The notes beneath the pieces were generated by a model. That model made no database searches. It was not told the origin of the DNA and saw only the letters and a list, made by a program, of their open reading frames with translations. From Methanocorpusculum sp. (lineage in GTDB: Archaea; Halobacteriota; Methanomicrobia; Methanomicrobiales; Methanocorpusculaceae): a stretch of 64,000 bases of DNA. The position numbers were made by a program, and so were the translations under genes. Of the stretch, positions 1 through 64,000 are shown piece by piece. The stretch is from assembly GCA_017399555.1 (NCBI GenBank), contig JAFQBW010000045.1:1-64000 (forward strand), read 5' to 3'. The number at the start of each line of letters is the position of its first letter. Position 1 is the first letter of the stretch.

Positions 1-294
1 TATCTGGAATCGGTGTATGAGGAGGCGTTGGAGATAGAACTGCTTGATGAAGGCTTTTCAGTACAGCGTCAGGTTCATCTTCCAGTTACCTACAAGGGCA
101 GGCTCTTGAAGTCGCGTTTTGTTGCTGACATGATGATAAATTATTCATATATTGTAGAGTTGAAGGCAGTATCGAACCTGAGCAAGGCACATGAGGCACA
201 GATTCAGAGTTATCAAAAGACGACAGGGATAAAAGAGGGGCTTTTGGTGAACTTCGGAAATATGCGGAGGTTGGAGTGGAGAGTAGTTCATTGA
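1..294 (+). CDS. GxxExxY family protein, C-terminal part
   Basis: The frame is open from base 1 and reads YLESVYEEAL at once. This is the family's GxxExxY region, so only a short N-terminal stretch lies outside the window. About 97 codons remain of a family usually near 120-130 residues. The family is a compact PDDEXK-like fold, and IVELKAV at about residues 48-54 is the expected E-x-K core, with a second acidic residue in FVADMM before it. Members often sit in mobile or defence regions, in keeping with the restriction-type operon that follows. The biochemical role is not established. Base composition is lower in GC than the housekeeping genes to the right. Confidence 0.7.
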   Translation, partial: YLESVYEEALEIELLDEGFSVQRQVHLPVTYKGRLLKSRFVADMMINYSYIVELKAVSNLSKAHEAQIQSYQKTTGIKEGLLVNFGNMRRLEWRVVH

Positions 295-340
295 ACCACA
301 AACCACAAGATGCCAAAAAGGCTTGGAGCATGTATGCTCC

Positions 341-646
341 TTAATTTTTCTCTTCTGAAATATCACCTGTTAATCCAGGCACGCCTATCGAGAGAAGTTC
401 AGACTGCTGCTCAGCGAACTCCAACAAGGAATTCTGGAAATTCTCCATGGACATTACGAGTTGTGGTTTCCAAGTCTTTTCCCATGTATGCGAGATAGCT
501 GTCATAATATCGACTGCTGCGTTTTGCATTGCTTTTTCCCAATCAATATTTGACAATACAGAAAGAGCTTCTTGTTGTCTTGCAAGCGATACTACCAGGT
601 TGTCCATACAGACCCTGAATTTTTCTTCTGAATAATTATTTTGCAT
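341..646 (-). CDS. Hypothetical protein, 101 aa
   Basis: I do not recognise this protein. A TTG start at 661 is possible, but ATG at 646 is preferred because a GAGG ribosome site lies about six bases upstream. The protein looks mostly helical, with many Trp, Gln and Glu residues, no signal peptide and no membrane segment. It lies downstream of the restriction-type operon on the same strand, 326 bases beyond its end, and converges with the GxxExxY gene. Its low GC matches that block. It could be an accessory gene of the defence island or a decayed phage gene. Confidence 0.45.
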   Translation of the reverse strand: MQNNYSEEKFRVCMDNLVVSLARQQEALSVLSNIDWEKAMQNAAVDIMTAISHTWEKTWKPQLVMSMENFQNSLLEFAEQQSELLSIGVPGLTGDISEEKN

Positions 647-971
647 AATATTCTTCCTCAACTATATTCTTTTTTTGTGAGAGGTTTGTGACAGTTATCA
701 GAAGTAATCCAAAAGACATACTTTTAGTATACTAAACCCCATGAAAACCCCGCACAAACACATATTAGTCAGCAAATAATAAATACTTTTCGCACACTTA
801 CAGAAAAATAAATACAATTATTTACAAATATATACAGATTTTGTTTCAAAAACATCCCAAACACACCACAATACAAAGTATTATACAGTAATACAATATA
901 TGACCTACGCAGACATCACTGCTGAGTTATATTCATACACAAGAGACTGTCTAAATCTCAAGAAATAAAGA
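647..971. other. AT-rich intergenic stretch with a 14-base palindrome
   Basis: No gene is visible here. The stretch is very AT-rich, especially 765-900. TTTAGTATACTAAA at 723-736 is a perfect palindrome about 80 bases before the minus-strand start at 646. It could serve as an operator or a TATA-type element for that gene. Nothing else is identifiable. Confidence 0.4.
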
Positions 972-3900
972 TTAATTCTCTGGATACAGTGTATCCAAAG
1001 TCTCTTCTAAAGTACCCGCTTTTGCAGAAGGTACAGCATCGAACTGTCTGAAATTGTTCTTATAAATTGGAATATCCTTTGAGAAGCCAAGAATGTAACT
1101 TATAGCAATCTTATAGATAATTTCAGTTGGAGCTAAACCAAATACCTGCTTCTCGAAGATATGGCGGAGTCTGTCTCCCTTATCTGGGAAGAGCTCTTTC
1201 ATAGTCTCGCTCTGATACAGACGCTTGACAATCTCAGTAATATACATTCCAGACTTCATGTAGATATCAATAAATGTCTTATCTGGATTGTCAAAGCATC
1301 CAGGATTTTCCTCTTCAAGCATGTCAACCATCTTTTTTACAACCTTTTTCGGGGTGAAAATCTGGTTGGTTGCCTGCGGAGGGATATAATCAAAGATATC
1401 CTCGGTGCTTGTGTCCTCAAAGTAGTTTGCTAATTTGTATTTCTTGTTCAGGAATTCTTTTACTGAATCATTGAATACAATAGGGTCAAAGAGATTTCCG
1501 GCAAAGAACTTCTCTTCTCCCGTATCTTCATCAATATATGTTCCACCATCCCGCAGGAAACAGAACTGAGAAAGAGTAATTCCTGTTACCTCTAAGAAAA
1601 CCTCAGGAGGAATAATCTTATCAAAGTTTTCTAAGGTGACCGTCTCATTTCCATATGCCATAAGGAAAGAGGGAATAGTGCGTGAGAATCCGCGTAAGTG
1701 ATTGCGAATATTCTCCTCGTGGCTCTTCTTCTCTTTCTCCCGAATGTTTGTCTCAACAGATATGATTACTTCTTTCTGCGAGTTTTCGATGAACTCATCA
1801 ACGGCAGCCCCTAAATCAAGCTTGAACTGTTTACTTGCAGCTTCTATTTTTGAATCATACTCGCGGTTGATATCATCAGTAGAACGGTGTGTCTCATCTC
1901 TTGTCTGTAGTTCTATCTCACGTTTTGCTTCGATAATTTTCTTGTCTGTCTCATAGTCGTTTATGAGTCTCTCGACAAGTTTATCAGCTTCATGATTCAG
2001 GTTCTTCTCAATTCTGTCAATGCCCGTTACTTTTGGTTTTTCTGAGTAGGCATCTTTGACAGTCTGAATCATTTCAGTGACAAAACCATCTTTTACAGCA
2101 GATTTCAGTTTATTCTTGAATGAACCTGAGGTATACTCTTCCTTTGGAGATTCGACAAACATCTCTGCGATGTTGTCCTGAACGTTATAGATTTTTTCAC
2201 CAAAGATTCCGGCGGCTTGTCCAATGACAAATTCCTCTGGAACTGATACATCCCCCTTATCATCAAGGAATAATTCCTCCTGAGTGTCCTCAGATAGAGG
2301 GGTTTTCAGTTTTGGCTCTTCCACTGCTTCAAATGAGGTGATAAGATCCATCACTTCTTTGGGTGCGGAGAATACATTGCTGATGTTCTGGAAGAGGAAG
2401 TTGCTCATGAATCCGCGTTTGACGACTTCAACAGAACGAATCTTGCGAGGGATTTCAAGAACTTTTGTGGCGTCAAGTTCTATCATGACTCCATTTTCAT
2501 CTTCACCAATTACCGGGAAGAAGTTTAAGAGTTCGCGGATGTTTTCTTTGCGTGTCTCTGCGTCTCCTTTTCCTGCTGCGGTATTTGCGGATAAGTCATT
2601 TGCAAATTCTTCAAAGATGACAAGAGTTCTTGCTGGGTCGAAGTCAAAGACGTAGGCATTTTCCTTTCTCTTGAATCCTGTTCCTTCTTTGAATAAGCAG
2701 GGGTTCTGTGCTCTGAATGCTGCCTGCATGTAAAGAGCAGGGCTTTTCACATTACTGAGCATTAAGACCGCTGTCCATTCAGGAATGGTGATGCCTGTGG
2801 TTAACTGTCCAACGGACAAGGTGATAGTTTTGTCGTGTTCACGGATTGCCTGAACCACTTTGTCATAGGATTTCTGATTCTCAGACTCTTCATCCAGTTT
2901 CCCGTCTCCTGCGGCTAATACAATCTTATAGTCTTTGAATACAGGGTGATTCTTTAAGGTCTTTGCAAGAAGCCAGGCACTTTCCACTCTGTCTAACAGC
3001 CAGAAGGTGTGTTTTAATTCGTTTCGTAACTCCTCAGTTGAGAAGGGGAATTTTTCCTGTTGAACTAAGGCATCCAGGAATCTGTCAACAGACGAGGCAT
3101 ATTTGAAATATTTTCCGTTCTCATCAACCTTAAAGAACTCGTTTAAGTCAAACGCATATTCTTCCGTGTTGCCTTCAAGGTCTATTCCCTGTTCTATCTC
3201 GTCTTTGACGATTTCAGACATCTGATAGGTGAAGAGGTTCAGTTTTGGAAGGACGGCATAGGGACTCTCTACAACACCATCATTTGACTCCCATTCCTGT
3301 TTTCTCCGCTGTTCATCTGCATATGTCCAGTTATAGATAGCATCATCTGCGAACTTTGCATTTGCAAGAGCTTTGAAGGGAGTGCCTGAGAGATGAAGAG
3401 TGAACTTTCTCTTGATTCTGTCAAATGCAAAATCAGTCTTTGAAGTATCAACTCCTTCATGGGCTTCATCGACTATCAGGAGATCCCATTCCATTTCTGC
3501 AAGTTCGGAGAGTTTGTCAAACTTGCCGCCAAAGTAGAGAGAGCCTTTCAAATCCTGAAGACTGACAAATTCAATACATTTGCATTCCGGGTCTGCTGCC
3601 TGTTTTATGGAGAACTGATGACGAGAGAGGACACCTGCTTTTTCTTTGAGAGCATCAACTTCGCTGACAAAGAAGTAGCCAGATTCAGAACCAAGGAAGC
3701 GGGCATAGTCAGAGAACCAGGAGTTTGCAATGGCTGGTCTGTTTGTGAGAATCAGGATATTTTTTGCCCCGCTCCGTTTGCAGAAGTCGTATGTTGCCAG
3801 AGTTTTTCCAAAACGCGGTTTTGCGTTCCATAAGAATTCCCCATATTCATGGGATTTCTGGAATGCCAGGGTTTTCTCGACAGCTTCCTGCTGTTCTTCA

Positions 3901-4292
3901 CGTAATGTGTAAGGGATTACAATATCTAATGTGTCTAATATTCCATGATTTTCCCTGAATTCATAGAACATCTGTTTTGAATCACGACCGGAGATGTGAA
4001 ACCATTCGTTATCTTTACTATTCTCCTGTTCAATCCCGGACTTACGCAGATATACATGAAAGTCATCATCAGTGAATCTCTCGCCAGTTCCATCTTCATA
4101 GATGGCATTCCCACTCCATTCAAGTTCATATTCTACATCAGCGGTGTGTGTCTGCTGCCGAATACGTTTGTGAACTTCCTGTTCGGTGTAGCCAATCTTT
4201 GTCCATCCTTTATGACGAGGGATTTCAGGAGTTGTGTAGGCATAAATCTGCGGGAACGCCGGACGAGAGGTTTTGATTTTTACCGCACTCAT
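972..4292 (-). CDS. SF2 helicase with N-terminal GIY-YIG-like and C-terminal methylase-like domain, restriction subunit
   Basis: This 1106-residue protein looks like the translocase-nuclease subunit of a restriction-type system. Residues 14-46 (IYAYTT, KIGYT, then R43) resemble the T5orf172/GIY-YIG nuclease fold. The helicase core follows: KPRFGKT at 158-164 (Walker A), DEAH at 275-278, SGTP at 302-305, and QAAFRAQNP near 520 (motif VI). A charged coiled-coil stretch lies in the middle. Residues 976-1106 resemble the first half of an N6-adenine methyltransferase: IFTPKKVV (motif X) at 978-985, a diverged motif I at DIYMKSG (1009-1015), then motif II/III-like segments. The chain ends exactly where an NPPY motif IV would follow. 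That motif opens the gene immediately upstream, whose stop is one base from this ATG. The assignment is family inference. Confidence 0.75.
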   Translation of the reverse strand: MSAVKIKTSRPAFPQIYAYTTPEIPRHKGWTKIGYTEQEVHKRIRQQTHTADVEYELEWSGNAIYEDGTGERFTDDDFHVYLRKSGIEQENSKDNEWFHISGRDSKQMFYEFRENHGILDTLDIVIPYTLREEQQEAVEKTLAFQKSHEYGEFLWNAKPRFGKTLATYDFCKRSGAKNILILTNRPAIANSWFSDYARFLGSESGYFFVSEVDALKEKAGVLSRHQFSIKQAADPECKCIEFVSLQDLKGSLYFGGKFDKLSELAEMEWDLLIVDEAHEGVDTSKTDFAFDRIKRKFTLHLSGTPFKALANAKFADDAIYNWTYADEQRRKQEWESNDGVVESPYAVLPKLNLFTYQMSEIVKDEIEQGIDLEGNTEEYAFDLNEFFKVDENGKYFKYASSVDRFLDALVQQEKFPFSTEELRNELKHTFWLLDRVESAWLLAKTLKNHPVFKDYKIVLAAGDGKLDEESENQKSYDKVVQAIREHDKTITLSVGQLTTGITIPEWTAVLMLSNVKSPALYMQAAFRAQNPCLFKEGTGFKRKENAYVFDFDPARTLVIFEEFANDLSANTAAGKGDAETRKENIRELLNFFPVIGEDENGVMIELDATKVLEIPRKIRSVEVVKRGFMSNFLFQNISNVFSAPKEVMDLITSFEAVEEPKLKTPLSEDTQEELFLDDKGDVSVPEEFVIGQAAGIFGEKIYNVQDNIAEMFVESPKEEYTSGSFKNKLKSAVKDGFVTEMIQTVKDAYSEKPKVTGIDRIEKNLNHEADKLVERLINDYETDKKIIEAKREIELQTRDETHRSTDDINREYDSKIEAASKQFKLDLGAAVDEFIENSQKEVIISVETNIREKEKKSHEENIRNHLRGFSRTIPSFLMAYGNETVTLENFDKIIPPEVFLEVTGITLSQFCFLRDGGTYIDEDTGEEKFFAGNLFDPIVFNDSVKEFLNKKYKLANYFEDTSTEDIFDYIPPQATNQIFTPKKVVKKMVDMLEEENPGCFDNPDKTFIDIYMKSGMYITEIVKRLYQSETMKELFPDKGDRLRHIFEKQVFGLAPTEIIYKIAISYILGFSKDIPIYKNNFRQFDAVPSAKAGTLEETLDTLYPEN

Positions 4293-4293
4293 C

Positions 4294-5319
4294 TCACTTC
4301 ATCTCCTTTACATTCGTTTCTATAAAGGTGATTTCTTCATCCGAGAGACCATACTTTTTGTAGAGTTGCTGATCTATTTCTGGAATTGATACAGACCAGT
4401 CAATATCGGACTCATCAGTAAAGTTTTGGTTTGGCACATATTCCCATACATGTTTTCCAGTATGGTGAGTTGCTTTCTTAACACCCAGCAGAGCACGCGC
4501 AAATTTAGTTTTAATATATTTATTCAGATTCTCTGCCTCACCTTTTGTTGTAAACGTCCCTATGCTGAGGAACGTATCAGCAGAACCATCATCTGGATTG
4601 GCAATAATTGGAGGAGCTAAGGCTTCAAATGCCCCAGTACCGTTTGACTCAGAAATCAGAACATTGTACGTACCAATATGTGGATTCTCCTGCAAATATT
4701 CTGTCTTGATGTATCGAGACAGGCGTCCTGCCTTAGTTTTTGCAAACAATCTAATACATGGGACGGAAGAATCAGGCGTATCCATGAATATTTCGGGAAT
4801 CTGATCAACAATTCTGGAAATAATTTTGGCCCCCGTACCATCACCCAAAAGTGTTTTCACCTTAGGGTAATCAGCAAACAACTTGTCAGAAAATCTGTAT
4901 ATTCCCTGTGAAGAAATAATGTGGTTTAATCCTGCTTTCCCTTCATCAATAACGGATACCTTTTGCAATATTCCATTCAACTGTGGGTATGTGGTAAAGA
5001 TACCAATTTTACCAAATTTTTTCTTTGCACATCGAATAGTAATTACAACTCCGCCTTTAATATCTGTATTCGGGAAAATTTTTGAACCATCTGCTTCATA
5101 CATTAAAGGTTTTAAGTGCTCATCATTGAGCATTTTTTTATTCCATTTATTGTCAGTTTGCCCCGCATCAAATAAGAACCTGGCAGGAGTGATTAATTCA
5201 ACGCAGTCTGCTAACTTATATGCAGACTCCATAAATTTATCGTAAAGTGGGCTTTGACGTCCGTTATTCTCAACTTCTTCCTGATACGGCGGATTTCCAA
5301 TTACAAAATCAAACTTCAT
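4294..5319 (-). CDS. Eco57I-like DNA methylase half carrying NPPY (motif IV)
   Basis: The 341-residue protein begins MKFDFVIGNPPYQ, so the catalytic NPPY motif of N6-adenine methyltransferases sits at residues 9-12. No SAM-binding motif precedes it. The remaining sequence (ITPARFLFDAG, KIFPNTDIKGGV) is typical of Eco57I-type methylases, with a C-terminal part likely to recognise DNA. It cannot be a full methyltransferase alone. The upstream gene supplies motifs X to III and ends two codons' distance away, with stop and start separated by one base. The downstream helicase also ends in a motif X-III-like segment. The three genes are evidently co-translated. Confidence 0.8.
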   Translation of the reverse strand: MKFDFVIGNPPYQEEVENNGRQSPLYDKFMESAYKLADCVELITPARFLFDAGQTDNKWNKKMLNDEHLKPLMYEADGSKIFPNTDIKGGVVITIRCAKKKFGKIGIFTTYPQLNGILQKVSVIDEGKAGLNHIISSQGIYRFSDKLFADYPKVKTLLGDGTGAKIISRIVDQIPEIFMDTPDSSVPCIRLFAKTKAGRLSRYIKTEYLQENPHIGTYNVLISESNGTGAFEALAPPIIANPDDGSADTFLSIGTFTTKGEAENLNKYIKTKFARALLGVKKATHHTGKHVWEYVPNQNFTDESDIDWSVSIPEIDQQLYKKYGLSDEEITFIETNVKEMK

Positions 5320-5320
5320 T

Positions 5321-6250
5321 TTAGTATCCTCTCTTTAAACTGTTGAATTCAACTGACTCTTTGCTTCTCCAATCAAAAATTCTGCACTGTACTTTTTTTG
5401 GTTTTTCTTTCTTTTCTTCTCCTTCAATGAAATCAAGAAATGTCATCTGACGGAACTCATCTTCGAGTTTTCCTAAAGGAACAGTACCTGAGAGACCATC
5501 CATCTGCCAGAAATTCCAACAGATAATGTTTACAATCATTTTCAACTCGTCTGTTGTTGGAACACGAGCCCATCTCTCCTGCATATAATCAACAAAAGTC
5601 ACCAGTAGGTTAACTCTGGCTATCAGAAGACTGTCTCCCTGGAACTCATATCCATATGTGCTCTGATATGCTCGAATCGCCCACTTCAGCCAATCCTCCT
5701 CGTTATCAGTATTTTCATTAACCACACGCAGTTTTCTGTCGAGGAGTCCCATGCGTTTTTTTATCTCAATAATTTCCCCTGTTGAGGCATCGTATCGGGA
5801 AACAATGTACGGAGCTTCTCCGCAGGTGATTTCCAGGCGCTTGGAATCTACATACCGCTTCCAGTCTTCCGGCTTCTCAAACTGAATCGGAGTCTCTGTT
5901 GGAATCCAATCCTGCCCTGTCTCAATATTGAAGACGTCAGGTCGCCCAAACCACTCAGCATCACAGTAATTATTCATCTTGTTACAAATCCAGGAAGGAG
6001 TGAAAACCTCTGCTTTATTTCTCGTCCGCTCCTGCTGCTGTGCGAGACTTTTACTCACACGAGGCTCGATTACATCAGAGAGAAGACCACGCAGTAAAGT
6101 AACAGTGATGTGACTTTTTGCCGTGATGGATGAATCTATCTCAGTATATTCATCTGTTGCAAAAATGATGTTCGCCTTCATGGATTTATCCTGTAGGAGA
6201 TATGGTAAGACATCGCACACAGGATAGGAATTGAAGTCTATCAGGTCCAT
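5321..6250 (-). CDS. DNA methylase half with motifs X, I and II/III, no motif IV
   Basis: This 309-residue protein is the first gene of the operon. EVFTPSWICNKM at residues 81-92 is the methylase motif X region. LEITCGEAPYIVSRYD at 139-154 looks like the SAM-binding motif I of this family. YGYEFQGDSLLIARVNLL at 199-216 fits motif II, and IFDW at 291-294 fits motif III. There is no NPPY, which opens the next gene. The simplest reading is a gamma-class N6-adenine methyltransferase divided between motifs III and IV into two chains. Databases often call such proteins restriction subunit M. The start is ATG at 6250, and the gene faces a GC-rich intergenic stretch. Confidence 0.7.
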   Translation of the reverse strand: MDLIDFNSYPVCDVLPYLLQDKSMKANIIFATDEYTEIDSSITAKSHITVTLLRGLLSDVIEPRVSKSLAQQQERTRNKAEVFTPSWICNKMNNYCDAEWFGRPDVFNIETGQDWIPTETPIQFEKPEDWKRYVDSKRLEITCGEAPYIVSRYDASTGEIIEIKKRMGLLDRKLRVVNENTDNEEDWLKWAIRAYQSTYGYEFQGDSLLIARVNLLVTFVDYMQERWARVPTTDELKMIVNIICWNFWQMDGLSGTVPLGKLEDEFRQMTFLDFIEGEEKKEKPKKVQCRIFDWRSKESVEFNSLKRGY

Positions 6251-6536
6251 TAATGTGTATCCTAAATGAGTCTATATTGTACGGGCTCATAGATAAACCC
6301 ACTTGTTACTCAGTGAATTGATGCGTGTGTCCGCTCCCGGACTCCACACATGCCTCGGTGAACCTCGGCATCAGTTCCGTCCGCCCCGCTCTGTTTTCTT
6401 CCCGCCCGATAAAACCGAGGTTCTCAGTCGCCCATGCCTCCGCATCTCTCCGGCATCGGCTGTCTGTTTCCTTCGGTCGCGTCTCGCCTCCGTTTCACTC
6501 CGGCGGCACGCTCCCTCGTCTTTTCCGCAAAAAAAA
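6251..6536. other. GC-rich intergenic stretch upstream of the restriction-type operon
   Basis: About 290 bases with no convincing gene. Composition changes sharply from the low-GC operon to a stretch rich in CG dinucleotides at 6310-6530. Both strands hold short Arg/Ser/Pro-rich frames with no recognisable family. Near 6350-6375 there is a near-palindrome around CCTCGGTGAACCTCGG. The promoter of the operon should lie at its left edge. The position suggests an insertion boundary or an unrecognised non-coding RNA. Confidence 0.35.
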
Positions 6537-6556
6537 GAAGTGAGAATCCTCACTTC
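6529..6556 (-). terminator. Hairpin plus T8 terminator
   Basis: On the minus strand a perfect 8-bp stem (GAAGTGAG/CTCACTTC, loop of four) is followed directly by eight T residues. The stem covers the stop codon of the methyltransferase gene that starts at 7266. Placement and form fit an intrinsic terminator for that gene. Confidence 0.6.
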
Positions 6557-7266
6557 GTCCTTCGAACAATAATCGAAATAAAATTCAGAAACTCACCCCC
6601 GCCTGCCGCAAACGCCTTCCGGTCAGACACCGCATACGCATTCTCACACAACAGCCAGTCCTCCCACACCTCCGAATTACTCTCCATCTCCGAAAGAGAC
6701 AAAATCTCAATCCCCCGCGTCCCGGAAATAATACCGCGCCAGAACTGCGCATCATGAATATAATCCAGCTGCTCCGGCGTCCACGAAGCAAGAAGCGCCG
6801 CCGGCAAATCATCATGACAGTCCCGCCGCATACCCGGCACACAGATACAGATAACTCCCCCCGTCTTTACAAACGGCAAAAGCTTCTCCTCCAGATACGA
6901 ACCGTCCCGCCCGAAATAATTATAGGAATCAACACACACAACCGCATCGAAAAACCCATGCGCAAACGGCAGACACAGGGCATCCGCATGAATCGGAAAA
7001 ACCTCAGAAGAAGTCAGACCGAGCGCTTCAAAAAACCGCATATTCTCCGTCGGATCGCTCCACAAATCAGCCGCAACAACCCGCAGACCATACTCCCGTG
7101 CCAGAAACACCGAAGTAATCCCCGTCCCGGAACCTAAATCCAGAACCAGACTGCCGGCCGGAATCGAAACCGCCGAAAGCAGCTCTTCAGTAAGCTTTAC
7201 CGGATTGGGACCCATAATCTTCTCCGCAATAAGTCCCTGATATTTTTGTGATTTTGGATAATGCAT
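6550..7266 (-). CDS. Class I SAM-dependent methyltransferase
   Basis: The 238-residue protein has a clear Rossmann methyltransferase core: VLDLGSGTGITSV at about residues 41-53 is motif I, VVAADLW is motif II, ADALCLPFAHGFFDAVVCVDS is the following strand region, and GGVICICVPG matches motif VI. Substrate cannot be told from sequence; the family includes small-molecule and quinone/arsenite-type methylases. It is a single-gene unit with its own terminator and starts at ATG 7266. It is higher in GC than the restriction operon to its left, so it belongs to the ordinary chromosome. Confidence 0.75.
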   Translation of the reverse strand: MHYPKSQKYQGLIAEKIMGPNPVKLTEELLSAVSIPAGSLVLDLGSGTGITSVFLAREYGLRVVAADLWSDPTENMRFFEALGLTSSEVFPIHADALCLPFAHGFFDAVVCVDSYNYFGRDGSYLEEKLLPFVKTGGVICICVPGMRRDCHDDLPAALLASWTPEQLDYIHDAQFWRGIISGTRGIEILSLSEMESNSEVWEDWLLCENAYAVSDRKAFAAGGGEFLNFISIIVRRTK

Positions 7267-7331
7267 AGTATCAAATTTTCTTCAAAGCAAAAGCTGTACA
7301 AAAAACCAGAGAGGCTGATTAGACCTCCAAT

Positions 7332-7351
7332 GCGCATCAGAACTGATGCGC
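7332..7351. repeat. Short perfect inverted repeat
   Basis: GCGCATCAG and CTGATGCGC flank two bases, giving a 20-base palindrome between the divergent methyltransferase and cfbA genes. It may be an operator or a hairpin; there is no T-run after it on either strand. Confidence 0.4.
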
Positions 7352-7478
7352 CTTACGCCGTTTCCAAGTCACCAGAGAATTGAATCTGCAAAAAGTTACC
7401 TGCAGAAAATACATTACCCCGCAACCCATATAGAAATTCCGGTACACATAGATAGAAGCAGAGAACAATATATCAGAT

Positions 7479-7865
7479 ATGACCCGCGGAATACTTCTCA
7501 TCGGACACGGAAGCAGAACCGGAAAAAGCCGCGAAATAATCGAAGAAACCGCCCGCCTCATGCAGGAAAAAAGCGGCATTCAAACAATCCCCTGCTTCCT
7601 TGAGTTCGACAGCCCGAGCATTGCAGAAGCCCTTGGAGAACTTGCAAAAACCGCGGACAAAATCGCAGCCGTCCCAATGCTTCTTGCTCCCGGAACACAC
7701 ACCGAAAAAACCATTCCGCACCTCCTGGGAATCCCGGAAGGACAAAAGAAAACAGTCATCCAAAGCGCGAACGGAACAGAAATCCTCCTGACATACGCTG
7801 ACCCAATCGGCGTCGAGCCTGCCCTGGCAGACATCCTCCTGAAAAAAGCTAATTTCCCCGCATAA
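7479..7865 (+). CDS. cfbA: Sirohydrochlorin chelatase, short archaeal form
   Basis: At 128 residues this is the small, single-domain CbiX/CfbA type that works as a homodimer. It inserts Ni into sirohydrochlorin at the start of coenzyme F430 synthesis and can insert Co for cobamides. The two metal-handling histidines fall at the expected places: H10 in LIGHGSR and H74 in PGTHTEKTIPH. The ATG at 7479 has no strong ribosome site and is preceded by an AT-rich ATATAT stretch, consistent with a short leader. Its last 17 bases overlap the convergent corA gene. In a methanogen the F430 role is most likely. Confidence 0.85.
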   Translation: MTRGILLIGHGSRTGKSREIIEETARLMQEKSGIQTIPCFLEFDSPSIAEALGELAKTADKIAAVPMLLAPGTHTEKTIPHLLGIPEGQKKTVIQSANGTEILLTYADPIGVEPALADILLKKANFPA

Positions 7866-8793
7866 ACTTCGCATAGACCGCCAGAAGCGATAACACCGAA
7901 ATCCCGAACGAAGCCGCAAGAATAATCCAGAAGGCAGACGGATTTCCCGTCAGCGGCACTGCAACATTCATCCCGAAAAAACCGGCAATAAGGGTTGGAA
8001 CCGCAAGAAGAACCGTTGCGAAGGTAAAAATCCGCATGATATCATTGACATTGTTGCTGATAATAGACGCAAACGTAGACATCGTCGAAGAGATGGTCGC
8101 CGAATAGTTTGCCGCCATCTCCGACGCCTGCCGGTTCTCGATAATCGTATCATCCAAAAGCTCCATATCCGAATCCCGCAGCTGCCCAAACAGCCCCGGA
8201 GTCCGGGACATCTTCTCCAGAACCGCAGTGTTTCCTTTCAGCGAATTGGTGATATAGACCAGGGATTTTGAAAGATTCAGCATCTGAAACAGCTCCTCGT
8301 TTCGCGTTGCCCGCTTCAGATGCTGTTCGATATTTCCGGTCCGCTTGTCAATCAGGCGGAGATTCTGCACAAACAGCCCGGCATTGGCATACAGAAACCG
8401 GAACAGAAACCGCTCCTTTTCCGCCGGAGAAAACCCGCGAAACTTCCCTTCCGCAAACCTGTCCAGAATCGGATTTTTCCGCAGGGAAATGGTGACAATG
8501 CAGTCGCGGAGAAGAACAAAGCCGGCAGGAATTGTCTGGTAGGAGGTGATGTCTCCCTCATCATTTTTGTAGGGGGTGTCCACCAGAACAAGCGTATAGT
8601 CTGCGGCCTTTTCCAGACGCGGAAGCTCCTCTTCATCCAGAAGCACCGTCAGATCGCTTGTTTCCAGGTTCAGTCTGCGGCAGACAAAATCCAGTTCTGC
8701 GTCGGTCGGAAGAATCAGCCGAACCCAGCATCCGGGAGTGATTTCCTCCTGCCGGCAGAGTTTTCCGTCTTCTGCAGAGAGAATTTCTATCAT
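7849..8793 (-). CDS. corA: CorA-type divalent cation transporter
   Basis: The 314-residue protein has the CorA plan: a long soluble N-terminal funnel domain, a helical stalk, and two C-terminal membrane segments. The signature GMN falls at residues 274-276 between the two segments (LLAVPTLIAGFFGMN and FWIILAASFGISVLSLLAV). It should carry Mg2+, possibly Co2+ or Ni2+, across the membrane as a pentamer. The neighbouring chelatase uses Ni or Co, but shared function is only a guess because the two genes converge and overlap by 17 bases. Confidence 0.85.
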   Translation of the reverse strand: MIEILSAEDGKLCRQEEITPGCWVRLILPTDAELDFVCRRLNLETSDLTVLLDEEELPRLEKAADYTLVLVDTPYKNDEGDITSYQTIPAGFVLLRDCIVTISLRKNPILDRFAEGKFRGFSPAEKERFLFRFLYANAGLFVQNLRLIDKRTGNIEQHLKRATRNEELFQMLNLSKSLVYITNSLKGNTAVLEKMSRTPGLFGQLRDSDMELLDDTIIENRQASEMAANYSATISSTMSTFASIISNNVNDIMRIFTFATVLLAVPTLIAGFFGMNVAVPLTGNPSAFWIILAASFGISVLSLLAVYAKFMRGN

Positions 8794-8861
8794 TATCTTT
8801 GCTTTGACGTAAGGGATAAAATAGGTGAAGTTTGCGGCACAGTTCCCGGATGCAGAAATGG

Positions 8862-8873
8862 TTTTTTATACTT
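8862..8873 (+). promoter_or_regulatory. Probable TATA element upstream of mcm
   Basis: TTTTTTATACTT lies about 200 bases before the mcm start. If used, it gives a leader of about 175 bases, long for this genome, which would contain the hairpin at 8956-8985. Confidence 0.35.
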
Positions 8874-8955
8874 GTACGTACTATATGAAAGATGGGTCGA
8901 TGTTTCGCCCTAAACCCTCTCAGATGGGAAAACCAATGAGTGGTTTAAGATGAAC

Positions 8956-8985
8956 ATGGAAGAGTATCTGGCCGTACTCTTCCAT
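8956..8985. promoter_or_regulatory. 11-bp perfect stem-loop in the mcm leader
   Basis: ATGGAAGAGTA pairs perfectly with TACTCTTCCAT across an 8-base loop. The element lies 86 bases before the mcm GTG. The same bases fit a tiny open frame, ATG at 8950 to TGA at 8989-8991, coding 13 residues (MNMEEYLAVLFHT). There is no T-run, so it is not a plain terminator for the plus strand. It could be a leader element, a protein-binding site, or a leader peptide. Confidence 0.5.
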
Positions 8986-9071
8986 ACCTGATTTTCCAGA
9001 ACTGTTTTGTATCATTACCATCCAAAGCCCTTATCCCCGTACACATCGAATAGTTACCACAAGGAGGAAGT

Positions 9072-11198
9072 GTGGAAGAACTCGAAGTAATCGACAGAGC
9101 CGAACAATGGGCAGGCTTTCTGAAAAAGAAATGCAAGGCCCAGCTCAACAAGGTTTCCCGTGAGTTTCCGAGCACCCGGTCAATTGAAATCGGGTACGAT
9201 GTTCTGGAAAAATACGGTAAAATCGGAACTATCCTGGCAGATGACCTGCTCGAACATCCGGGAAAGACGTTAAACGATATCAAAGACGCAATCCGCGCCG
9301 CTCACTTAATCTCCGGAAAGGATGTGGAAGGAAATGATATCTCGGATGAGATTATCAGCAAGACAAACATCCGTTTTGTCCACCTTCCAAGAAAAACCTT
9401 AATCCGCGACATCCGCTCCGAACACATCAACAAGTTCATCAGCATTGACGGAATCATCCGGCGGGTAACGGAAGTCCGGCCGCGTCTGGTGATTGGAGCG
9501 TTCCGCTGTGCCAACGGGCATATCACGAAAAAAGCGCAGGAGTACGGAAGCTACAGCGAGCCGGATATGTGCGGAAACGCGGAGTGTACGCAGAAGAAGC
9601 TCGAACTCATCCAGGGACTTTCAACCTTTATTGACTCGCAGAAGATTCGCGTGCAGGAAACTCCCGAAGGTCTTCGCGGCGGAGAACAGCCGCAGACGAT
9701 TGATATCGACTGCATTGATGATATCTGCGGAACGGTAACTCCGGGAGACCGTGTTATCATCAACGGAATCCTGCGAAGCGTTCAGCGCGTGCAGAACGGG
9801 CAGAAGAGTACGGTCTTTGACCTGTATGTGGAATGCAACTCGATTGAAATCTCCGTCAAGGAGTTTGAAGAGGTTAACATCACCGAAGAGGATGAGGCCG
9901 CTATCATTGAGATGGCAAAAGATCCCGGAATCTACGGGAAGATTGCCCGCTCGATTGCCCCGACGATTTACGGAAACGATGATGTCAAGGAGGCTATCGC
10001 CTTACAGCTCTTCGGCGGTATTGCCAAGGAGATGCCGGACGGAAGCAGTCTTCGAGGCGATATCCACATGCTTCTTGTGGGAGACCCGGGTATTGCAAAG
10101 TCCCAGATTCTCCGCTACGTCATCAAGCTTGCCCCGCGCGGGGTGTACACGTCTGGAAAATCCGCATCGTCTGCCGGTCTGACAGCAGCAGCCGTTAAGG
10201 ATGATTTAGGAGACGGACGCTGGACGCTGGAAGCCGGAGCTTTGGTTCTTGCCGACAAAGGAATGGCAGCGGTCGATGAGATGGATAAGATGCAGAAAGA
10301 CGACCGTTCCTCTCTGCACGAGGCGATGGAGCAGCAGTCCATCTCGATTGCGAAGGCGGGAATTAACGCAACGCTTCGCACCCGCTGTTCGCTTCTGGGA
10401 GCGGCCAACCCGAAGCTTGGACGCTTTGATGAGTATTCCAACATCTCCGAGCAGATTAATATGCCGCCGTCGCTTCTTTCCCGTTTCGACCTCATCTTCA
10501 TCTTAAAGGATGAGCCCAACGAAACCCGCGATTTAAATATCGCAAACCACATCTTAAAGTCCCACTCGGCAGGAGAGAAGATTATGCGGCACAAGAAGTA
10601 TCCGATTCCGGGAGCGGATGAGGAGTACTTCCGCCAGGAGCTTGCCCCGGTTACCGCGGAGATTGATGCGGTGATGCTGAGAAAGTATCTCGCTTACGCA
10701 AAACGCAACTGCTTCCCCTTACTGACGCCGGAAGCGAAGGATGCGCTGGTTGATTACTATAAGAAACTGCGCAGTGTCGCCTACGATAATCAGGACAAAC
10801 CGGTCCCGGTTACCGCCCGTCAGCTCGAGGCGCTGGTGCGTCTTGCAGAAGCAAGCGCCCGCGTGCGTCTGGCTGATACTATCGAGATGGACGATGCAAA
10901 GCGGGTTATCAAAATCGTGGATACCTGTCTGCGGCAGGTCGCATATGATCCAAAGACGGGAAGTCTCGACATCGATAAAATCACGTCCGGCACGACAAAG
11001 GCCGGCAGAACGCTTCGCCGTGACTTAAAAGACACGATTAAGGAGTGTATGGACGGCGGGGCGGCAAAGATTGATGCAGTCTATGCGAAGATGGTGTCGA
11101 TGAACTACACCAAAGAAGAAGTCGAAAAGATGATTGAAACAATGCGGAGAGAAGGGTCCCTTCTGACTCCGAAGAATGATACCGTAAAACTGATTTGA
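9072..11198 (+). CDS. mcm: MCM replicative DNA helicase
   Basis: This 708-residue protein is the ring helicase that unwinds DNA at the archaeal fork. The N-terminal domain holds a zinc site formed by C146, H150, C167 and C172 and an OB fold. The AAA+ core has Walker A GDPGIAKSQ at 337-345, Walker B AVDEMDKM near 398, and the SRFDLIF arginine-finger region. A small winged-helix domain ends the chain. The start is GTG at 9072, supported by a strong AAGGAGGA ribosome site a few bases upstream. mptD follows ten bases after the stop and may be co-transcribed. Confidence 0.97.
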   Translation: MEELEVIDRAEQWAGFLKKKCKAQLNKVSREFPSTRSIEIGYDVLEKYGKIGTILADDLLEHPGKTLNDIKDAIRAAHLISGKDVEGNDISDEIISKTNIRFVHLPRKTLIRDIRSEHINKFISIDGIIRRVTEVRPRLVIGAFRCANGHITKKAQEYGSYSEPDMCGNAECTQKKLELIQGLSTFIDSQKIRVQETPEGLRGGEQPQTIDIDCIDDICGTVTPGDRVIINGILRSVQRVQNGQKSTVFDLYVECNSIEISVKEFEEVNITEEDEAAIIEMAKDPGIYGKIARSIAPTIYGNDDVKEAIALQLFGGIAKEMPDGSSLRGDIHMLLVGDPGIAKSQILRYVIKLAPRGVYTSGKSASSAGLTAAAVKDDLGDGRWTLEAGALVLADKGMAAVDEMDKMQKDDRSSLHEAMEQQSISIAKAGINATLRTRCSLLGAANPKLGRFDEYSNISEQINMPPSLLSRFDLIFILKDEPNETRDLNIANHILKSHSAGEKIMRHKKYPIPGADEEYFRQELAPVTAEIDAVMLRKYLAYAKRNCFPLLTPEAKDALVDYYKKLRSVAYDNQDKPVPVTARQLEALVRLAEASARVRLADTIEMDDAKRVIKIVDTCLRQVAYDPKTGSLDIDKITSGTTKAGRTLRRDLKDTIKECMDGGAAKIDAVYAKMVSMNYTKEEVEKMIETMRREGSLLTPKNDTVKLI

Positions 11199-11208
11199 GG
11201 AAATAAAA

Positions 11209-11532
11209 ATGGCAACCGACAGAGAAAACGCAGTATTTGAAGCAGCTATTAAGCTTGGCGCACTCTACCACCAGTTCGTGGGAACACCAATCTCCCGCGC
11301 CACCGCAGACAAGGTCGAAGCAGCAATCGAAAGCGCCGTGTCCCTTCAGCCGTATGTAACGAGCATCAAGGTTCATCTGGACCGTTCCCTGATGAATGAG
11401 AATCCGTTCGGATACTCGGAGCTGACCGGCGCTATGTATGACGCAGTAATCGAGACGAAGTTTGGCGATGCTACCTGCAAGGCATCCTTAAAGTTCGAGA
11501 ACGGCTACCCGATGATGAAAATCATTGAATAA
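11209..11532 (+). CDS. mptD: Archaeal 7,8-dihydroneopterin aldolase MptD
   Basis: The 107-residue protein matches the archaeal aldolase family once called DUF372: RENAVFEAAIKLGALYHQF near the N-terminus and GYSELTGAMYDAVIETKFG in the second half. It cleaves 7,8-dihydroneopterin to 6-hydroxymethyl-dihydropterin on the route to tetrahydromethanopterin. MptE, which acts next, is encoded at 22752-23381. The start has a TTGAGG site upstream. A TPR gene begins one base after the stop, so the two were probably translationally coupled. Confidence 0.85.
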   Translation: MATDRENAVFEAAIKLGALYHQFVGTPISRATADKVEAAIESAVSLQPYVTSIKVHLDRSLMNENPFGYSELTGAMYDAVIETKFGDATCKASLKFENGYPMMKIIE

Positions 11533-11533
11533 C

Positions 11534-11866
11534 ATGACCTTTCATCCGACAAACAACCCGCTGTTCTGGTAGCAGACAGCAGACACCTGCCTTGCGCAGG
11601 GCAGGTTTGAGAAGGCGGCAGAGGCATATCTGCGCCTTTCAGAGATTCTGCCGAATGAAGCGGATGCCTGGAAGGGAAGAGGAAAAGCCCTCCTTTCCCT
11701 TGACCGCGCCGCCGATGCCGCGGGATGTCTGGAGCGTGCCCTGCTTCTTGCAGAGGATGATGCAGAGACGTTAACGCTTCTGGCCGAAGCGCTGGATAAA
11801 ATCGGGGATGCGGAAAAGAAGACCGCCTGTTATATCAGACTTGCCGAGCTGGAAGCTCAGCAGTGA
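11534..11866 (+). pseudogene. TPR-repeat protein interrupted by in-frame TAG at codon 13
   Basis: Reading from ATG 11534, one base after the mptD stop, gives MTFHPTNNPLFW, then TAG at 11570-11572, then an open frame to TGA 11864-11866. The whole is 110 codons counting TAG. The second part (RFEKAAEAYLRLSEILP, DAWKGRGKALLSLDRAADAAG, ETLTLLAEALDKIGDA) is a clean run of tetratricopeptide repeats. No ATG, GTG or TTG lies soon after the TAG. A CAG-to-TAG change (next codon is CAG) would explain it as a recent nonsense mutation. Read-through, or pyrrolysine, are less likely alternatives. The frame otherwise shows no decay. Confidence 0.7.
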
Positions 11867-11947
11867 CTCTGGTATAGGTTTTATATGGTTAGAGAACATA
11901 GATAAATATAGGTAAGGTTAACCCTTTCCGTAAATCCCCATTACAAT

Positions 11948-12032
11948 TTTGGCAAAGCTAACCTCCGCGATTCGTTCGGGGACGGCTGGAAGCAGGCACG
12001 TGTGCTTCCTCTCCGAACGAAATAACGCCAAA
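11948..12032 (+). ncRNA. Candidate structured small RNA or purB leader
   Basis: Three nested stems share one axis: TTTGGC (11948-11953) with GCCAAA (12027-12032), TTCGTTCGG (11971-11979) with CCGAACGAA (12013-12021), and GGAAGCA (11988-11994) with TGCTTCC (12003-12009). TTTT follows at once and a longer T-run at 12049. A TATA-like TTTTATATGG lies near 11880-11890. No protein frame explains the pattern. It matches no RNA family I can name. It ends about 45 bases before the purB ATG, so it is either a separate small RNA or a leader element. Confidence 0.5.
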
Positions 12033-12077
12033 CTTTTCTGCTAAAACTTTTTTCCCTTGCACTTCCTATATACTACC

Positions 12078-13406
12078 ATGCTCATTCACCCGATTGATTT
12101 CCGCTACGGAACGCCAGAGATGAAGCATGTCTGGTGCGAGGAGAACCGGTTTTCCTGTATTGTTTCAGCCGAGGCGGCGCTTGCAAAAGCCCTGGGAGAT
12201 GCCGGGCTTATTCCGAAAAGCGATGCAGAGACCATTCAGGAAAAAGCCGGTCTGGCGAAGCTTTCGCGGGCAAAGGAGATTGAGGCGGAAATCGGGCATG
12301 AGGTGATGGGGGCGGTAAAGGCGGTCTCTGAGGTCTGCGGGGATGCCGGGCGGTTTGTGCATTTCGGGGCGACCTCGAATGATATTCTGGATACCGCAAC
12401 CGGCATGCAGATTCAGCAGGCGGCAGGAGTTCTTGCAGAGAAACTTGCCGCTCTGCGCAGTTCCCTGCTTTGCCGGGCGGAGGAGACAAAATATCTGGTC
12501 TGTATGGGAAGAACGCACGGTCAGCATGCGCTTCCGATGACCTACGGTCTCCGGTTTGCCGTCTGGGCGGCGGAGGTTTTTCGGCATGAAAAACGTCTGC
12601 AGGAGCTTCTGCCGCGGGCGGCTGTCGGAAAACTTACCGGCGCGGTCGGGACGCTTGCCTCGCTTGGAAAGGACGGCATGCAGGTTCAGCAGGATATGAT
12701 GCAGACGCTGGGGCTTGGAACGGTGGACGTCTCAACGCAGGTCATTGCCCGCGACCGGTATGCAGAGTATATCTTCTTCCTCGCAAACTGTGCAACCACG
12801 CTGGAAAAGATAGCAGTTGAAATCCGGTCTCTGCAGAGAACTGAGATTGGCGAAGTTTCCGAGCCGTTCGGGAAAAAGCAGGTGGGTTCGTCCACTATGC
12901 CGCATAAGAGAAATCCGGTAAAGTGCGAGCAGGTCTGCAGTCTTGCCCGCATCATCCGCGGGATGGTGGAGCCTGCGCTGCTGAACAACACGCTCTGGGA
13001 CGAGCGGGATTTGACAAACTCGGCGGCAGAACGCATCACGTTCCCGGAAGCATCGGTTCTGACCGACCACTGTCTGAAAATTATGACCGCGGTCATTGAC
13101 GGGCTGGAAATCCATGAGGACGCGGTCTGCCGGAATCTGTCCTTCCTGCAGGGGGTAAACCTTGCAGAGTCCGTGATGATGGAACTGACCCGCCGCGGAA
13201 TGAACCGGCAGGAGGCGCACGGGATAATCCGGAAAGCAAGCCTTGAAGCGCTGGAAAAACGCTGTCCGCTCAAAGACATCCTCAGCGAAAACCCTGCGGT
13301 ATCGGCCATCCTCTCCGCAGAGGAGACGGCAGCGCTTCTCAGACCGGAAGCATACATCGGACTTGCGGCAGAACAGGTGCAGGCCGTAATCCAAAAACTG
13401 CGGTAA
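12078..13406 (+). CDS. purB: Adenylosuccinate lyase
   Basis: The 442-residue enzyme carries out two steps of purine synthesis, releasing fumarate from SAICAR and from adenylosuccinate. The fumarase/aspartase-superfamily signature is plain: GSSTMPHKRNP near residue 275, with GRTHGQHALP and HFGATSNDI earlier in the chain. ATG at 12078 (MLIHPIDFRYG) is preferred over the in-frame TTG at 12057 because homologues begin at this point. No ribosome site is evident, suggesting a very short leader. The gene converges with arvC 17 bases later. Confidence 0.95.
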   Translation: MLIHPIDFRYGTPEMKHVWCEENRFSCIVSAEAALAKALGDAGLIPKSDAETIQEKAGLAKLSRAKEIEAEIGHEVMGAVKAVSEVCGDAGRFVHFGATSNDILDTATGMQIQQAAGVLAEKLAALRSSLLCRAEETKYLVCMGRTHGQHALPMTYGLRFAVWAAEVFRHEKRLQELLPRAAVGKLTGAVGTLASLGKDGMQVQQDMMQTLGLGTVDVSTQVIARDRYAEYIFFLANCATTLEKIAVEIRSLQRTEIGEVSEPFGKKQVGSSTMPHKRNPVKCEQVCSLARIIRGMVEPALLNNTLWDERDLTNSAAERITFPEASVLTDHCLKIMTAVIDGLEIHEDAVCRNLSFLQGVNLAESVMMELTRRGMNRQEAHGIIRKASLEALEKRCPLKDILSENPAVSAILSAEETAALLRPEAYIGLAAEQVQAVIQKLR

Positions 13407-13423
13407 AAAAAGGAAAAGAATAT

Positions 13424-13807
13424 TCAGCGCTTTTTGGACGGGCGCTTTTTGGACATGGAGTTCAAATCCAGCATATACTTGCCGTCATTGCCCATGCCGA
13501 TGATAATATCCTGCGTATCCGCAAGACGCTCAAGGTTCAGCTCATAACTTCCCTTGCCGACGATTCTGACACTCTCCACGCGTCCCAGAATATCCGTCGG
13601 ACGGGAAGCAGGCTTCTGGACCTCCAAGACCTCCTGCTTCGTTTCTTCTGCAATCTTTTCGATTGACTTCTCAGCTAAGACATCCTCATTTCTTACGCGG
13701 TCACTGACGTAGAGGAACTTCTTTCCCCCGCAGGAGGGGCATCCGCGGAGAATCTCCACCGAACCGTCGCGGAACTCGCGTCCGCACTTCGTACATTTAT
13801 GCGGCAT
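13424..13807 (-). CDS. arvC: ArvC/OapC-type zinc-ribbon protein
   Basis: The 127-residue protein opens with a zinc ribbon: CTKC at about residues 5-8 and CPSC at about 24-27. A charged linker and a small C-terminal beta-rich domain (IVGKGSYELNLERL, IIGMGNDGKYMLDL) follow, ending in a basic tail. It is the third gene of a conserved euryarchaeal cluster with the ArvA GTPase and ArvB. The cluster was first noted next to a haloarchaeal replication origin (Oap genes), and the GTPase was later tied to extracellular vesicle formation. The role of ArvC itself is unknown to me. It starts six bases after the arvB stop. Confidence 0.75.
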   Translation of the reverse strand: MPHKCTKCGREFRDGSVEILRGCPSCGGKKFLYVSDRVRNEDVLAEKSIEKIAEETKQEVLEVQKPASRPTDILGRVESVRIVGKGSYELNLERLADTQDIIIGMGNDGKYMLDLNSMSKKRPSKKR

Positions 13808-13813
13808 ATCTTC

Positions 13814-14182
13814 TTACTGTGCGGCAGAAGCCCAGGCAATAAGTCTGTCCTTCTCGCGGGACAGCATCTTTAACTGATCAACCGGTCCGATAACCATCAT
13901 ACGGGAAGTGTCGCCCTTCTTGAAAATCTTTCCAAAAAGACCCTTTTCGTTTCCGCCGAAGGATGGATAGGTCTCAATCTCAATACCGGAGAATCCTCCC
14001 GGTGCAATCTCCATCATGGTTGCTTCTAAGAGCTTTCCCTGCTCTTCCGGCGTCAGACCGCGTTCCAGAACAACAACGCATCCCTGGTGGACATCGTCTA
14101 AGATAAGGCGGATCTTCTCGTATGATGTCATCTTCGACAGACGGTCTGCCGAAAGCATATCAAGCTGAACACCCTGAATCAT
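13814..14182 (-). CDS. arvB: ArvB/OapB family protein (DUF2073)
   Basis: The 122-residue protein belongs to the DUF2073 family that accompanies the Era-like GTPase in euryarchaea. It has no membrane segment. Recognisable stretches are DDVHQGCVVVLERGLTPEEQ and SGIEIETYPSF. Its ATG overlaps the arvA stop in an ATGA arrangement, so translation is coupled. Its biochemical function is not established. A partner or regulator of the GTPase is the natural inference from the strict neighbourhood. Confidence 0.75.
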   Translation of the reverse strand: MIQGVQLDMLSADRLSKMTSYEKIRLILDDVHQGCVVVLERGLTPEEQGKLLEATMMEIAPGGFSGIEIETYPSFGGNEKGLFGKIFKKGDTSRMMVIGPVDQLKMLSREKDRLIAWASAAQ

Positions 14183-14808
14183 CTGAATACCTCGGCAATC
14201 TTTGCGTAGAGTGCATCCATGTTGTTTCCTTCAAGACCGGAAATCTCTACAACCGGGTGCTGCGGGAAGGCACTCTTGATTCTCTGCGGGGCTGCATCCG
14301 GCAGGTCAATCTTGTTTGCCACAATAATGACCGGAAGTTTTCTGGACTCGATGATACCGATCATCATGATGTTGACATGCATGAACGGGTCCTGGGTGGA
14401 GTCGAGAACATAGATAACGCCGTCGATGTCCTCACGGAGCCAGTGCATTGCCTCGGCAACTCCTTCGGTTGCTTCGCGGGCACGGGCAACTGCCTCGTCC
14501 TGATCCATACCGTACTCTAAGAACTCGTGGTAGTCAATCTTTGTGGTAACTCCCGGAGTATCAACGATGTCAATCATTAACTTGGAACCGGAACCGGCAC
14601 TAATCTCGACGCCTTCCTTTCTCCGCGCACGGCGGGTCTCGTGCGGAATCTCACTTGCAGGGCCAAGCGCTTCTCCGGTCACATCACGGACAATTCTGTT
14701 TGCAAGCGTGGTTTTTCCTGCGTTCGGCGGACCATAAATACCGACGCGTGACCGCTTTTTACCAAACAGCTTATTGAAAAATCCCTTGATACGTAAAAAT
14801 GCTGCCAT
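14179..14808 (-). CDS. arvA: ArvA/OapA Era-like small GTPase, vesicle-formation type
   Basis: The 209-residue GTPase has GPPNAGKTTL (P-loop) near residue 25, DTPG (G3) near 83-86, NKID (G4) near 165-168, and a C-terminal EIS (G5-like). A short basic N-terminal helix (FLRIKGFFNKLFGKKRSR) could touch the membrane. In haloarchaea the orthologue drives extracellular vesicle formation; that role is carried over here by homology only. It leads the arvA-arvB-arvC operon. A TATA-type element, read on the minus strand across 14851-14862, fits its promoter. Confidence 0.8.
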   Translation of the reverse strand: MAAFLRIKGFFNKLFGKKRSRVGIYGPPNAGKTTLANRIVRDVTGEALGPASEIPHETRRARRKEGVEISAGSGSKLMIDIVDTPGVTTKIDYHEFLEYGMDQDEAVARAREATEGVAEAMHWLREDIDGVIYVLDSTQDPFMHVNIMMIGIIESRKLPVIIVANKIDLPDAAPQRIKSAFPQHPVVEISGLEGNNMDALYAKIAEVFR

Positions 14809-14889
14809 TACTACACCTTAATTGGATTATGTAATATCTGTGTCTTACTTCCATATAAATATCGCCATGAGGCAATGATTCACACCGTC

Positions 14890-14908
14890 TAAAATGATAA
14901 ACATTTTA
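14890..14908. repeat. Inverted repeat between divergent arvA and CBS gene
   Basis: TAAAATG and CATTTTA flank five bases in the shared upstream region of two divergent genes. It is a reasonable operator candidate, but the sequence is short and AT-rich, so chance is possible. Confidence 0.3.
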
Positions 14909-15006
14909 AACTCTGACAGAGAATTATCAACTATCCGCCGAAGGGCAGACACCCTCCGGTCAGAGTAACAGAAAACAGAAAATTCAACGCTAAACACTGA
15001 TTCCCT

Positions 15007-15873
15007 ATGACAACGACAACCCAGATTAAAGGAAAGAAGAACTGCGTTTTAGACATCGCAACAACCGAGGTTGTATCCGTTCCGCCGACAATGACTATCA
15101 TTGAAGGTCTTGCGAAGATGAGCACTCACAACTTCCGCCGTCTTCCGCTGACCGATGCAGGAACCGGAAAACTCCTTGGTATTGTGACTGTCACTGACGT
15201 AATCGACCTCATGGGTGGCGGAAACCGCTTTAACCTCGTTGCAAACAAACACAAAGGAAATCTGCTTGCAGTGTTCAATGATGAAATCAGAACCATCTCG
15301 ACCGAAGCAGTTGACGGACTTAGCCCGTCTGCTACCATTCGCGAGGCTGCAGAAAAGCTGATTGAAACCGGACACGGCAGTTTCCCGATTGTCGCCGCTG
15401 ACAATACCTTAGCTGGTATTGTTACCGAGTATGATATCATGAAGGTGCTGGCTTCAGAGAATTCCAATACCCTGGTCTCTGAAGTGATGACGAAAAATCC
15501 GCAGGTTGTAACGCCTGACGTTCCGCTCTGCAAGGTTACCCGTATGATGGTAACGCACGGATTCAGAAGACTGCCGGTTGTAAAAGACGGGTTCTTAATC
15601 GGTATCATCACGGCCACCGATATCATGAAGTATCTTGGAGACGGCAGAGTGTTTTCCGATATGGAGCAGGGAAAGGCTGACGAGATTCTGATGATTCCCG
15701 TCAGAGAGATAATGACAGCGGCTGATATCAAGACAGTTACCTCGTCCACTTCTGTTGCGGATGCGGCAAAACTGATGCTTGAGTACGGAGTCGGTGTGTT
15801 CCCGGTATTAGACGGGGATGAACTCAGCGGTATTGTAACTGAGTTCGATCTGGTCAAAGCATTGGCCGAGTAA
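15007..15873 (+). CDS. Four-CBS-domain protein
   Basis: The 288-residue protein is made of two Bateman modules, four CBS repeats, with no enzyme domain attached. Each repeat carries the pattern FRRLPLTD, GSFPIVA, FRRLPVVKDG or GVFPVLDGD followed by G-I-V-T-x-x-D. Such proteins bind adenosine nucleotides or SAM and regulate partners. The CBS gene that follows on the same strand, 125 bases on, is a paralogue. A strong stem-loop lies between them. The target cannot be read from sequence. Confidence 0.85.
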   Translation: MTTTTQIKGKKNCVLDIATTEVVSVPPTMTIIEGLAKMSTHNFRRLPLTDAGTGKLLGIVTVTDVIDLMGGGNRFNLVANKHKGNLLAVFNDEIRTISTEAVDGLSPSATIREAAEKLIETGHGSFPIVAADNTLAGIVTEYDIMKVLASENSNTLVSEVMTKNPQVVTPDVPLCKVTRMMVTHGFRRLPVVKDGFLIGIITATDIMKYLGDGRVFSDMEQGKADEILMIPVREIMTAADIKTVTSSTSVADAAKLMLEYGVGVFPVLDGDELSGIVTEFDLVKALAE

Positions 15874-15881
15874 GTATATCT

Positions 15882-15927
15882 GCACCGGAGAACATCTGAA
15901 ATTCTCTGCGGATGATTTCTCCGGTGC
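15882..15927 (+). promoter_or_regulatory. Stem-loop between two CBS genes
   Basis: GCACCGGAGAA (15882-15892) pairs perfectly with TTCTCCGGTGC (15917-15927). An inner CATC/GATG pair (15893-15896 with 15911-15914) extends it. It begins eight bases after the first CBS gene's stop. No T-run follows, so it may stabilise or process the mRNA instead of ending it. Confidence 0.55.
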
Positions 15928-15998
15928 CTTGAATATCTTTCGCAGGATATGGACTGCGGACGAATGAATCCCGAATATCCAATTTGGAGGATACAAAA

Positions 15999-16772
15999 AT
16001 GTCCCAGAAGTTAACCGTAAAAGATGTAATGTCCAAGCCAGTATCGATTGCAAAGTCTGCCCTGATTCCAGAGGCGCTCTCGAAGATGCTGGAAAACGGC
16101 ATTGACCCGATTGTAGTTACCAATGACCGTGTGGTTGTGGGAACTGCAAGCCGCAGAACGATTGCCGAGAAGATGGGAAGCAAGAAGACCGGAAATATCC
16201 CGGCGTCCCAGATTCGCGTGGCAACGGTCACCCGTGAGGACTTTACGTCTGTGTATCCGGATCAGGATTTTGAGCTTTTGATTCCGCTTCTGCAGAAGTA
16301 TAAGATTGTGGTGGTATGGGATGAGGAACACCGGTTAATCGGCCAGGTTACGAAGGGCGATTTGCTGAAGGTGGTCTATCCGGAAGGAGATCTTGCGGAT
16401 ATGGTCGAGATTGCGCCGCGTATCGCACCGGAGGACCGGGTTGTTCAGCTGCACCGCAGAATGGTGAACAACGGCGCTACCCGCTTTGTGGTGATGGAGA
16501 ACAACGAGGCGGTAGGAATTGTGACAGAAACCGATATCGCCAAGGTTCTGGTGAAGATGAAGAGCGAAATCGACAAGCATTTCGAAAACGCTCTCAGAGA
16601 GGTGACGGCAGGAGATATTATGACGTCGCCGATTGTGTCTCTGCCGATTGACACGCCGGTCAAGAAGGTTGTGGACACGATGCTTTCGAAGAATATCAGT
16701 ACGATTCCGATTGCAGACGGAAATAAGATTGTGGGTATGATTACCAGAAAGTCTCTGGTAAACTCCCTCTGA
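15999..16772 (+). CDS. CBS-domain protein
   Basis: The 257-residue protein again consists of CBS repeats: VKDVMSKPVSIAKS, then VYPDQDFELLIPLLQK, GATRFVVMENNEAVGIVTETD and IMTSPIVSLPIDTP with SKNISTIPIADGNKIVGMIT. ATG at 15999 is chosen over an in-frame TTG at 15984 because GGAGG at 15986-15990 sits at the right distance. The paralogue just upstream suggests a joint regulatory pair acting by nucleotide sensing. Confidence 0.85.
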   Translation: MSQKLTVKDVMSKPVSIAKSALIPEALSKMLENGIDPIVVTNDRVVVGTASRRTIAEKMGSKKTGNIPASQIRVATVTREDFTSVYPDQDFELLIPLLQKYKIVVVWDEEHRLIGQVTKGDLLKVVYPEGDLADMVEIAPRIAPEDRVVQLHRRMVNNGATRFVVMENNEAVGIVTETDIAKVLVKMKSEIDKHFENALREVTAGDIMTSPIVSLPIDTPVKKVVDTMLSKNISTIPIADGNKIVGMITRKSLVNSL

Positions 16773-16844
16773 CTTTTTTTGAATGCGCAAAGCATTCTGA
16801 AATGATAACAGACTTATACTTATACGGCAAAATAATATTCCACT

Positions 16845-16918
16845 GCACCGATAGGGTAGTCAGGATATCCTAAGGGCCTCCGGAGCCTTTGACTCGGGTT
16901 CAAATCCCGACCGGTGCG
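16845..16918 (+). tRNA. tRNA-Arg (CCG)
   Basis: The acceptor arm GCACCGA/CCGGTGC pairs with one mismatch at its base. The anticodon loop CTCCGGA on an AGGGC/GCCTT stem gives CCG, and the T-arm is TCGGG-TTCAAAT-CCCGA. No CCA is encoded. A TATA element (CTTATACTTATAC, 16813-16825) sits about 25-30 bases upstream. Confidence 0.93.
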
Positions 16919-16970
16919 TCGATTTTTTCCTATGCAAGAGTTTATGTGTTTTGTCATCGCATTGTGAGGT

Positions 16971-17549
16971 ATGACAGAAGGCTTTGTCGATATCCACACG
17001 CATCATCCAAAACCGGGTGTTCTCTCGCCGAAGACGGCAGGGGTTCATCCCTGGGATGCCGGCAAAGGCCTTCCGCTTCCGGATTTTACGGCATGCGATA
17101 TCATCGGCGAGACGGGGCTGGATTTTGCGGCAGATGTGGACCGGGCGGCACAGGAAATGCTTTTCCGCCTCCATCTGGATGCGGCAGAGCGGCTCTGCCG
17201 TCCGGTTGTCCTGCATGTGGTGCGTTCCTTTGAGCCGGTGATGAGGATACTCGCCGAATACCGCGGTCTTTCCGGCGTGGTCTTTCACGGCTTTGTGGGT
17301 TCGGTTCCGCAGGCTGAGCGCTGCTGGAAGGCGGGGTATTATCTTTCGTTTGGCGAGAGGAGTCTTTGCTCGCCCAAAACCCGCGAAGTAATTGCCCGGT
17401 CTCCCGGAGGCCTCATATTCTGCGAAACCGATGACAACCCGGACTGTGATATCGCCGATATCTTCTGCGAGGTTGCATCCCTTCGCGGTATGTCCGTTGA
17501 GGAGCTGCGGGAACAGACCGCCGAGAACTATAAAAAGCTGATACCATGA
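16971..17549 (+). CDS. TatD-family metal hydrolase, short form
   Basis: The 192-residue protein has the TatD set of metal ligands: HTHH at residues 9-12, GETGLD near 45, an HVV histidine, FHGF, and CETDD near 153. TatD proteins are metal-dependent deoxyribonucleases or related hydrolases with a TIM barrel. This one is short, since the usual length is about 250, and the segment between the first and second motifs is compressed. The stop overlaps the tcdA ATG (ATGA), indicating translational coupling. An exact substrate cannot be assigned. Confidence 0.8.
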   Translation: MTEGFVDIHTHHPKPGVLSPKTAGVHPWDAGKGLPLPDFTACDIIGETGLDFAADVDRAAQEMLFRLHLDAAERLCRPVVLHVVRSFEPVMRILAEYRGLSGVVFHGFVGSVPQAERCWKAGYYLSFGERSLCSPKTREVIARSPGGLIFCETDDNPDCDIADIFCEVASLRGMSVEELREQTAENYKKLIP

Positions 17550-18274
17550 TGCCCTGGCTTGAACGAACTGAACTGCTGATTGGAAGTGAGAACGTAGAGA
17601 AACTGCAGAATGCCAACGTCTTAGTCGTCGGTGTGGGCGGAGTCGGCGCCTATGCCGCGGAGATGATTGCCCGTGCAGGCGTTGGGAAGATGACGCTTGC
17701 GGATGCGGACACTGTCTCGGAAAGCAACATCAACCGCCAGCTTATCGCCCTGCACTCGACGGTCGGCCGCGAAAAGTGTGCGGTTCTTGCCGAGCGTCTC
17801 CGTGATATCAATCCGGCGCTGGAGCTGACCTGCGTTTCCCGGTTCATTGATGAGTCCTCGGTGGATTCGCTTCTGGACAGCGCGGAGTTCGATTATGCGG
17901 TTGATGCGATAGATACTCTTTCGCCGAAGATTGCGTTAATCAAGGGCACGCTTGACCGCGGCATTCCGCTGGTCAGTTCTATGGGTTCCGGCGGCAAAAT
18001 GAACCCGGCGGCTTTGGAGATTGCCGATATCGCAAAAACCCACCACTGTCCGCTTGCCCGTGTGGTCCGCGGCCGCCTGCATAAACTGGGAATCGACCGC
18101 GGATTTACGGCGGTCTTCTCTGCCGAGCCGGTTCGGGAGGGGTCGGTTATCCAGTGCGACGAGCAGAATAAGCGGTCGAACCTCGGGACGATTTCCTATA
18201 CGCCGGCGATGTTCGGCATCGGCTGTGCGTCGGTGGTTATCCGCGGGCTTATCGGGGAGTTTCCGGAAAAATAA
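17546..18274 (+). CDS. tcdA: TcdA-like tRNA threonylcarbamoyladenosine dehydratase
   Basis: This E1-like ThiF/MoeB-family protein has 242 residues. ERTELLIG opens it, VVGVGGVGAYAAEMIARAG is the ATP-binding loop, and DADTVSESNINRQL contains the family's N-R-Q catalytic region. AIDTLSPKIAL and GSGGKMNP are as in TcdA. The C-terminal CxxC zinc pairs of MoeB are absent, also as in TcdA. The enzyme closes t6A37 of ANN-decoding tRNAs into the cyclic form. A sulfur-carrier role as in ThiF is the alternative, but the sequence order favours TcdA. The gene is coupled to tatD. Confidence 0.8.
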   Translation: MMPWLERTELLIGSENVEKLQNANVLVVGVGGVGAYAAEMIARAGVGKMTLADADTVSESNINRQLIALHSTVGREKCAVLAERLRDINPALELTCVSRFIDESSVDSLLDSAEFDYAVDAIDTLSPKIALIKGTLDRGIPLVSSMGSGGKMNPAALEIADIAKTHHCPLARVVRGRLHKLGIDRGFTAVFSAEPVREGSVIQCDEQNKRSNLGTISYTPAMFGIGCASVVIRGLIGEFPEK

Positions 18275-18283
18275 ATCTCTAAT

Positions 18284-18614
18284 CCAGGCTTTGCTCCTAA
18301 ATAGAATAACTATGTGTTTCCAAAGCTCTAAACTCATGAGAAAAAACCGCAGATAACGCAGATGCAGGCGTTTCACGCCTGCGCAGCTCGTCGCTGTCGT
18401 TCGCTCTCGCTCACGACCTGCTTCGCAGCCGCTTTGGAGCTGCCAAAAGTATTCTCTAAATCAAAAAGCAACGCCAAAGCGGCTGCGAAGCAGGTCTGAG
18501 CATAGCGAAGACAGCGACGCGTTGCGCGCCGAAGGCGCATCTGCGTTATCTGCGGTTTTTTCTAAATCAGTTCAGTGTTCATCCCATGAAACATAATTTA
18601 GGAGAAAAGCCTGG
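18284..18614. repeat. Large nested palindrome between convergent genes
   Basis: Three nested inverted-repeat pairs share one centre. The outer arms, 18284-18302 and 18596-18614, match at 18 of 19 bases (CCAGGCTTTGCTCCTAAAT side). The middle arms, 18339-18365 and 18537-18563, match perfectly over 27 bases. The inner arms, 18417-18437 and 18474-18494, match perfectly over 21 bases, and shorter matching pieces (GTCGCTGTC/GACAGCGAC) lie between. The middle arms start with AGAAAAAACC and end with GGTTTTTTCT, giving a T-run on each strand. It contains no gene and fills the gap between tcdA and the GNAT gene. It could be a two-way terminator, a MITE-like element, or both. Confidence 0.85.
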
Positions 18615-18631
18615 TTTTACGTATTCAATAA

Positions 18632-19048
18632 TTACCAAATCTCAAGCAGGACTTCGCTCTCTCCTGCCTCCGGATTCTCCGCTGAGCTGAGCGGCACAAA
18701 CCCGTTTTTCAGATAGAACAGAAGTGCTCTCTCATTTCTTGCAAAGACATGGACTGACAGCCGCTTTTTCTGTGATACCGCATGGGACAGCAGCGCTGTT
18801 CCAATGCCTTTTCCGCGTGCATTGTCCCGCACAAAAAGTCCTGCAAGATAGTCCTCCTGCAGTCCGATAAAACCCCGGACCTCGCCGTCGTCGAACACAT
18901 AGACCTCTGCTTTGCAAATCGCCGATGCGGACTCTTCGAAGCGCTCAGTAAAAAAGGACGGCGGGATAAAGGAATGGGCATCCAGATTTCCGGAAAGCCA
19001 GATATCCATCACCGCGGAAAGGTCGCCTTCGCGGAACTTTCGAATCAT
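18632..19048 (-). CDS. GNAT-family N-acetyltransferase
   Basis: The protein has 138 residues counted from ATG 19048 (MIRKFREGDLSAVMDIW). That ATG overlaps the stop of the upstream MBL gene by one base (TGATG). A longer reading from 19096 lacks support. The GNAT fold is shown by LAGLFVRDNARGKGIGTALL, the acetyl-CoA pyrophosphate loop, and by the C-terminal NERALLFYLKNGF. The substrate is unknown. It is the last gene of an AAA-MBL-GNAT run. Confidence 0.85.
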   Translation of the reverse strand: MIRKFREGDLSAVMDIWLSGNLDAHSFIPPSFFTERFEESASAICKAEVYVFDDGEVRGFIGLQEDYLAGLFVRDNARGKGIGTALLSHAVSQKKRLSVHVFARNERALLFYLKNGFVPLSSAENPEAGESEVLLEIW

Positions 19049-19767
19049 CAGAGAGTCCAGGTCTGCATATCGGAAGCGCCGTATGCGTAATCCCACGGAA
19101 TCTTATGGCTCATGTGCACGCACCAGAACTCCTTCGCGTTCAGTTCTTTTCCAAGACGCTCGGCATCGGCGGTGTTCATGTGCTTTGCAATATTTACTCC
19201 CGGCGGGAAGATGCCGTCTAACAGAAGCAGGTCTGCATCCCGCATCAGTGCTAGCGACTCTTCGCAGATTTCCGCCCGGGTATCGCAGGAGTACACAAAG
19301 GTTTTGCCGTCGGCACGAATCCGCATACCGTAGGTCGGTGTGTCGTGGACCACCGGAAAGAGCGTTACCTCCATGCCGCAGATTTCCACCGGCTCGAAGG
19401 GAAGAACCGGAAACTCTGCGTGGCGGATAAAATTAAAAATGCTTCCGCAGTAGTCGAGGACCTCCGGTGCGCCGTAGACTTTGATAATCTCGCGCTGTAC
19501 GCGGTAGAAGTCCGCAAATCCCATGAAATGGTCGAAATGTCCGTGCGTCCAGATAACTCCGTCGATGTGCGGGGAGTCTGCGGCAAGAAGCTGACGTCTG
19601 AGGTCAGGCGTTGTATCGATTAAGAGATTCTGTCCGTTGTGCTCGATGAGAATCGAGGTCCGGAGCCGTTCGCGCCCCTCGGCTTTTGCCTGCCGGCAGA
19701 CCTCACAGTCGCAGTTTACTTTCGGCGTGCCGACGGTGTCTCCGGTACCAAGGACCGTAATCTTCAT
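19048..19767 (-). CDS. PhnP-like metallo-beta-lactamase-fold hydrolase
   Basis: The 239-residue protein resembles PhnP phosphodiesterases: GTGDTVGTP near the start, a structural zinc pair in NCDCEVC, the THGHFDH metal motif, PVVHDTPTYG, YSCDTRAE and a final VHMSHK. PhnP in bacteria hydrolyses cyclic phosphodiesters, and archaeal members are mostly uncharacterised. The start is one base after the AAA ATPase stop, and the stop overlaps the GNAT start, so the three genes form one unit. Confidence 0.8.
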   Translation of the reverse strand: MKITVLGTGDTVGTPKVNCDCEVCRQAKAEGRERLRTSILIEHNGQNLLIDTTPDLRRQLLAADSPHIDGVIWTHGHFDHFMGFADFYRVQREIIKVYGAPEVLDYCGSIFNFIRHAEFPVLPFEPVEICGMEVTLFPVVHDTPTYGMRIRADGKTFVYSCDTRAEICEESLALMRDADLLLLDGIFPPGVNIAKHMNTADAERLGKELNAKEFWCVHMSHKIPWDYAYGASDMQTWTL

Positions 19768-19768
19768 C

Positions 19769-21049
19769 TTACTCGCATCCGCCGCGTACCGCGTTTCTTC
19801 TCAGGACAAGCTCCATTCCCGCGGTAACATCTCCCTCGTTTAACTCCTTGCGTCCGGCAAGAAGGGCAGTAACTATCGCCTCGGTGAGCATCATGCGCAG
19901 GTCTGCGCCGGAGAAGCCGTCCGTCATCTCGGCGATGTCTTTAAAGTCCATGGAGCATGGGATGTCAGATGCGACATGGTGGAGAATTGCCTCGCGCATC
20001 TCGGCGTTCGGAAGCGTGAAGCTGATAATTTCATCAAAGCGTCTCCATGCCGCCTCGTCGAGCATGCCTGCGTGGTTGGTGGCACCGATTAAGAGCACCT
20101 TGTCTTTGATGAGGTTGATGTGGTCGATACACTTGAGAAGGGTGTTTACCGCACGCTTCATGGTGCCGTTGTCGTCCGAGATTCTGGTCTTTGCGACATA
20201 GTCGAACTCGTCGATGAAGAGGATACACGGGGCAATACGCTTTGCGAGGTCGAAGATTCTGTCGATGTTCTTCGAGGTCTCGCCTAAGTACTGCGAGGTA
20301 ATCATGGAAAGACGAACCTCTATTACCGGCATGTGAACTGCCCGCGAGAGTGCTAAGGCAAAGGAGGTCTTTCCGGTTCCCGGAGGTCCTACCAGCAGGA
20401 TTCTTCCAAGCTCATAGATGCGGTGGGAACGCAGGAACTCCTGGTTTTCCAGCGAGGTCTGGACCTTTTTGACGATAGCGAGCTGTTCTTCACTGCAGAC
20501 TAAGTCTTCCAGGGAGAACTCGATTTCGTTTGGTGCATAGGGGATGACGAGGTCCACTGCCTCTTTCATGGACTCGGACTTTTCGGTGACGGCGGAAATT
20601 TTTCCTTTGAGTGCTTCTTCGGTGTCTTCAAAGAGCGGGATGTTTTTGCGTGCTTCGTGGTATGAGATGGATTTTTCTCCGGCGGTCTCGAGCGAGAGGG
20701 TAAGGGCCGGATTTTTCATGATGTCGGCGCCTGCATGGCGGAAGTACCATTTAAGGGCCGGAAGGTATGCGGTGACGCCGAACTGGCTTAAGTCGTTGAC
20801 GATGACGTAGGAGTTTTTGCTGTTTTCCAGAAGCTGGCGTGCGGCAAGGTTTGGGAAGTGGGATTTTAAGACGCCTTCTTTGACGGTTACCGGACGGGCG
20901 ATGACGCCTGCGGCTTCCGGGCAGAACATGGCACGCAGGTGCGGGGGAAGATCATTTACTTCTAACGCAGGGTTGGTGTTGACTGCTTCAGCGGTTAAGA
21001 TTATTTCGGTGAGCTGAAGGAGTCCGGGGTCTACTGATGATGCTTCCAT
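19769..21049 (-). CDS. AAA ATPase, CDC48/proteasome-ATPase-like
   Basis: The 426-residue protein has an unrecognised N-terminal half and one AAA module: Walker A GPPGTGKTS near residue 220, Walker B LFIDEFD near 275, sensor ATNH, and the arginine region WRRFDEII. FSGADLRMML closes the lid domain as in CDC48-like enzymes. It has no protease domain and no membrane segment. It may act as an unfoldase with a separate partner. It begins a co-directional unit with the MBL and GNAT genes. Confidence 0.8.
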   Translation of the reverse strand: MEASSVDPGLLQLTEIILTAEAVNTNPALEVNDLPPHLRAMFCPEAAGVIARPVTVKEGVLKSHFPNLAARQLLENSKNSYVIVNDLSQFGVTAYLPALKWYFRHAGADIMKNPALTLSLETAGEKSISYHEARKNIPLFEDTEEALKGKISAVTEKSESMKEAVDLVIPYAPNEIEFSLEDLVCSEEQLAIVKKVQTSLENQEFLRSHRIYELGRILLVGPPGTGKTSFALALSRAVHMPVIEVRLSMITSQYLGETSKNIDRIFDLAKRIAPCILFIDEFDYVAKTRISDDNGTMKRAVNTLLKCIDHINLIKDKVLLIGATNHAGMLDEAAWRRFDEIISFTLPNAEMREAILHHVASDIPCSMDFKDIAEMTDGFSGADLRMMLTEAIVTALLAGRKELNEGDVTAGMELVLRRNAVRGGCE

Positions 21050-21109
21050 ACTTGTCCATATATGTTAGCGGGGAATCTGCATAAGGCTTTTGCAGAAGAG
21101 AGAAAAAAA

Positions 21110-22762
21110 TTAGGAAAAATCCATGAGTCCGGCAAGTTTTTCCGCTCCGGGTACGGCTTTTAAAAATGCGTCTTCGTCTTTGAACGGCATTTTGGAAAGC
21201 AGTTTCGATGCAGATTTTGCAGAAACGCCCGGAATCCATTTCAGTGCGGCAGGTGCTAACCGGTTTACCGGAACCGGATAGGGAAGAGCCGTTAAGGAAC
21301 GAGCGCCATACGACACTGCCGTACAGGAAAGAACCGTTCCGACAGCAAGTTTCTGCGGGATGCCGATTAAGACTGGATAGGTTCCCATCTGGCGGCCGAA
21401 GGAGACAGGGCCGGAGACTTCTATTAAGACGTTTTCAAAGACCGTGCCGACCGGGAACACGCGTTCGAGCATGGGGACATCGAAGTTTGCCCGCACATCC
21501 TCTTTGAACGCGTGGAACTGCCGGTCAAACTTTCCAAGACAGTTGTCCGTGTACGCCCGTGTACCTTCAAACGGCATGAGCTGGCGGATGTTGACTCTGC
21601 GGACAAGAAGGCCGGCATCGAAAATCCTCTGCAGGAAGGCGCGGTTTTCGGCAAAGGTCTGTTCCGTTTCTCCGGCAAGTCCGGAGATGAAGTTTAAGCC
21701 GGGCAGAAGTTCCGGGATGCCGTTTTTGCGGACGGCTCCGACTTCATTGACGATTTCCACCGCGCGAAAGATTGCGTCCGGCATGCCTTTCAGATTGTTT
21801 GCCGAAATCACGGCAGGGTCTGCGGACTCGACGCCGAAGGCTGCGATATCTCCTGCGGTATGTCCTGCAACAATTTCTGCAAGCGCATCGCGGGCCGCAT
21901 CCTCATGCCGGGAGATTGTTCCCGGATTGATGTTGTCGATATGCAGTGTCTGCAAATCGGGTGCGGCAGTGCGGATTCCGGAGAAGAGGGTTTTTAGTTT
22001 GTCCGCATCCGGTTTCGGGAACTCCCCGCCGGAAACTCCGTATGCCAGAAGGTCCGGCTGGCGTCCCAGGCGGAAATGTTTTGCCCCGGCGGCAGAAAGG
22101 GCCGCGGTTTCCGCAAAAATTCCGGCAGGGTCTCTCTGGCGCGGCATTCCGTAAAACGGTTCGGTGCAGAAGGAACATCCGCCGGTAACACAGCGGAAAC
22201 AGCCGCGGGCAGTTTCCAGTTCCAGCATAACATGCGGATACATGGGGTGCTGGAGAATGATATCTGCGCCAAGGGCTGACCAGCGGTCAAAGTTCTGATA
22301 ATCCAGAAGACCTTCCGGTTCGCCGCCGCAAAGATACGAGTCAAGCGCTGCCGCAGGGTCGCCGGAAAGCATTCCGGTCCAGCCGGAGACCGCCTGCCGT
22401 TTTGCGGCGTCTCCTCCTTCCGGAGAGTAGCCGAAGGAGATTGGACCGCCTAAAAATGCCGTTGTCTTTTTCGAAAACGTAAATCCGAGCTGCTGAAGCT
22501 CTAAAAGCGTTGCCGGAGTTCCTGCCAGATATTTGCCCGGAACGGTCACGCCGGCAATCATGACCACGAGTTTTGCGTCCCGAAGCGCGGCTGTCCGCAT
22601 CGGGTCTTTTCTGAGCTGGTCGATGGTTACATACTCAGGAGACAGACCGTGTTCTTTCAAAACACCGGCAACGGTTCGGATATACGGGGAAATATAGGGA
22701 GGGACACCCAGACAGGCCGGCTCATCCACGTACCCGTCGATGATAACTGTCTCAGATGTCAT
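21110..22762 (-). CDS. Radical SAM protein with B12-like N-domain and C-terminal HhH
   Basis: ATG at 22762 (MTSETVIIDGYVDEP) gives 550 residues and an 11-base overlap with mptE; the ATG at 22792 would overlap more. A methylthiotransferase or B12-binding-like N-terminal region precedes ETARGCFRCVTGGCSFCTEP, the iron-sulfur site. The spacing is Cx2Cx4Cx2C in place of the usual Cx3Cx2C. A radical SAM barrel follows (GVESADPAVISANNLKGM, GLNFISGLAGETEQTF). The end (IPGVSAKSASKLLSKMPF) is a helix-hairpin-helix, suggesting nucleic acid binding. Function is unknown; the family is archaeal. Confidence 0.8.
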   Translation of the reverse strand: MTSETVIIDGYVDEPACLGVPPYISPYIRTVAGVLKEHGLSPEYVTIDQLRKDPMRTAALRDAKLVVMIAGVTVPGKYLAGTPATLLELQQLGFTFSKKTTAFLGGPISFGYSPEGGDAAKRQAVSGWTGMLSGDPAAALDSYLCGGEPEGLLDYQNFDRWSALGADIILQHPMYPHVMLELETARGCFRCVTGGCSFCTEPFYGMPRQRDPAGIFAETAALSAAGAKHFRLGRQPDLLAYGVSGGEFPKPDADKLKTLFSGIRTAAPDLQTLHIDNINPGTISRHEDAARDALAEIVAGHTAGDIAAFGVESADPAVISANNLKGMPDAIFRAVEIVNEVGAVRKNGIPELLPGLNFISGLAGETEQTFAENRAFLQRIFDAGLLVRRVNIRQLMPFEGTRAYTDNCLGKFDRQFHAFKEDVRANFDVPMLERVFPVGTVFENVLIEVSGPVSFGRQMGTYPVLIGIPQKLAVGTVLSCTAVSYGARSLTALPYPVPVNRLAPAALKWIPGVSAKSASKLLSKMPFKDEDAFLKAVPGAEKLAGLMDFS

Positions 22763-23381
22763 GACCGATGAGATGGAGAAGTTTGCGCGCAATCATGAGT
22801 TTGCCATGTTTTACCGGGTCAACCGAGGTGTCATCCAGATCAAATCCGATAAGAGAGACCGAGGAGGCTCCCAGTTCATGTGCCGCAAAAACCCCGCAGT
22901 CTCCGTCCGAGAAACCGCCGAAGTTGTACACATTGGAAAGCGGCGCGCTCTGCGTGGTTCCGACAACCGGCCCCTGCATCTTCGGCACCCAGGACTTTAC
23001 CAGCGGGATGTTGTCTCCGTGTGCATGGACGGCAAGAAGGGTTCCTTCGGCATTCATTTCCAGAACATCATCATCCAGACCGTCTAAGTCAGTGAAGACA
23101 ATCTGCGGCGTGACACCGCCTTTTTTCAAAACGCGGGCTGCGGCATCGGCGGCGATGACGATTTTTCCGGAAAAGTCGGTGTTTTTGATATCGGCGGGAA
23201 GAGACGGCGCGTTTCCGGCGACAATTACCTCTGCATTGCAGAGCATCCCGGAAAGCAGTTCAAAATCGTCGCGCGAAAGAAGAGAGGATAAGATGCGTGC
23301 CGCCTCTTCATCCTCTTCGCGGCCGAAGCCGAAGTAGTCCAGAATCCGCTGATAGTAGGGTTCCCACTCTTCAAACTTCAT
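22752..23381 (-). CDS. mptE: 6-hydroxymethyl-7,8-dihydropterin diphosphokinase MptE
   Basis: The 209-residue protein is the archaeal, DUF115-type pyrophosphokinase that replaces FolK in tetrahydromethanopterin synthesis. Characteristic stretches are VIVAGNAPSLP, ADAAARVLKKGGVTPQIVFTDLDG, VHAHGDN, GTTQSAP, FSDGDCGVFAAHELGA and LIGFDLDD. The acidic and histidine residues in these loops bind metal and ATP. ATG at 23381 is used because the earlier start at 23408 would run deeper into the upstream gene; it still overlaps that gene by 11 bases. The MptD gene lies at 11209-11532. Confidence 0.85.
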   Translation of the reverse strand: MKFEEWEPYYQRILDYFGFGREEDEEAARILSSLLSRDDFELLSGMLCNAEVIVAGNAPSLPADIKNTDFSGKIVIAADAAARVLKKGGVTPQIVFTDLDGLDDDVLEMNAEGTLLAVHAHGDNIPLVKSWVPKMQGPVVGTTQSAPLSNVYNFGGFSDGDCGVFAAHELGASSVSLIGFDLDDTSVDPVKHGKLMIARKLLHLIGHDI

Positions 23382-24861
23382 CGTCTTCGTCCTCGGCAAT
23401 ACCGACAAGCTTCATGAAGTTGGCAAGCACCGAGTCAATAATCATCGCGAGCAGTTCATCCTTGTCTTTTACCAGAGAGAATGCCTGCAGCGGAATTGAC
23501 ATGGCGGCCATAGTTGCATGACCGCCGGCGGATGCTCCGGGGATGTCGGCAAATGCCTCTTTTAATACATCACCGACATGCAGTCTGATGTCTTTGTTTC
23601 TGGCAGAGAGGATAATTGCGGTATCAGTGATACCGTAGACCAGCGAGGTGGTGACTCCTTCCAGATTTAAGAGGAGGTCTGCGGCCTGCGGGACTGCATC
23701 GCGGTTTCTGATATAGCCGACATTGGTGAAGAGGTATCCCTGGCGAATCTCGCGGTTCTGGATTGCGGCGCCAATTACTTCTATAGTCTCCAGGGAAATG
23801 GACGGCGCCATGACAAGCTCTAAGAGCTGGCGGTCTGCGTACGGCAGAAGGAAGGCGGCGTTGTGTAAATCCTGCGGGGAGACATTTCTCTGGAACTCGT
23901 GCGTATCTGCGCGGATACCGTAGAAGAGCGCGGTTGCGAGTTTGGTATCGAGCGGGAGGTATAACTCCTGCAGATACTGGGCAAAGATGGAGGCGGTCGC
24001 TCCTGCATCGGAGCGGATATCCATGAAGTCCGGCATATGGACTCTTTCCACGCCTTCTGTGCTGTGGTGGTCGATGATGATATTGATATTGGAATCTGAT
24101 GGAAGGTCGTTGTTCATGCCGGGGGCGACACAGTCAACTAATGCCGTGTAGTCACATTCTGCAAGAATCTCCGGAGTGAGGCGTTCCATCTTGATTTCCA
24201 GGAGGTTGACGAATGCGCGGTTTTCCTGGTGTCCGATGTTTCCTTCGTAGAGAATGCGGGTTTTCAGTTTGCCCTTGGATGCTTCTTCAGCAATAACGCT
24301 GAGTGCTATTGCACTGGAGATTGCATCCGGGTCCGGGTTTTTGTGGGTGATAATTCCAAGCGTTCCGGTCCAGGATTCAAGAAGAGAGAAGAGTTTCTGT
24401 GCGTTTCTTGCCGCAATCAGGTTCACCATGTGGTTGACCGCCGATTTGGCAACAACCTGCTGCGGGTAGAGGACAACGTCCGCTCCGGCGTCAGCTAACT
24501 GGTCGGAGGAGAAGTGGTCTGCCGAGCGTGCAATGATGTTTGCTGCCGGGTAGCGGCTTCTGATGTGCATGACGCCTGCGAGGTTTGCATCTTTGTTGGA
24601 AGAGAGGACAAAGGCAACCTCCGGTTCCGGCATTGTGTCATAGAATGCGTCATCGGTGATATCGCCGAGCATGACCTGGTGGCGGTGATCGCGTAAATCA
24701 TCCAGGCGCTTTTCGTCATAATCAACGACTAAGATGTTTTCATCCGGTTCATGCAGCTCTTCAAGGACGTTATATCCGATACTGCCGCATCCGAGGATGA
24801 CATATTTTATTTTCTTCTTCTGAATAAGGGACAGGGGAGAGACCCCATCTGTTTCAGCCAT
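23371..24861 (-). CDS. RCK-N plus DHH/DHHA1 phosphoesterase
   Basis: The 496-residue protein joins a TrkA-N/RCK domain (YVILGCGSIGYNVLEEL, residues 19-35; VVDYDEKRLDDL) with a DHH phosphoesterase. The DHH signature residues are ITHKNPDPDA, LVDCVAPG and IIDHHSTE, and a DHHA1 domain with GASAGGHATMAAM ends the fold. Archaeal RCK-DHH proteins may hydrolyse cyclic dinucleotides or short oligonucleotides under control of the nucleotide-binding domain, but this is not shown here. It leads a tightly overlapping unit with mptE and the radical SAM gene. Confidence 0.85.
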   Translation of the reverse strand: MAETDGVSPLSLIQKKKIKYVILGCGSIGYNVLEELHEPDENILVVDYDEKRLDDLRDHRHQVMLGDITDDAFYDTMPEPEVAFVLSSNKDANLAGVMHIRSRYPAANIIARSADHFSSDQLADAGADVVLYPQQVVAKSAVNHMVNLIAARNAQKLFSLLESWTGTLGIITHKNPDPDAISSAIALSVIAEEASKGKLKTRILYEGNIGHQENRAFVNLLEIKMERLTPEILAECDYTALVDCVAPGMNNDLPSDSNINIIIDHHSTEGVERVHMPDFMDIRSDAGATASIFAQYLQELYLPLDTKLATALFYGIRADTHEFQRNVSPQDLHNAAFLLPYADRQLLELVMAPSISLETIEVIGAAIQNREIRQGYLFTNVGYIRNRDAVPQAADLLLNLEGVTTSLVYGITDTAIILSARNKDIRLHVGDVLKEAFADIPGASAGGHATMAAMSIPLQAFSLVKDKDELLAMIIDSVLANFMKLVGIAEDEDDEV

Positions 24862-24933
24862 ACCATATTTGTTTGTACCGTGAGATATTAAATCTGCATG
24901 TGAGACAGAATTCTGCCGAACAAAAAAGAAATC

Positions 24934-24941
24934 TATAAATA
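24934..24941 (+). promoter_or_regulatory. TATA box of first tRNA-Lys
   Basis: TATAAATA lies 61 bases before the tRNA. With initiation about 25 bases downstream, the precursor would carry a leader of roughly 30 bases starting near the conserved TAGGTCAAGC. Confidence 0.7.
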
Positions 24942-24994
24942 CTTATGAATGCAATGTATTTAGGTCAAGCTACAAGAGTGAGCTTACAAGTACC

Positions 24995-25068
24995 GGGCCC
25001 GTGGCTTAGTCAGGCATAGCGTCGGACTCTTAATCCGAATGTCAGGGGTTCAAATCCCTTCGGGCCCG
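24995..25068 (+). tRNA. tRNA-Lys (CTT), copy 1
   Basis: Acceptor GGGCCCG/CGGGCCC pairs fully. The loop CTCTTAA on a TCGGA/TCCGA stem gives anticodon CTT. The T-arm is AGGGG-TTCAAAT-CCCTT, with a non-perfect first pair. No CCA is encoded; the discriminator is G. Confidence 0.95.
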
Positions 25069-25142
25069 CTTCTTTTTCTGAATTTTCTTACAACTCATCA
25101 AAGATGCCGTTTCCTGCATTTCTTCCGGAAAGAAGCGGATTG

Positions 25143-25150
25143 TATAAATA
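25143..25150 (+). promoter_or_regulatory. TATA box of second tRNA-Lys
   Basis: TATAAATA at the same 61-base distance from the tRNA as in the first copy. Confidence 0.7.
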
Positions 25151-25203
25151 GTCGGAGAGACAATCTATTTAGGTCAAGCTGCAAGAGTAAGCTTGCAAGT
25201 ACC

Positions 25204-25277
25204 GGGCCCGTGGCTTAGTCAGGCATAGCGTCGGACTCTTAATCCGAATGTCAGGGGTTCAAATCCCTTCGGGCCCG
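25204..25277 (+). tRNA. tRNA-Lys (CTT), copy 2
   Basis: Identical in sequence to the tRNA at 24995-25068, with the same acceptor, anticodon CTT and tail. It is a recent or gene-converted duplicate. Confidence 0.95.
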
Positions 25278-25418
25278 CTTCTTTTTCTGATTTCAAAAAT
25301 TACTGCATCCCACTGTCTCCAAAAGAGGAAAAGGGCAGATACGCAATACAGCAGGCAGAAGAACAACATTTATTAGTGTACGAAAACAACTATTCAAATT
25401 AGTGAAGGGAGGGCGGAT

Positions 25419-25571
25419 ATGCTGTTTTGGAGTATGTTCCGCAGACTGCCTTCTCTATATTTGAGGTGTATTTTACATGAAGAAATCAGTATTTGCAGTT
25501 CTTGCTGTACTCCTTCTTGCCGCACTCTTTGTCGGCGGAGTTTCTGCAGAGAAAGTCATCGCAGGCGTTGA
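25419..25571 (+). CDS. Possible upstream ORF overlapping the binding-protein gene
   Basis: ATG at 25419 follows a strong AGGGAGGG ribosome site by six bases and opens a 50-residue frame (MLFWSMFRRLPSLYLRCILH at first). It runs into the binding-protein gene in another frame and stops at 25569-25571. After the overlap begins it is Cys/Arg/Ser-rich, as expected of an out-of-frame reading, so only the first part could matter. It may be a regulatory upstream frame. A TATA-like ATTTATTA near 25368 would place it in the transporter leader. Confidence 0.3.
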   Translation: MLFWSMFRRLPSLYLRCILHEEISICSSCCTPSCRTLCRRSFCRESHRRR

Positions 25572-26352
25572 CGACCTTGCAGGAGCAAAGATTGGTGTCC
25601 AGATTGGAACTACTGGCCACATCTATGCAACAACCTATGAAGGTGATGAAGCCGGAACTACCGTTACTCCGTACAACAAAGGTGCTGATGCAGTTCAGGC
25701 ATTAAAGACCAACAAGATTGACTGTGTCATTATCGACAACCTTCCGGCAGAGAGCTTTGTCTCCAAGAACCCGGACTTAATGATTCTTGACAGTGCACTT
25801 GATGATGAGCTTGGTATCGAAACCTATGCAATTGCTCTTAAGAAGAACAGTGAGTTAACTGCAAAGATTAACGATGCACTTGCAAAACTTGAGGCAGACG
25901 GCACTCTCGACCAGATTAAACTCAACTACATCGGTGACGATGCAGGAACTATGCCGTACGTCAAGAAGGATGTCGAGCGCCCGAACGGAGTTCTTGTCAT
26001 GGCAACCAATGCAGAATTCCCGCCGTATGAGTACTACGAAGGTGGAGTTGTTGTTGGTATTGATGCAGACATTGCACAGGCAATCTGCGATGAACTTGGC
26101 TACGAGTTAAAGATTACTGACATGGGATTCGATGCTATTATCCCAGCAGTTGAATCTGGAAAGGCAGATGTTGGAATTGCAGGTCTTTCTGTTACTGAGG
26201 ACAGATTAAAGAATGTTGACTTCTCCAACTCGTACACAACTGCAAAGCAGGTTATCATCGTCAAGAACCCTGAGGCAGCCGCATCCCCGGCACCGATTCT
26301 CGGACTTCTTGCAGGTCTTGGAGTGGCAGCACTTGCCCTCAGAAGACTCTAA
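25477..26352 (+). CDS. Amino-acid ABC transporter binding protein, circularly permuted, with C-terminal anchor
   Basis: The 291 residues comprise a signal peptide (1-24, ending VSA), a SBP_bac_3 domain in reversed order, and a C-terminal SPAPILGLLAGLGVAALALRR segment like a PGF-CTERM sorting tail. Residues 32-154 (VDDLAGAKIGVQIGTTGH to DGTLDQIKLNYIG) correspond to the second half of a normal family-3 protein. Residues 171-265 (GVLVMATNAEFPPYEYYEGG to DFSNSYTTAKQVIIVK) correspond to the first half. Both halves are intact, so the binding site could still form. Permease and ATPase genes follow. A TTGAGG site precedes the ATG. The ligand is probably a polar amino acid. Confidence 0.88.
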   Translation: MKKSVFAVLAVLLLAALFVGGVSAEKVIAGVDDLAGAKIGVQIGTTGHIYATTYEGDEAGTTVTPYNKGADAVQALKTNKIDCVIIDNLPAESFVSKNPDLMILDSALDDELGIETYAIALKKNSELTAKINDALAKLEADGTLDQIKLNYIGDDAGTMPYVKKDVERPNGVLVMATNAEFPPYEYYEGGVVVGIDADIAQAICDELGYELKITDMGFDAIIPAVESGKADVGIAGLSVTEDRLKNVDFSNSYTTAKQVIIVKNPEAAASPAPILGLLAGLGVAALALRRL

Positions 26353-26412
26353 CTTTTTTTTCAATACGATAAGTAACAATTATTATTGTCTCAGACATCC
26401 AACAGTATAGAA

Positions 26413-27201
26413 ATGTCTTTTGAATATTCCAGGAAATCCGCGCTGAGGCTATTTCTTTTTGTCCTTGCCGTATTCCTTTGTATCTCCATCGTTGCCACTC
26501 CGGCCGCTGCCGCTGAGGAGCAGACATTCACTGAGAAATTCTATCAGAATTTTATTGAGGATGACCGGTACAAATATCTGGTAACCGGTCTGCAGAATAC
26601 GCTGATTATCACAGTTTTCTCGCTGATTATGGGTCTGGTGCTTGGAGCGCTTATCGCGATTGTACGCACGGTCCATGACATGAAGGGAAAGCTGAAGCTT
26701 TTAAATCTCGTTGCCCGCGGTTACTTAACGGTCATTCGCGGAACGCCGGTCTTAATTCAGCTGCTTATCATCTACTTTGTAATTTTTGCATCGGTGGATA
26801 TTGCTCTGGTTCCTGTCGCTATAGTTGCCTTCGGTTTGAACTCTGCCGCCTATATTGCAGAGATTATCCGCGCCGGAATCAATGCTGTTCCAAAGGGACA
26901 GTTCGAGGCAGGTTCAAGTTTAGGTCTTCCATTCGCAATTACGATGATTACCATTATTCTCCCGCAGGCAATCAAGAATATCCTGCCGGCTCTCTGTAAC
27001 GAGGGTATTGTTCTCTTAAAGGAGACCTCGGTTTCCGGTTACATTGGTCTGATTGATTTAACCAAAGGAGGAGATATCATCCGCAGTCAGACGTATGAGG
27101 CATTCATGCCGTACATTGCGGTTGCGTTAATCTATCTGACGGTGGTTGTTGTCTTAACGCACTTTGTCAAGAAACTGGAGGTGAAGTTAAATGCCAGCTA
27201 A
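26413..27201 (+). CDS. Amino-acid ABC transporter permease
   Basis: ATG at 26413 ([14 protein letters not shown]) is preferred to the TTG at 26386. The 262-residue HisM-type permease has a hydrophobic N-terminal segment ending in ATPAAAAEE, which reads like a signal peptide, then a soluble stretch and further membrane segments. The coupling loop [26 protein letters not shown] is the EAA motif that contacts the ATPase. The 3' end overlaps the ATPase gene by 11 bases. It forms an operon with the permuted binding protein. Confidence 0.9.
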
Positions 27202-27934
27202 GGGTGAGGTTTTAATTCAGGTAAAGAATCTGCAGAAGGCGTTTGGAGACCATGAGGTCTTAAAGGGAATCAATACAGAAATCCGCGAAGGAGAGGTTGT
27301 GGCCATCGTCGGCCCTTCCGGATGCGGAAAGTCCACCTTCCTGCGTTCCTTAAACCTGCTCGAAGTCCCGACCGGCGGTCAGATTCTCTTTGAAGGGGTT
27401 GACATTACTGACAAATCCGTTAACATCAACAAGATGCGGGAAAAAATCGGCATGGTGTTCCAGCAGTTCAATCTCTTCCCGAACATGACAGTCAAGGACA
27501 ACATCATGCTTGCCCCGACCAGACTGAAGGTGATGTCCAAGGAAGAGGCATCGAAGAAGGCTGACGAACTCCTGAAAAGAATCGGTCTTTCCGAGAAGGC
27601 AGATGCAAGACCGCAGCAGCTTTCCGGCGGTCAGCAGCAGAGAATCGCTATCGTCCGCTCCCTGGCCATGAACCCAGATGTTATGCTCTTTGATGAGCCG
27701 ACCTCCGCACTTGACCCGGAGATGGTCGGTGAAGTCTTAAGCCTGATGAAGGACCTGGCAGAGTCCGGCATGACGATGATTATCGTAACCCATGAGATGG
27801 GATTCGCCCGCGAAGTCGCAGACCGCGTGATGTTCATCAACGACGGAGTAATCCAGGAAGAAAACACTCCGCAGGAGTTCTTCACAAACCCGCAGCACCC
27901 GCGCCTGAAAGAGTTCCTGTCCAAGGTGCTCTAA
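27191..27934 (+). CDS. Amino-acid ABC transporter ATPase
   Basis: The 247-residue GlnQ-type ATPase shows Walker [10 protein letters not shown] near residue 42, the Q-loop QQFNLFP, signature LSGGQQQR, Walker [15 protein letters not shown] and the H-loop VTHEMGFA. It drives the transporter formed with the two upstream genes. After the stop, a T-run (CTCTTTTTTTACG) may end transcription. No accessory regulatory domain follows the core. Confidence 0.95.
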
Positions 27935-28098
27935 TCTTCTTCTCTTTTTTTACGCGTTTTCCGTTCGGCTTCGGAGAGGCGCATTTCCTACGCGAAAAAC
28001 GCTCCAACACACCCTCACAGAAACCGCAAAATCACTACTATCACCCAATAGTTAGCAAGGGTTATCTATTCTGAAAATCCATTAATAGATACAGACTT

Positions 28099-29307
28099 AT
28101 GGACCGTGACTATCAACCAATCAACCTCAAAGATGTCTTAATCGAAATGAAGGACATCTCCGAACTTGCGGTTGATTTGGCTTACTCCGCCGTGCTTTTT
28201 GAAAGCAGCGCAATCGCTGACGAAGTAATCGAACTTGAAGAGCAGATGAACGATCTGGTGTATCAGGCAAGAATCACCAGTATGATGAGCGTCAGAAGGA
28301 TTGAAGAGACCGAACCAATGAGCGGTCTCTTACAGCTTGCCGAAGCATCCCAGCGCATCTCCAACCATGCCGCAGATATTGGAAAGAACATCATGCGCCA
28401 TGTATCCTTCCCGGCAAACCTGCGCCGTGCTCTCCCTGATGCAGAGGAAGCAACCCACCGGACCGTTGTTGCTCCGGGAAGTCCGCTGGACGGTGCCCGC
28501 TTAGGAGACATCAAACTCCAGTCCGCAACCGGAATCCGCGTCATTTTAATCCGCCGCATGCAGCAGAGAATCTATGACCCGGACAAACACGCAGTGCTTC
28601 GGGCAGGCGATGTCTTAATCGGCAGAGGTCCGGACTACGGATACTCCGAACTCTGCAGACTTGCCGGACAGCCGGAACCGGCTGACGAGGATGCTGCAGC
28701 AGATTCTATCAGCGATCTCGACCGTGCGGCACAGCTCATGATTGAGATGAAGAACATCAGCGAACTTGCTGTCGGCCTTGCCTACTCCGCCCTTCTTCAC
28801 GAGAACTTAGACCTCGCAAACGAGGTCGTTGCCCTCGAAGAAGAGCTTGACGAGATGCGTCTTCAGCTCGACCTCTGGACTCTGCAGGCCGCAAAGAAGA
28901 CTGAAGACGTCGCAAGCCTGCGCGGAATGTTTTACATGTCCTCCTTTGCCGAATCCATCTCGGATGCCGCATGCTCCATCGCTGATGTGGTCATCCGCGA
29001 AATTGACGTCCCGCCAATCATCAAACGCATCGTCCGCGAGTCTGATGAAGTCATCTCCTGGGTCACGGTCGCCAAAGGCTCTGCCTTAGACGGAAAAGCA
29101 CTCGCCGAAAGCAAAGTGGGCTCAGTCACGGGCATGGTTATTATCGCCATTAAGAGCGGAAACCGCTGGATTTACCGTCCAAGCAGAAACGTTGTTCTCA
29201 AAGCAGGAGACCTTTTAGTCGCCCGCGGAAGACGCGACGGAGAAGAGAAGCTGTACGGCCTTTGCGGTGCAGATATCGAAGAACTGGAAGAGTTCGAAGA
29301 GGAATAA
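28099..29307 (+). CDS. Tandem PhoU-RCK_C protein
   Basis: The 402-residue protein is two copies of one unit: a helical PhoU-like domain (VLIEMKDISELAVDLAYSAVL, and MIEMKNISELAVGLAYSALL near 214) followed by a TrkA-C/RCK_C domain (VVAPGSPLDGARLGDIKLQSATGIRVILI, and TVAKGSALDGKALAESKVGSVTGMVIIAI). RCK_C domains bind small ligands such as cyclic di-AMP and gate K+ channels, while PhoU domains control transport. No membrane part is present, so it probably regulates a separate transporter. It ends with an acidic tail. The DHH gene starts four bases after its stop. Confidence 0.85.
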   Translation: MDRDYQPINLKDVLIEMKDISELAVDLAYSAVLFESSAIADEVIELEEQMNDLVYQARITSMMSVRRIEETEPMSGLLQLAEASQRISNHAADIGKNIMRHVSFPANLRRALPDAEEATHRTVVAPGSPLDGARLGDIKLQSATGIRVILIRRMQQRIYDPDKHAVLRAGDVLIGRGPDYGYSELCRLAGQPEPADEDAAADSISDLDRAAQLMIEMKNISELAVGLAYSALLHENLDLANEVVALEEELDEMRLQLDLWTLQAAKKTEDVASLRGMFYMSSFAESISDAACSIADVVIREIDVPPIIKRIVRESDEVISWVTVAKGSALDGKALAESKVGSVTGMVIIAIKSGNRWIYRPSRNVVLKAGDLLVARGRRDGEEKLYGLCGADIEELEEFEEE

Positions 29308-29311
29308 AAAA

Positions 29312-31153
29312 ATGACAGAAATAGTTTACCGGCTTGGTCCGGGATGTGAAGTAGACGACGTTGTTGAAGGAAATGTCTACATTGGAAAGGTCCAGGGTTT
29401 TGCAACCTTTGGAACTTTCGTCCAGTTAAACGATAAGACCAAAGGTCTTCTCCACAAGAGCAATGTAAAGACCGAGAAGAAGGAACGCGACCAGATTCTT
29501 GTTCTCGTCAACCAGATTCGCCCGAACGGAAACATTGACCTCCGTGAGGTTATCCTGGATGAGGGAAGCTACGAGACCAAACTCGTCTCCAGGAAAGTCG
29601 TCATCTCCAAACTCTCCGACCTGAAAAACAAGCTCGGCAGAAATATCACGGTAGAAGCCGACGTCGTCCAGATTAAGCAGACCTCCGGTCCTACTATCTT
29701 TACCGTCTGCGATGAGACCGGAACTGAGGATGCCGCAGCATTTACTGAAGCCGGTGTTCGTTCCTATCCGGAAGTGCAGTTAGGCGATGTTGTCAGAATC
29801 TTCGGAGAGGCAAACAAGAGAAACAATCAGGTCCAGATTGAAGTCTCTGATATGATTATCCTCCGCGGAGAGGAAGCTGACCATGTCAGAGCCAGAATCA
29901 ACCGTGCCTTGGAAGAGCGTGCAGAGCCGCCGGCAGATGTCGAGCCGCTTGTTGACTCCGAGGTTCTTCGTGCCCTCTGGCCGGAGATGAGAAAGCTCGC
30001 AAAGATTGTCCGCCGTGCAGTCTTAACCCAGCAGCCGATTATTCTCCGCCACCACGCAGATGCAGACGGTATCTGTGCCGCAGTGTCTGTTGAAACTGCT
30101 GTCCTGCAGTACATCAGAGAAAACGGCGGCGACCCGGATATGGATAACTTCCTCTTCCGTCGCTCTCCGTCCAAGGCTCCGTTCTATGAGATTGAGGATG
30201 TTACCCGCGACCTCGATATGATGCTCAAGGATAACGTCCGCTTCGGTCAGAAGTTCCCGCTGATTCTCTTAATGGACAACGGTTCCACCGAAGAGGATAT
30301 GCCGTCTTACAAGATGACCGAGGTGTACAACCTGGACGTTATCGTCGCAGACCACCACCACCCGGACGACACCATTGACAAGTATCTGCTTGCCCACGTC
30401 AACCCGTACCATGTGGGAGGAGACTTCGGTGTTACCGCAGGTATGCTGGGAACGGAAATTGCCCGCCTCATCTTCCCGGGAATCGAGCAGAAGATTCTCC
30501 ACTTCCCGGCTGTGGCAGGCGTTGCCGACCGATCCGAAGCGCCGGAACTCCAGCAGTACTTATCCTTAATCGAGGGTAAGTACACGATTGATGAGTGCCG
30601 CGATATGGCGCTCGCTCTTGATTATGAGCAGTACTGGCTCAGATTCAACGACGGCCGCGAGATTGTCAAGGACATCTTAAACATCAACAACGCAGCAGAC
30701 CGCCACAACCGTTTAGTTGCTCTCTTAGTCGAGGAGGCAAACGCGGCAATCACTGAGCAGGTCGAGACGATGATGCCGCACGTAAAAGAGGAAGTCCTCT
30801 CTTCCGGCGCTCACCTCTTCCAGGCGGATGTGGAAATGTTCGCTCACCGCTTCACCTTCCCGCCGCCGGGTAAGTCCTCCGGCGAGGTACACGATGTTCT
30901 CTGCAAGAAGTATGCCGGAGAGCCAATCGTGACCTTAGGTCTTGGTCCGGACTTTGCGGTTATCCGTTCCCGCGGTGTCTTAATGAACATTCCGCAGATG
31001 GTTCGTTCCATGCGCGATGAGATGCCGGGAGCTGGAATTTCCGGCGGCGGTCACTTAGTGGTCGGCAGTATTAAGTTTGTGGAAGGTATGCGGTCTGAGG
31101 TAATTGCCAAGATGATCGAGAAAATTTCCGAATTTGGCGTTGAAGAGCTTTAA
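29312..31153 (+). CDS. S1-OB-DHH phosphoesterase, archaeal RecJ-like
   Basis: ATG at 29312 (MTEIVYRLGPG), four bases after the preceding stop, gives 613 residues; the longer frame from 29267 lies inside that gene. Domain order is an S1 RNA-binding domain (VVEGNVYIGKVQGFATFGTFVQL), an OB-fold nucleic-acid domain (NITVEADVVQIKQTSGPTIFTV), then a DHH core (LRHHADADGICAA, LLMDNGST, VADHHHPDD) and a DHHA1 end (GAGISGGGHLVVG). Archaeal RecJ-like proteins of this layout degrade single-stranded DNA or RNA. Whether this one works in replication or RNA turnover cannot be told. Confidence 0.88.
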   Translation: MTEIVYRLGPGCEVDDVVEGNVYIGKVQGFATFGTFVQLNDKTKGLLHKSNVKTEKKERDQILVLVNQIRPNGNIDLREVILDEGSYETKLVSRKVVISKLSDLKNKLGRNITVEADVVQIKQTSGPTIFTVCDETGTEDAAAFTEAGVRSYPEVQLGDVVRIFGEANKRNNQVQIEVSDMIILRGEEADHVRARINRALEERAEPPADVEPLVDSEVLRALWPEMRKLAKIVRRAVLTQQPIILRHHADADGICAAVSVETAVLQYIRENGGDPDMDNFLFRRSPSKAPFYEIEDVTRDLDMMLKDNVRFGQKFPLILLMDNGSTEEDMPSYKMTEVYNLDVIVADHHHPDDTIDKYLLAHVNPYHVGGDFGVTAGMLGTEIARLIFPGIEQKILHFPAVAGVADRSEAPELQQYLSLIEGKYTIDECRDMALALDYEQYWLRFNDGREIVKDILNINNAADRHNRLVALLVEEANAAITEQVETMMPHVKEEVLSSGAHLFQADVEMFAHRFTFPPPGKSSGEVHDVLCKKYAGEPIVTLGLGPDFAVIRSRGVLMNIPQMVRSMRDEMPGAGISGGGHLVVGSIKFVEGMRSEVIAKMIEKISEFGVEEL

Positions 31154-31210
31154 TTCGGCTTCTTTTCTTTTTTGTTCTCTCTGTTATCATTTATGTTCCT
31201 GAGCAAAAGC

Positions 31211-31218
31211 TATATATG
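31211..31218 (+). promoter_or_regulatory. TATA box of small winged-helix gene
   Basis: TATATATG lies about 40 bases before the ATG at 31253, giving a leader of about 15 bases with a GAGGT ribosome site. Confidence 0.65.
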
Positions 31219-31252
31219 CTCACACGAACCATATTTACTAGAGGTAAGTCAA

Positions 31253-31519
31253 ATGACTGGACCCAAAACATTACTGGAAAAATACAACGATACTCAGTCA
31301 AAAATTCTTGGATACTTAAAGGCAGGCGTTGCCAAGGGCGGTAAGTTCTTCAAGGCAAAATATATCGCAAAAGACCTTGGCCTTTCCTCGAAAGAGGTCG
31401 GAACGAACCTTGCCATTCTCTCACAGATTTGTGATGATTTAGAGATTTCCCGCTGGAGTTATTCCAACAGTACCACCTGGATGGTAACTTCCAAAGACGG
31501 GGAAGAAGTCACTGCATAA
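31253..31519 (+). CDS. Small winged-helix protein (DUF7123-like)
   Basis: ATG at 31253 with GAGGTAA upstream gives 88 residues (MTGPKTLLEKYNDTQSK). GGKFFKAKYIAKDLGLSSKEVGTNLAIL is a helix-turn-helix, and WSYSNSTTWMVTSK forms the wing. The family is archaeal and uncharacterised and may be a small DNA-binding regulator. It has its own TATA box and a T8 run 48 bases after the stop, so it is monocistronic. Confidence 0.75.
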   Translation: MTGPKTLLEKYNDTQSKILGYLKAGVAKGGKFFKAKYIAKDLGLSSKEVGTNLAILSQICDDLEISRWSYSNSTTWMVTSKDGEEVTA

Positions 31520-31566
31520 CTCCCCTGATATTATCCCGCATGCGTCTCATGCAATAACACACCTCC

Positions 31567-31574
31567 TTTTTTTT
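31567..31574 (+). terminator. T8 run after the winged-helix gene
   Basis: Eight T residues follow a C-rich stretch 48 bases beyond the stop. Archaeal RNA polymerase stops at such T-runs without a hairpin. Confidence 0.5.
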
Positions 31575-31622
31575 ACCGCTTCGCTGGAAGAAACAGCCAG
31601 GTACTGAAAATCACACTAGAGT

Positions 31623-31631
31623 AAAAAAAAA
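31623..31631 (-). terminator. T9 run after the acyl-CoA ligase gene
   Basis: Nine A residues on the plus strand give a T9 run on the minus strand, beginning three bases beyond the ligase stop. Confidence 0.5.
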
Positions 31632-31633
31632 GA

Positions 31634-33457
31634 TTATGCAGTTTTAATCTCTGCTGCTCTCTCTAAACCAAGCTCAGCAATTGAGACCTTCTGCATCTCG
31701 CCTTTCTGAATCTTACCGGTGACGGTCATCGGGAAGGTATCACAGAAGCGGTAGTAGCGCGGAATCTTCATTCTTGCAATCTTGCCGTCGCAGAATGCAC
31801 GGATTTCCTCTTCGGTTAAGGACTGACCTTCTTCCACCTTCACCCAGGCACAGAGTTCTTCTCCGTACTTAACATCCGGAACACCGATGACATACACATC
31901 GGAAATCTTCGGGTGCTGGTGCAGGAACTCCTCGATTTCTCTCGGATAGAGGTTTTCTCCGCCGCGGATAACCATCTCCTTCAGACGGCCGACCATTCTG
32001 ACATAGCCTTCCTTGTCCATCGTTCCAAGGTCACCGGAGTGCAGCCAGTTGTTCTCGTCGATAACCTGACGGGTTGCCTGCGGGTTGTTGTAGTATCCCT
32101 TCATGGTCATGTAACCGCGGGCACAGATTTCTCCGGTCTCGCCGTACGGAACAATTCTTCCGGTCTTCGGGTCGATAATCTTAATCTCGGTGTGCGGGAA
32201 TGCACGGCCGACGGTGGACACACGCATCTCTAAGGAGTCGGAGGTCGTAGACATCGTAACACCCGGTGCAGTCTCGGTCTGACCATAGACGATGACGATG
32301 TCTCGCATGTACATCTTCTCGGAAACCTCCCGCATCTTCTCAATCGGACACGGAGATCCGGCCATGATACCGGTTCTTAAAGACGAAAGGTCGTACTTAC
32401 TGAAGTTCGGGTGCTCAAGTTCGGCGATGAACATGGTAGGCACTCCATGGACTGCCGTACACTTCTCGGTCTCAATCGCATAGAGAACCGCCTCCGGATC
32501 GAAGGCCGGGCACGGGATAACCATGGTTGTTCCGTGAGTGACGCATGCCATGTTGGATAAGACCATGCCGAAGCAGTGATAGAACGGCACCGGAATACAG
32601 AGCTTGTCGTTTTCCGTAAATGCCATTCCGTCGCCGATAATCAGACCGTTGTTTAAGACGGCGTGGTGGGATAAGGTAACTCCCTTCGGGTAGCCGGTGG
32701 TTCCCGAGGTGTACTGGATGTTTAATGCATCATCGAACTCAACGGAATCCTCACGGTCCTTCAGCTCGGAGTCCGAGATCATCTTACCCATCTCAATCAT
32801 CTCGCTCCAGCGGTACATACCGTTGTAGATGATTTCACCCATGAAAACAACGTTTCTCAGGTATGGGAACTTTTCCGAGCGGATGTTTCCCGGACGGCAT
32901 TCGAATGCCTCCGGACATGCTTCGTAGAACATGCCGACATAGTCGGAGGTCTTGAACTTGCCCTGCAGAATTAAGGTATCGACCTCGGACTGCTTGAGTG
33001 CATACTCGAGTTCAAAGGTACGGTATGCCGGGTTGATATTGACCATCACCGCGCCAATCTTTGCGGTTGCAAACTGAACCAGAATCCACTCTGCATAGTT
33101 CAGTGCCCAGATAGCAACACGCATGCCGTGCTCGACACCGAGCATCATCAGACCCTTTGCCAGGTTGTTTACTTCCTGTAAGAACTCCGTCCAGGTATAG
33201 CGGAGAACCGGAGCGGCAGAGGCAGCAGGGGCAATGGTGTATGGTTCGCGATAGCTGTTCGGCTCGTCAGAGACCAGTGCCTCGTGCGGGTTTGTGTAGA
33301 AGGATGCGTTTAAAACGGCTTTGCCGTACGGATTCTGCTGAAAGGCTACTAGTGCATCGTTATTCGGATATTTAGCCGCGATGCTGTTCAGGAGCTGGCC
33401 CACAGTACATCCAAGCAACGGCTTGTCGGATGTACCACATGAGTAACTTTCAGACAT
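31634..33457 (-). CDS. AMP-dependent acyl-CoA ligase
   Basis: The 607-residue enzyme has the adenylate-forming signature YTSGTTGYPKG near residue 255, YGQTETAPG near 395, GETGEICARGY, the hinge WLHSGDLG and the catalytic lysine region TVTGKIQKGEM. It should activate a carboxylic acid to its CoA thioester, and the length and motifs fit medium- or long-chain fatty-acid ligases. Residues about 46-85 form an insertion not usual at that place. The family is mainly bacterial, so transfer is plausible. fdhC lies upstream on the same strand, 108 bases away. Confidence 0.85.
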   Translation of the reverse strand: MSESYSCGTSDKPLLGCTVGQLLNSIAAKYPNNDALVAFQQNPYGKAVLNASFYTNPHEALVSDEPNSYREPYTIAPAASAAPVLRYTWTEFLQEVNNLAKGLMMLGVEHGMRVAIWALNYAEWILVQFATAKIGAVMVNINPAYRTFELEYALKQSEVDTLILQGKFKTSDYVGMFYEACPEAFECRPGNIRSEKFPYLRNVVFMGEIIYNGMYRWSEMIEMGKMISDSELKDREDSVEFDDALNIQYTSGTTGYPKGVTLSHHAVLNNGLIIGDGMAFTENDKLCIPVPFYHCFGMVLSNMACVTHGTTMVIPCPAFDPEAVLYAIETEKCTAVHGVPTMFIAELEHPNFSKYDLSSLRTGIMAGSPCPIEKMREVSEKMYMRDIVIVYGQTETAPGVTMSTTSDSLEMRVSTVGRAFPHTEIKIIDPKTGRIVPYGETGEICARGYMTMKGYYNNPQATRQVIDENNWLHSGDLGTMDKEGYVRMVGRLKEMVIRGGENLYPREIEEFLHQHPKISDVYVIGVPDVKYGEELCAWVKVEEGQSLTEEEIRAFCDGKIARMKIPRYYRFCDTFPMTVTGKIQKGEMQKVSIAELGLERAAEIKTA

Positions 33458-33565
33458 AGTGCATATAGATGTGTTTTAGAAACATAAAAAGGAGTTCCCC
33501 ATAAAAGAAACAAAAGAGACGAAGATGAATATGAGGTATGGGGGAGTTCCCCCCTACGTATCATC

Positions 33566-34423
33566 TTATTTAACTTCGCAGAGTGCGCAAATCTCGGACT
33601 TGTAGCAGAAGTAGTAGACGATTGCCATGAAGATAACTGCACCGACAATGTTACCAAGGGTTGCCCAGATAATGTTGTTGGTCCACATGCCAATCCAGTC
33701 AAGACCTGCAACTGCTTCGCCGCCGGTAATCATGTTGGTGATGATACCTGCCGGGATGAAGTACATGTTTGCAACACAGTGTTCGAATCCGGTTGCAACG
33801 AATGCCATAATCGGGAACCAGATTGCGATAATCTTGGAGACAACTTCATCTGCTGCGAGTGCAAGGAAGATTGCAAGGCAGACGAGCCAGTTACAAAGAA
33901 TTCCCTTGAAGAAGCAGGAGAGGATTCCCATTGCTCCGACATAGGAGACCTTTGCGGTTGCAATCTGAATTGCACGAGTACCGAATGCGGTAATTACTGC
34001 TGCTCCTGCTGCGTCCCAGGTAACGTATGGACCGAAGGAGACAAGGAATGCCATAAACAGAGATCCGATAAGGTTTCCGATATAAACGACAATCCAGAGA
34101 TAAATGAGCTTACCAAGACCGATATGTCCCTGAAGCATGGACATCGGAGCGAACATTGCATCACCAGTGAAGAGTTCTGCACCGGTTAAGACAACGAGGA
34201 CTAAACCGACCGGGAAAAGGGCACCAGTTACGAACTGTCCGATACCTGCACCGAAAACAGCTGCAACGCCGGTAGATCCAACGGTTGCAAGAGCGGCTCC
34301 CATTGCGATATATGCACCTGCAAGGAATGCACGGACCAGCATGTTTCCTGGGGCCAGACCGCACTTACCTTTGCCGGCAGTTCCGATTTTGACGCAAACC
34401 TGCGCCGGGCTAAATGTGACCAT
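33566..34423 (-). CDS. fdhC: Formate channel, FNT family
   Basis: ATG at 34423 (MVTFSPAQVCVKIG) gives 285 residues; an earlier in-frame start at 34468 adds an unlikely polar head. Six membrane helices and the FNT signatures (FLAGAYIAMGAALA, GAELFTGD, CNWLVCLA, GFEHCVANMYFIP) are present. It carries formate into the cell as a pentamer, for formate dehydrogenase. The coding region is well biased and carries a minus-strand TATA (TTTAAATA, about 34500-34508), consistent with strong expression. No formate dehydrogenase gene is visible in this window. Confidence 0.9.
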   Translation of the reverse strand: MVTFSPAQVCVKIGTAGKGKCGLAPGNMLVRAFLAGAYIAMGAALATVGSTGVAAVFGAGIGQFVTGALFPVGLVLVVLTGAELFTGDAMFAPMSMLQGHIGLGKLIYLWIVVYIGNLIGSLFMAFLVSFGPYVTWDAAGAAVITAFGTRAIQIATAKVSYVGAMGILSCFFKGILCNWLVCLAIFLALAADEVVSKIIAIWFPIMAFVATGFEHCVANMYFIPAGIITNMITGGEAVAGLDWIGMWTNNIIWATLGNIVGAVIFMAIVYYFCYKSEICALCEVK

Positions 34424-34552
34424 AAATAACACCTCACAACCCGAATCAGGGTTTCTTCCCCAATTCAAGATGCGTTAGATTCTACTTAGTGCAGAAGGTA
34501 TTTAAAGTATGCGGTCTGAAAGTGGAAAAAACATCACCATCCACAAGGGAAT

Positions 34553-34615
34553 GATTTGTCATGGTTTTTCATTATTTTTCAAAAATTTTCAGGAAAATAA
34601 TCGGACAGACAAATC
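34553..34615 (-). terminator. Long stem-loop downstream of hisD
   Basis: GATTTGTC (34553-34560) and GACAAATC (34608-34615) pair. Inside, ATTATTTTTC and GGAAAATAAT pair with one mismatch. It lies 43 bases beyond the hisD stop and fits a terminator, although it could also insulate fdhC. Confidence 0.5.
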
Positions 34616-34657
34616 GTAAAAAACAGTGTTACCTTTTGGAAAAAAGGGAGGATATGG

Positions 34658-35908
34658 TTATTTTCTGCGCAGTTTCACGGAGTTTGCATGAGCAAAAAGC
34701 CCTTCTGCCTGCGCGAGGGTTTCGATGGTGTCGCCGATTACTTCAAGCCCTTCGCGGGATACCATCTGGACCTGGGAACGCTTCATAAAGTGTCCGACAT
34801 CCAGAGCAGAGTAGCTCTTTGCGTATCCGGCAGTCGGGAGCACATGGTTTGTTCCGGAGGCATAATCTCCGCAGGCGACCGGGGTGTACGGGCCGACGAA
34901 GATAGAGCCTGCGTTGTGGATGGCAGAAAGGGCAGTCAGCGGGTCTGCAGTCATGATGCAGAGGTGTTCCGGTGCGATGTCGTCGATTACCGCAAGTGCT
35001 TCGTCGAGGGTTTCGGTTACGATGTAGCCGGAGTGGGAAAGAGACTTTTCCATAATCTCGGCACGGGGTGCGTCTGCACTCTGTGCATCGATTTCGCGGC
35101 CGACGGTCTCTGCAAGTTCTGCGCTGTCCGTTACCAGCACGCAGGCGGAGTTCGGGTCGTGTTCTGCCTGGGCGAGAATCTCTGCGGCAACAAAGACCGG
35201 ATTTGCTCCGGCATCTGCGACGATACCGACTTCGCTTGGGCCTGCCGGGAAGTCGATTTCCGCGTGTTCTCTCAGCATCATCTTTGCCTGCGTTACAAAG
35301 ACGTTTCCAGGACCGACAATCTTCTGTACCGGGTGGATGGTCTCAGTTCCAAGCGCCATAGCAGCGACGGCCTGTGCCCCTCCAATCTGGTATGCTTCGG
35401 TAACACCTGCGATATCAAGGGCGACCAGGGTCAGCGGATTTACCGGCGGAGGGGTACAAAGGACAATCTCTTTCACGCCTGCGACACGGGCGGCAACGGT
35501 GGTCATCAGAACGGTGGACGGGTATGCAGCACGGCCTCCCGGAATATAGGCACCGATTCTGTCAAGCGGCGTGGTCTTTACGCCAAGCGTAATTCCCGGC
35601 TCCATCTCCTCCAGCCAGAGGGTTTTTGGTTTCTGGAGTTCATGGAAGGCGGTGATTCTGGACTCTGCCTCGATTAATGCCTGGACAAGGGCAGGATCGA
35701 CGGTTTCATATGCTTCGTCAATCTGTTCCTGCGAGATGCGAAGGGAGGAGAGCTGCTGTTTATCGAATTTTTCGGTGAGCGCGAAAAGGGCTGCATCACC
35801 GTTGGTTCTGACATCATCGATGATGCCTGCGACAATATCTTTTACATCGCTTAAGGATCCGCGGCGCTGTGCTTTCCATGCATCAGCTTCTACCGGCTGC
35901 CAAATCAT
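34658..35908 (-). CDS. hisD: Histidinol dehydrogenase
   Basis: The 416-residue zinc enzyme carries out the last two oxidations of histidine synthesis. Signatures include [61 protein letters not shown] and the [13 protein letters not shown] end. EHLCIM carries the catalytic Glu-His pair. It stands alone in the window, with no other his gene next to it. The start at 35908 lies 71 bases before the tRNA-Gly end. Confidence 0.95.
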
Positions 35909-35977
35909 GGTAACAGTATTGGGCTTTGAAGAATTTAGATATACGGATTCTTACCGGAATAAATTCAGAAAAAGAAG

Positions 35978-36049
35978 TGCATCGACCGGGACTCGAACCC
36001 GAGTTTAGGCGTTGGCAACGCCTAGTGATAACCACTACACTATCGATGC
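35978..36049 (-). tRNA. tRNA-Gly (GCC)
   Basis: On the minus strand the acceptor GCATCGA pairs with TCGATGC. The loop TTGCCAA on an AGGCG/CGCCT stem gives anticodon GCC. The T-arm is CTCGG-GTTCGAG-type with CCCGG. No CCA is encoded. An AT-rich TATA-like stretch lies near 36075-36090. Confidence 0.94.
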
Positions 36050-36107
36050 AATGTTGCTCTAATCTATACGCGGTTTGAGTTTAAAAATATTGTTATTTTA
36101 AAATCCG

Positions 36108-36800
36108 TCAGAAACAGGGTTCCTGCAGGATTTTCAAAATATCCAGCGGACGCTCGGCAACCAGTGTTTTGGCAGGTATGCCGGAGTTTGTCTCAAAGAA
36201 GTTCCGGTCTCCGTACTTTGCATACACCGGCGTCAGACCGACAGCAAGTGCAGGCTCTATATCCCGGCGGATGGAGTCTCCGACATACAGTGCATCGTGC
36301 GGCTCGCATTCCAGAAGCGAGAGCGCACACTCAAACGGTTCGTGGTGCGGCTTTTTGTATCCGGTCATATCATAGCCGACAATGACATCAAAATACTCCT
36401 TCAGCCCGCAGACATCAAGCCGCATGTCAGCGCCGTACGTATAGGCATCAGTTACAATGCCAAGCTTATATCCGCCGGCTTTTAAGGCATCCAGAAGTTC
36501 GCGGATTCCCTCATACGGAACAAGCCCCGCATGTTTTGCCGCCTCATACACTTCCACCGCCGCGAAGTATTTCTCCACGGAGAAACAGTCATGGGCAATC
36601 ATAAAATCCTGCAGGTTCATGTGGTCTTCCACATGATACTTCCAGCGAAGATAGTAGCTGAAAATCTCCTCCTCTGTTCCAACGCCCAGAAATTCTGCTG
36701 CAGCGGCACTTCCCCGTTTCATGGATGCGATAAAATCAAACAGCGTATTATCCATGTCAAAAAGAACCGCCTTATAGGGAGAGGAGAGAAGCGTCTGCAT
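36108..36800 (-). CDS. HAD-superfamily hydrolase
   Basis: ATG at 36800 (MQTLLSSPYKAVLFDMDNTLF) gives 230 residues; the longer frame to 36989 overlaps the divergent gene. The HAD motifs are DMDNTLFD (nucleophile Asp), GIVTDA (motif II), KKPHHEPFE (motif III Lys) and YVGDSIRRDIEPA (motif IV). It has a C1-type helical cap. The phosphoglycolate-phosphatase or pyrimidine-nucleotidase branch is likely, but the substrate is not certain. Confidence 0.85.
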   Translation of the reverse strand: MQTLLSSPYKAVLFDMDNTLFDFIASMKRGSAAAAEFLGVGTEEEIFSYYLRWKYHVEDHMNLQDFMIAHDCFSVEKYFAAVEVYEAAKHAGLVPYEGIRELLDALKAGGYKLGIVTDAYTYGADMRLDVCGLKEYFDVIVGYDMTGYKKPHHEPFECALSLLECEPHDALYVGDSIRRDIEPALAVGLTPVYAKYGDRNFFETNSGIPAKTLVAERPLDILKILQEPCF

Positions 36801-36898
36801 GCTAATAGATATCGTCTCAACACCATTTAGACATGTCGAACGGATGCGAAACAGCAAAGCCGCAGGTATTATTATACCGTCAGGACAATATATCACAC

Positions 36899-37291
36899 AT
36901 GACAAGTCAGCCGACGGAAGAGGATTACGAAAAGCTCTACCTGGTTTCCCGCCTGGTGTATAACGGAGAAATCGAGGCGGAAAAAGCATCTGAAAAACTT
37001 ACCGCAATTCTTGGAAGTCCTGACATCTACAATAAAATAATCTTCAAGATGTATGCCGGAATGCGTAGCGGGCACGTGTTCCAGCAGTCCGGAGGAGACG
37101 AAGCAGTTCTGTTTTTCCTGCGCAGAATCGCGCATGACGAAGGGCCGGAGGCACTGGAGAAAGCACTGGCCGCAGTCTATGGATACACCGGATTCAAAGG
37201 CTCGGTCGGTTCTCCGATGCCGGAACTCGAAGACGCCTGTGATGCCCTGCGGGTAATTCACGGACTCGCCGGAAAAGAGCGCGACGAATAA
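36899..37291 (+). CDS. Hypothetical protein, 130 aa
   Basis: I do not recognise this protein. ATG at 36899 (MTSQPTEEDYEKLYL) fits a TATA-like TTATTATAC stretch about 30 bases upstream and a nearly leaderless mRNA; a start at 36833 would add residues before that promoter. The protein is soluble and mostly helical, with DEAVLFFLRRIAHDEGPEALEKALAAVYGYTGF as its best ordered part. It converges with the HTH/DDTD gene, the two stops being five bases apart. Confidence 0.6.
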   Translation: MTSQPTEEDYEKLYLVSRLVYNGEIEAEKASEKLTAILGSPDIYNKIIFKMYAGMRSGHVFQQSGGDEAVLFFLRRIAHDEGPEALEKALAAVYGYTGFKGSVGSPMPELEDACDALRVIHGLAGKERDE

Positions 37292-37295
37292 AAAA

Positions 37296-38429
37296 TCAGC
37301 GGATGCTGCAAAGCGCAGCACTGCTGTCTAAAAGAACTTCCTGCGGCTGATGCTTCAGGCTTACTGCAGCACAGGCGCCGATAACTCCCCGGCCGCCGAA
37401 TGTCAGAACCCCGCAGGCCTCTGCCGTCTTTTTTACCGTCTCTAAGGAGACACGGGTTTTTCGAATCTCTGCTGCCAGTTCCTCCATTTCCTTCGGCACA
37501 AAAATTCCGCGAAGAACTGCAACGCCCCATTCCTCGGAGACACTTTCATCCTCCACAAAGCGGCAGATTTTCTGCATCAGGCCGGGGAATGCCTCGGGAG
37601 TTACGGCAAGTTCTAAGAAACTGCAGGAGTTGCCGGCCGTCATCTCCTCGATATCCTGCGAGAGAACAGCTACCTGGTGCCGGATAGCAATCGCATCCCC
37701 TGACTCTGTCAGGTATTTCATCAGCGCATGCGTTAAGGCGAATGTTGCCCCTCCGCATCCTTTCCGGTCTGTGTCATCCACTCCGACGGTTACGGGAATC
37801 AGGGCGCGGGTTCGAACCTGCCCGGTAACTACCCCGTCCTTTGCAGAGACGGAAACTCCGGAAACGCCTTTGGCGGCCCCCATCATGGAGGAAAGCGAGT
37901 AGGCAGGGCCGCCCTTGACGGACTGAATCGTCTGGACAACATCGTTGCCGTCAAGTTCTACGGAAAGGAGACCGACCGCAGCCCGCTCCAGATGCAGAGG
38001 AGATGTGCGGGAAAGAACTGCACGCTCCCGAAACATCATGCCGTCGCGGGATACAGCAACCGCGGCACCGCCGGCATTCCGGTGATGGAACTCGCAGAAT
38101 CCGGCACAGCCGCTGGACAGACACTCGTGGAAAATCTCCACATCGTCTCCGTCAACGGTGGTAAAAATCCGGCGGCAGGTGGACTTCGGCATCGCACTGC
38201 GGGAGGCATAGCGTGCCGGACTTCTGCCGCGTTTTTCCTCCTTGACAAAAATACAGCCTTCCTGGATTAACCGGTTTACCCAGTCCTGTGCAGTAGACCG
38301 CGGAACATCTGCCTCTTCTGCGATATCAGCGGTCGTAAAATAGCCGGACTCGAATGTTTTCCGGCGCATCGCCTGGATAAACACACTGCGGCGGTGAAGA
38401 ACACCGCCGCGTTTTTCCTTAGAAACCAT
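37296..38429 (-). CDS. HTH protein fused to a TiaS/methanogenesis-marker-11-like domain
   Basis: ATG at 38429 (MVSKEKRGGVLHRR) gives 377 residues and an 11-base overlap with hom. A winged helix-turn-helix opens it (YFTTADIAEEADVPRSTAQDWVNRLIQEGCIF). A Cys/His cluster follows (CLSSGCAGFCEFHH), then VGVDDTDRKGCGGATFALTHAL, the DDTD motif shared by TiaS tRNA-agmatinylcytidine synthetase and the methanogenesis marker 11 family. TiaS lacks such an HTH. It may be a regulator derived from that enzyme fold. The coupling to hom hints at co-expression, not necessarily at a shared role. Confidence 0.6.
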   Translation of the reverse strand: MVSKEKRGGVLHRRSVFIQAMRRKTFESGYFTTADIAEEADVPRSTAQDWVNRLIQEGCIFVKEEKRGRSPARYASRSAMPKSTCRRIFTTVDGDDVEIFHECLSSGCAGFCEFHHRNAGGAAVAVSRDGMMFRERAVLSRTSPLHLERAAVGLLSVELDGNDVVQTIQSVKGGPAYSLSSMMGAAKGVSGVSVSAKDGVVTGQVRTRALIPVTVGVDDTDRKGCGGATFALTHALMKYLTESGDAIAIRHQVAVLSQDIEEMTAGNSCSFLELAVTPEAFPGLMQKICRFVEDESVSEEWGVAVLRGIFVPKEMEELAAEIRKTRVSLETVKKTAEACGVLTFGGRGVIGACAAVSLKHQPQEVLLDSSAALCSIR

Positions 38430-39396
38430 ATTTGTCGTGGATGTAGAGTAAATCGGAGAGAATTGCAGATGCAGTCTCAACAGAACCGGCACCGCGGCCG
38501 ATGAAGGTAACATCGCCTGCGTATTCCGTCTCGACGGTTACTGCGTTTAAGGTCTCGGAAAGAACCAGCGGGTCGTCTTCGGGGAGAAGACGCGGGGAGA
38601 CTTCCAGGTCCTTCTTTTCCGGATAGAGGGAAGCAATTAAGCGGATGGTCTGTCCGGTGGACTGTGCCATACGGATTGCCTCCGGAGTTAAGCGGTCGAT
38701 ACCCGTACGCTGTACATCCTTTAAGGTTACGTTCATACCAAGCACGGTGTTTGCGAGGATGACGAGCTTGATTGCGGCATCTGTTCCGTTTACATCATAG
38801 GTCGGGTCTGCTTCCGCATAGCCTAAGTCGCGGGCTTCTGCTAATGCCTGCACATAGGTAAGTCCCTCTTCCTCCATTCTGGATAAGATGTAGTTGCAGG
38901 TTCCGTTCAAGACTCCAAAGAGTGCCTTGACCTTGTTTCCGGCAAGACCGTTTCTGATACCATTGATAATCGGCACGGCTCCGGCAACCGTTCCTTCGAA
39001 GCGAAGCGAGACACCGTTTTCCTCGGCGAGGGATTCGAGTTCGCGGTAGTAGAGGGAGATTGGACCTTTGTTGGAGGTGACCACATGTTTGCCGCGGGAT
39101 AAGGCAATCTTGATGGTGGAAAGAGCCGGCTCTCCGGTCTCTGCGTTGGTCGGGGTTACTTCGACTAACACATCATAGTCCACTTCTGCCGCGATGCGGA
39201 ATGCCGTCCAGTCCGGTGTTCCGATACGTCCCGTTTCCTTCTTTCCCTGAAGCAGGCGGTCGATGTCAAGGCCGTCCGGATTTACGGCTCCGCTCTTTGA
39301 GTCAGCGGCGGCAACAATCTTGAAGCGCGGGTCGTTCTTTACCACATGCGCAACGCCGCGGCCGACGGAACCCAGTCCGATTAATGCGAGTTTCAT
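38419..39396 (-). CDS. hom: Homoserine dehydrogenase
   Basis: The 325-residue NAD(P)-dependent enzyme reduces aspartate semialdehyde to homoserine for threonine and methionine. GLGSVGRGVAHVV at the N-terminus is the nucleotide loop. VTSNKGPISLYY, GTVAGAVPIINGIR, LNGTCNYILSRM and EADPTYDVNGTDAAIKLVIL are the active-site and substrate regions. It lacks its own ACT domain. An ACT protein is encoded immediately upstream with a one-base overlap (TAATG), and probably takes that regulatory role. Confidence 0.95.
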   Translation of the reverse strand: MKLALIGLGSVGRGVAHVVKNDPRFKIVAAADSKSGAVNPDGLDIDRLLQGKKETGRIGTPDWTAFRIAAEVDYDVLVEVTPTNAETGEPALSTIKIALSRGKHVVTSNKGPISLYYRELESLAEENGVSLRFEGTVAGAVPIINGIRNGLAGNKVKALFGVLNGTCNYILSRMEEEGLTYVQALAEARDLGYAEADPTYDVNGTDAAIKLVILANTVLGMNVTLKDVQRTGIDRLTPEAIRMAQSTGQTIRLIASLYPEKKDLEVSPRLLPEDDPLVLSETLNAVTVETEYAGDVTFIGRGAGSVETASAILSDLLYIHDKYGF

Positions 39397-39929
39397 TATA
39401 AGCGTCCTCCCAGTTCATCAACAATCATAAGCTGTTTTTCAGCGGCAATCGCCTCAAGCTGCTCGATTGCATTGTCCATCTCTGCTTCGGTGACTGCTTT
39501 GATGGTGAGTTTTGCCGTGGACGGCTCATCCATCGTCGGCATAATCATATGCAGTTCGGTAACTTCGGTGATATCTTTCTTATCGATTCTGTTGATGGTA
39601 TCCGTTAAGTCGGTGTGGAGAATGTGTCCGATTAAGATGAAGGTCTTGGTACACATCAGGCGTTCGATTCCGACACGGGAAATCATGATGCCGTTTGCCC
39701 GAAGGGCATCCAGAAGTTTTGGGAGAATAGCTTCCTGATGGGAAATGACGATATCGACAATTAAGTCAGACCCTGGGTCGTCCTCATCTCTCTGGTGAGA
39801 GATAGTAATAATATTGGCGCCGCTTTCCGAGATTGGCTTGATGGCGGCAAGAAGTTCTCCCGGCTTGTCTTTCAGCTGGAGTTTCAGTGTTGTCCGAATA
39901 TATTTCTGCACAGTTTTCACTCGCGACAT
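39396..39929 (-). CDS. ACT-domain regulatory protein
   Basis: The 177-residue protein carries an ACT domain (LKLQLKDKPGELLAAIKPISESGANIITISHQR) and a second, ACT-like half (ILIGHILHTDLTDTINRID). ACT domains bind amino acids. Its stop overlaps the hom start by one base, so the pair is co-translated, and it is likely to make homoserine dehydrogenase sensitive to threonine. That is inference from context. Confidence 0.8.
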   Translation of the reverse strand: MSRVKTVQKYIRTTLKLQLKDKPGELLAAIKPISESGANIITISHQRDEDDPGSDLIVDIVISHQEAILPKLLDALRANGIMISRVGIERLMCTKTFILIGHILHTDLTDTINRIDKKDITEVTELHMIMPTMDEPSTAKLTIKAVTEAEMDNAIEQLEAIAAEKQLMIVDELGGRL

Positions 39930-40023
39930 GTATGGGTTATATATTTGGCAGTGAAACTATAACTAATCTTTTGAGAGAGAACAGCCGCATTATTTATGAT
40001 TGGTGAGAGCAAACAATAGAGGT

Positions 40024-40587
40024 ATGATTCTGGTAGATTGGGAAATTGCTGATCACATCAAACGCGGCTTTATTAAAATTGACCCGTATGACCCGGCACT
40101 GGTTCAGCCGAACTCGCTGGATATCCGTCTGGGAAACCACTTTGTCTGGTACGAACCGTGTGATGATGTCATCGACCCGTTCAACCGCGAGACTCTGCAC
40201 ACGCATGTGCAGGAACGCAAGAGCGCCTATTTTGACATCATGCCGGGACAGTTTGTCTTAGCAGAGACGCTGGAATGCGTCACCCTTCCGGACAACATCG
40301 TCTCCTCCATCGAAGGAAAGAGCAGTGTCGCCCGCTTAGGTATTGAACTGCACCAGACCGGAGGATGGATTGATGCAGGATTCTCCGGCACTATCACTCT
40401 TGAGATGTGCAACTCCAACTGCCGTCCGGTTCGTGTCTATGCAGGCATGCCGATTGGACAGCTGGTATTCTATGTCACCAAACGCTGTGAGTGCCCGTAC
40501 GATAAGAAGCCGGATGCAAAGTACCAGAACCAGAAGGACGCAACAATTTCCCGCTACGATAAAAATACCCTGAAAAACGTAGAATAG
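40024..40587 (+). CDS. dcd: dCTP deaminase, possibly bifunctional with dUTPase
   Basis: ATG at 40024 follows a GAGGT site; an upstream GTG at 40000 is less likely. The 187-residue trimeric enzyme has [46 protein letters not shown] and TLEMCNSN. The Ser and Arg of GKSSVARLG and the Glu of TLEM match dCTP deaminase. In several archaea the same fold also splits dUTP to dUMP. The sequence alone does not settle which activity is present. It produces dUTP or dUMP for thymidylate. Confidence 0.9.
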
Positions 40588-40609
40588 ATTCTTTTCAGAA
40601 TCTCTTTTT

Positions 40610-41701
40610 TTACGCGAACTCTGCAAGAATCCGGCAGAAGTTTTCCGCGCCGTTGTTTTGTTCATACAGTCCCCGCAGGTCTTTTGGCGTCATCTGCATA
40701 CAGGAAAGAATTGCCGCGTGCAGAGATTCTGCTGTCACTGAGTCTCCGCGAATCATCATACCGCATCCAAGCTCCTCAACCTTTCTGCCGTTGTTTCCCT
40801 GCTCGGGATGATACGGGTCGATGATTAAGAGAACCGGTTTTCCAAAGTACAGCGCTTCATGCAGTGAGGTAAGACCGCCGTGGATGATAGCGGTCTTTGC
40901 TGATGCCATGTAGGGGAAGATGCTTTCCACATACCCCGCAATTTTGAAGTTCTTTCCCTCCTCTGGAAGGCCCGGCGAGGTCGCAAAAACATGAACGTCG
41001 AGGGCGGTATCCTGCTCGGAAATTTCTTTGAGCATTGCATAAAGCGGCATCTTAAACGGCTCGCCGCCGAAACTTGCAAAGACAATTTCTTCTGACGGGG
41101 CAAAGTCATGAATCGACGGGTCAAGAATCGGCCCAATGAATACATACCGGTCCTTTTCTTTTTCCGCAATCCGGAAGTTGTAGCCGGAAATCGTATGCGG
41201 CGGGGCAAAGTCAGGTACGAGGACCTTCTTTGGAATAAGCGAGAGGTAGGTCCGGATGACTTTTCCAAACAGATTCCAATACCAGACGTTGGGTTCTGCA
41301 AGCGAACTGAAATAGTTCTGGTTTGTCATAAAAAGAACCGGAATACCAAGAGTCTTTGCGGCAACGCCTGCCGCAAACATCGTATCGCAGACGACGACGT
41401 CAATATTTTCCTGTTTCAGAATCCTTCGTGCGGTAAAAAAGGATTTCACGAGAGATACCGGGATGCCGAGTGAGGATTTCAGGGTCTTTCCAATACTGAA
41501 ATATCCGCCGGAACCTTCCAGCGTCACCTCGCGGGAGATTTCATAGACTCTGCAGTCGGTTTGTTTCTGAATAAAGGAGTATGCTTTCCCGTATGAGGCA
41601 AAGACGCAGTTTTCCCCGCGCCGTTTGAGATGGTTTGCCAGTTTTGTTGAGCGGGATGCATGCCCCAGCCCTTCTCCGCAGACAACAAACAGGATATTCA
41701 T
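40610..41701 (-). CDS. MurG-like glycosyltransferase
   Basis: ATG at 41701 (MNILFVVCGEGLGHASRS) gives 363 residues. The GT-B fold is shown by the N-terminal GEGLGHASRS loop and, in the C-terminal half, IVFASFGGEPFKMPL, ASAKTAIIHGGLTSLHEALYFGKPVLLI and EQGNNGRKVEELGCG, which bind the UDP-sugar. The acceptor is unknown, with a glycolipid or surface polymer likely. The gene is divergent from the flippase-like gene with 71 bases between, a promoter region shared by both. Confidence 0.8.
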   Translation of the reverse strand: MNILFVVCGEGLGHASRSTKLANHLKRRGENCVFASYGKAYSFIQKQTDCRVYEISREVTLEGSGGYFSIGKTLKSSLGIPVSLVKSFFTARRILKQENIDVVVCDTMFAAGVAAKTLGIPVLFMTNQNYFSSLAEPNVWYWNLFGKVIRTYLSLIPKKVLVPDFAPPHTISGYNFRIAEKEKDRYVFIGPILDPSIHDFAPSEEIVFASFGGEPFKMPLYAMLKEISEQDTALDVHVFATSPGLPEEGKNFKIAGYVESIFPYMASAKTAIIHGGLTSLHEALYFGKPVLLIIDPYHPEQGNNGRKVEELGCGMMIRGDSVTAESLHAAILSCMQMTPKDLRGLYEQNNGAENFCRILAEFA

Positions 41702-41772
41702 AGATACTCTACTATTTGTTTTCCAACTATAACACATATATCGTTTAAACCCAAATAGTTAGTACTCGCTGT

Positions 41773-42807
41773 ATGGATAAAATACAAAAACGTCTTCTGC
41801 TGATATCGCTGGGAATCAGTTTTACCGTTCTTTTTCTCTTCCTGCTGTTCACAATAGATGTGGGAACACTGGAAGCGCTCAAGGCCGCAAATATCTGGCT
41901 GATTCTCTTAGCACTCCTGATGCATATTGTATCCATTGGATTTTGGGCACTGCGGATTGTGTTCATGAGCAAATCCTTGGGATACAAAGTTCCATTCCTG
42001 CATGCCTTCAATCTGGTCTGCTCAAACCAGTTCTTAGCAGCAGTCACGCCCTCTCAGGTAGGCGGCGAGCCGATTCGGATTTATGAACTTTCCAAAGCAA
42101 AGGTGCCGGTAGCTGATGCGACAGCAGTCGTTCTCATGGAACGGGTATTCGATGCGGTCGTTCTCCTGATTGGTGCGATGGTAAGTCTTGTTCTCCTGAA
42201 TGTAACCTCGTTCGGCGTGGAGATTCCCGACTACATGATGGTGCTGTCCTACTTCTCCTCGGCGGTATTCCTTGCTGTCTTAATCCTCTTTATCTTCGCC
42301 GCCAAAAAGCCGGTCTGGGGAATGGCGGTTGTCGGACGCGCCGCCGGCTTTTTCCTGCGGAAAAAGGATGCCGCAAAGCGGGAAGCAACCCGTGAAAAAC
42401 TGCTTTCCGCAGTGAATCAGTTCTACGAGTCGCTGAATTACTTCATGGGCAAATCCAAATACGGTTCGTTTGTCGGGCTGTTTTTCAGTGCTCTCTTCTG
42501 GGTAAACGAGTTTGTGCTGGTGTCCGTTCTTCTGCTGGCACTGGGCCTTGAGCCGTACTTTGCGCTGTCCTTCCTGTTCATGATTCTGATTACGGTCATC
42601 CTGATGATTCCAATAACACCGGGAGGGGCAGGAGTAGCCGAGGTCTCGATGGCAGGATTTTTCTCGCTGATTGTGCCGGCAAATCTGCTTGGCGTGTTCG
42701 TGCTTCTCTGGCGTCTGATTATCTATTACTTTAATCTGGCGTCCGGTTTTATCTCGACAATGATTATTCTCCGCCGCGAGGCAAAAGGAAAAAAGGTGAA
42801 GGTATGA
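41773..42807 (+). CDS. Flippase-like multi-pass membrane protein (UPF0104/LPG-synthase TM family)
   Basis: The 344-residue protein has about eight membrane segments. The family hallmarks are CSNQFLAAVTPSQVGGEPIRIYEL near residue 76 and MIPITPGGAGVAEVSM near 276. The family is related to the membrane part of lysyl-phosphatidylglycerol synthase and often moves or modifies lipids. The neighbouring glycosyltransferase suggests a glycolipid or cell-surface role. Its last bases overlap the ThiS-like gene (ATGA). Confidence 0.85.
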   Translation: MDKIQKRLLLISLGISFTVLFLFLLFTIDVGTLEALKAANIWLILLALLMHIVSIGFWALRIVFMSKSLGYKVPFLHAFNLVCSNQFLAAVTPSQVGGEPIRIYELSKAKVPVADATAVVLMERVFDAVVLLIGAMVSLVLLNVTSFGVEIPDYMMVLSYFSSAVFLAVLILFIFAAKKPVWGMAVVGRAAGFFLRKKDAAKREATREKLLSAVNQFYESLNYFMGKSKYGSFVGLFFSALFWVNEFVLVSVLLLALGLEPYFALSFLFMILITVILMIPITPGGAGVAEVSMAGFFSLIVPANLLGVFVLLWRLIIYYFNLASGFISTMIILRREAKGKKVKV

Positions 42808-42995
42808 TTTCAGTTGTTCTTCCGGAAGGAAACACTATTGAGACCGAGGCAGGATGTGTGGAAGAGATTCTCTTCCGCCTCGGCTTTAATCCGTATGAGG
42901 TTCTGGCAACGGCAGAGGGTGAGCTTCTGCTGGGTGATGAGTTCTGTGCCGACGGTACGACACTCAAACTGACATCGATTGTTCACGGAGGATAA
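42804..42995 (+). CDS. ThiS/MoaD-like sulfur carrier, 63 aa
   Basis: The 63-residue protein has a ubiquitin-like beta-grasp pattern and ends in Gly-Gly (SIVHGG), the end that is adenylated and thiocarboxylated. EILFRLGFNPYEVLATAEGELLLGDE is the usual core. A tRNA thiolase-type protein begins at the next base after its stop, so it is very likely its sulfur donor. It could also act as a SAMP-type modifier. Confidence 0.85.
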   Translation: MISVVLPEGNTIETEAGCVEEILFRLGFNPYEVLATAEGELLLGDEFCADGTTLKLTSIVHGG

Positions 42996-43886
42996 ATGGC
43001 GGACTGTTATCTCTGCGGGGAGCGGGCAGTGTTCCGGACAGAAGACGGACCGCTTTGTGCAAAACACTTTTCGAAGTGGTATGAGGACGGGGTAGCCGCG
43101 GCAATAAAGCGCTATGATATGATTCATGCAGGAGATCGTGTCTGTGTCGGTTTTTCCGGCGGAAAGGACAGTACAGTGCTTTTGACTGTTCTCTGCCGTC
43201 TGAATCTGGACTGCGAACTGGTAGCGGTAACAGTGGATGAGGGAATCGGCGGATACCGGGATGATACGATTCTGGCGGCAAAGGATACCGCCTCCCGCCT
43301 TGGAGTGGAGCACCGGATTGTGTCGTTTACGGATGTCTGCGGAAAGACGCTGGATGAGCTTCTGGAAAATTCTCCGCAGGCGGCATGTTCGGTCTGCGGA
43401 ACCCTGCGCCGACGGGCACTGAACCGTGCCGCACGCGAGATGGAGGCGAATTCTATAGCCACGGGGCACTGTCTGGATGATGAGTCACAGTCTGTGGTGA
43501 TGAACTATCTCCGGGGCGATGTAACACGGGCAACGGCATCCTTTAACTCGAACTCTGCGGAGCTGTTTATCCCGCGGATAAAACCGCTGTGCCGTTCAAG
43601 TGAGCGGGCAACCGTCGCGTACGGTCTCTGCAATAATCTGTTAGTTCCGCTTCCGGAGTGCCCCTATACCCGCTATGCCCTGCGAAAGGATGTGCGTACC
43701 TGGCTTGGAAAACTGGAGTATGCAAAGCCGGGAACGCTTACCCGCATCGCAGACGGGCAGGAGGAACTGCTCTCCCGCATGCCGAAAAGCGAGGTGGTTA
43801 CTGAGCTTGGGAGATGCGAAAAGTGCGGAGAGCCGACGGCAAACCGGCTCTGTGCGGCATGTCAGCAGCTTGAGCGGCTGATGTAA
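42996..43886 (+). CDS. TtuA/Ncs6-family tRNA 2-thiolation enzyme
   Basis: The 296-residue protein has paired zinc sites at both ends (CYLCGE with CAKH, and CEKCGEPTANRLCAAC) and the PP-loop GFSGGKDST near residue 48. CSVCGTLRRRALN and TGHCLDDESQSVVMN hold the cysteines that bind the iron-sulfur cluster. The TtuA/Ncs6 group thiolates tRNA uridine 54 or 34. This member cannot be placed between the two. It takes sulfur from the ThiS-like carrier whose gene abuts it. Confidence 0.85.
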   Translation: MADCYLCGERAVFRTEDGPLCAKHFSKWYEDGVAAAIKRYDMIHAGDRVCVGFSGGKDSTVLLTVLCRLNLDCELVAVTVDEGIGGYRDDTILAAKDTASRLGVEHRIVSFTDVCGKTLDELLENSPQAACSVCGTLRRRALNRAAREMEANSIATGHCLDDESQSVVMNYLRGDVTRATASFNSNSAELFIPRIKPLCRSSERATVAYGLCNNLLVPLPECPYTRYALRKDVRTWLGKLEYAKPGTLTRIADGQEELLSRMPKSEVVTELGRCEKCGEPTANRLCAACQQLERLM

Positions 43887-43887
43887 G

Positions 43888-46596
43888 TCAGCCCCAGTAC
43901 TGATGCGTCTGCACAAAACGGCGCTCGGCTTTCAGAATCTCGCGGTAAAAATTATCCCCCTTCGCAAAGGTTGCAAGAATCCGTGCCGCAGAGTCAGGAC
44001 CGACACCCCGTCCGGAAAGAGCAATTACTGCATCGCGGCCGCTGGAGAGTACCATATTTGCATTCTTCATCATCCGCTTCTCTGCTTCCTTCTCTTCTGC
44101 AGTCAGCGTCTTTTTCTTCAGCGCCAAAAACATCGGCTCTTCATACGGTTTTAAGACAGCAATCAGCCGTGCCCCGCAGACCGGACATACCGGCTGGTCG
44201 GCAACTCTTCCGGTTTTTGTCCGCGACTTCCATTTCCGGCAGTGCATACAGGCAAGAACCACATCCTGCTCCGCAATCCGGTGCTTCACCGATTCCAGAA
44301 TTGCCTGATCTTCTCCGGGAGGGGTGACCATATCCCGCTCCGAGAAAAGACCCTGTGCTCCGATTACCGAAAGCCGGCTCGTGCGGGTTTCCATCTCATG
44401 ATTTTTCAGGCGGCGGACAATCTCCTTTGCCCCTTCCACATCCATGTTCGAGAAGAACAGCTCGCGAAACGCCTCGCGTTCCACAACCGTTCCGTCGAAC
44501 AGCTCCAGGAGACGGTTCATACTGATTTTCTCATAGTCAGCGTCCGCATCTATTGCCCCGAACTTCTTTGCCGCCTGAACAAGCCGCCACTTGTAAAGCG
44601 AGGTCTTTTTCAGTGCAAGCTGCAGGATTCCTTCCACATGTTCCGGCTCGAGCGAATGAAACACCTCTTCAACATCCGGAGCGCCGATAAACTTCGGCAG
44701 ACGCAGATAGAACCGGTACGCATTCGTCTCGATACCGACAGCCGAACCGTAACGGGCGGAAAGCAGAATCGAAAGCACTCTGCCTAATGCCTCGTTTACT
44801 TTATGTCCCGCACAGAGATTTACCACCACGCCCTCATCTGCATCCTCCAGCACAATGAGCTTGTCCGTTGCCGTAACAGAACGGTTCTTGCGCATCTCCG
44901 AAAGCGTCTTCTGGGCGAAGAGAACAGAACGCTCGTCGGCCTTGTATTCGGTAAATACCTCAGTCCGCCGAAGAGCTCCCACCTCCATAGCCACGGTGAA
45001 CGGGACAGGAATCTGCTCGCCTTCCCAGGACGGCAGTTCTCCTTTCGCATTCTTGGCAGGCTCGACCATGACCTTGTTTTCCTCAAGTTCCAGGACACGC
45101 CATACCTGACCGCGGGCAACAAACACTGCCCCGGGGCTAATCCAGCTGATGACAAACGACTCATCGAGCGTTCCGACCGGCTTTCGGGAAATGACGTCAA
45201 AGACCACGCACTTTTTCTCGTCTGCAATCATCGAGAGGTTCAGCGACAGATACTTTCTGGCGCGGGCTTTGGTGATAACCATACCATTCTCGGTCCGGAT
45301 AAGGTAGTGCTTCTCCATCTGGGCGATAACATCGCGGATAAGAGAGCCTGCATCCGCAAAGCAGTAGCACCGGGAAAAAATCCGCTCAATGTTTTCAATA
45401 GATATCTCGCCCCGCTCAACCGCAAGTGCTGCTATCTGGTTTGCGATGACATCTGCCGGATTCATGTGCGGTCGGACATTTTCCGGACGGTTGTCGGATG
45501 CCAGGCGGACGATTACCATAGACTCTAAAATATCGTCAAAGCCGGTTGCAAGAATCATTCCCTTGGACGCCGCCCCGATACGATGCCCGGCGCGGCCGGT
45601 TCTCTGCATCATGCGGGCAACCTCTCGCGGAGAGTTGAACTGCACTACATGGTCAATCTGGCCGATGTCGATTCCAAGTTCCATTGAACTCGTACAAATC
45701 ATTCCCCGCGTCAGCCCGTTTCTAAACCGGTCTTCTGCATCCACTCTCACCTCGCGGGAGAGAGAACCGTGATGCACATCAATATCCTCGCGGGCGGAAA
45801 AGGCGTTTCCAATGGCCTCCGCAACGCTTCGGGTGTTGGTAAATACCAGCGTTGACGTGTGGCTGTCGATACACTTTTCGATAAGTTTTACCTGTTCGCC
45901 AAAACCTTCTCCGGCAAACCGGACCGAGAGGTCAAGCGTTTTTGCAACAGGTACCGCAACCACCTGACAGGGACGCTTTCCGCAGAGGAACCCGCCTACC
46001 AGCTCCGGATTTCCCACAGTTGCCGAGATGCCGATTCTCTGGAAGTTTCCGGCAAGTTCATCAATCCGCTCCAACGCAACGGAGAGCTGACAGCCGCGTT
46101 TGGATGCGGCAAGCTCATGGATTTCATCCACAATGACATAGCGGACGCCGGCAAGGTGTTTTCGAAGCACCTTTCCCATGAACATCGCCTGAATGCTTTC
46201 CGGAGTTGTAATCAGCAGGTCCGGAGGATGCGTTGCCTGTTTTCTCCGGTCGTTCTGCGTGGTGTCTCCGTGGCGGACGGCGATACGAATTCCAAGCTCC
46301 TTTCCCCACCATTCCAGGCGGTTCATCATGTCGCGGTTCAGTGAGCGAAGCGGGGTGATGTAGAGAGCGGTAAAACCTTCCGGATGGGCTTTGGAAAGCA
46401 TGTTGTGAAACACCGGGAGAAGGGCGCTTTCGGTCTTTCCGCTTCCTGTCGGGGCGATGATAATCGCATTGGTTCCTTTAATCAGTTCAGGGATTGCCCG
46501 AAGCTGAATCTCGGAGAAGTCATCAAAGCCCCGCTTTTCCAAAGTTGCCTGCAGTTTCGGATGCAGGGTTTTTCTCAGTTCTTCAACCGCGTTCAT
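43888..46596 (-). CDS. lhr: Lhr-type SF2 helicase
   Basis: The 902-residue helicase has the ordered motifs: FSEIQLRAIPEL (Q), APTGSGKTES (I), TPLRSLNRD (Ia), VDEIHELA (II, DEIH), ISATVGNPE (III) and MQRTGRAGHR (VI). A winged helix and a long Lhr core domain follow, with SWISPGAVFVARGQVWRVLE and LAGHKVNEALGRVLS. The C-terminus has a zinc ribbon (CMHCRKWKSRTK, CPVCGARL). Lhr proteins unwind RNA-DNA hybrids and branched DNA. The gene overlaps the phosphoesterase upstream by four bases, a pairing also seen in bacterial Lhr loci. Confidence 0.88.
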   Translation of the reverse strand: MNAVEELRKTLHPKLQATLEKRGFDDFSEIQLRAIPELIKGTNAIIIAPTGSGKTESALLPVFHNMLSKAHPEGFTALYITPLRSLNRDMMNRLEWWGKELGIRIAVRHGDTTQNDRRKQATHPPDLLITTPESIQAMFMGKVLRKHLAGVRYVIVDEIHELAASKRGCQLSVALERIDELAGNFQRIGISATVGNPELVGGFLCGKRPCQVVAVPVAKTLDLSVRFAGEGFGEQVKLIEKCIDSHTSTLVFTNTRSVAEAIGNAFSAREDIDVHHGSLSREVRVDAEDRFRNGLTRGMICTSSMELGIDIGQIDHVVQFNSPREVARMMQRTGRAGHRIGAASKGMILATGFDDILESMVIVRLASDNRPENVRPHMNPADVIANQIAALAVERGEISIENIERIFSRCYCFADAGSLIRDVIAQMEKHYLIRTENGMVITKARARKYLSLNLSMIADEKKCVVFDVISRKPVGTLDESFVISWISPGAVFVARGQVWRVLELEENKVMVEPAKNAKGELPSWEGEQIPVPFTVAMEVGALRRTEVFTEYKADERSVLFAQKTLSEMRKNRSVTATDKLIVLEDADEGVVVNLCAGHKVNEALGRVLSILLSARYGSAVGIETNAYRFYLRLPKFIGAPDVEEVFHSLEPEHVEGILQLALKKTSLYKWRLVQAAKKFGAIDADADYEKISMNRLLELFDGTVVEREAFRELFFSNMDVEGAKEIVRRLKNHEMETRTSRLSVIGAQGLFSERDMVTPPGEDQAILESVKHRIAEQDVVLACMHCRKWKSRTKTGRVADQPVCPVCGARLIAVLKPYEEPMFLALKKKTLTAEEKEAEKRMMKNANMVLSSGRDAVIALSGRGVGPDSAARILATFAKGDNFYREILKAERRFVQTHQYWG

Positions 46597-47351
46597 CGTA
46601 CCTCCAGCGGGTCGGGGCGAAGCTCGGTAAACGGGGCAACATACGTCCCGTCCCGGAGAAACACCTCGCCGGTTTCCGGCCTGATAGCTTTTGCTATCGG
46701 CGAGAGTTTATTTCCCGGAATCATCCGCACATCCATGCCGCCTGCAAGTTCGTAGAATGCCGGAACGAGCAGGACGCGGGTTGGTGATGCAGGAGGTTCT
46801 GCAGTCCAGGAGGAGGTGTCAACCTCTGCTAAGAGATATCCCGGCGTTCCGCGAAGCGCACAGCCGACATCGTCATAAAGATTTACCACCGGATGGTGGT
46901 GTCCGCAGACGATTAAGTGCCCGAATAAGGAGGCGTCCGGAATCATGTGCCCGTGGAAGTATCCGGTCCCGTCAATCACTGCCCCTGCCGCGGGCAGGAG
47001 TTCATCTTTTTCCAGATAATGTTCGAGTCCGGTGTCATGATTTCCGGGCGCTAACCGAAACTCTGTCTCGCGGCGGATGGTCTTTAAAATCTGCGGCATC
47101 TCGGCTTTTTCCTGCCGGGTGACATAGGGAATCATATGCTTAAGGTCTCCTAAGACCACCAGATAATCCGGGTCGCTTTCTTCAATAATCTCCATTAACC
47201 GGTCAAGCCGCAGAGCGCTTCTGCTTTCAAAATGCAGCCCGTGACGGTGGAGGTCTGCCTCCACGCCGAAATGCGGGTCTGCGATTGCGAGAACCTTTTC
47301 CCGCCGTTCAATAGCGACGGCCGGCCCTGACGCGTAAAATTCCGGTTCCAT
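46593..47351 (-). CDS. Metallophosphoesterase associated with lhr
   Basis: ATG at 47351 (MEPEFYASGPAVAI) is preferred to the TTG at 47360 inside the upstream gene. The 252-residue calcineurin-like phosphoesterase shows ADPHFG, VLGDLKH, APGNHDTG and CGHHHPV, four metal motifs in order. In bacteria a DNA-repair phosphoesterase pairs with Lhr, and here the genes overlap (ATGA). A role in nucleic-acid end processing is likely but inferred. Confidence 0.85.
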   Translation of the reverse strand: MEPEFYASGPAVAIERREKVLAIADPHFGVEADLHRHGLHFESRSALRLDRLMEIIEESDPDYLVVLGDLKHMIPYVTRQEKAEMPQILKTIRRETEFRLAPGNHDTGLEHYLEKDELLPAAGAVIDGTGYFHGHMIPDASLFGHLIVCGHHHPVVNLYDDVGCALRGTPGYLLAEVDTSSWTAEPPASPTRVLLVPAFYELAGGMDVRMIPGNKLSPIAKAIRPETGEVFLRDGTYVAPFTELRPDPLEVR

Positions 47352-47352
47352 A

Positions 47353-48048
47353 TCAGGCAAGTTTGATGATGTCAGGCTTTGGAGCGTAGCACTCTCCCTC
47401 TTCCATTAACCGAGAGATAATCTCTGCCGCCTGCTGTTTTGTCAATCCGCGTTCCTGTAATGCGTTGAGAACTTTTTCCTTCGGTGCACTCTTTCCTTCA
47501 TAGCAGGATTCGATGAGAGAGAGGACTTCCTCATCGGTCATTGCCTGCTTTTTCTCCGCCGGTTTTGCGGCAGACACCGCATTTTGGATAAGCGAGCGGA
47601 ACTCTTCGGTCTCCTCGAACCGCAAAAGACGTTCTGCGGTTTCCTGTGCGGTCTCAAGAATCCAGCTGTTTCTTGCATCCCGGGAAACAGGGGAGATGAC
47701 CACAGCAGAAATCGCAGCCTCGGATGCCGCCCCCTGGCTTCGCGTCTGAATCGTGCCGAAGACATAGACAAACGAGGGGACATCCAGCGCTTCCGCTTTT
47801 TCATAGAGGCCGTTTACCCGCGGGTCGAGATGGACGGTACAGATTCCGGTCGGATCGCTCATCCGCAGCGCGACAATCTTTTCCCCGGAGGAAACAGTCT
47901 CAATCACTGTTCCGATATATGCAGTCTCTTTCGAAAAAATTCCGTACGGAGTCCGGCACCGTCTGCTGTCTCCATGAATCGGGGAAGCACGAGCCATCTC
48001 CCAGGCAAAAAGCTGTGAGGCAGGGGTAAACGGTGCGGACGGAGTCAT
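47353..48048 (-). CDS. RPA-associated OB-fold protein
   Basis: The 231-residue protein matches the archaeal RPA-associated family (COG3390-like): an OB fold (YIGTVIETVSSGEKIVALRMSDPTGICTVHL) and a C-terminal winged-helix stretch (DEEVLSLIESCYEG, LTKQQAAEIISRLMEEGECY). It works with single-strand-binding RPA in other euryarchaea. No RPA gene is adjacent here. It is followed by the Lhr-associated phosphoesterase two bases later, hence a DNA-repair unit. Confidence 0.8.
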   Translation of the reverse strand: MTPSAPFTPASQLFAWEMARASPIHGDSRRCRTPYGIFSKETAYIGTVIETVSSGEKIVALRMSDPTGICTVHLDPRVNGLYEKAEALDVPSFVYVFGTIQTRSQGAASEAAISAVVISPVSRDARNSWILETAQETAERLLRFEETEEFRSLIQNAVSAAKPAEKKQAMTDEEVLSLIESCYEGKSAPKEKVLNALQERGLTKQQAAEIISRLMEEGECYAPKPDIIKLA

Positions 48049-48125
48049 AAGTATCTATGTATTGGTTTTTGAAGGTATCAAGATACTGGTTCCGGGAAAA
48101 AAAGAAGGAGCGGATGCCCCGGGGA

Positions 48126-48884
48126 TTACTCTTCCAGTTCTGCTTCGAGTTCTGCGATATCCGTTTCCGGATACTCCGGAAGCTCTTCGTCTGAAAGCTT
48201 CATCTTCCGCTCGGCTCTGCGAAGAACGCCGTGCATGGTGCTTACCTCACGGACGGTGAGTTTTGTTCTGCCGAAGACGCGTTTGGCGAGCAGAAGGGTT
48301 GGTCCGCGTTTTTCAATCTGGTGTCCAGCAAGCTCTAAGAACTCGCCGATATGCTTGTAGAGCGAGTCCATCTCCTGCTTGGATGCAAGCATGTACTCGC
48401 CTCTCTGCAGGTGGGCAAGCTCATAGCAGACGATGCCGATTGCATGGGAGATGTTTAAAATCGGATACTCCTCGCTGGTCGGAATCGTACAGACAATATC
48501 ACACTGGGCGATTTCCTCGTTGTTGAGTCCCCAGTTTTCGCGGCCGAAGAGAATCGAGATTCGGCCGTCGATGTCTCCTATCATCTCGCGAAGCTCGGAG
48601 ACCGCATAGTACGGCATCCGCATCGGATGAGATACTGATTTGGAAAGGCCGCCGGTTGTTGCAATACAAAGCGTACTGCGCTCGAAGACCTCCTCCAAGG
48701 AGATACGCTCTGCGTTGTCTAAGACATCCTTTGCATGGGAGGCACGGGCACGTGCTTCGACGGTGAGTTCCGGCGGGTTTACCAGAACCATGTTCTTCAG
48801 TCCGAAATTCTTCATAACCCGGGCAGCAAACCCGATGTTTCCTTCGTAGAGGGGTTCAACTAAGACAATATCAATCTGCGGCAT
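48126..48884 (-). CDS. trmJ: TrmJ-type tRNA 2'-O-methyltransferase (SPOUT)
   Basis: The 252-residue protein has the SPOUT knot: VEPLYEGNIGFAARVMKNFGLKNMVLVNP, ILFGRENWGLNNEEIAQCD and LNISHAIGIVCYEL. The asparagine and arginine of EGNIG and FGREN are catalytic or SAM-binding. TrmJ methylates the ribose of nucleotide 32 in the tRNA anticodon loop. The C-terminal helical part is typical. It starts 26 bases after the topA stop. Confidence 0.85.
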   Translation of the reverse strand: MPQIDIVLVEPLYEGNIGFAARVMKNFGLKNMVLVNPPELTVEARARASHAKDVLDNAERISLEEVFERSTLCIATTGGLSKSVSHPMRMPYYAVSELREMIGDIDGRISILFGRENWGLNNEEIAQCDIVCTIPTSEEYPILNISHAIGIVCYELAHLQRGEYMLASKQEMDSLYKHIGEFLELAGHQIEKRGPTLLLAKRVFGRTKLTVREVSTMHGVLRRAERKMKLSDEELPEYPETDIAELEAELEE

Positions 48885-48910
48885 TATCTAACCTCATTCT
48901 TCCCGGTTCA

Positions 48911-51703
48911 TTACTTCCTCGCCTTCTGCAGTTTGGCGATGACTTTCGCATCAACACCCGTCTGTGCCGCAAGGGCTTTTGCATCTGCGGCCGCCAGGGA
49001 TTCAACATCCCAGGCACCGGCCAGGGCAAGAGCAGTCAGCACGTCTGCGTCGGCTTTTCCGGCAAGAGCGGCAACACCTTTTTCAAACTGCGGTTTGGAC
49101 AGCTTCTCCGGTGCTTTGCATCCGGCGGCCTCTGCGGCCTTTGCCTGATGGGAACAGACAGTTGTTACCGACACACCGGAAGCAAGGGCAATACCTGCGG
49201 GGTGTGCGGCTAAGAACTTCTGCGGGTCGGCAAGACCTGCTGCGGCATACTTCTTTAACGTCACAGTCGGGATTCCGGCTTCCTTCATCCAGGCAAGGTT
49301 TACGGAATCCTTTGCCTCAGCAATTAAGGCGGATGCCTCTTCCTCGTTTAAGAATGCCTTCTTTAAGTCTGATGGTTTACAGCATGCCAGGTCGTCTAAC
49401 GAGTTCACGCCTTCCGCATACAGCGCCTTGCAGACTTTGCCGGAACCGCGTCCGCGTTTGACCGGAATTCTTGGAGATACAAACTTGCGAAGGGCGGCAC
49501 GGCTTCTGAGCAGTTCCATGATGGCCTCTCCTTCGGCACGCAGTTTTTCCGCATCCGCTTTGCTGATGGAAAGCTTTGCGGAAAGCTCGTCTGCGGTATG
49601 GGAGAGCAGGTCGTTTGTCGTGTAGATGTGGACTGCGTGAAGCTTTGCAAGCTTTTCCTCTGTCATGCCGTCCATCTGGCGGAAGAACTCGGCGTTTGTC
49701 TCGATGTGGGAACAGACCGGACAGCCGAACTTCCACGGTGGAGCGCCTTTTCGGAGGAGTTGAACATGATGTACTCCGTGAATCGGGCAGACCTCGGCGG
49801 TCTTTACCGCACTGCCCCAGACAGCAGGCGGGATTCCGGCGTTGAAGGAACAGTCCGGGTAGCCGGAGCATCCGATGAACTGCGAACTGCCGAGGCGTTT
49901 TATGACCAGCTGTCTGCCGCAGACCGGGCACGGACCGATTAACTGTTCCTCGCGGGAACGGTTCATAATCTCTGTTCCAATGCCTGCTTCGTTCTTCTCG
50001 AGTTCATCGAAGATGGCAGAGAGCATGTCCTTGGATTCGTCGAGGACAGCCGCCATGGTCTTCTTTCCGGCAGCAATCTCTCCCATGGACTCTTCCAGAG
50101 TCTTGGTCATGGTCGGCTGCGTAATCGTTTCCGCATACTGCTGGAGCGATTCGATAACGGCACGGCCGATGACCGTCGGCTTCATGGGGTTGCCTTCGAT
50201 GTATTTTCTTCCGGCAAGTTTGCTGATGACCTCGTGACGGGTGGATTTGGTTCCAAGACCTAACTCCTCCATTCTCTGGATGAGACGGCTCTGCGTGTAG
50301 CGTGCCGGCGGGTTGGTCTCCTTTTCTGCCATATCCTTGTCAATCAGCGTCAGGGTTTCGCCTTTGGTAAAGACCGGAAGGATGTTCTCCTCTGCCTTGC
50401 TGTACGGATAGACACCTCTCCATCCGGGGACGAGAAGCCGTCCGCCGGTTACGGTATAGGGCTCGCAGTCTGCTGCAAGATTGACCTTCATGGTCTCCCA
50501 CTCGGCATCACGGCAGACGGTTGCAAAGAATCTGCGGACCACAAACTCATAGAGCTTCCAGGTAACGGTGTCTGGAATGTCCTCAGGCGTTGCCTGGCCT
50601 GTTGGATAGATTGGCGGGTGGTCGGTGGTTTCCTTGCGGCCGCGGGTAGGTGCTGCACGCAGGTTCTCTTTTACGAAGGCCACTTCATTTCTGAAGATGC
50701 CGCGGGAGAAGAGATTGAGCTGTTCGGAGATGTTTAAGCTCTTCGGATACGTGGTGTTATCGGTTCTCGGATAGGAGATAAATCCCCGCATGTAGAGCTC
50801 TTCGGCCCTGCTCATGGCAGAAGCCGCAGAGATGCCAAGCCGTCCGGCGCCGACAATTAAGGCTGTGGTATCCAGCGGTGTCGGTGCTTTGTCGGTTTTG
50901 TGTCCCGTGGTGATGTCGGTGACAGTCAGCGGAGCGCGGGTTGCGTTGTAGGCGGCCTCTGCTTCTGTTTTGTCCGTGAATCTGCCGTGAACATGACGAG
51001 CTTCAATGGTGTCCTTTCCTTTCTTTGCGGAAAGGGAAAGCATCCAGTATTTCTCCGGAACGAAGGCCTCAATCTCCTTTTCCCGGTCCACAATCATGGC
51101 AAGGGTCGGACTCTGCACACGGCCGACGGAAAGAATGCCCTCGGCTCCGCGGTGTGCGGCAATGGTGAGGAAACGGGTAATCGAGGCCCCCCAGACTAAA
51201 TCAATAATCTGGCGGGACTCGCCGGCTGCCGCTAAGTTCATGTCCAGGCTCTGGGCATCACGGATAGCGGCGAGGATTTCCTCTTTGGTGATTGCCGAGA
51301 AGCGGGCACGGTAAATCGGGACGGTTTTGTTTACCGCACGGATGAGCTCAAAGGCTTCCTTTCCAATGAGTTCTCCTTCGGTATCAAAGTCCGTCGCGAT
51401 GGTGACCCTGGTCGCTTTGCGGGCTTCCCGCTGCATCATGGAGACGAGTTTTTTCTCGGTCGGCTTCTTCTCGATTCCGGCAGTGATTAAGGAGCGCGGA
51501 GGGTGTTCCTCGCTTCTCCAGTTTTTATAGCCTTCCACGAAATCGACCTCGACCACGTGGCCGCGAAGACCCATGACAACACAGTCATTGACGAAGTACT
51601 GAACAACGTTGCCGTCACGCTTTGCCTGCACTTTTCCAGGGCCGGATACGAATGCGGCGATGCGTTCTGCAACGATGTTCTTTTCGGCAATTATCAGGTG
51701 CAT
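48911..51703 (-). CDS. topA: DNA topoisomerase I, type IA
   Basis: The 930-residue enzyme relaxes negative supercoils. IIAEKNIVAERIA starts the TOPRIM fold, ATDFDTEGELIG is its DxDxE, and FISYPRTDNTTYP carries the active-site tyrosine near residue 330. A zinc element follows (CPVCGRQLVIKR, CSGYPDC). The last 250 residues have several helix-hairpin-helix-like segments rich in Ala and Lys, which should add DNA contacts. gatB ends six bases before its start. Confidence 0.93.
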   Translation of the reverse strand: MHLIIAEKNIVAERIAAFVSGPGKVQAKRDGNVVQYFVNDCVVMGLRGHVVEVDFVEGYKNWRSEEHPPRSLITAGIEKKPTEKKLVSMMQREARKATRVTIATDFDTEGELIGKEAFELIRAVNKTVPIYRARFSAITKEEILAAIRDAQSLDMNLAAAGESRQIIDLVWGASITRFLTIAAHRGAEGILSVGRVQSPTLAMIVDREKEIEAFVPEKYWMLSLSAKKGKDTIEARHVHGRFTDKTEAEAAYNATRAPLTVTDITTGHKTDKAPTPLDTTALIVGAGRLGISAASAMSRAEELYMRGFISYPRTDNTTYPKSLNISEQLNLFSRGIFRNEVAFVKENLRAAPTRGRKETTDHPPIYPTGQATPEDIPDTVTWKLYEFVVRRFFATVCRDAEWETMKVNLAADCEPYTVTGGRLLVPGWRGVYPYSKAEENILPVFTKGETLTLIDKDMAEKETNPPARYTQSRLIQRMEELGLGTKSTRHEVISKLAGRKYIEGNPMKPTVIGRAVIESLQQYAETITQPTMTKTLEESMGEIAAGKKTMAAVLDESKDMLSAIFDELEKNEAGIGTEIMNRSREEQLIGPCPVCGRQLVIKRLGSSQFIGCSGYPDCSFNAGIPPAVWGSAVKTAEVCPIHGVHHVQLLRKGAPPWKFGCPVCSHIETNAEFFRQMDGMTEEKLAKLHAVHIYTTNDLLSHTADELSAKLSISKADAEKLRAEGEAIMELLRSRAALRKFVSPRIPVKRGRGSGKVCKALYAEGVNSLDDLACCKPSDLKKAFLNEEEASALIAEAKDSVNLAWMKEAGIPTVTLKKYAAAGLADPQKFLAAHPAGIALASGVSVTTVCSHQAKAAEAAGCKAPEKLSKPQFEKGVAALAGKADADVLTALALAGAWDVESLAAADAKALAAQTGVDAKVIAKLQKARK

Positions 51704-51709
51704 TGAGGG

Positions 51710-53140
51710 TTACTCTCCGAGAATTTCCGAAATCATTGCGTGGATTTCACGCGGGTCGGACTTGCCTTTGGTCTCCTTCATGACCTGACCGACGATGAAG
51801 TTTAAGGCTCCCTTCTTTCCTGCTTTGTGGTCGGCAACTGCCTGCGGGTTCTTCTCGAGGATTGCCTCAACGATTCCGCGGAAGCTCTCACCGGATTCAC
51901 GGGCAAGACCGAGGCGCTCGACGATTGCAGACGGGGCTTCGCTCTTTGCTTCGGTGTGGAGTGCGTCAAGCCAGACACGGAGAACCTCGACACCTGCTTT
52001 GTCGGTGATCTTTTTGTCGCGTACAAGTGTGATGAGTTCTGCAAACTGGTCTGCGTGGCCTGCAACTTCTGAGACATGCATGTCGCGGTAGTTGAGTTCT
52101 CCCATTAAGATGTCTGCGGTCCAGGATGCGGCAAGGGCTGCTCCAACCGGGGCGATTGCTTCGTAGAACTCTGCAAGCTTTAAGTCACCCGTGAGGGTTC
52201 TTGCATGGTTTACGGCAATGCCGTACAGGGACATGAAGCGGTCGCGGCGTGCGTCCGGAAGCTCTGGAAGTTCGATGTCTTTTACCCAGTCAGCAACACG
52301 GATGACCGGCAGGTCCGGCTCCGGGAAGTAGCGGTAGTCGTTTGCGGTTTCCTTGGAACGGGCAGAGGTGGTTGTTCCCTTTCCTTCCTGGAAGTGACGG
52401 GTCTCGCGGACGATGCGTCCTCCGCGGCGGATTAAGTTCTTCTGACGGGTGATTTCGAAGGTTAATGCCTTCTCGACACCTTTGTAGGAGGTAATGTTTT
52501 TGATCTCAACACGCTCGTGTCCTTTGATGGAGATGTTTGCATCAACACGTAAGGATCCTTCCTTTTCCGGATCGAAGACATCCAGGTACTCGAGGGTTGC
52601 TCTGAGTTTGTTTAAGAGACGGCGTGCCTCTTTCGGAGAGGACATCTCCGGCTCGGTAACCATTTCGATTAACGGGATACCAGATCTGTTATAATCGACA
52701 AGAGTGTAGTATCCGCGTTCTTTGTTGCCCATGTGGACAAGACGTCCCGGATCTTCTTCGACGTGGATTCTGGTTAAATTTACAACCTTCGGGTTTCCTG
52801 CGTCGTCTTCGATTTCGATGTATCCGCCGACTGCAAGCGGGTCATCTCCCATTGTAATCTGATATGCTTTGACTAAGTCCGGGTAGAAGTAGTTCTTTCT
52901 GCAGAACTCGCCTTCTTCGGGGATGGTGCAGTTTAAGGCTTTTGCGACCTTTAATGCGTACTCGACTGCCTTCTTATTTAAGACCGGCAGTGCTCCCGGA
53001 AGACCTAAGCAGACCGGGCAGACGTGGGTGTTTGGTGCATCTGCTCTGAAGTCTGCAGAACATCCGCAGAATAACTTGGATTTGGTGTTTAACTGACAGT
53101 GGACTTCAAGACCGATGATTACCTGGAATTCTTCTGCCAT
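51710..53140 (-). CDS. gatB: Asp/Glu-tRNA amidotransferase subunit B
   Basis: ATG at 53140 (MAEEFQVIIGLEVHCQL) is right for the family, and an earlier start at 53164 lies in gatA. The 476-residue kinase-like subunit activates the acyl-tRNA carboxylate with ATP. FPNTHVCPVCLGLPGALP-type zinc residues, FCRKNYFYPDLVKAYQI and SRKETANDYRYFPEPDLP are family marks. The C-terminal YqeY-like tail binds tRNA. With GatA and GatC it makes Asn-tRNA. Confidence 0.95.
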   Translation of the reverse strand: MAEEFQVIIGLEVHCQLNTKSKLFCGCSADFRADAPNTHVCPVCLGLPGALPVLNKKAVEYALKVAKALNCTIPEEGEFCRKNYFYPDLVKAYQITMGDDPLAVGGYIEIEDDAGNPKVVNLTRIHVEEDPGRLVHMGNKERGYYTLVDYNRSGIPLIEMVTEPEMSSPKEARRLLNKLRATLEYLDVFDPEKEGSLRVDANISIKGHERVEIKNITSYKGVEKALTFEITRQKNLIRRGGRIVRETRHFQEGKGTTTSARSKETANDYRYFPEPDLPVIRVADWVKDIELPELPDARRDRFMSLYGIAVNHARTLTGDLKLAEFYEAIAPVGAALAASWTADILMGELNYRDMHVSEVAGHADQFAELITLVRDKKITDKAGVEVLRVWLDALHTEAKSEAPSAIVERLGLARESGESFRGIVEAILEKNPQAVADHKAGKKGALNFIVGQVMKETKGKSDPREIHAMISEILGE

Positions 53141-53141
53141 T

Positions 53142-54422
53142 TCAGCATGCCTCCTCAAATGCAAGTGCAGCGTTTAATACTGCTTCTTCGTCGTACATTC
53201 TTCCCATGAGCTGTAAGCCGACCGGCATGTTGTGTGCAGTTCCGCACGGGACAGAGATTGCCGGAATGCCTGCGATGTTGGCAGGTACTGTTAATATATC
53301 TGCCTGGTACATCTGGAGGGGGTCTTTGGTTAACTCGCCGAGTTTCGGTGCGACGTTCGGCATGGTCGGACCTGCAAGTAAGTCACATTCGGTTAATGCT
53401 TTGGCGAAGTCTCTTGCAATCTGCTGTCTTGCGTAGCGTGCTTTGACGTAGTACTTTCCGTAGTATCCGGCAGAGAGTGCGAAGGTTCCAAGGATGATTC
53501 TTCTGCGGACTTCGTCGCCGAATCCTGCGGTTCTGACTTTGGTGTAGGCGTCGTGCCACGGCATGTTGGTCTCCGGGGCGATTTCTCCGTATCTGACGCC
53601 GTCGAAGCGGTCGAGGTTGGAGGATGCTTCACAGGTACAGGTGACATAGTATGCGGCAAGTGCGTACTTCATGGACGGAAGCGAGACGTCAACGGTCTTT
53701 GCGCCAAGCTCTTCGAGTTTTGCGATGGCGTTTCTGACGGTCTCTGCAACTGCTTCGTCAACACCTTCGCCGAAGTATTCCTGCGGGATACCGATGGTTT
53801 TGCCGGCGATATCTGCTTTGAGTCCGGCAAAGTCATACGGTTTGTTGACAGAGGTGGAGTCGCGGATGTCATGGCCTGCAATGACGCTGAAGAGTTTTGC
53901 GGTGTCGGTGACGTTGTTTGCCATCGGGCCGATCTGTTCGAAGGAGTTTGCGTAGGCGATTAATCCGAAGCGGCTGACTCTTCCATAGGATGGTTTTAAT
54001 CCGACGATTCCGCACCATGCAGCAGGGCATCTGATAGAGCCTCCGGTGTCAGAGCCAAGGGCCATTGGAACAAGGCCGCCGGCAACTGATGCGGCAGATC
54101 CTCCGGAGGATCCTCCGGTAACACGGGTGGTGTCTCTCGGGTTTAAGGCAGGGCCGAATGCGCTGTTTTCTGTGGTGGAACCCATTCCGAATTCGTCCAT
54201 GTTGGTCTTTCCGGCGATGACGGCTCCTGCCTGTTTGAGGAGGGTTACGGCGTGTGCATCGTACGGCGGGATGTAGCCTTTGAGGATTTTGGATGCACAG
54301 GTGGTTTCGATGTCTTTGGTGGAGATGTTGTCTTTGACGGCGACACGGATTCCTTTTAAGATTCCGTCACCTTCTCCGGCGATTTCTGCTTCGCTTAAGA
54401 ATGCGTTGTATTTGTCTGCCAT
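53142..54422 (-). CDS. gatA: Asp/Glu-tRNA amidotransferase subunit A
   Basis: The 426-residue amidase subunit frees ammonia from glutamine or asparagine. The Ser-cisSer-Lys triad is visible: VAVKDNIS (Lys), VTGGSSGGSAASVAGG (Ser) and SDTGGSIRCPA (nucleophile Ser). It starts at the base before the gatC stop, in strict order gatC-gatA-gatB. The chain is slightly short (usual 440-490), with a compressed N-terminus. Confidence 0.95.
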   Translation of the reverse strand: MADKYNAFLSEAEIAGEGDGILKGIRVAVKDNISTKDIETTCASKILKGYIPPYDAHAVTLLKQAGAVIAGKTNMDEFGMGSTTENSAFGPALNPRDTTRVTGGSSGGSAASVAGGLVPMALGSDTGGSIRCPAAWCGIVGLKPSYGRVSRFGLIAYANSFEQIGPMANNVTDTAKLFSVIAGHDIRDSTSVNKPYDFAGLKADIAGKTIGIPQEYFGEGVDEAVAETVRNAIAKLEELGAKTVDVSLPSMKYALAAYYVTCTCEASSNLDRFDGVRYGEIAPETNMPWHDAYTKVRTAGFGDEVRRRIILGTFALSAGYYGKYYVKARYARQQIARDFAKALTECDLLAGPTMPNVAPKLGELTKDPLQMYQADILTVPANIAGIPAISVPCGTAHNMPVGLQLMGRMYDEEAVLNAALAFEEAC

Positions 54423-54692
54423 TTAGACCACCTTCGGGGCGCGGATGTATCCCTCTTCAGGGTTGTGGGAGTTCTTTAAGGCATCCTCCTGGGATAAGGA
54501 TTCGGTGACCTCGTCCTCGCGGAAGACATTGAAGAGTTTTCTTTCTAAGGAGCCTTCAATCTCTAAGGTATCTAAAATGTCGAAGTATTCGAGGATTGCG
54601 TTGAATGAGCCGGTGAATGCAGTAAGCTCTCCCTGCGGGACGCTTAAGTCTGCCAGTCCGGCAATCTGGATTACATCTTCTTCAGTTATCAT
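54423..54692 (-). CDS. gatC: Asp/Glu-tRNA amidotransferase subunit C
   Basis: The 89-residue subunit wraps round GatA and GatB and stabilises them. It matches GatC by VIQIAGLADLSVP at the start, FNAILEYFDILDTLEI in the middle and PEEGYIRAPKVV at the end. It leads the operon. The promoter carries a palindromic TATA at 54756-54772. Confidence 0.9.
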   Translation of the reverse strand: MITEEDVIQIAGLADLSVPQGELTAFTGSFNAILEYFDILDTLEIEGSLERKLFNVFREDEVTESLSQEDALKNSHNPEEGYIRAPKVV

Positions 54693-54755
54693 AGGCCTGA
54701 TGTGAAGTTATGGTGTACACGTTTAATTCTTCCGCGTGATAAACCTGACGACAGA

Positions 54756-54772
54756 TATACTATAATAGTATA
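54756..54772 (-). promoter_or_regulatory. Palindromic TATA element upstream of gatC
   Basis: TATACTAT-A-ATAGTATA is a perfect 8-1-8 palindrome 64 bases before the gatC ATG. It would act as the TATA box, with a leader of about 40 bases. The symmetry also suits a repressor site. Confidence 0.5.
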
Positions 54773-54844
54773 GAAAATAGAGCGGGAGATAGTATGAAGA
54801 AGCCGGTGTCACGCAGACGCGGGACAAAAAAAGCAGAGAGAGCC

Positions 54845-56605
54845 TTATACTCTCTCGCGAATCTCTGCGGTAATCTTCTCGACGAACTCTTCTGCCGTCA
54901 TCGAGACAGTCTTACTGTCACGGGTTCTGACAGAAACCGTTCCCGTCTCGACCTCTTTCTCTCCGATGATAATCATATACGGAACACGCTCCGTGTACTG
55001 AGCCTGACGAATCATGTATCCAATCTTCTCATTTCTATTGTCAAGCTCGACACGAATCTTTGCGTCCTTTAACATCTGGTAAACCTTCTCGGCATACTCT
55101 GCACTCTTCTGGGAAACCTGCAGAACCTTTGCCTGCATCGGTGCAAGCCAGACCGGGAATCTTCCGGCGAAGTGCTCGGTTAAGATACCGATAAAACGCT
55201 CGATAGAACCGAAGCAGACGCGGTGAATCATAATCGGTCTCGGTCTCTCATCGTTCTCATCGACATAGGTTAAGTCGAAGTTAATCGGCATCTGGAAGTC
55301 GAGCTGGATAGTACCGCACTGCCAGGTTCTGCCCAGACAGTCGCGTAAGTGGAAGTCAATCTTCGGACCGTAGAATGCGCCGTCGCCCTCGTTAATCGTG
55401 TACGGAAGGTTCAGGCTCTCTAAAGCGTTCTTGAGACCGTTGGTTGCTGCCTCCCAGTCCTCGTCGGAACCCATGCTGTCCTCCGGACGGGTGGAAAGCT
55501 CCAGGAAGTACTCGAAGCCGAACTTGGAGTACACCGTATCGATGAGGTTGACAACCCGGGCAATCTCCTCTGCAATCTGGTCGCGGCGCATGAAGATGTG
55601 GGCATCATCCTGCGTGAAGGATCTGACACGGAACAGACCGTGCAGGGTTCCCTTCAGCTCGTGGCGGTGAACAGTTCCCAGTTCTGCAAGGCGCATTGGA
55701 AGCTCTCTGTAGCTGTGCGGCTCGTTTGCGTAGGTTAAAACACTGCCCGGACAGTTCATCGGCTTGATACAGAAGTCCTCATCGTCGATGACGGTCGTAT
55801 ACATATTGTCCTTATAGTGATCCCAGTGACCGCTGGTCTCCCAAAGGGAACGGTTCATGATAAGCGGGGTTACAATCTCCTGATAGCCGTTTTCGCGGTG
55901 GAGATCGCGCCAGTAGTCAAGCAGAGAGTTTCTGACAATCATACCGTTTGGAAGGAAGAACGGGAAGCCTGGTGCTACATCCTCGAACATGAAAAGCTTC
56001 ATGTCCTTTCCAATCTTTCTGTGGTCGCGGCGCTCTGCTTCCTCCTGCAGTTTTAAGAACTCCTCAAGCTCCTTTGCGGACGGGAAAGCGGTTCCGTTAA
56101 TTCTCGTCAGCATCTTGTTCTTGCTGTCGTTCTTCCAGTATGCACCGGAAAGTCCGGTCAGCTTGAATGCCTTTAAGGACTGGGTGGAGGTTAAGTGCGG
56201 ACCAAGGCACATATCCACGTAGTCGCCCTGCTCGAAGAAGCTAAGCGGAGCATCTTCTGCTAAATCGCCGATGTGTTCCACCTTGTACGGCTCGGCACGC
56301 TCTTCCATGAATTTGAGCGCCTCCTCTCTTGGAAGGATAAACGGTTTGATTGGGAGATTTGCCTTGACGATTTTGCGCATCTCAGTTTCAATTGCCGGAA
56401 GGTCGGTGTCAGAGAGTTTTACATCACCTAAATCAACATCATAGTAGAAGCCTTTCTCAGTAGCCGGACCGTATGCGAATGCTGCATGGGGATAGAGATG
56501 TTTTACGGCCTGGGCTAAGATATGGGCTGCAGTGTGGCGAATGACGTTGAGTTCTTCCTCTTTTGGACACTCGCCCGTTGTTCCGTCGCTGTATATGACT
56601 TTCAT
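54845..56605 (-). CDS. thrS: Threonyl-tRNA synthetase, bacterial type without TGS domain
   Basis: The 586-residue enzyme has the bacterial layout: an N2 editing domain with HTAAH (24-28) and CLGPH (133-137), the class II core (NGMIVRNSLLDYWRDLH, MNCPGSVLTY, motif 2 RLAELGTVHRHELKG) with zinc-binding Cys/His/His, and an anticodon domain. The N1 TGS domain is missing. Many archaea instead use an editing domain related to D-aminoacyl-tRNA deacylase. Transfer from bacteria is likely. Codon use looks ordinary for the region. The promoter TATA (AATATATAAG on the minus strand, about 56662-56673) is clear. Confidence 0.93.
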   Translation of the reverse strand: MKVIYSDGTTGECPKEEELNVIRHTAAHILAQAVKHLYPHAAFAYGPATEKGFYYDVDLGDVKLSDTDLPAIETEMRKIVKANLPIKPFILPREEALKFMEERAEPYKVEHIGDLAEDAPLSFFEQGDYVDMCLGPHLTSTQSLKAFKLTGLSGAYWKNDSKNKMLTRINGTAFPSAKELEEFLKLQEEAERRDHRKIGKDMKLFMFEDVAPGFPFFLPNGMIVRNSLLDYWRDLHRENGYQEIVTPLIMNRSLWETSGHWDHYKDNMYTTVIDDEDFCIKPMNCPGSVLTYANEPHSYRELPMRLAELGTVHRHELKGTLHGLFRVRSFTQDDAHIFMRRDQIAEEIARVVNLIDTVYSKFGFEYFLELSTRPEDSMGSDEDWEAATNGLKNALESLNLPYTINEGDGAFYGPKIDFHLRDCLGRTWQCGTIQLDFQMPINFDLTYVDENDERPRPIMIHRVCFGSIERFIGILTEHFAGRFPVWLAPMQAKVLQVSQKSAEYAEKVYQMLKDAKIRVELDNRNEKIGYMIRQAQYTERVPYMIIIGEKEVETGTVSVRTRDSKTVSMTAEEFVEKITAEIRERV

Positions 56606-56725
56606 GTGTGATTTTTCTCCTTCAGGTAGCTTAAAGCCGAGACGGCAAGCGTAAGAGATTCTTATATATTTGTGATTGATAAAGGATATTCATTTCGTTT
56701 GAAGAAGCAAAAAAAAAGAAGAAGC

Positions 56726-57262
56726 TCAGGACCGGAAGAATCCGATGCCCTTTTCCATATCCTTGACATTGGAGAATGTCTTGATATCAGAGCCGCTGAT
56801 GATAAACGTCAGGGTTGGAATAGTACAGCCGAAACTGTGAGGGCGAATCCAGTAGGAATTGTCCTGATTGTCCAGTGCGGCATTGCGTACCGAAAGAACC
56901 GCATATTCACTGTTGACATAGGAGAAGGTGACACTCTGCGTGGATTCATATCCGTATTCCGGATACTGCAGAACACCTAAAATCCGTTTCTTTAAGTCCT
57001 GCTTTCCAAAGAGGTACACCAGGAAGGAAAGCCACGGCTCTATCTGATAGCGGACAACAATATCCGCATCCATGTTCTTCATGGTGTACTCGACAGAACT
57101 TACATAGAGGTAGCCGTAGCGGTTTTCCCCATTGGCAAGAACGGTCGGTGAAGAGACGGAAGTGTTCTCTTCCGATAAAAACGGCAGGGCCGCCGCTGCC
57201 GAAAGCGGCAGAGCCGTTACCATCAGCGCCACAAAGATACAGAGGAGTGAGTAAAACCTCAT
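56726..57262 (-). CDS. Secreted or membrane-anchored hypothetical protein
   Basis: ATG at 57262 gives 178 residues beginning MRFYSLLCIFVALMVTALPLSAAAALPFLS, an evident signal peptide. The rest is beta-rich with Tyr/Val patterns (YGYLYVSSVEYTMKNMDADIVVRYQIEPW) and a conserved-looking GCTIPTLTF. There is no C-terminal anchor. I do not recognise a family. It lies on the same strand as the ade gene, 39 bases beyond its end. Confidence 0.6.
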   Translation of the reverse strand: MRFYSLLCIFVALMVTALPLSAAAALPFLSEENTSVSSPTVLANGENRYGYLYVSSVEYTMKNMDADIVVRYQIEPWLSFLVYLFGKQDLKKRILGVLQYPEYGYESTQSVTFSYVNSEYAVLSVRNAALDNQDNSYWIRPHSFGCTIPTLTFIISGSDIKTFSNVKDMEKGIGFFRS

Positions 57263-57301
57263 GTCTAATCTACTATTTGTCACACGGGCAGATATAGTTT
57301 C

Positions 57302-58900
57302 TCAACACCGGATGTCCACATCACAGAATGCATCCCCGTCAAAGAGTCCGCGGGGAGTAATTTTCAGATGCGGCACAACAGTCAGAGCCATAAAGGAAAG
57401 TGACATGAACGCTTTCTCATCCGCTCCGGTATTGGCAAGTGCGGCATGCAGAACTTCCATCTCCGAACAGACTTCTTCGTAGGGCTTCTGCGTCATCAGA
57501 CCGCCTGCCGGAAGCGGAAGCACCGTTGTTTTTCCGTCAGCAACAACCGCCATACCGCCTCCGGCATCAGCGACCGCTTTTACTGCTTCCAGAATCTCCG
57601 CATCAGTCGCCCCGGCCGCAATTATGTTGTGGGCATCGTGAGACACAGACGTTGCAAGAGCTCCGCGTTCAATGTTCAGTCCTTTAATCAGTCCGAGACC
57701 GAATCCCTCTCCGCGGTACCGGTCAATGCAGAGAATCTTCTGGAGTCCCGGAGTATCCGCATCCATCTCCCGGCACTCGGTTATAATCTCGCCGGGAATT
57801 GTCTCGATTACCTTCAGCTTTCCATCCGGCAGACGCAGTTCCTCTGCAGACGGAATCCGGCAGACAAACGGCGGGAAAGACATTTCCGGCGTCTCCGGTG
57901 TTTCCTTGCGGCGGACGGAGAGGCCGTTTTTATAGACACGGGCAACTCTGAAATCTTCACCTTCTTCAAGGATACAGAAGTCCGCAGCCCTGCCCGGTGC
58001 TATAATTCCGCGGTCGTGTAAGGAGTAGTACTCGGCTGCTGAAAGCGTTGCAAGACGCAGAGCAAGTTCCAGCGGCATTCCTGCAGCACAGGCTTTTCTG
58101 ATGCAGTTGTCAATAGAACCCTCGCGGGCAATACTGTCAACATGGCGGTCGTCGGTTGCAAAACAGCAGCGGGATGCAGTCTGCGGAGTAACAACGGAAG
58201 AAAGCGCTTCGACATTCTTGGCGGCGTCTCCTTCCCGCAGGAAGATGTACTGTCCAAGAAGCAGTTTCTCTTCGGCCTCTTCTGCAGTCGTGCACTCATG
58301 GTCGCTTGCAATTCCGCGGGAGACATACTCGCAGAGCGATTCGCCGGAAAGTCCCGGAGCATGGCCGTCAATCCTGCGGAAAAGTGCAAGCTTTGCCGCG
58401 ACTTCTGCGTCGCCGAAAAGAACGCCCGGAACGTTCATCATCTCGCCAAGACCTAAAACCCGCGGATGATTCTGATAGCGGGCAAGATCCTCAGCAGACA
58501 CCACAGCGCCGCCGACATCTGCCGGCGTTGCCGGAACACAGGACGGAACCATGAAGAAGATATCCGCCGGAGAATGGACGGCATCTGCAATCATGAAATC
58601 AATTCCGGCGCATCCGGCAACATTGGCAATCTCATGCGGGTCGGCAACAACCGTTGTTACCCCGTGCGTCAGAACCAGTCTGCCAAACTCTGCAGGCGTT
58701 AAAAGTGAACTTTCGATGTGGACGTGCGCATCAATCAGCCCCGGAACAACACGTGCTCCGGAAAGATCGGTGACTAAATCCCCGGAAAGCGAACCGGGTT
58801 TTCCAACAGCCTTGATTTTTCCTTTGTCAACAGAGAAAGAAGAGGGTATCCAGGTACCGGATACCGGGTTGTAGAGAAGAGCATTATCAAATATTCTCAT
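57302..58900 (-). CDS. ade: Adenine deaminase
   Basis: The 532-residue amidohydrolase converts adenine to hypoxanthine for purine salvage. GLIDAHVHIESSLLTP holds the metal-binding histidines; HGVTTVVADPHEIANV, SDHECTTAEEAEEKL and CCFATDDRHVDSI are family marks. SVSHDAHNIIAAG is in the C-terminal part. Length and order are as in bacterial AdeC. The ATG overlaps the upstream stop (ATGA). Confidence 0.9.
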   Translation of the reverse strand: MRIFDNALLYNPVSGTWIPSSFSVDKGKIKAVGKPGSLSGDLVTDLSGARVVPGLIDAHVHIESSLLTPAEFGRLVLTHGVTTVVADPHEIANVAGCAGIDFMIADAVHSPADIFFMVPSCVPATPADVGGAVVSAEDLARYQNHPRVLGLGEMMNVPGVLFGDAEVAAKLALFRRIDGHAPGLSGESLCEYVSRGIASDHECTTAEEAEEKLLLGQYIFLREGDAAKNVEALSSVVTPQTASRCCFATDDRHVDSIAREGSIDNCIRKACAAGMPLELALRLATLSAAEYYSLHDRGIIAPGRAADFCILEEGEDFRVARVYKNGLSVRRKETPETPEMSFPPFVCRIPSAEELRLPDGKLKVIETIPGEIITECREMDADTPGLQKILCIDRYRGEGFGLGLIKGLNIERGALATSVSHDAHNIIAAGATDAEILEAVKAVADAGGGMAVVADGKTTVLPLPAGGLMTQKPYEEVCSEMEVLHAALANTGADEKAFMSLSFMALTVVPHLKITPRGLFDGDAFCDVDIRC

Positions 58901-59313
58901 GCTATCTGGATAGTGCGGATGAATCCGGCAAGACGCTTCGGATTCTCGGCATATGTTGAGATGTAGATAAATATCTTGTACTCGCCGGCGTCCAGCTCAA
59001 CCGGACACTCCGACAAGGTGTTTCCGTTCGTCAGTGTTTCCACAAACGAGAAAGTACTGCCAATCTGGGTGGACGATATCAGATTATCCTGACGGAAGAT
59101 ATTGTACTGCACCCACACCTTCTGCGGTTCATCTCCGCTGTAGGAGATGGTGGTTTTCAAAACACCGTCATCATACACCGGCGTATCCGCATCAACTCCC
59201 GCCCCTCCGGAGAAGAGCAGGAGGATTATGATTAATCCGGCAAGGAGAACGACAAGTCCTCCAATCAGGACAGAACGCGGGTTTACCGGGTCCCGGTCAA
59301 GAAAATCCTTCAT
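58897..59313 (-). CDS. Single-span membrane protein, extracytoplasmic beta domain
   Basis: The 138-residue protein has a short charged head (MKDFLDRDPVNPRSV), one strongly hydrophobic helix (residues 15-36, LIGGLVVLLAGLIIILLLFSGG) and an outside domain of beta strands (KVWVQYNIFRQDNLISSTQIG, ECPVELDAGEYKIFIYIST). Family unknown. It sits between ade and a 58-residue gene in the same run, with ATGA coupling to ade. Confidence 0.65.
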   Translation of the reverse strand: MKDFLDRDPVNPRSVLIGGLVVLLAGLIIILLLFSGGAGVDADTPVYDDGVLKTTISYSGDEPQKVWVQYNIFRQDNLISSTQIGSTFSFVETLTNGNTLSECPVELDAGEYKIFIYISTYAENPKRLAGFIRTIQIA

Positions 59314-59315
59314 GA

Positions 59316-59492
59316 TTACTCGACACGCTCGACGGTTACTCTGACTTTGTCGCCGCTTTTTAAGCCGTGACCTTTCGGCACATCAACATTGAACCAGAGG
59401 TTTCCCTGCTGAGACATGAGACAGTCTTTTTCTCCTTCGATATCTGCGACGAATTCAAGTTCTGCCACAATCTCTGCGATTTTATCAGCCAT
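59316..59492 (-). CDS. Small beta-rich protein, 58 aa
   Basis: The frame from ATG 59492 reads MADKIAEIVAELEFVADIEG and ends VERVE at TAA 59316-59318. It shows regular beta-strand alternation (LWFNVDVPKG, KVRVTVERVE), one Cys and no membrane segment. It precedes the single-span membrane protein by two bases. Length and coupling support a real gene. No family recognised; a small OB-like fold is a guess. Confidence 0.6.
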   Translation of the reverse strand: MADKIAEIVAELEFVADIEGEKDCLMSQQGNLWFNVDVPKGHGLKSGDKVRVTVERVE

Positions 59493-59606
59493 GAGTAAAT
59501 ATAGGGCAACGGTTAGATATTAAGGTTTGGGAATGCCTGGCAGAAGCTGGAAAAACCTTCTGAGAAAAGTACGGTAAAAAAGAATTGTGAGTGAATTCGG
59601 GATGGA

Positions 59607-60365
59607 TCACGGTCTCAGACCGCTTCCGCCCTGGACGGTGAAAGTTTCACCGCTGATGTAGGATGCATCCTCGGACTGCAGGAAGACACAGATTCTGCCG
59701 ATATCGTTTTCTGCATCGCCGAATCTTCCAAGCGGAATGCCCTTAATCGTTGCTTCGTAGAGCTGCGGATACTCCTGTCTCCAGGCATCAAGCTGCTCGG
59801 TGTAAACCAGCGGACAGACAACATTGATGTTGATTCCGTCCGGTCCCCACTCGGTTGCGGCAACGCGCGAGAGTCCGCGGATACCTTCCTTTGCGGCTGC
59901 ATACGAGGACTGTCCCGGCTTTCCGAAGAGACCGGCACCGGATGCGAAGTTGATGACGCTTCCCTTGGATTCTTTCAGGTACGGGTAGCACTCTCTCATG
60001 TAGAAGAATGCTGCATACAGACCGGAGTTGACGGCTAAGTCGAAGTCCTCTTTGGTGTGGTCCTTTAACAGAACACCGGACTTGGAGACCTGTGCGTTGT
60101 TGACCAGAACATCAATCTTGCCGAACTTTTCGACCGTCTGTCTGACTGCCTCTTTGACCTGCTCTTCAGAGCCGCCGTCTGCGGCAACCGGAAGAACGGT
60201 GACGCCGTATGCCTCAAGCTTCTGCTTAGCGCTCTCCAGGCGTTCAATGGTGCGTCCGGTAATCACTAAGTTTGCGCCTTCTTTGGCAAATGCGGTTGCA
60301 ATTCCAAAGCCGATTCCCTTTCCGCCGCCGGTAACAATGGCGACTTTATTGTCCATCTTTCCCAT
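59607..60365 (-). CDS. Short-chain dehydrogenase/reductase
   Basis: ATG at 60365 (MGKMDNKVAIVTGGG) gives 252 residues; MDNK at 60356 is also possible. The SDR marks are TGGGKGIGFG, NNAQVSKSG, the catalytic Ser/Tyr/Lys in NFASGAG and SYAAAKEG, and NVVCPLVYTEQLD. It resembles FabG-type oxidoreductases using NADP. The substrate is not readable. It stands alone, converging with nothing and followed by a short gap. Confidence 0.85.
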   Translation of the reverse strand: MGKMDNKVAIVTGGGKGIGFGIATAFAKEGANLVITGRTIERLESAKQKLEAYGVTVLPVAADGGSEEQVKEAVRQTVEKFGKIDVLVNNAQVSKSGVLLKDHTKEDFDLAVNSGLYAAFFYMRECYPYLKESKGSVINFASGAGLFGKPGQSSYAAAKEGIRGLSRVAATEWGPDGININVVCPLVYTEQLDAWRQEYPQLYEATIKGIPLGRFGDAENDIGRICVFLQSEDASYISGETFTVQGGSGLRP

Positions 60366-60545
60366 ACAGAAACATTTTCCTTCGTGATATAAAAAGGGTC
60401 CGGAAAAATTCCACCAATCCAGGCAGGATTTACAAAAACACAGAGTTTCGAAAGAAATGACCGGATTTTCATGCGCGGCAGAAGAGAGATAACTGCGCAG
60501 AACCAATTTACTAAAAAATTTTACCGGAATTGAACAAAAAGGAAG

Positions 60546-60618
60546 TGCCTTCAGCCGGAATTGAACCGGCGACATACAGATCTTCAGTCTGTCGCTCTCC
60601 CTACTGAGCTATAAAGGC
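60546..60618 (-). tRNA. tRNA-Phe (GAA)
   Basis: On the minus strand acceptor GCCTTTA pairs with TGAAGGC (one G-T). The loop CTGAAGA on an ACAGA/TCTGT stem gives anticodon GAA. The T-arm GCCGG-TTCAATT-CCGGC is perfect. No CCA encoded. A TATAAATAG element at 60649-60657 (minus strand) lies about 31-39 bases upstream. Confidence 0.95.
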
Positions 60619-60713
60619 GCTTGTGCGATACTAATGTTGTATCTCGTTCTATTTATAATCTTTGAAATTGTGTCCCAAACATCTTATGTGCGAGAAAAAC
60701 CCATGAGTATGTA

Positions 60714-61685
60714 ATGGGCATCTTCAGAAATAAAAAACAAACAGCAAAAAAACAGACACTTCAGGAAAAAATCGTAAATAGAGAAACAAATGTTGTGCAT
60801 TTAACGCACAATGATTTAGATGCCGCCGGTTCTGACGCCATCTGCCGGATGGTATTCGGCGGAGAAATTCTCACCCTCTTCTCCTCCGTAAACCGCTTCG
60901 ACTGGTTCCTCGCGCAGGTTGCCGGATGTAACGGAAAAGGCGACACGCTGATTATCAGCGATCTGGGATATCAGAAAGGAATCGAAGACAAAGCAAAAAA
61001 AGCCCGTGCCGCAGGGTGGAACATCCGCTGGTTCGACCATCACAAATGGACCGATGAGGAAAAAGAGCGCGTCATGCCGTATGTCGAAAGCTTAACCGTT
61101 GACACCTCCCGCTGTGCAACCGGTGTGCTTTGTGCATCCCTCAAACCGGAACACCCGTCTGCAGAAGAAGTTGCCCGTGTTGTCTGCGACTATGATTTAT
61201 GGAAACACGAAGACCCGCGCTCGGCGATTCTCGGAATGGTAACCTCGGGAAGCTCCAACCTCAAACTCATCCGCGACAAACTGACACAGGGAATCATCGT
61301 GGATGCAGAAGTGCAGGAAATCTTCGAAAAAATCGAGCGCGAAAAGAACCGGTGCATCAAAAAATCCCTGAAAGCCGCAAAGGTCTATGACGGAAAATAC
61401 CGGATTGTAATTATGCCTTCCTCAGGCTATCCGAGCGAAACCGCAGCAGAAGTCAGAAAAATCCTCAACACCGATATCGAACTGCTGGTCTTTGACAACG
61501 GCAAATTCTCTCTGCGCAGTGTTCCGGAAATCAGCCACCTCATCGCCCGCGAGTTCCACGGCGGAGGACATCCGAACGCATCCGGCGGAAATCTCGATTA
61601 CGGCTGGAAGGAAAAACTGCTCTACAAACTCTTCCGCAGGGTAAGCAAACAAAAGGCGTTCCTGGAAGCCGCAGAAAAATATTAA
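60714..61685 (+). CDS. DHH-family phosphoesterase
   Basis: The 323-residue protein has a DHH core: LTHNDLDAAGSDAI, LIISDLGY and WFDHHKW, followed by a DHHA1 end with FHGGGHPNASGG. It lacks extra N-terminal domains other than a basic 20-residue head. The compact form resembles oligonucleotide (nanoRNA) and cyclic-dinucleotide phosphodiesterases. It is the third DHH protein of the window, after those at 23371 and 29312. Confidence 0.85.
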   Translation: MGIFRNKKQTAKKQTLQEKIVNRETNVVHLTHNDLDAAGSDAICRMVFGGEILTLFSSVNRFDWFLAQVAGCNGKGDTLIISDLGYQKGIEDKAKKARAAGWNIRWFDHHKWTDEEKERVMPYVESLTVDTSRCATGVLCASLKPEHPSAEEVARVVCDYDLWKHEDPRSAILGMVTSGSSNLKLIRDKLTQGIIVDAEVQEIFEKIEREKNRCIKKSLKAAKVYDGKYRIVIMPSSGYPSETAAEVRKILNTDIELLVFDNGKFSLRSVPEISHLIAREFHGGGHPNASGGNLDYGWKEKLLYKLFRRVSKQKAFLEAAEKY

Positions 61686-61709
61686 CGGGCAGGACCCCCC
61701 GAAAAAAAG

Positions 61710-62306
61710 TTAGTGTTTGCAGGCTTTATTCAGCGGAGAGATAACACTCAGCTTCAGATAAATCTCTGCAATCTCTTCCGGAGACTCGCGGGAATCCTTT
61801 TCCAGCCAGGTCTGGAACACGCGATAGTGGGATGAGTTCACATACTCTTTGAGATAATCCTCCGGCACATCCAGTTTCCGGGCAAGTCCGGCATAGTTAA
61901 TGTGCTGGGCAAAAACCTCCCCCCAGAGCATATCCTTCATCCGCTGCTGGAACTCCGCGTCTCCTTTTTTGCCGAGTAAGGCACGCATCATCACCAGATT
62001 CTCCTCGCAGTAGGCAAACATCCGGATAACGCGCTCTTTTACCGCATCTGTTTTGAACGGAATTCTTCCCGGAGTAAGTGCCGCAAGGAGGTCTTCTTTA
62101 ATCTTCTTCTCGTACGATGCGAGAAGGTCATATTTATCATTATAATGCTGGTAGAACGTACCGCGGGAAACATCCGCTTTTGCGGTGATATCCTTCACAG
62201 TAATAGCATAAAATCCAATCTCCGTTACCAGCTCAAGGAAAGCAGTCTGAATCGCCGATTCGGTTCGGACATAGCGAATATCAGTTTTCTTAGAATTTAC
62301 GGTCAC
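61710..62306 (-). CDS. TetR-family regulator
   Basis: The start is GTG at 62306 (VNSKKTDIRYVRTESAIQ). The 198-residue protein has a TetR helix-turn-helix (AFLELVTEIGFYAITVKDITAKADVSRGTFYQHYNDKYDLL) and a helical ligand domain. TetR repressors are mostly bacterial, so gain by transfer is plausible. The next gene (TRIC) lies just upstream, 56 bases away on the same strand, and may be a target. Confidence 0.85.
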   Translation of the reverse strand: MTVNSKKTDIRYVRTESAIQTAFLELVTEIGFYAITVKDITAKADVSRGTFYQHYNDKYDLLASYEKKIKEDLLAALTPGRIPFKTDAVKERVIRMFAYCEENLVMMRALLGKKGDAEFQQRMKDMLWGEVFAQHINYAGLARKLDVPEDYLKEYVNSSHYRVFQTWLEKDSRESPEEIAEIYLKLSVISPLNKACKH

Positions 62307-62361
62307 GGTCTCTGTAGATATATTAGACAGGATAGATTAAAATGTTTTATGACGGGGTGTC

Positions 62362-62991
62362 TTACTGTTTGGGATGATACAGCCCCCAGTGGTACTTCTC
62401 TGCGGCTAAACGAAGCAGGATAATCACGACCATTCCAAGAGACATGGCAGGAAGCGACCCCGCGGCATTCCAGAGAAGCACGCAGACAACAGCGCCGAGA
62501 ATCGCAGCGCTTGCATAAAACTGCCGGACAAAAATTCCCGGCATGTCTCCGGCAAACACATCACGAAGAACGCCCCCTCCAACGCCGGTAACTACCCCGA
62601 CAAAAACCAGCAGGAACGGGGAAAAGGAAGCAGAGACTGAGTAGGCAGTCTGGATTCCGACAACGGTAAAGGAAGCAAGACCTACTGTATCCATGAGAAG
62701 AAGGACAGTGTCATTTCTTTTCCGGTGGCGGGTTAAAATACGGCGGACCGCCGGGATGCAGAGAATAACTGCAGTCCCTGCCGCAAGAACTGCATAGCTT
62801 GGATCGCGAAATACCGCAGGCGGCGTGATGCCGAGAACAAGATCACGAATAATACCCCCGCCGACTGCAACAATTACTGCGAGCATGAGGATACCGAAGA
62901 TATCCATTTTTTTGGCGATGCCGGTCAAAGCTCCGGAAGCGGCAAAGGCAAGAGTCCCGAGAAATTCAAAAAGCAGGAGGAGGAAGTCCAT
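62362..62991 (-). CDS. Trimeric intracellular cation channel family protein (YadS/UPF0126)
   Basis: The 209-residue membrane protein has seven hydrophobic segments in two repeats. The glycine-rich VAVGGGIIRDLVLG and GVVTGVGGGVLRDVFAGDMP motifs, which mark TRIC family members, appear in each. Bacterial and archaeal members conduct K+ or Na+. The start is ATG 62991, followed at a short distance by the TetR gene, which may regulate it. Confidence 0.85.
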   Translation of the reverse strand: MDFLLLLFEFLGTLAFAASGALTGIAKKMDIFGILMLAVIVAVGGGIIRDLVLGITPPAVFRDPSYAVLAAGTAVILCIPAVRRILTRHRKRNDTVLLLMDTVGLASFTVVGIQTAYSVSASFSPFLLVFVGVVTGVGGGVLRDVFAGDMPGIFVRQFYASAAILGAVVCVLLWNAAGSLPAMSLGMVVIILLRLAAEKYHWGLYHPKQ

Positions 62992-63014
62992 GCACTAGCG
63001 TGGAGCGGGCAGGA

Positions 63015-63653
63015 CTATATAGCTCTGGTTATCGGCAATATCCGGGCAAATATTTTAACAATCGAGCCGACAAGAATCGCCGCAATAATTGTTCCTTCAC
63101 GGACACCGACAAGTGCATGGAGGAAGATAAGACAGAGAACTGCGGCAATGAGAATCTGGGTTGTGTCAGAGATAACACGCACACCGCCGAAGGATTTTCC
63201 GGTGACCTGGGCTAAGACCTGCACAAATCCGTCTCCGGGAAGAACAAGAAGAGATGCGGAGACGCAGAGATATGCGCCAAGGGCGATGATGACACAGCCG
63301 AGGATGACAGTAAGTACTTTGACAAGATAGACCTCCGGGTTGAAAGGAGTAAGAAGCCACATGGCTGCATCAATGAGCCAGCCGACGGGAAACGATATGA
63401 GGAGCTGGGATATCCAGCTTTTGGCGGGCATTTTTCCTTTGAGAAGGATGATTTCAATGAGAACAAGGGCGATGCTGAATAAGATAAGCCAGGTTCCCAT
63501 GGATAGTCCCGGAAGAATAAGAGAAAGAGTATAGGGGATGGAAGATATAGGCGATGTGCCGAGTCCTGCTTTGGTGGTAAGGGCAACGCCGAAGGAGATG
63601 AGGATGAGGCCTGCCGCACAGAAGAAGTACTGCAGGCGTCTGGTAAGTATCAT
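63015..63653 (-). CDS. YczE/YitT-like membrane protein
   Basis: The 212-residue protein has about five or six membrane helices. The N-terminal GVALTTKAGLGTSPISSIPYTL and the later VLPGDGFVQVLAQVTGKSFGGVRVISD are the YczE/YyaS pattern. Function is unknown; the family is common in Firmicutes. It lies immediately upstream of the TRIC gene on the same strand with 23 bases between. Confidence 0.8.
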   Translation of the reverse strand: MILTRRLQYFFCAAGLILISFGVALTTKAGLGTSPISSIPYTLSLILPGLSMGTWLILFSIALVLIEIILLKGKMPAKSWISQLLISFPVGWLIDAAMWLLTPFNPEVYLVKVLTVILGCVIIALGAYLCVSASLLVLPGDGFVQVLAQVTGKSFGGVRVISDTTQILIAAVLCLIFLHALVGVREGTIIAAILVGSIVKIFARILPITRAI

Positions 63654-63689
63654 GCATTAGCGTTTGAATGCAGGATATTTACGCGTTTC

Positions 63690-63788
63690 TTATGAATTGA
63701 GAAGGAATCCTCCGGACACGCCGACAACGGCGACAATAAATCCAATTGTTACCAGAAGAATTACCAGAATAGCTACGGGTTTACTCAT
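63690..63788 (-). CDS. Small single-span membrane protein, 32 aa
   Basis: The frame from ATG 63788 reads MSKPVAILVILLVTIGFIVA and goes on to a Gly-rich stretch ending FLLNS. It is one hydrophobic helix with a short charged head. It lies 58 bases after the DnaJ-like stop and 36 bases before the YczE-like gene. Small membrane proteins of this kind are easily missed; family unknown. Confidence 0.5.
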   Translation of the reverse strand: MSKPVAILVILLVTIGFIVAVVGVSGGFLLNS

Positions 63789-63846
63789 AGAAGATATGAG
63801 GACCGGATACGCAATAAGGCTCCGGATTGCGGCAAAAAAAAGTATG

Positions 63847-64000
63847 TTATTTAAAGAAGCCGCGCTTCTTTTTGTCCTTCTCTTTCGGTTCCTCGTCGGC
63901 AGACTCTGCGCCGTTTTCAATGGCGAGAAGCTTTTCATAGAGTTCCCGTTCTTTTCCGGATATTTTCTTCGGGGTGGCGATGACAATTCTGACAAGCAGA
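63847..64000 (-). CDS. DnaJ-like C-terminus, partial
   Basis: The minus-strand frame enters at the right edge and reads LLVRIVIATPKKISGKERELYEK, then LLAIENGAESADEEPKEKDKK and a basic KKRGFFK end before TAA 63847-63849. The 'L-V-x-x-x-x-x-TPKK-S-x-x-x-x-E-L' pattern is the end of the DnaJ C-terminal domain, followed by a charged tail. The J and zinc domains lie outside the window. Confidence 0.65.
   Translation of the reverse strand, partial: LLVRIVIATPKKISGKERELYEKLLAIENGAESADEEPKEKDKKKRGFFK

Follow-up and report, generated by a model that had tools for sequence, protein, structure and literature searches.

A three-gene operon in the archaeon Methanocorpusculum sp. raises the question of what a single NPPY-bearing methylase half does when two different chains beside it each offer the other half of its fold. 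The operon lies at 972..6250 of the window, the 64,000-nt stretch of contig JAFQBW010000045.1 that was analysed. Together with about a hundred related loci it suggests that one shared half serves both to mark the DNA of the cell and to direct attack on foreign DNA.

The three chains of the operon

The three genes, named c1, c2 and c3, had been predicted to follow one another with one-base gaps, and at both junctions stop and start are indeed separated by a single base. The half with motifs X, I, II and III expected in the first gene and the NPPY expected at the opening of the second were both found (Table 1). c1 was recognized over residues 13–306 by the PADLOC model MTase_II (PDLC03390, 343 bits), and its relatives were collected from 64 genome loci. 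The match of c2 to Pfam Eco57I (E 4e-16) is confined to the C-terminal stretch of the profile, positions 73–171 of 171, and the tail of c3 carries a second series of motifs, FTP, DIYMKSG and FGLAPTEI. Since c1 is without NPPY and c2 without motifs X to III, a complete HsdM-type chain is missing from the system, and none of the three chains holds a complete methylase. The PADLOC labels ('MTase_II', 'REase_MTase_IIG') were rejected as an explanation, as they name the parts and do not capture the split. NCBIfam gave no match to c1, and weak ones far under the cut-offs to c2 and c3.

Table 1. Positions of the three chains and their features in the window
Feature	Position	Strand	Basis
c1: SAM-binding half of gamma-class N6-adenine methylase ('G-half', like M1.DrdVI)	5321..6250	-	ORF, 309 aa
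c2: NPPY half + target-recognition domain (putative shared half)	4294..5319	-	ORF, 341 aa
c3: GIY-YIG-like domain + SF2 helicase + coupler + Lys-type N-half	972..4292	-	ORF, 1106 aa
c1 motif X, AEVFTP, residues 80–85	5996-6013	-	motif reading
c1 motif I variant, EITCGEAPY, from residue 140	5807-5833	-	motif reading
c2 NPPY, residues 9–12	5284-5295	-	motif reading
c3 GIY-YIG-like nuclease domain, residues about 16–115	3948..4247	-	kept residues; match in relative L151
c3 SF2 helicase-like ATPase, residues about 120–640	2373..3935	-	Pfam ResIII over residues 128–306
c3 'K-half', residues 957–1106: X/I/II/III half, motif I with Lys	975..1424	-	conservation; K[STN]G in relatives
K1013-S1014-G1015, first motif I Gly replaced by Lys	1248..1256	-	c3 alignment, 48/48
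A1054-P1055-T1056, motif II site without SAM-binding acid	1125..1133	-	K-half rows, 114/114 without acid

c3 has a Pfam ResIII match (E 1e-14) in its helicase part. For the putative GIY-YIG-like domain predicted at its N-terminus, residues Y17, Y19, K32-I-G-x-T36, R43, H79 and E96 are kept in 46–47 of the 48 rows of the c3 alignment, the relative L151 is above the Pfam cut-offs for T5orf172 (E 1e-10) and MUG113, and one homologue of the helicase chain has been reported to carry a GIY-YIG domain (PMC4996451, in the part consulted). The match of the window chain itself to MUG113 (E 9e-4) is under the Pfam cut-off. The Mrr family was absent among the Pfam matches of c3 up to an E-value of 1.

A lysine in motif I of the second N-half

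Among the 64 genome loci, motif I of c1 reads CGEAP in all 62 readable chains, that of the c3 tail reads K-S-G in all 42 tails found, and the c2 motif is NPPY in 48 of 50 chains and NPAY in the other two. Judged from these counts, the motif pattern of the three chains is far beyond chance. The original prediction, which had described the tail as a further X/I/II/III half with a diverged motif I, was right about the half; the motif turned out to be a strictly kept lysine variant that shows no drift, with K-S-G also in 48 of 48 rows of the c3 alignment. A lysine in place of the motif I glycine (K[STN]G) was present in 105 of 107 distinct K-halves and in 0 of 139 c1 halves, counts that cover halves scoring above 100 bits, and hence leave out a distant phage subgroup with Gly-type halves, and that also exclude the window copies, L072–L075, 14 loci on duplicate contigs and identical segments. 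STAG stands instead of KSG in L079 (Arthrobacter) and L120. The acid of motif II is missing from all 114 readable K-half rows, the register against the c1 motif being set by eye; this number and that of the c3 alignment are counts of rows, with near-identical contigs included and the distant phage subgroup left out.

In that subgroup (L136, L154–L161 and L163–L165) the N-halves joined in cis are of the glycine type, several members have an extra free N-half, and the lysine rule does not hold. The 67 rows with an in-cis N-half ('td') comprised 40 with Lys, 26 with Gly and one blank. As to sampling, the best 80 of 156 relatives were kept in one search, 3 of 17 and 12 of 83 plasmid records and 2 of 7 phage records were taken in, and L233, which is near-identical to L234, was left out of part of the searches. 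The 30 control loci were the best-scoring ones with short flanks, from which a c1 lying far off would escape, and the Gly reading of L201 is doubtful.

Mean pairwise identity within c3 over the family was 78% for the K-half (residues 959–1050), 69% for the helicase (residues 120–630) and 46% for the coupler. By this measure the K-half is not decayed and is conserved better than any other part of c3.

Pairing of the halves

According to the original prediction the NPPY chain could complete either c1 or the helicase tail, and a survey of homologues revealed fusions of both kinds. Of the loci that have all parts, 9 show a fusion of c2 with c1 and 51 one with the c3-type half, and c2 is free in 41. 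Neither outcome that would have spoken against the prediction, a complete methylase in one chain or halves that never pair among homologues, appeared. AlphaFold models were obtained as single fused chains, one for each kind of fusion, c1-c2 and Khalf-c2. The latter was taken from L088, a locus without c1 that is an N-truncated remnant adjoining phage portal and capsid genes, and in which the Khalf-c2 part is complete. The solved methylases matched by the two models are the same, and the matches extend over both halves: LlaGI (5ffj_B) is matched by each, and the Khalf-c2 model matches M.TaqI, CamA and LlaGI. The rmsd of the matches is high (5–8 over the long alignments). Relatives of c2 are thus predicted to fold with either N-half into a complete methylase-like fold. 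In sequence searches of solved structures the best hit of c1 (E 0.51) was not convincing, c3 had no relative at E 0.01, and the Khalf-c2 profile had only a marginal match to BrxX (E 0.03). TaqIII was dismissed as a relative, being unrelated (PMC5587805, part consulted).

We consider it likely that c2 is shared, that c1+c2 methylates and c3+c2 restricts, and that c2 fixes both specificities. The fusions of both kinds support the sharing, and so does the variation of c2, which is independent of c1 and c3 and resembles that of HsdS. c2 would then be a specificity subunit that carries half of an active site and is common to two assemblies. With c1, which would give the AdoMet-binding half, it would form a two-chain N6-adenine methylase that marks host sites, and with the c3 tail it would form the same fold without methyl-donor binding (Lys in motif I, motif II acid missing). 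Both cofactor-binding signatures are gone from the K-half, and the pairing on the helicase side is therefore most likely a complex that recognizes DNA and does not methylate it. From these data we infer the loss of AdoMet binding itself, the exclusivity and exchange of the pairings, their action as a switch, and restriction. c3+c2 may act as a recognition and base-flipping head on a translocating ATPase with a GIY-YIG-type nuclease, and this assembly would begin cleavage at unmethylated sites. c1 and the K-half would occupy the same face of c2, so that each c2 would be in one complex at a time, and a single recognition domain would set the specificity of either complex, in the manner of HsdS in Type I systems. 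Where c2 is tethered to the K-half, as in the 51 loci (DrdVI included), c1 would have to displace the in-cis half or bind otherwise.

A docking arrangement as in Type I enzymes was also considered, in which c1 and c2 form a permanent methylase and the K-half docks without replacing c1, giving one large complex and no exchange. It would be in keeping with the c1 half present in nearly every locus with a Lys-half (105 of 109), and with the correlated divergence of c1 and c3 (r 0.69), as might be expected of direct partners. We nevertheless regard it as unlikely, as the K-half is fused to c2 in 51 loci and the two are predicted to complete each other within one chain. It is considerably less probable still that c1+c2 and c3 tail+c2 both methylate, one per strand or context: the c3-type half is without either AdoMet signature, and the targets published for the split family, GCAGCC and GCACY, are non-palindromic, the other strand of GCAGCC having no adenine, although both pairings give complete predicted folds and NPPY is kept in 160 of 165 readable c2 rows of the wider set. 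A last alternative, in which the tail is the decaying rest of an ancestral Type ISP-like enzyme made of one chain and only c1+c2 and the helicase are of importance, is hardly credible and was rejected on the conservation described above, even though single helicase-Khalf-c2 chains exist in 16 loci that also have c1 and Type ISP enzymes share the domain order (PMC4666363, in the part consulted).

ORFs of at least 90 aa in c1-c2 gaps, considered as spare c2 copies, proved to be other genes, including nucleotidyltransferase, HEPN, PIN, AAA and GmrSD families, and the gaps of L033, L050 and L052 contained no ORF of at least 90 aa. L132, a candidate orphan c1+c2 pair without c3, was dropped since its c2 stops near the contig end. 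In some phages, with L235 and L239 among the loci concerned, a c1-type half stands alone and has no NPPY partner. Viral scans with single sequences, c3 and a Pediococcus fused chain, found no relatives.

Relation to known systems and meaning

A split-methylase family, DrdVI and MaeIV, has already been published, and the cloned M1 and M2 of both, when expressed together, give m6A (PMC6430315, PMC10113651). The window resembles these systems (M1, M2 and R in REBASE) in having a separate SAM-half, an NPPY chain and a translocase chain with a putative GIY-YIG domain: c1 corresponds to M1, with its motif X, its motif I of the SAM type and no NPPY, and c3 has the SF2 translocase of the R chain. The pDrdVI locus (L077), however, is laid out as c1 / Khalf-c2 / helicase, with the Lys-half fused to c2 and the helicase separate, whereas in the window c2 is a free chain that starts at NPPY, and it is the helicase chain that ends in the Lys-half. 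PMC6430315 and the parts consulted of PMC10113651 and PMC4996451 contain no mention of a shared half or of one that does not bind SAM. Type ISP enzymes (LlaGI, LlaBIII) have the same order of nuclease, SF2 ATPase, coupler, methylase and TRD, in a single chain with an Mrr-family nuclease (PMC4666363, same part). The window differs from them in its three ORFs, its GIY-YIG-like domain instead of Mrr, and its two alternative N-halves.

In Type I systems one specificity subunit, HsdS, serves both modification and restriction and varies independently of its partners; it has no catalytic motif, HsdM being a complete methylase. In the window, by contrast, the presumed specificity subunit c2 itself bears NPPY, half of the active site. 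Type I specificity genes also undergo inversions apart from their partners (PMC5198162, in the part consulted). A c2 inversion cassette was likewise observed among the relatives. METTL3-METTL14 and MTA1-MTA9 each pair a methylase-like subunit that is catalytic with one that is not, both of them complete folds, whereas here two halves of one fold would compete for a common partner. A search of an open-access library, REBASE being outside it, found no report of the free, putatively shared half, the Lys/Gly rule, the c2 inversion cassette or the lone phage c1-halves.

More tentatively, a swap of pairing may toggle between methylation (c2 with c1) and restriction (c2 with the Lys-half). The lone phage c1-type halves might then capture the host c2, make it methylate phage DNA and starve the restriction complex, and elsewhere one SAM-half might serve several or invertible c2 cassettes.

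Restriction systems must keep the specificities of marking and cutting in step. If c2 belongs to the methylating complex as well as to the cutting one, one gene exchange would change both, as with HsdS, and would do so via a split active site. The Lys/Gly rule is a small handle for asking whether a restriction head can be converted into a methylase. The model predicts a role for genes currently annotated as 'restriction endonuclease subunit M' without a mechanism, and the lone c1-type halves suggest a new kind of phage counter-defence.

Organisation and origin of the operon

The operon of the original prediction is real: it consists of three minus-strand genes, a single base separating each stop from the start that follows, and it carries one NPPY half and two X/I/II/III halves of an N6-adenine methylase. 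Motif X, a variant of motif I (EITCGEAPY) and the acidic residue of motif II are all present in c1, which lacks NPPY. In c2, NPPY lies at the start and the Eco57I match is confined to the C-terminal part of that family. The N-terminus of c3 is GIY-YIG-like (under the Pfam cut-off in the window, above it in the related locus L151) and is followed by an SF2 helicase, a middle part for which we borrow the Type ISP name coupler, and the second X/I/II/III half as a tail, the K-half.

Open reading frames of the operon
Name	Coordinates	Strand	Type
c1	5321-6250	minus	ORF
c2	4294-5319	minus	ORF
c3	972-4292	minus	ORF

The source assembly belongs to a methanogen, as judged by its mcrB match. The G+C content of the operon (0.38-0.43 vs 0.48-0.56 in the adjoining 10 kb), the closest c1 relatives found, which come from bacteria of the gut and rumen, Lachnospiraceae among them (identity up to 64%), and the rarity of c3, for which just 2 of 60 related genomes gave a match apart from the source genome itself, point to horizontal gain. 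A PDDEXK_3 protein (window 13-294; Pfam E 3.5e-27) adjoins the operon.

Gene layouts and predicted folds

Related loci were collected in a genome survey with c1 as the query (64 loci), from plasmid records (3 of 17 and 12 of 83 fetched for the c1 and c3 searches), from phage records of the c1 search (2 of 7 fetched), and in viral surveys with the Khalf-c2 alignment (79 loci; the best 80 of 156 were retained) and the c1 alignment (26 loci, 14 of these on contigs already in the set). A c1-type half (G), a K-half (K) and a c2 chain (C) were all present at 102 loci, a few of them near-identical (L099-L101; L144/L145). G and C were apart, with K on the helicase (H) chain, in 41 of these; K was fused to C in a chain without H in 35, H-K-C fusions were seen in 16 and G-C fusions in nine, and one locus had another layout. 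C is thus naturally fused to either partner. G and C also occurred where neither K nor a helicase was present, namely in phage PTm1 (L066) and L137 and, joined into one chain, in phage FNU4 (L070), L126 and L130; a search with the window c3, which lacked a positive control, gave no match in the records of such loci.

We modelled the c1-c2 fusion that occurs naturally in L056 (661 aa, 35 rows, alignment A3; pLDDT 85.5, pTM 0.82) and the Khalf-c2 part of L088 (model B, 512 aa, 41 rows, alignment A5; pLDDT 87.9, pTM 0.80). Both models matched CamA, DrdV, LlaGI, BrxX and M.BseCI over both halves, and model B matched M.TaqI in addition (VIA-align; rmsd about 4-8). Given these common matches, c1 and the K-half are predicted to occupy corresponding positions of one fold, from which it would follow that they exclude each other on a single c2. 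The fusions in both directions and the two predicted folds bear out the central inference of the original prediction, that c2 may complete either c1 or the c3 tail.

The gap between c1 and c2 contained other genes at several loci, which gives it the look of an insertion site: GmrSD in L026 (8924-10912), and nucleotidyltransferase, HEPN, PIN and AAA families in L017, L018, L020, L036, L038 and L044. In L025 (8968-10680), one ORF joins a metallophosphoesterase start (Pfam E 3e-7) to a c3 coupler and Lys-half. This ORF adjoins a complete c1, and no c2 was seen at the locus; it may be a deletion product or a different effector.

Two classes of X/I/II/III half

A G-half was present at 105 of 109 loci with a K-half; because loci found with c1 contain c1 by construction, the count for K-loci found otherwise, 56 of 60 (9/10, 46/49 and 1/1), is the fairer one. 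Four K-loci had no G: L087 is a fragment, L088 is a truncated remnant with phage genes for portal and capsid beside it, and L112 and L141 lie at contig edges.

Of the 107 distinct K-class halves, 105 have motif I in the form [DE]xxxK[STN]G, and the two exceptions (STAG) come from an Arthrobacter plasmid (L079) and a viral contig (L120); both loci with STAG c3 tails retain a separate c1. Lysine was found in none of 139 G-class halves, and 137 have GxG or CGEAP, the other two being unreadable (L243, cut at the contig end; L060, a c1 piece). The count covers loci above a score limit; below it lies a distant phage subgroup (L136, L154-L161, L163-L165) with Gly-type in-cis halves (26 of 67 rows of alignment set td). 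With the K/c1 register set by eye, the motif II acid is missing in all 114 readable K rows (61 in set tw, 13 te, 40 td) and is present in 85 of 86 readable rows of c1 set c1w and in all displayed c1d strings. As a control, Eco57I-family methylases were sought in 295 genomes of the window's phylum and 50 loci were read, the 30 best-scoring plus 20 chosen regions, one of which (L199) was known beforehand as a relative. Motif I had Gly in 41, Lys in one and was unreadable in eight; the lone Lys was that of L199, also the sole control locus with a separate c1, and without it Gly was found in 41 of 41 readable loci.

Over 48 loci, mean pairwise identity was higher in the K-half (residues 959-1050, 78%) than in the helicase (69%), the GIY-YIG region (56%) or the coupler (46%). 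The K-half therefore shows no drift.

Variation of c2 and the proposed mechanism

Pairwise identities were correlated over 48 loci (42 once c3 near-duplicates were removed) with 300 permutations. Divergence of c1 went along with that of c3, and c2 showed little tendency to vary with either: the correlation was 0.69 for c1 and c3 (0/300 permutations as high), 0.15 for c2 and c1 (39/300) and 0.06 for c2 and c3 (85/300); the NPPY part of c2 alone gave 0.20 with c1 (20/300) and 0.12 with c3 (46/300). Some loci that are almost alike in c1 and c3 have different c2 chains: identities of c1, c2 and c3 were 97, 53 and 99% between L036 and L063, and 77, 26 and 97% between L105 and L107. The largest divergence of c2 lay in the middle of the chain in six profiled locus pairs. 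Judged from these comparisons, c2 seems to behave as a specificity subunit.

In L133 (7009-15004; on the same contig as L219) three c2 cassettes lie together, adjoining c1: a c2 fused to helicase-Khalf, a free inverted c2 and a headless c2. A tyrosine recombinase (Pfam Phage_integrase E 4e-28) is located beside them, and a 33-nt inverted repeat with one mismatch, on the NPPY codons, links the free and headless cassettes; L133 is a putative c2 inversion cassette. L151 (2646-8491) has a helicase-Khalf-c2 chain followed by two further c2 genes and one 141-aa G-half, i.e. three NPPY chains per single SAM-half, with repeated c2 borders.

Phage arrays of NPPY chains were also seen, five chains in L158 (3311-10349) and others in L154-L156, L160, L161, L163 and L164; their Gly-type N-halves are near-identical, their recognition parts differ, and they have an extra free N-half of about 150-185 aa. 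L060 (7938-11152) has an inversion inside the operon that takes in c2 together with the 3' part of c1 and has a 30-nt imperfect inverted repeat at its ends; it may be a true switch or an assembly error.

A lone c1-type half was found in eight IMG/VR contigs of 5-57 kb (L228, L234, L235, L238, L239, L240, L241, L244). No c2 or Eco57I match was obtained in these eight whole records, which are possibly incomplete; the c2 profile matched five other records of that search. Motif I and II residues are kept in 7 of 7 aligned lone halves (L238, a partial frame, was left out), and terminase genes are on the same contigs as those of L235 and L228. A role in counter-defence is possible.

M1-2.DrdVI has been cloned, with published methylation at GCAGCC, and PMC10113651, like the DrdVI cloning, reports M1 and M2 together. 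The published M1-2.DrdVI cloning backs the reading that c1 and c2 would methylate a non-palindromic site. The available text of the DrdVI-family accounts, including PMC10113651, makes no mention of a Lys-half or a shared half. We infer that c3 with c2 restricts DNA, that the K-half with c2 has lost AdoMet binding, and that the halves exchange on c2. The main difficulty of this mechanism is the 51 loci with the K-half tethered to c2, where c1 would have to compete with a half in cis. Overall, the system in the window is a variant form of the DrdVI-like split systems, marked by a sequence rule of unusual clarity.
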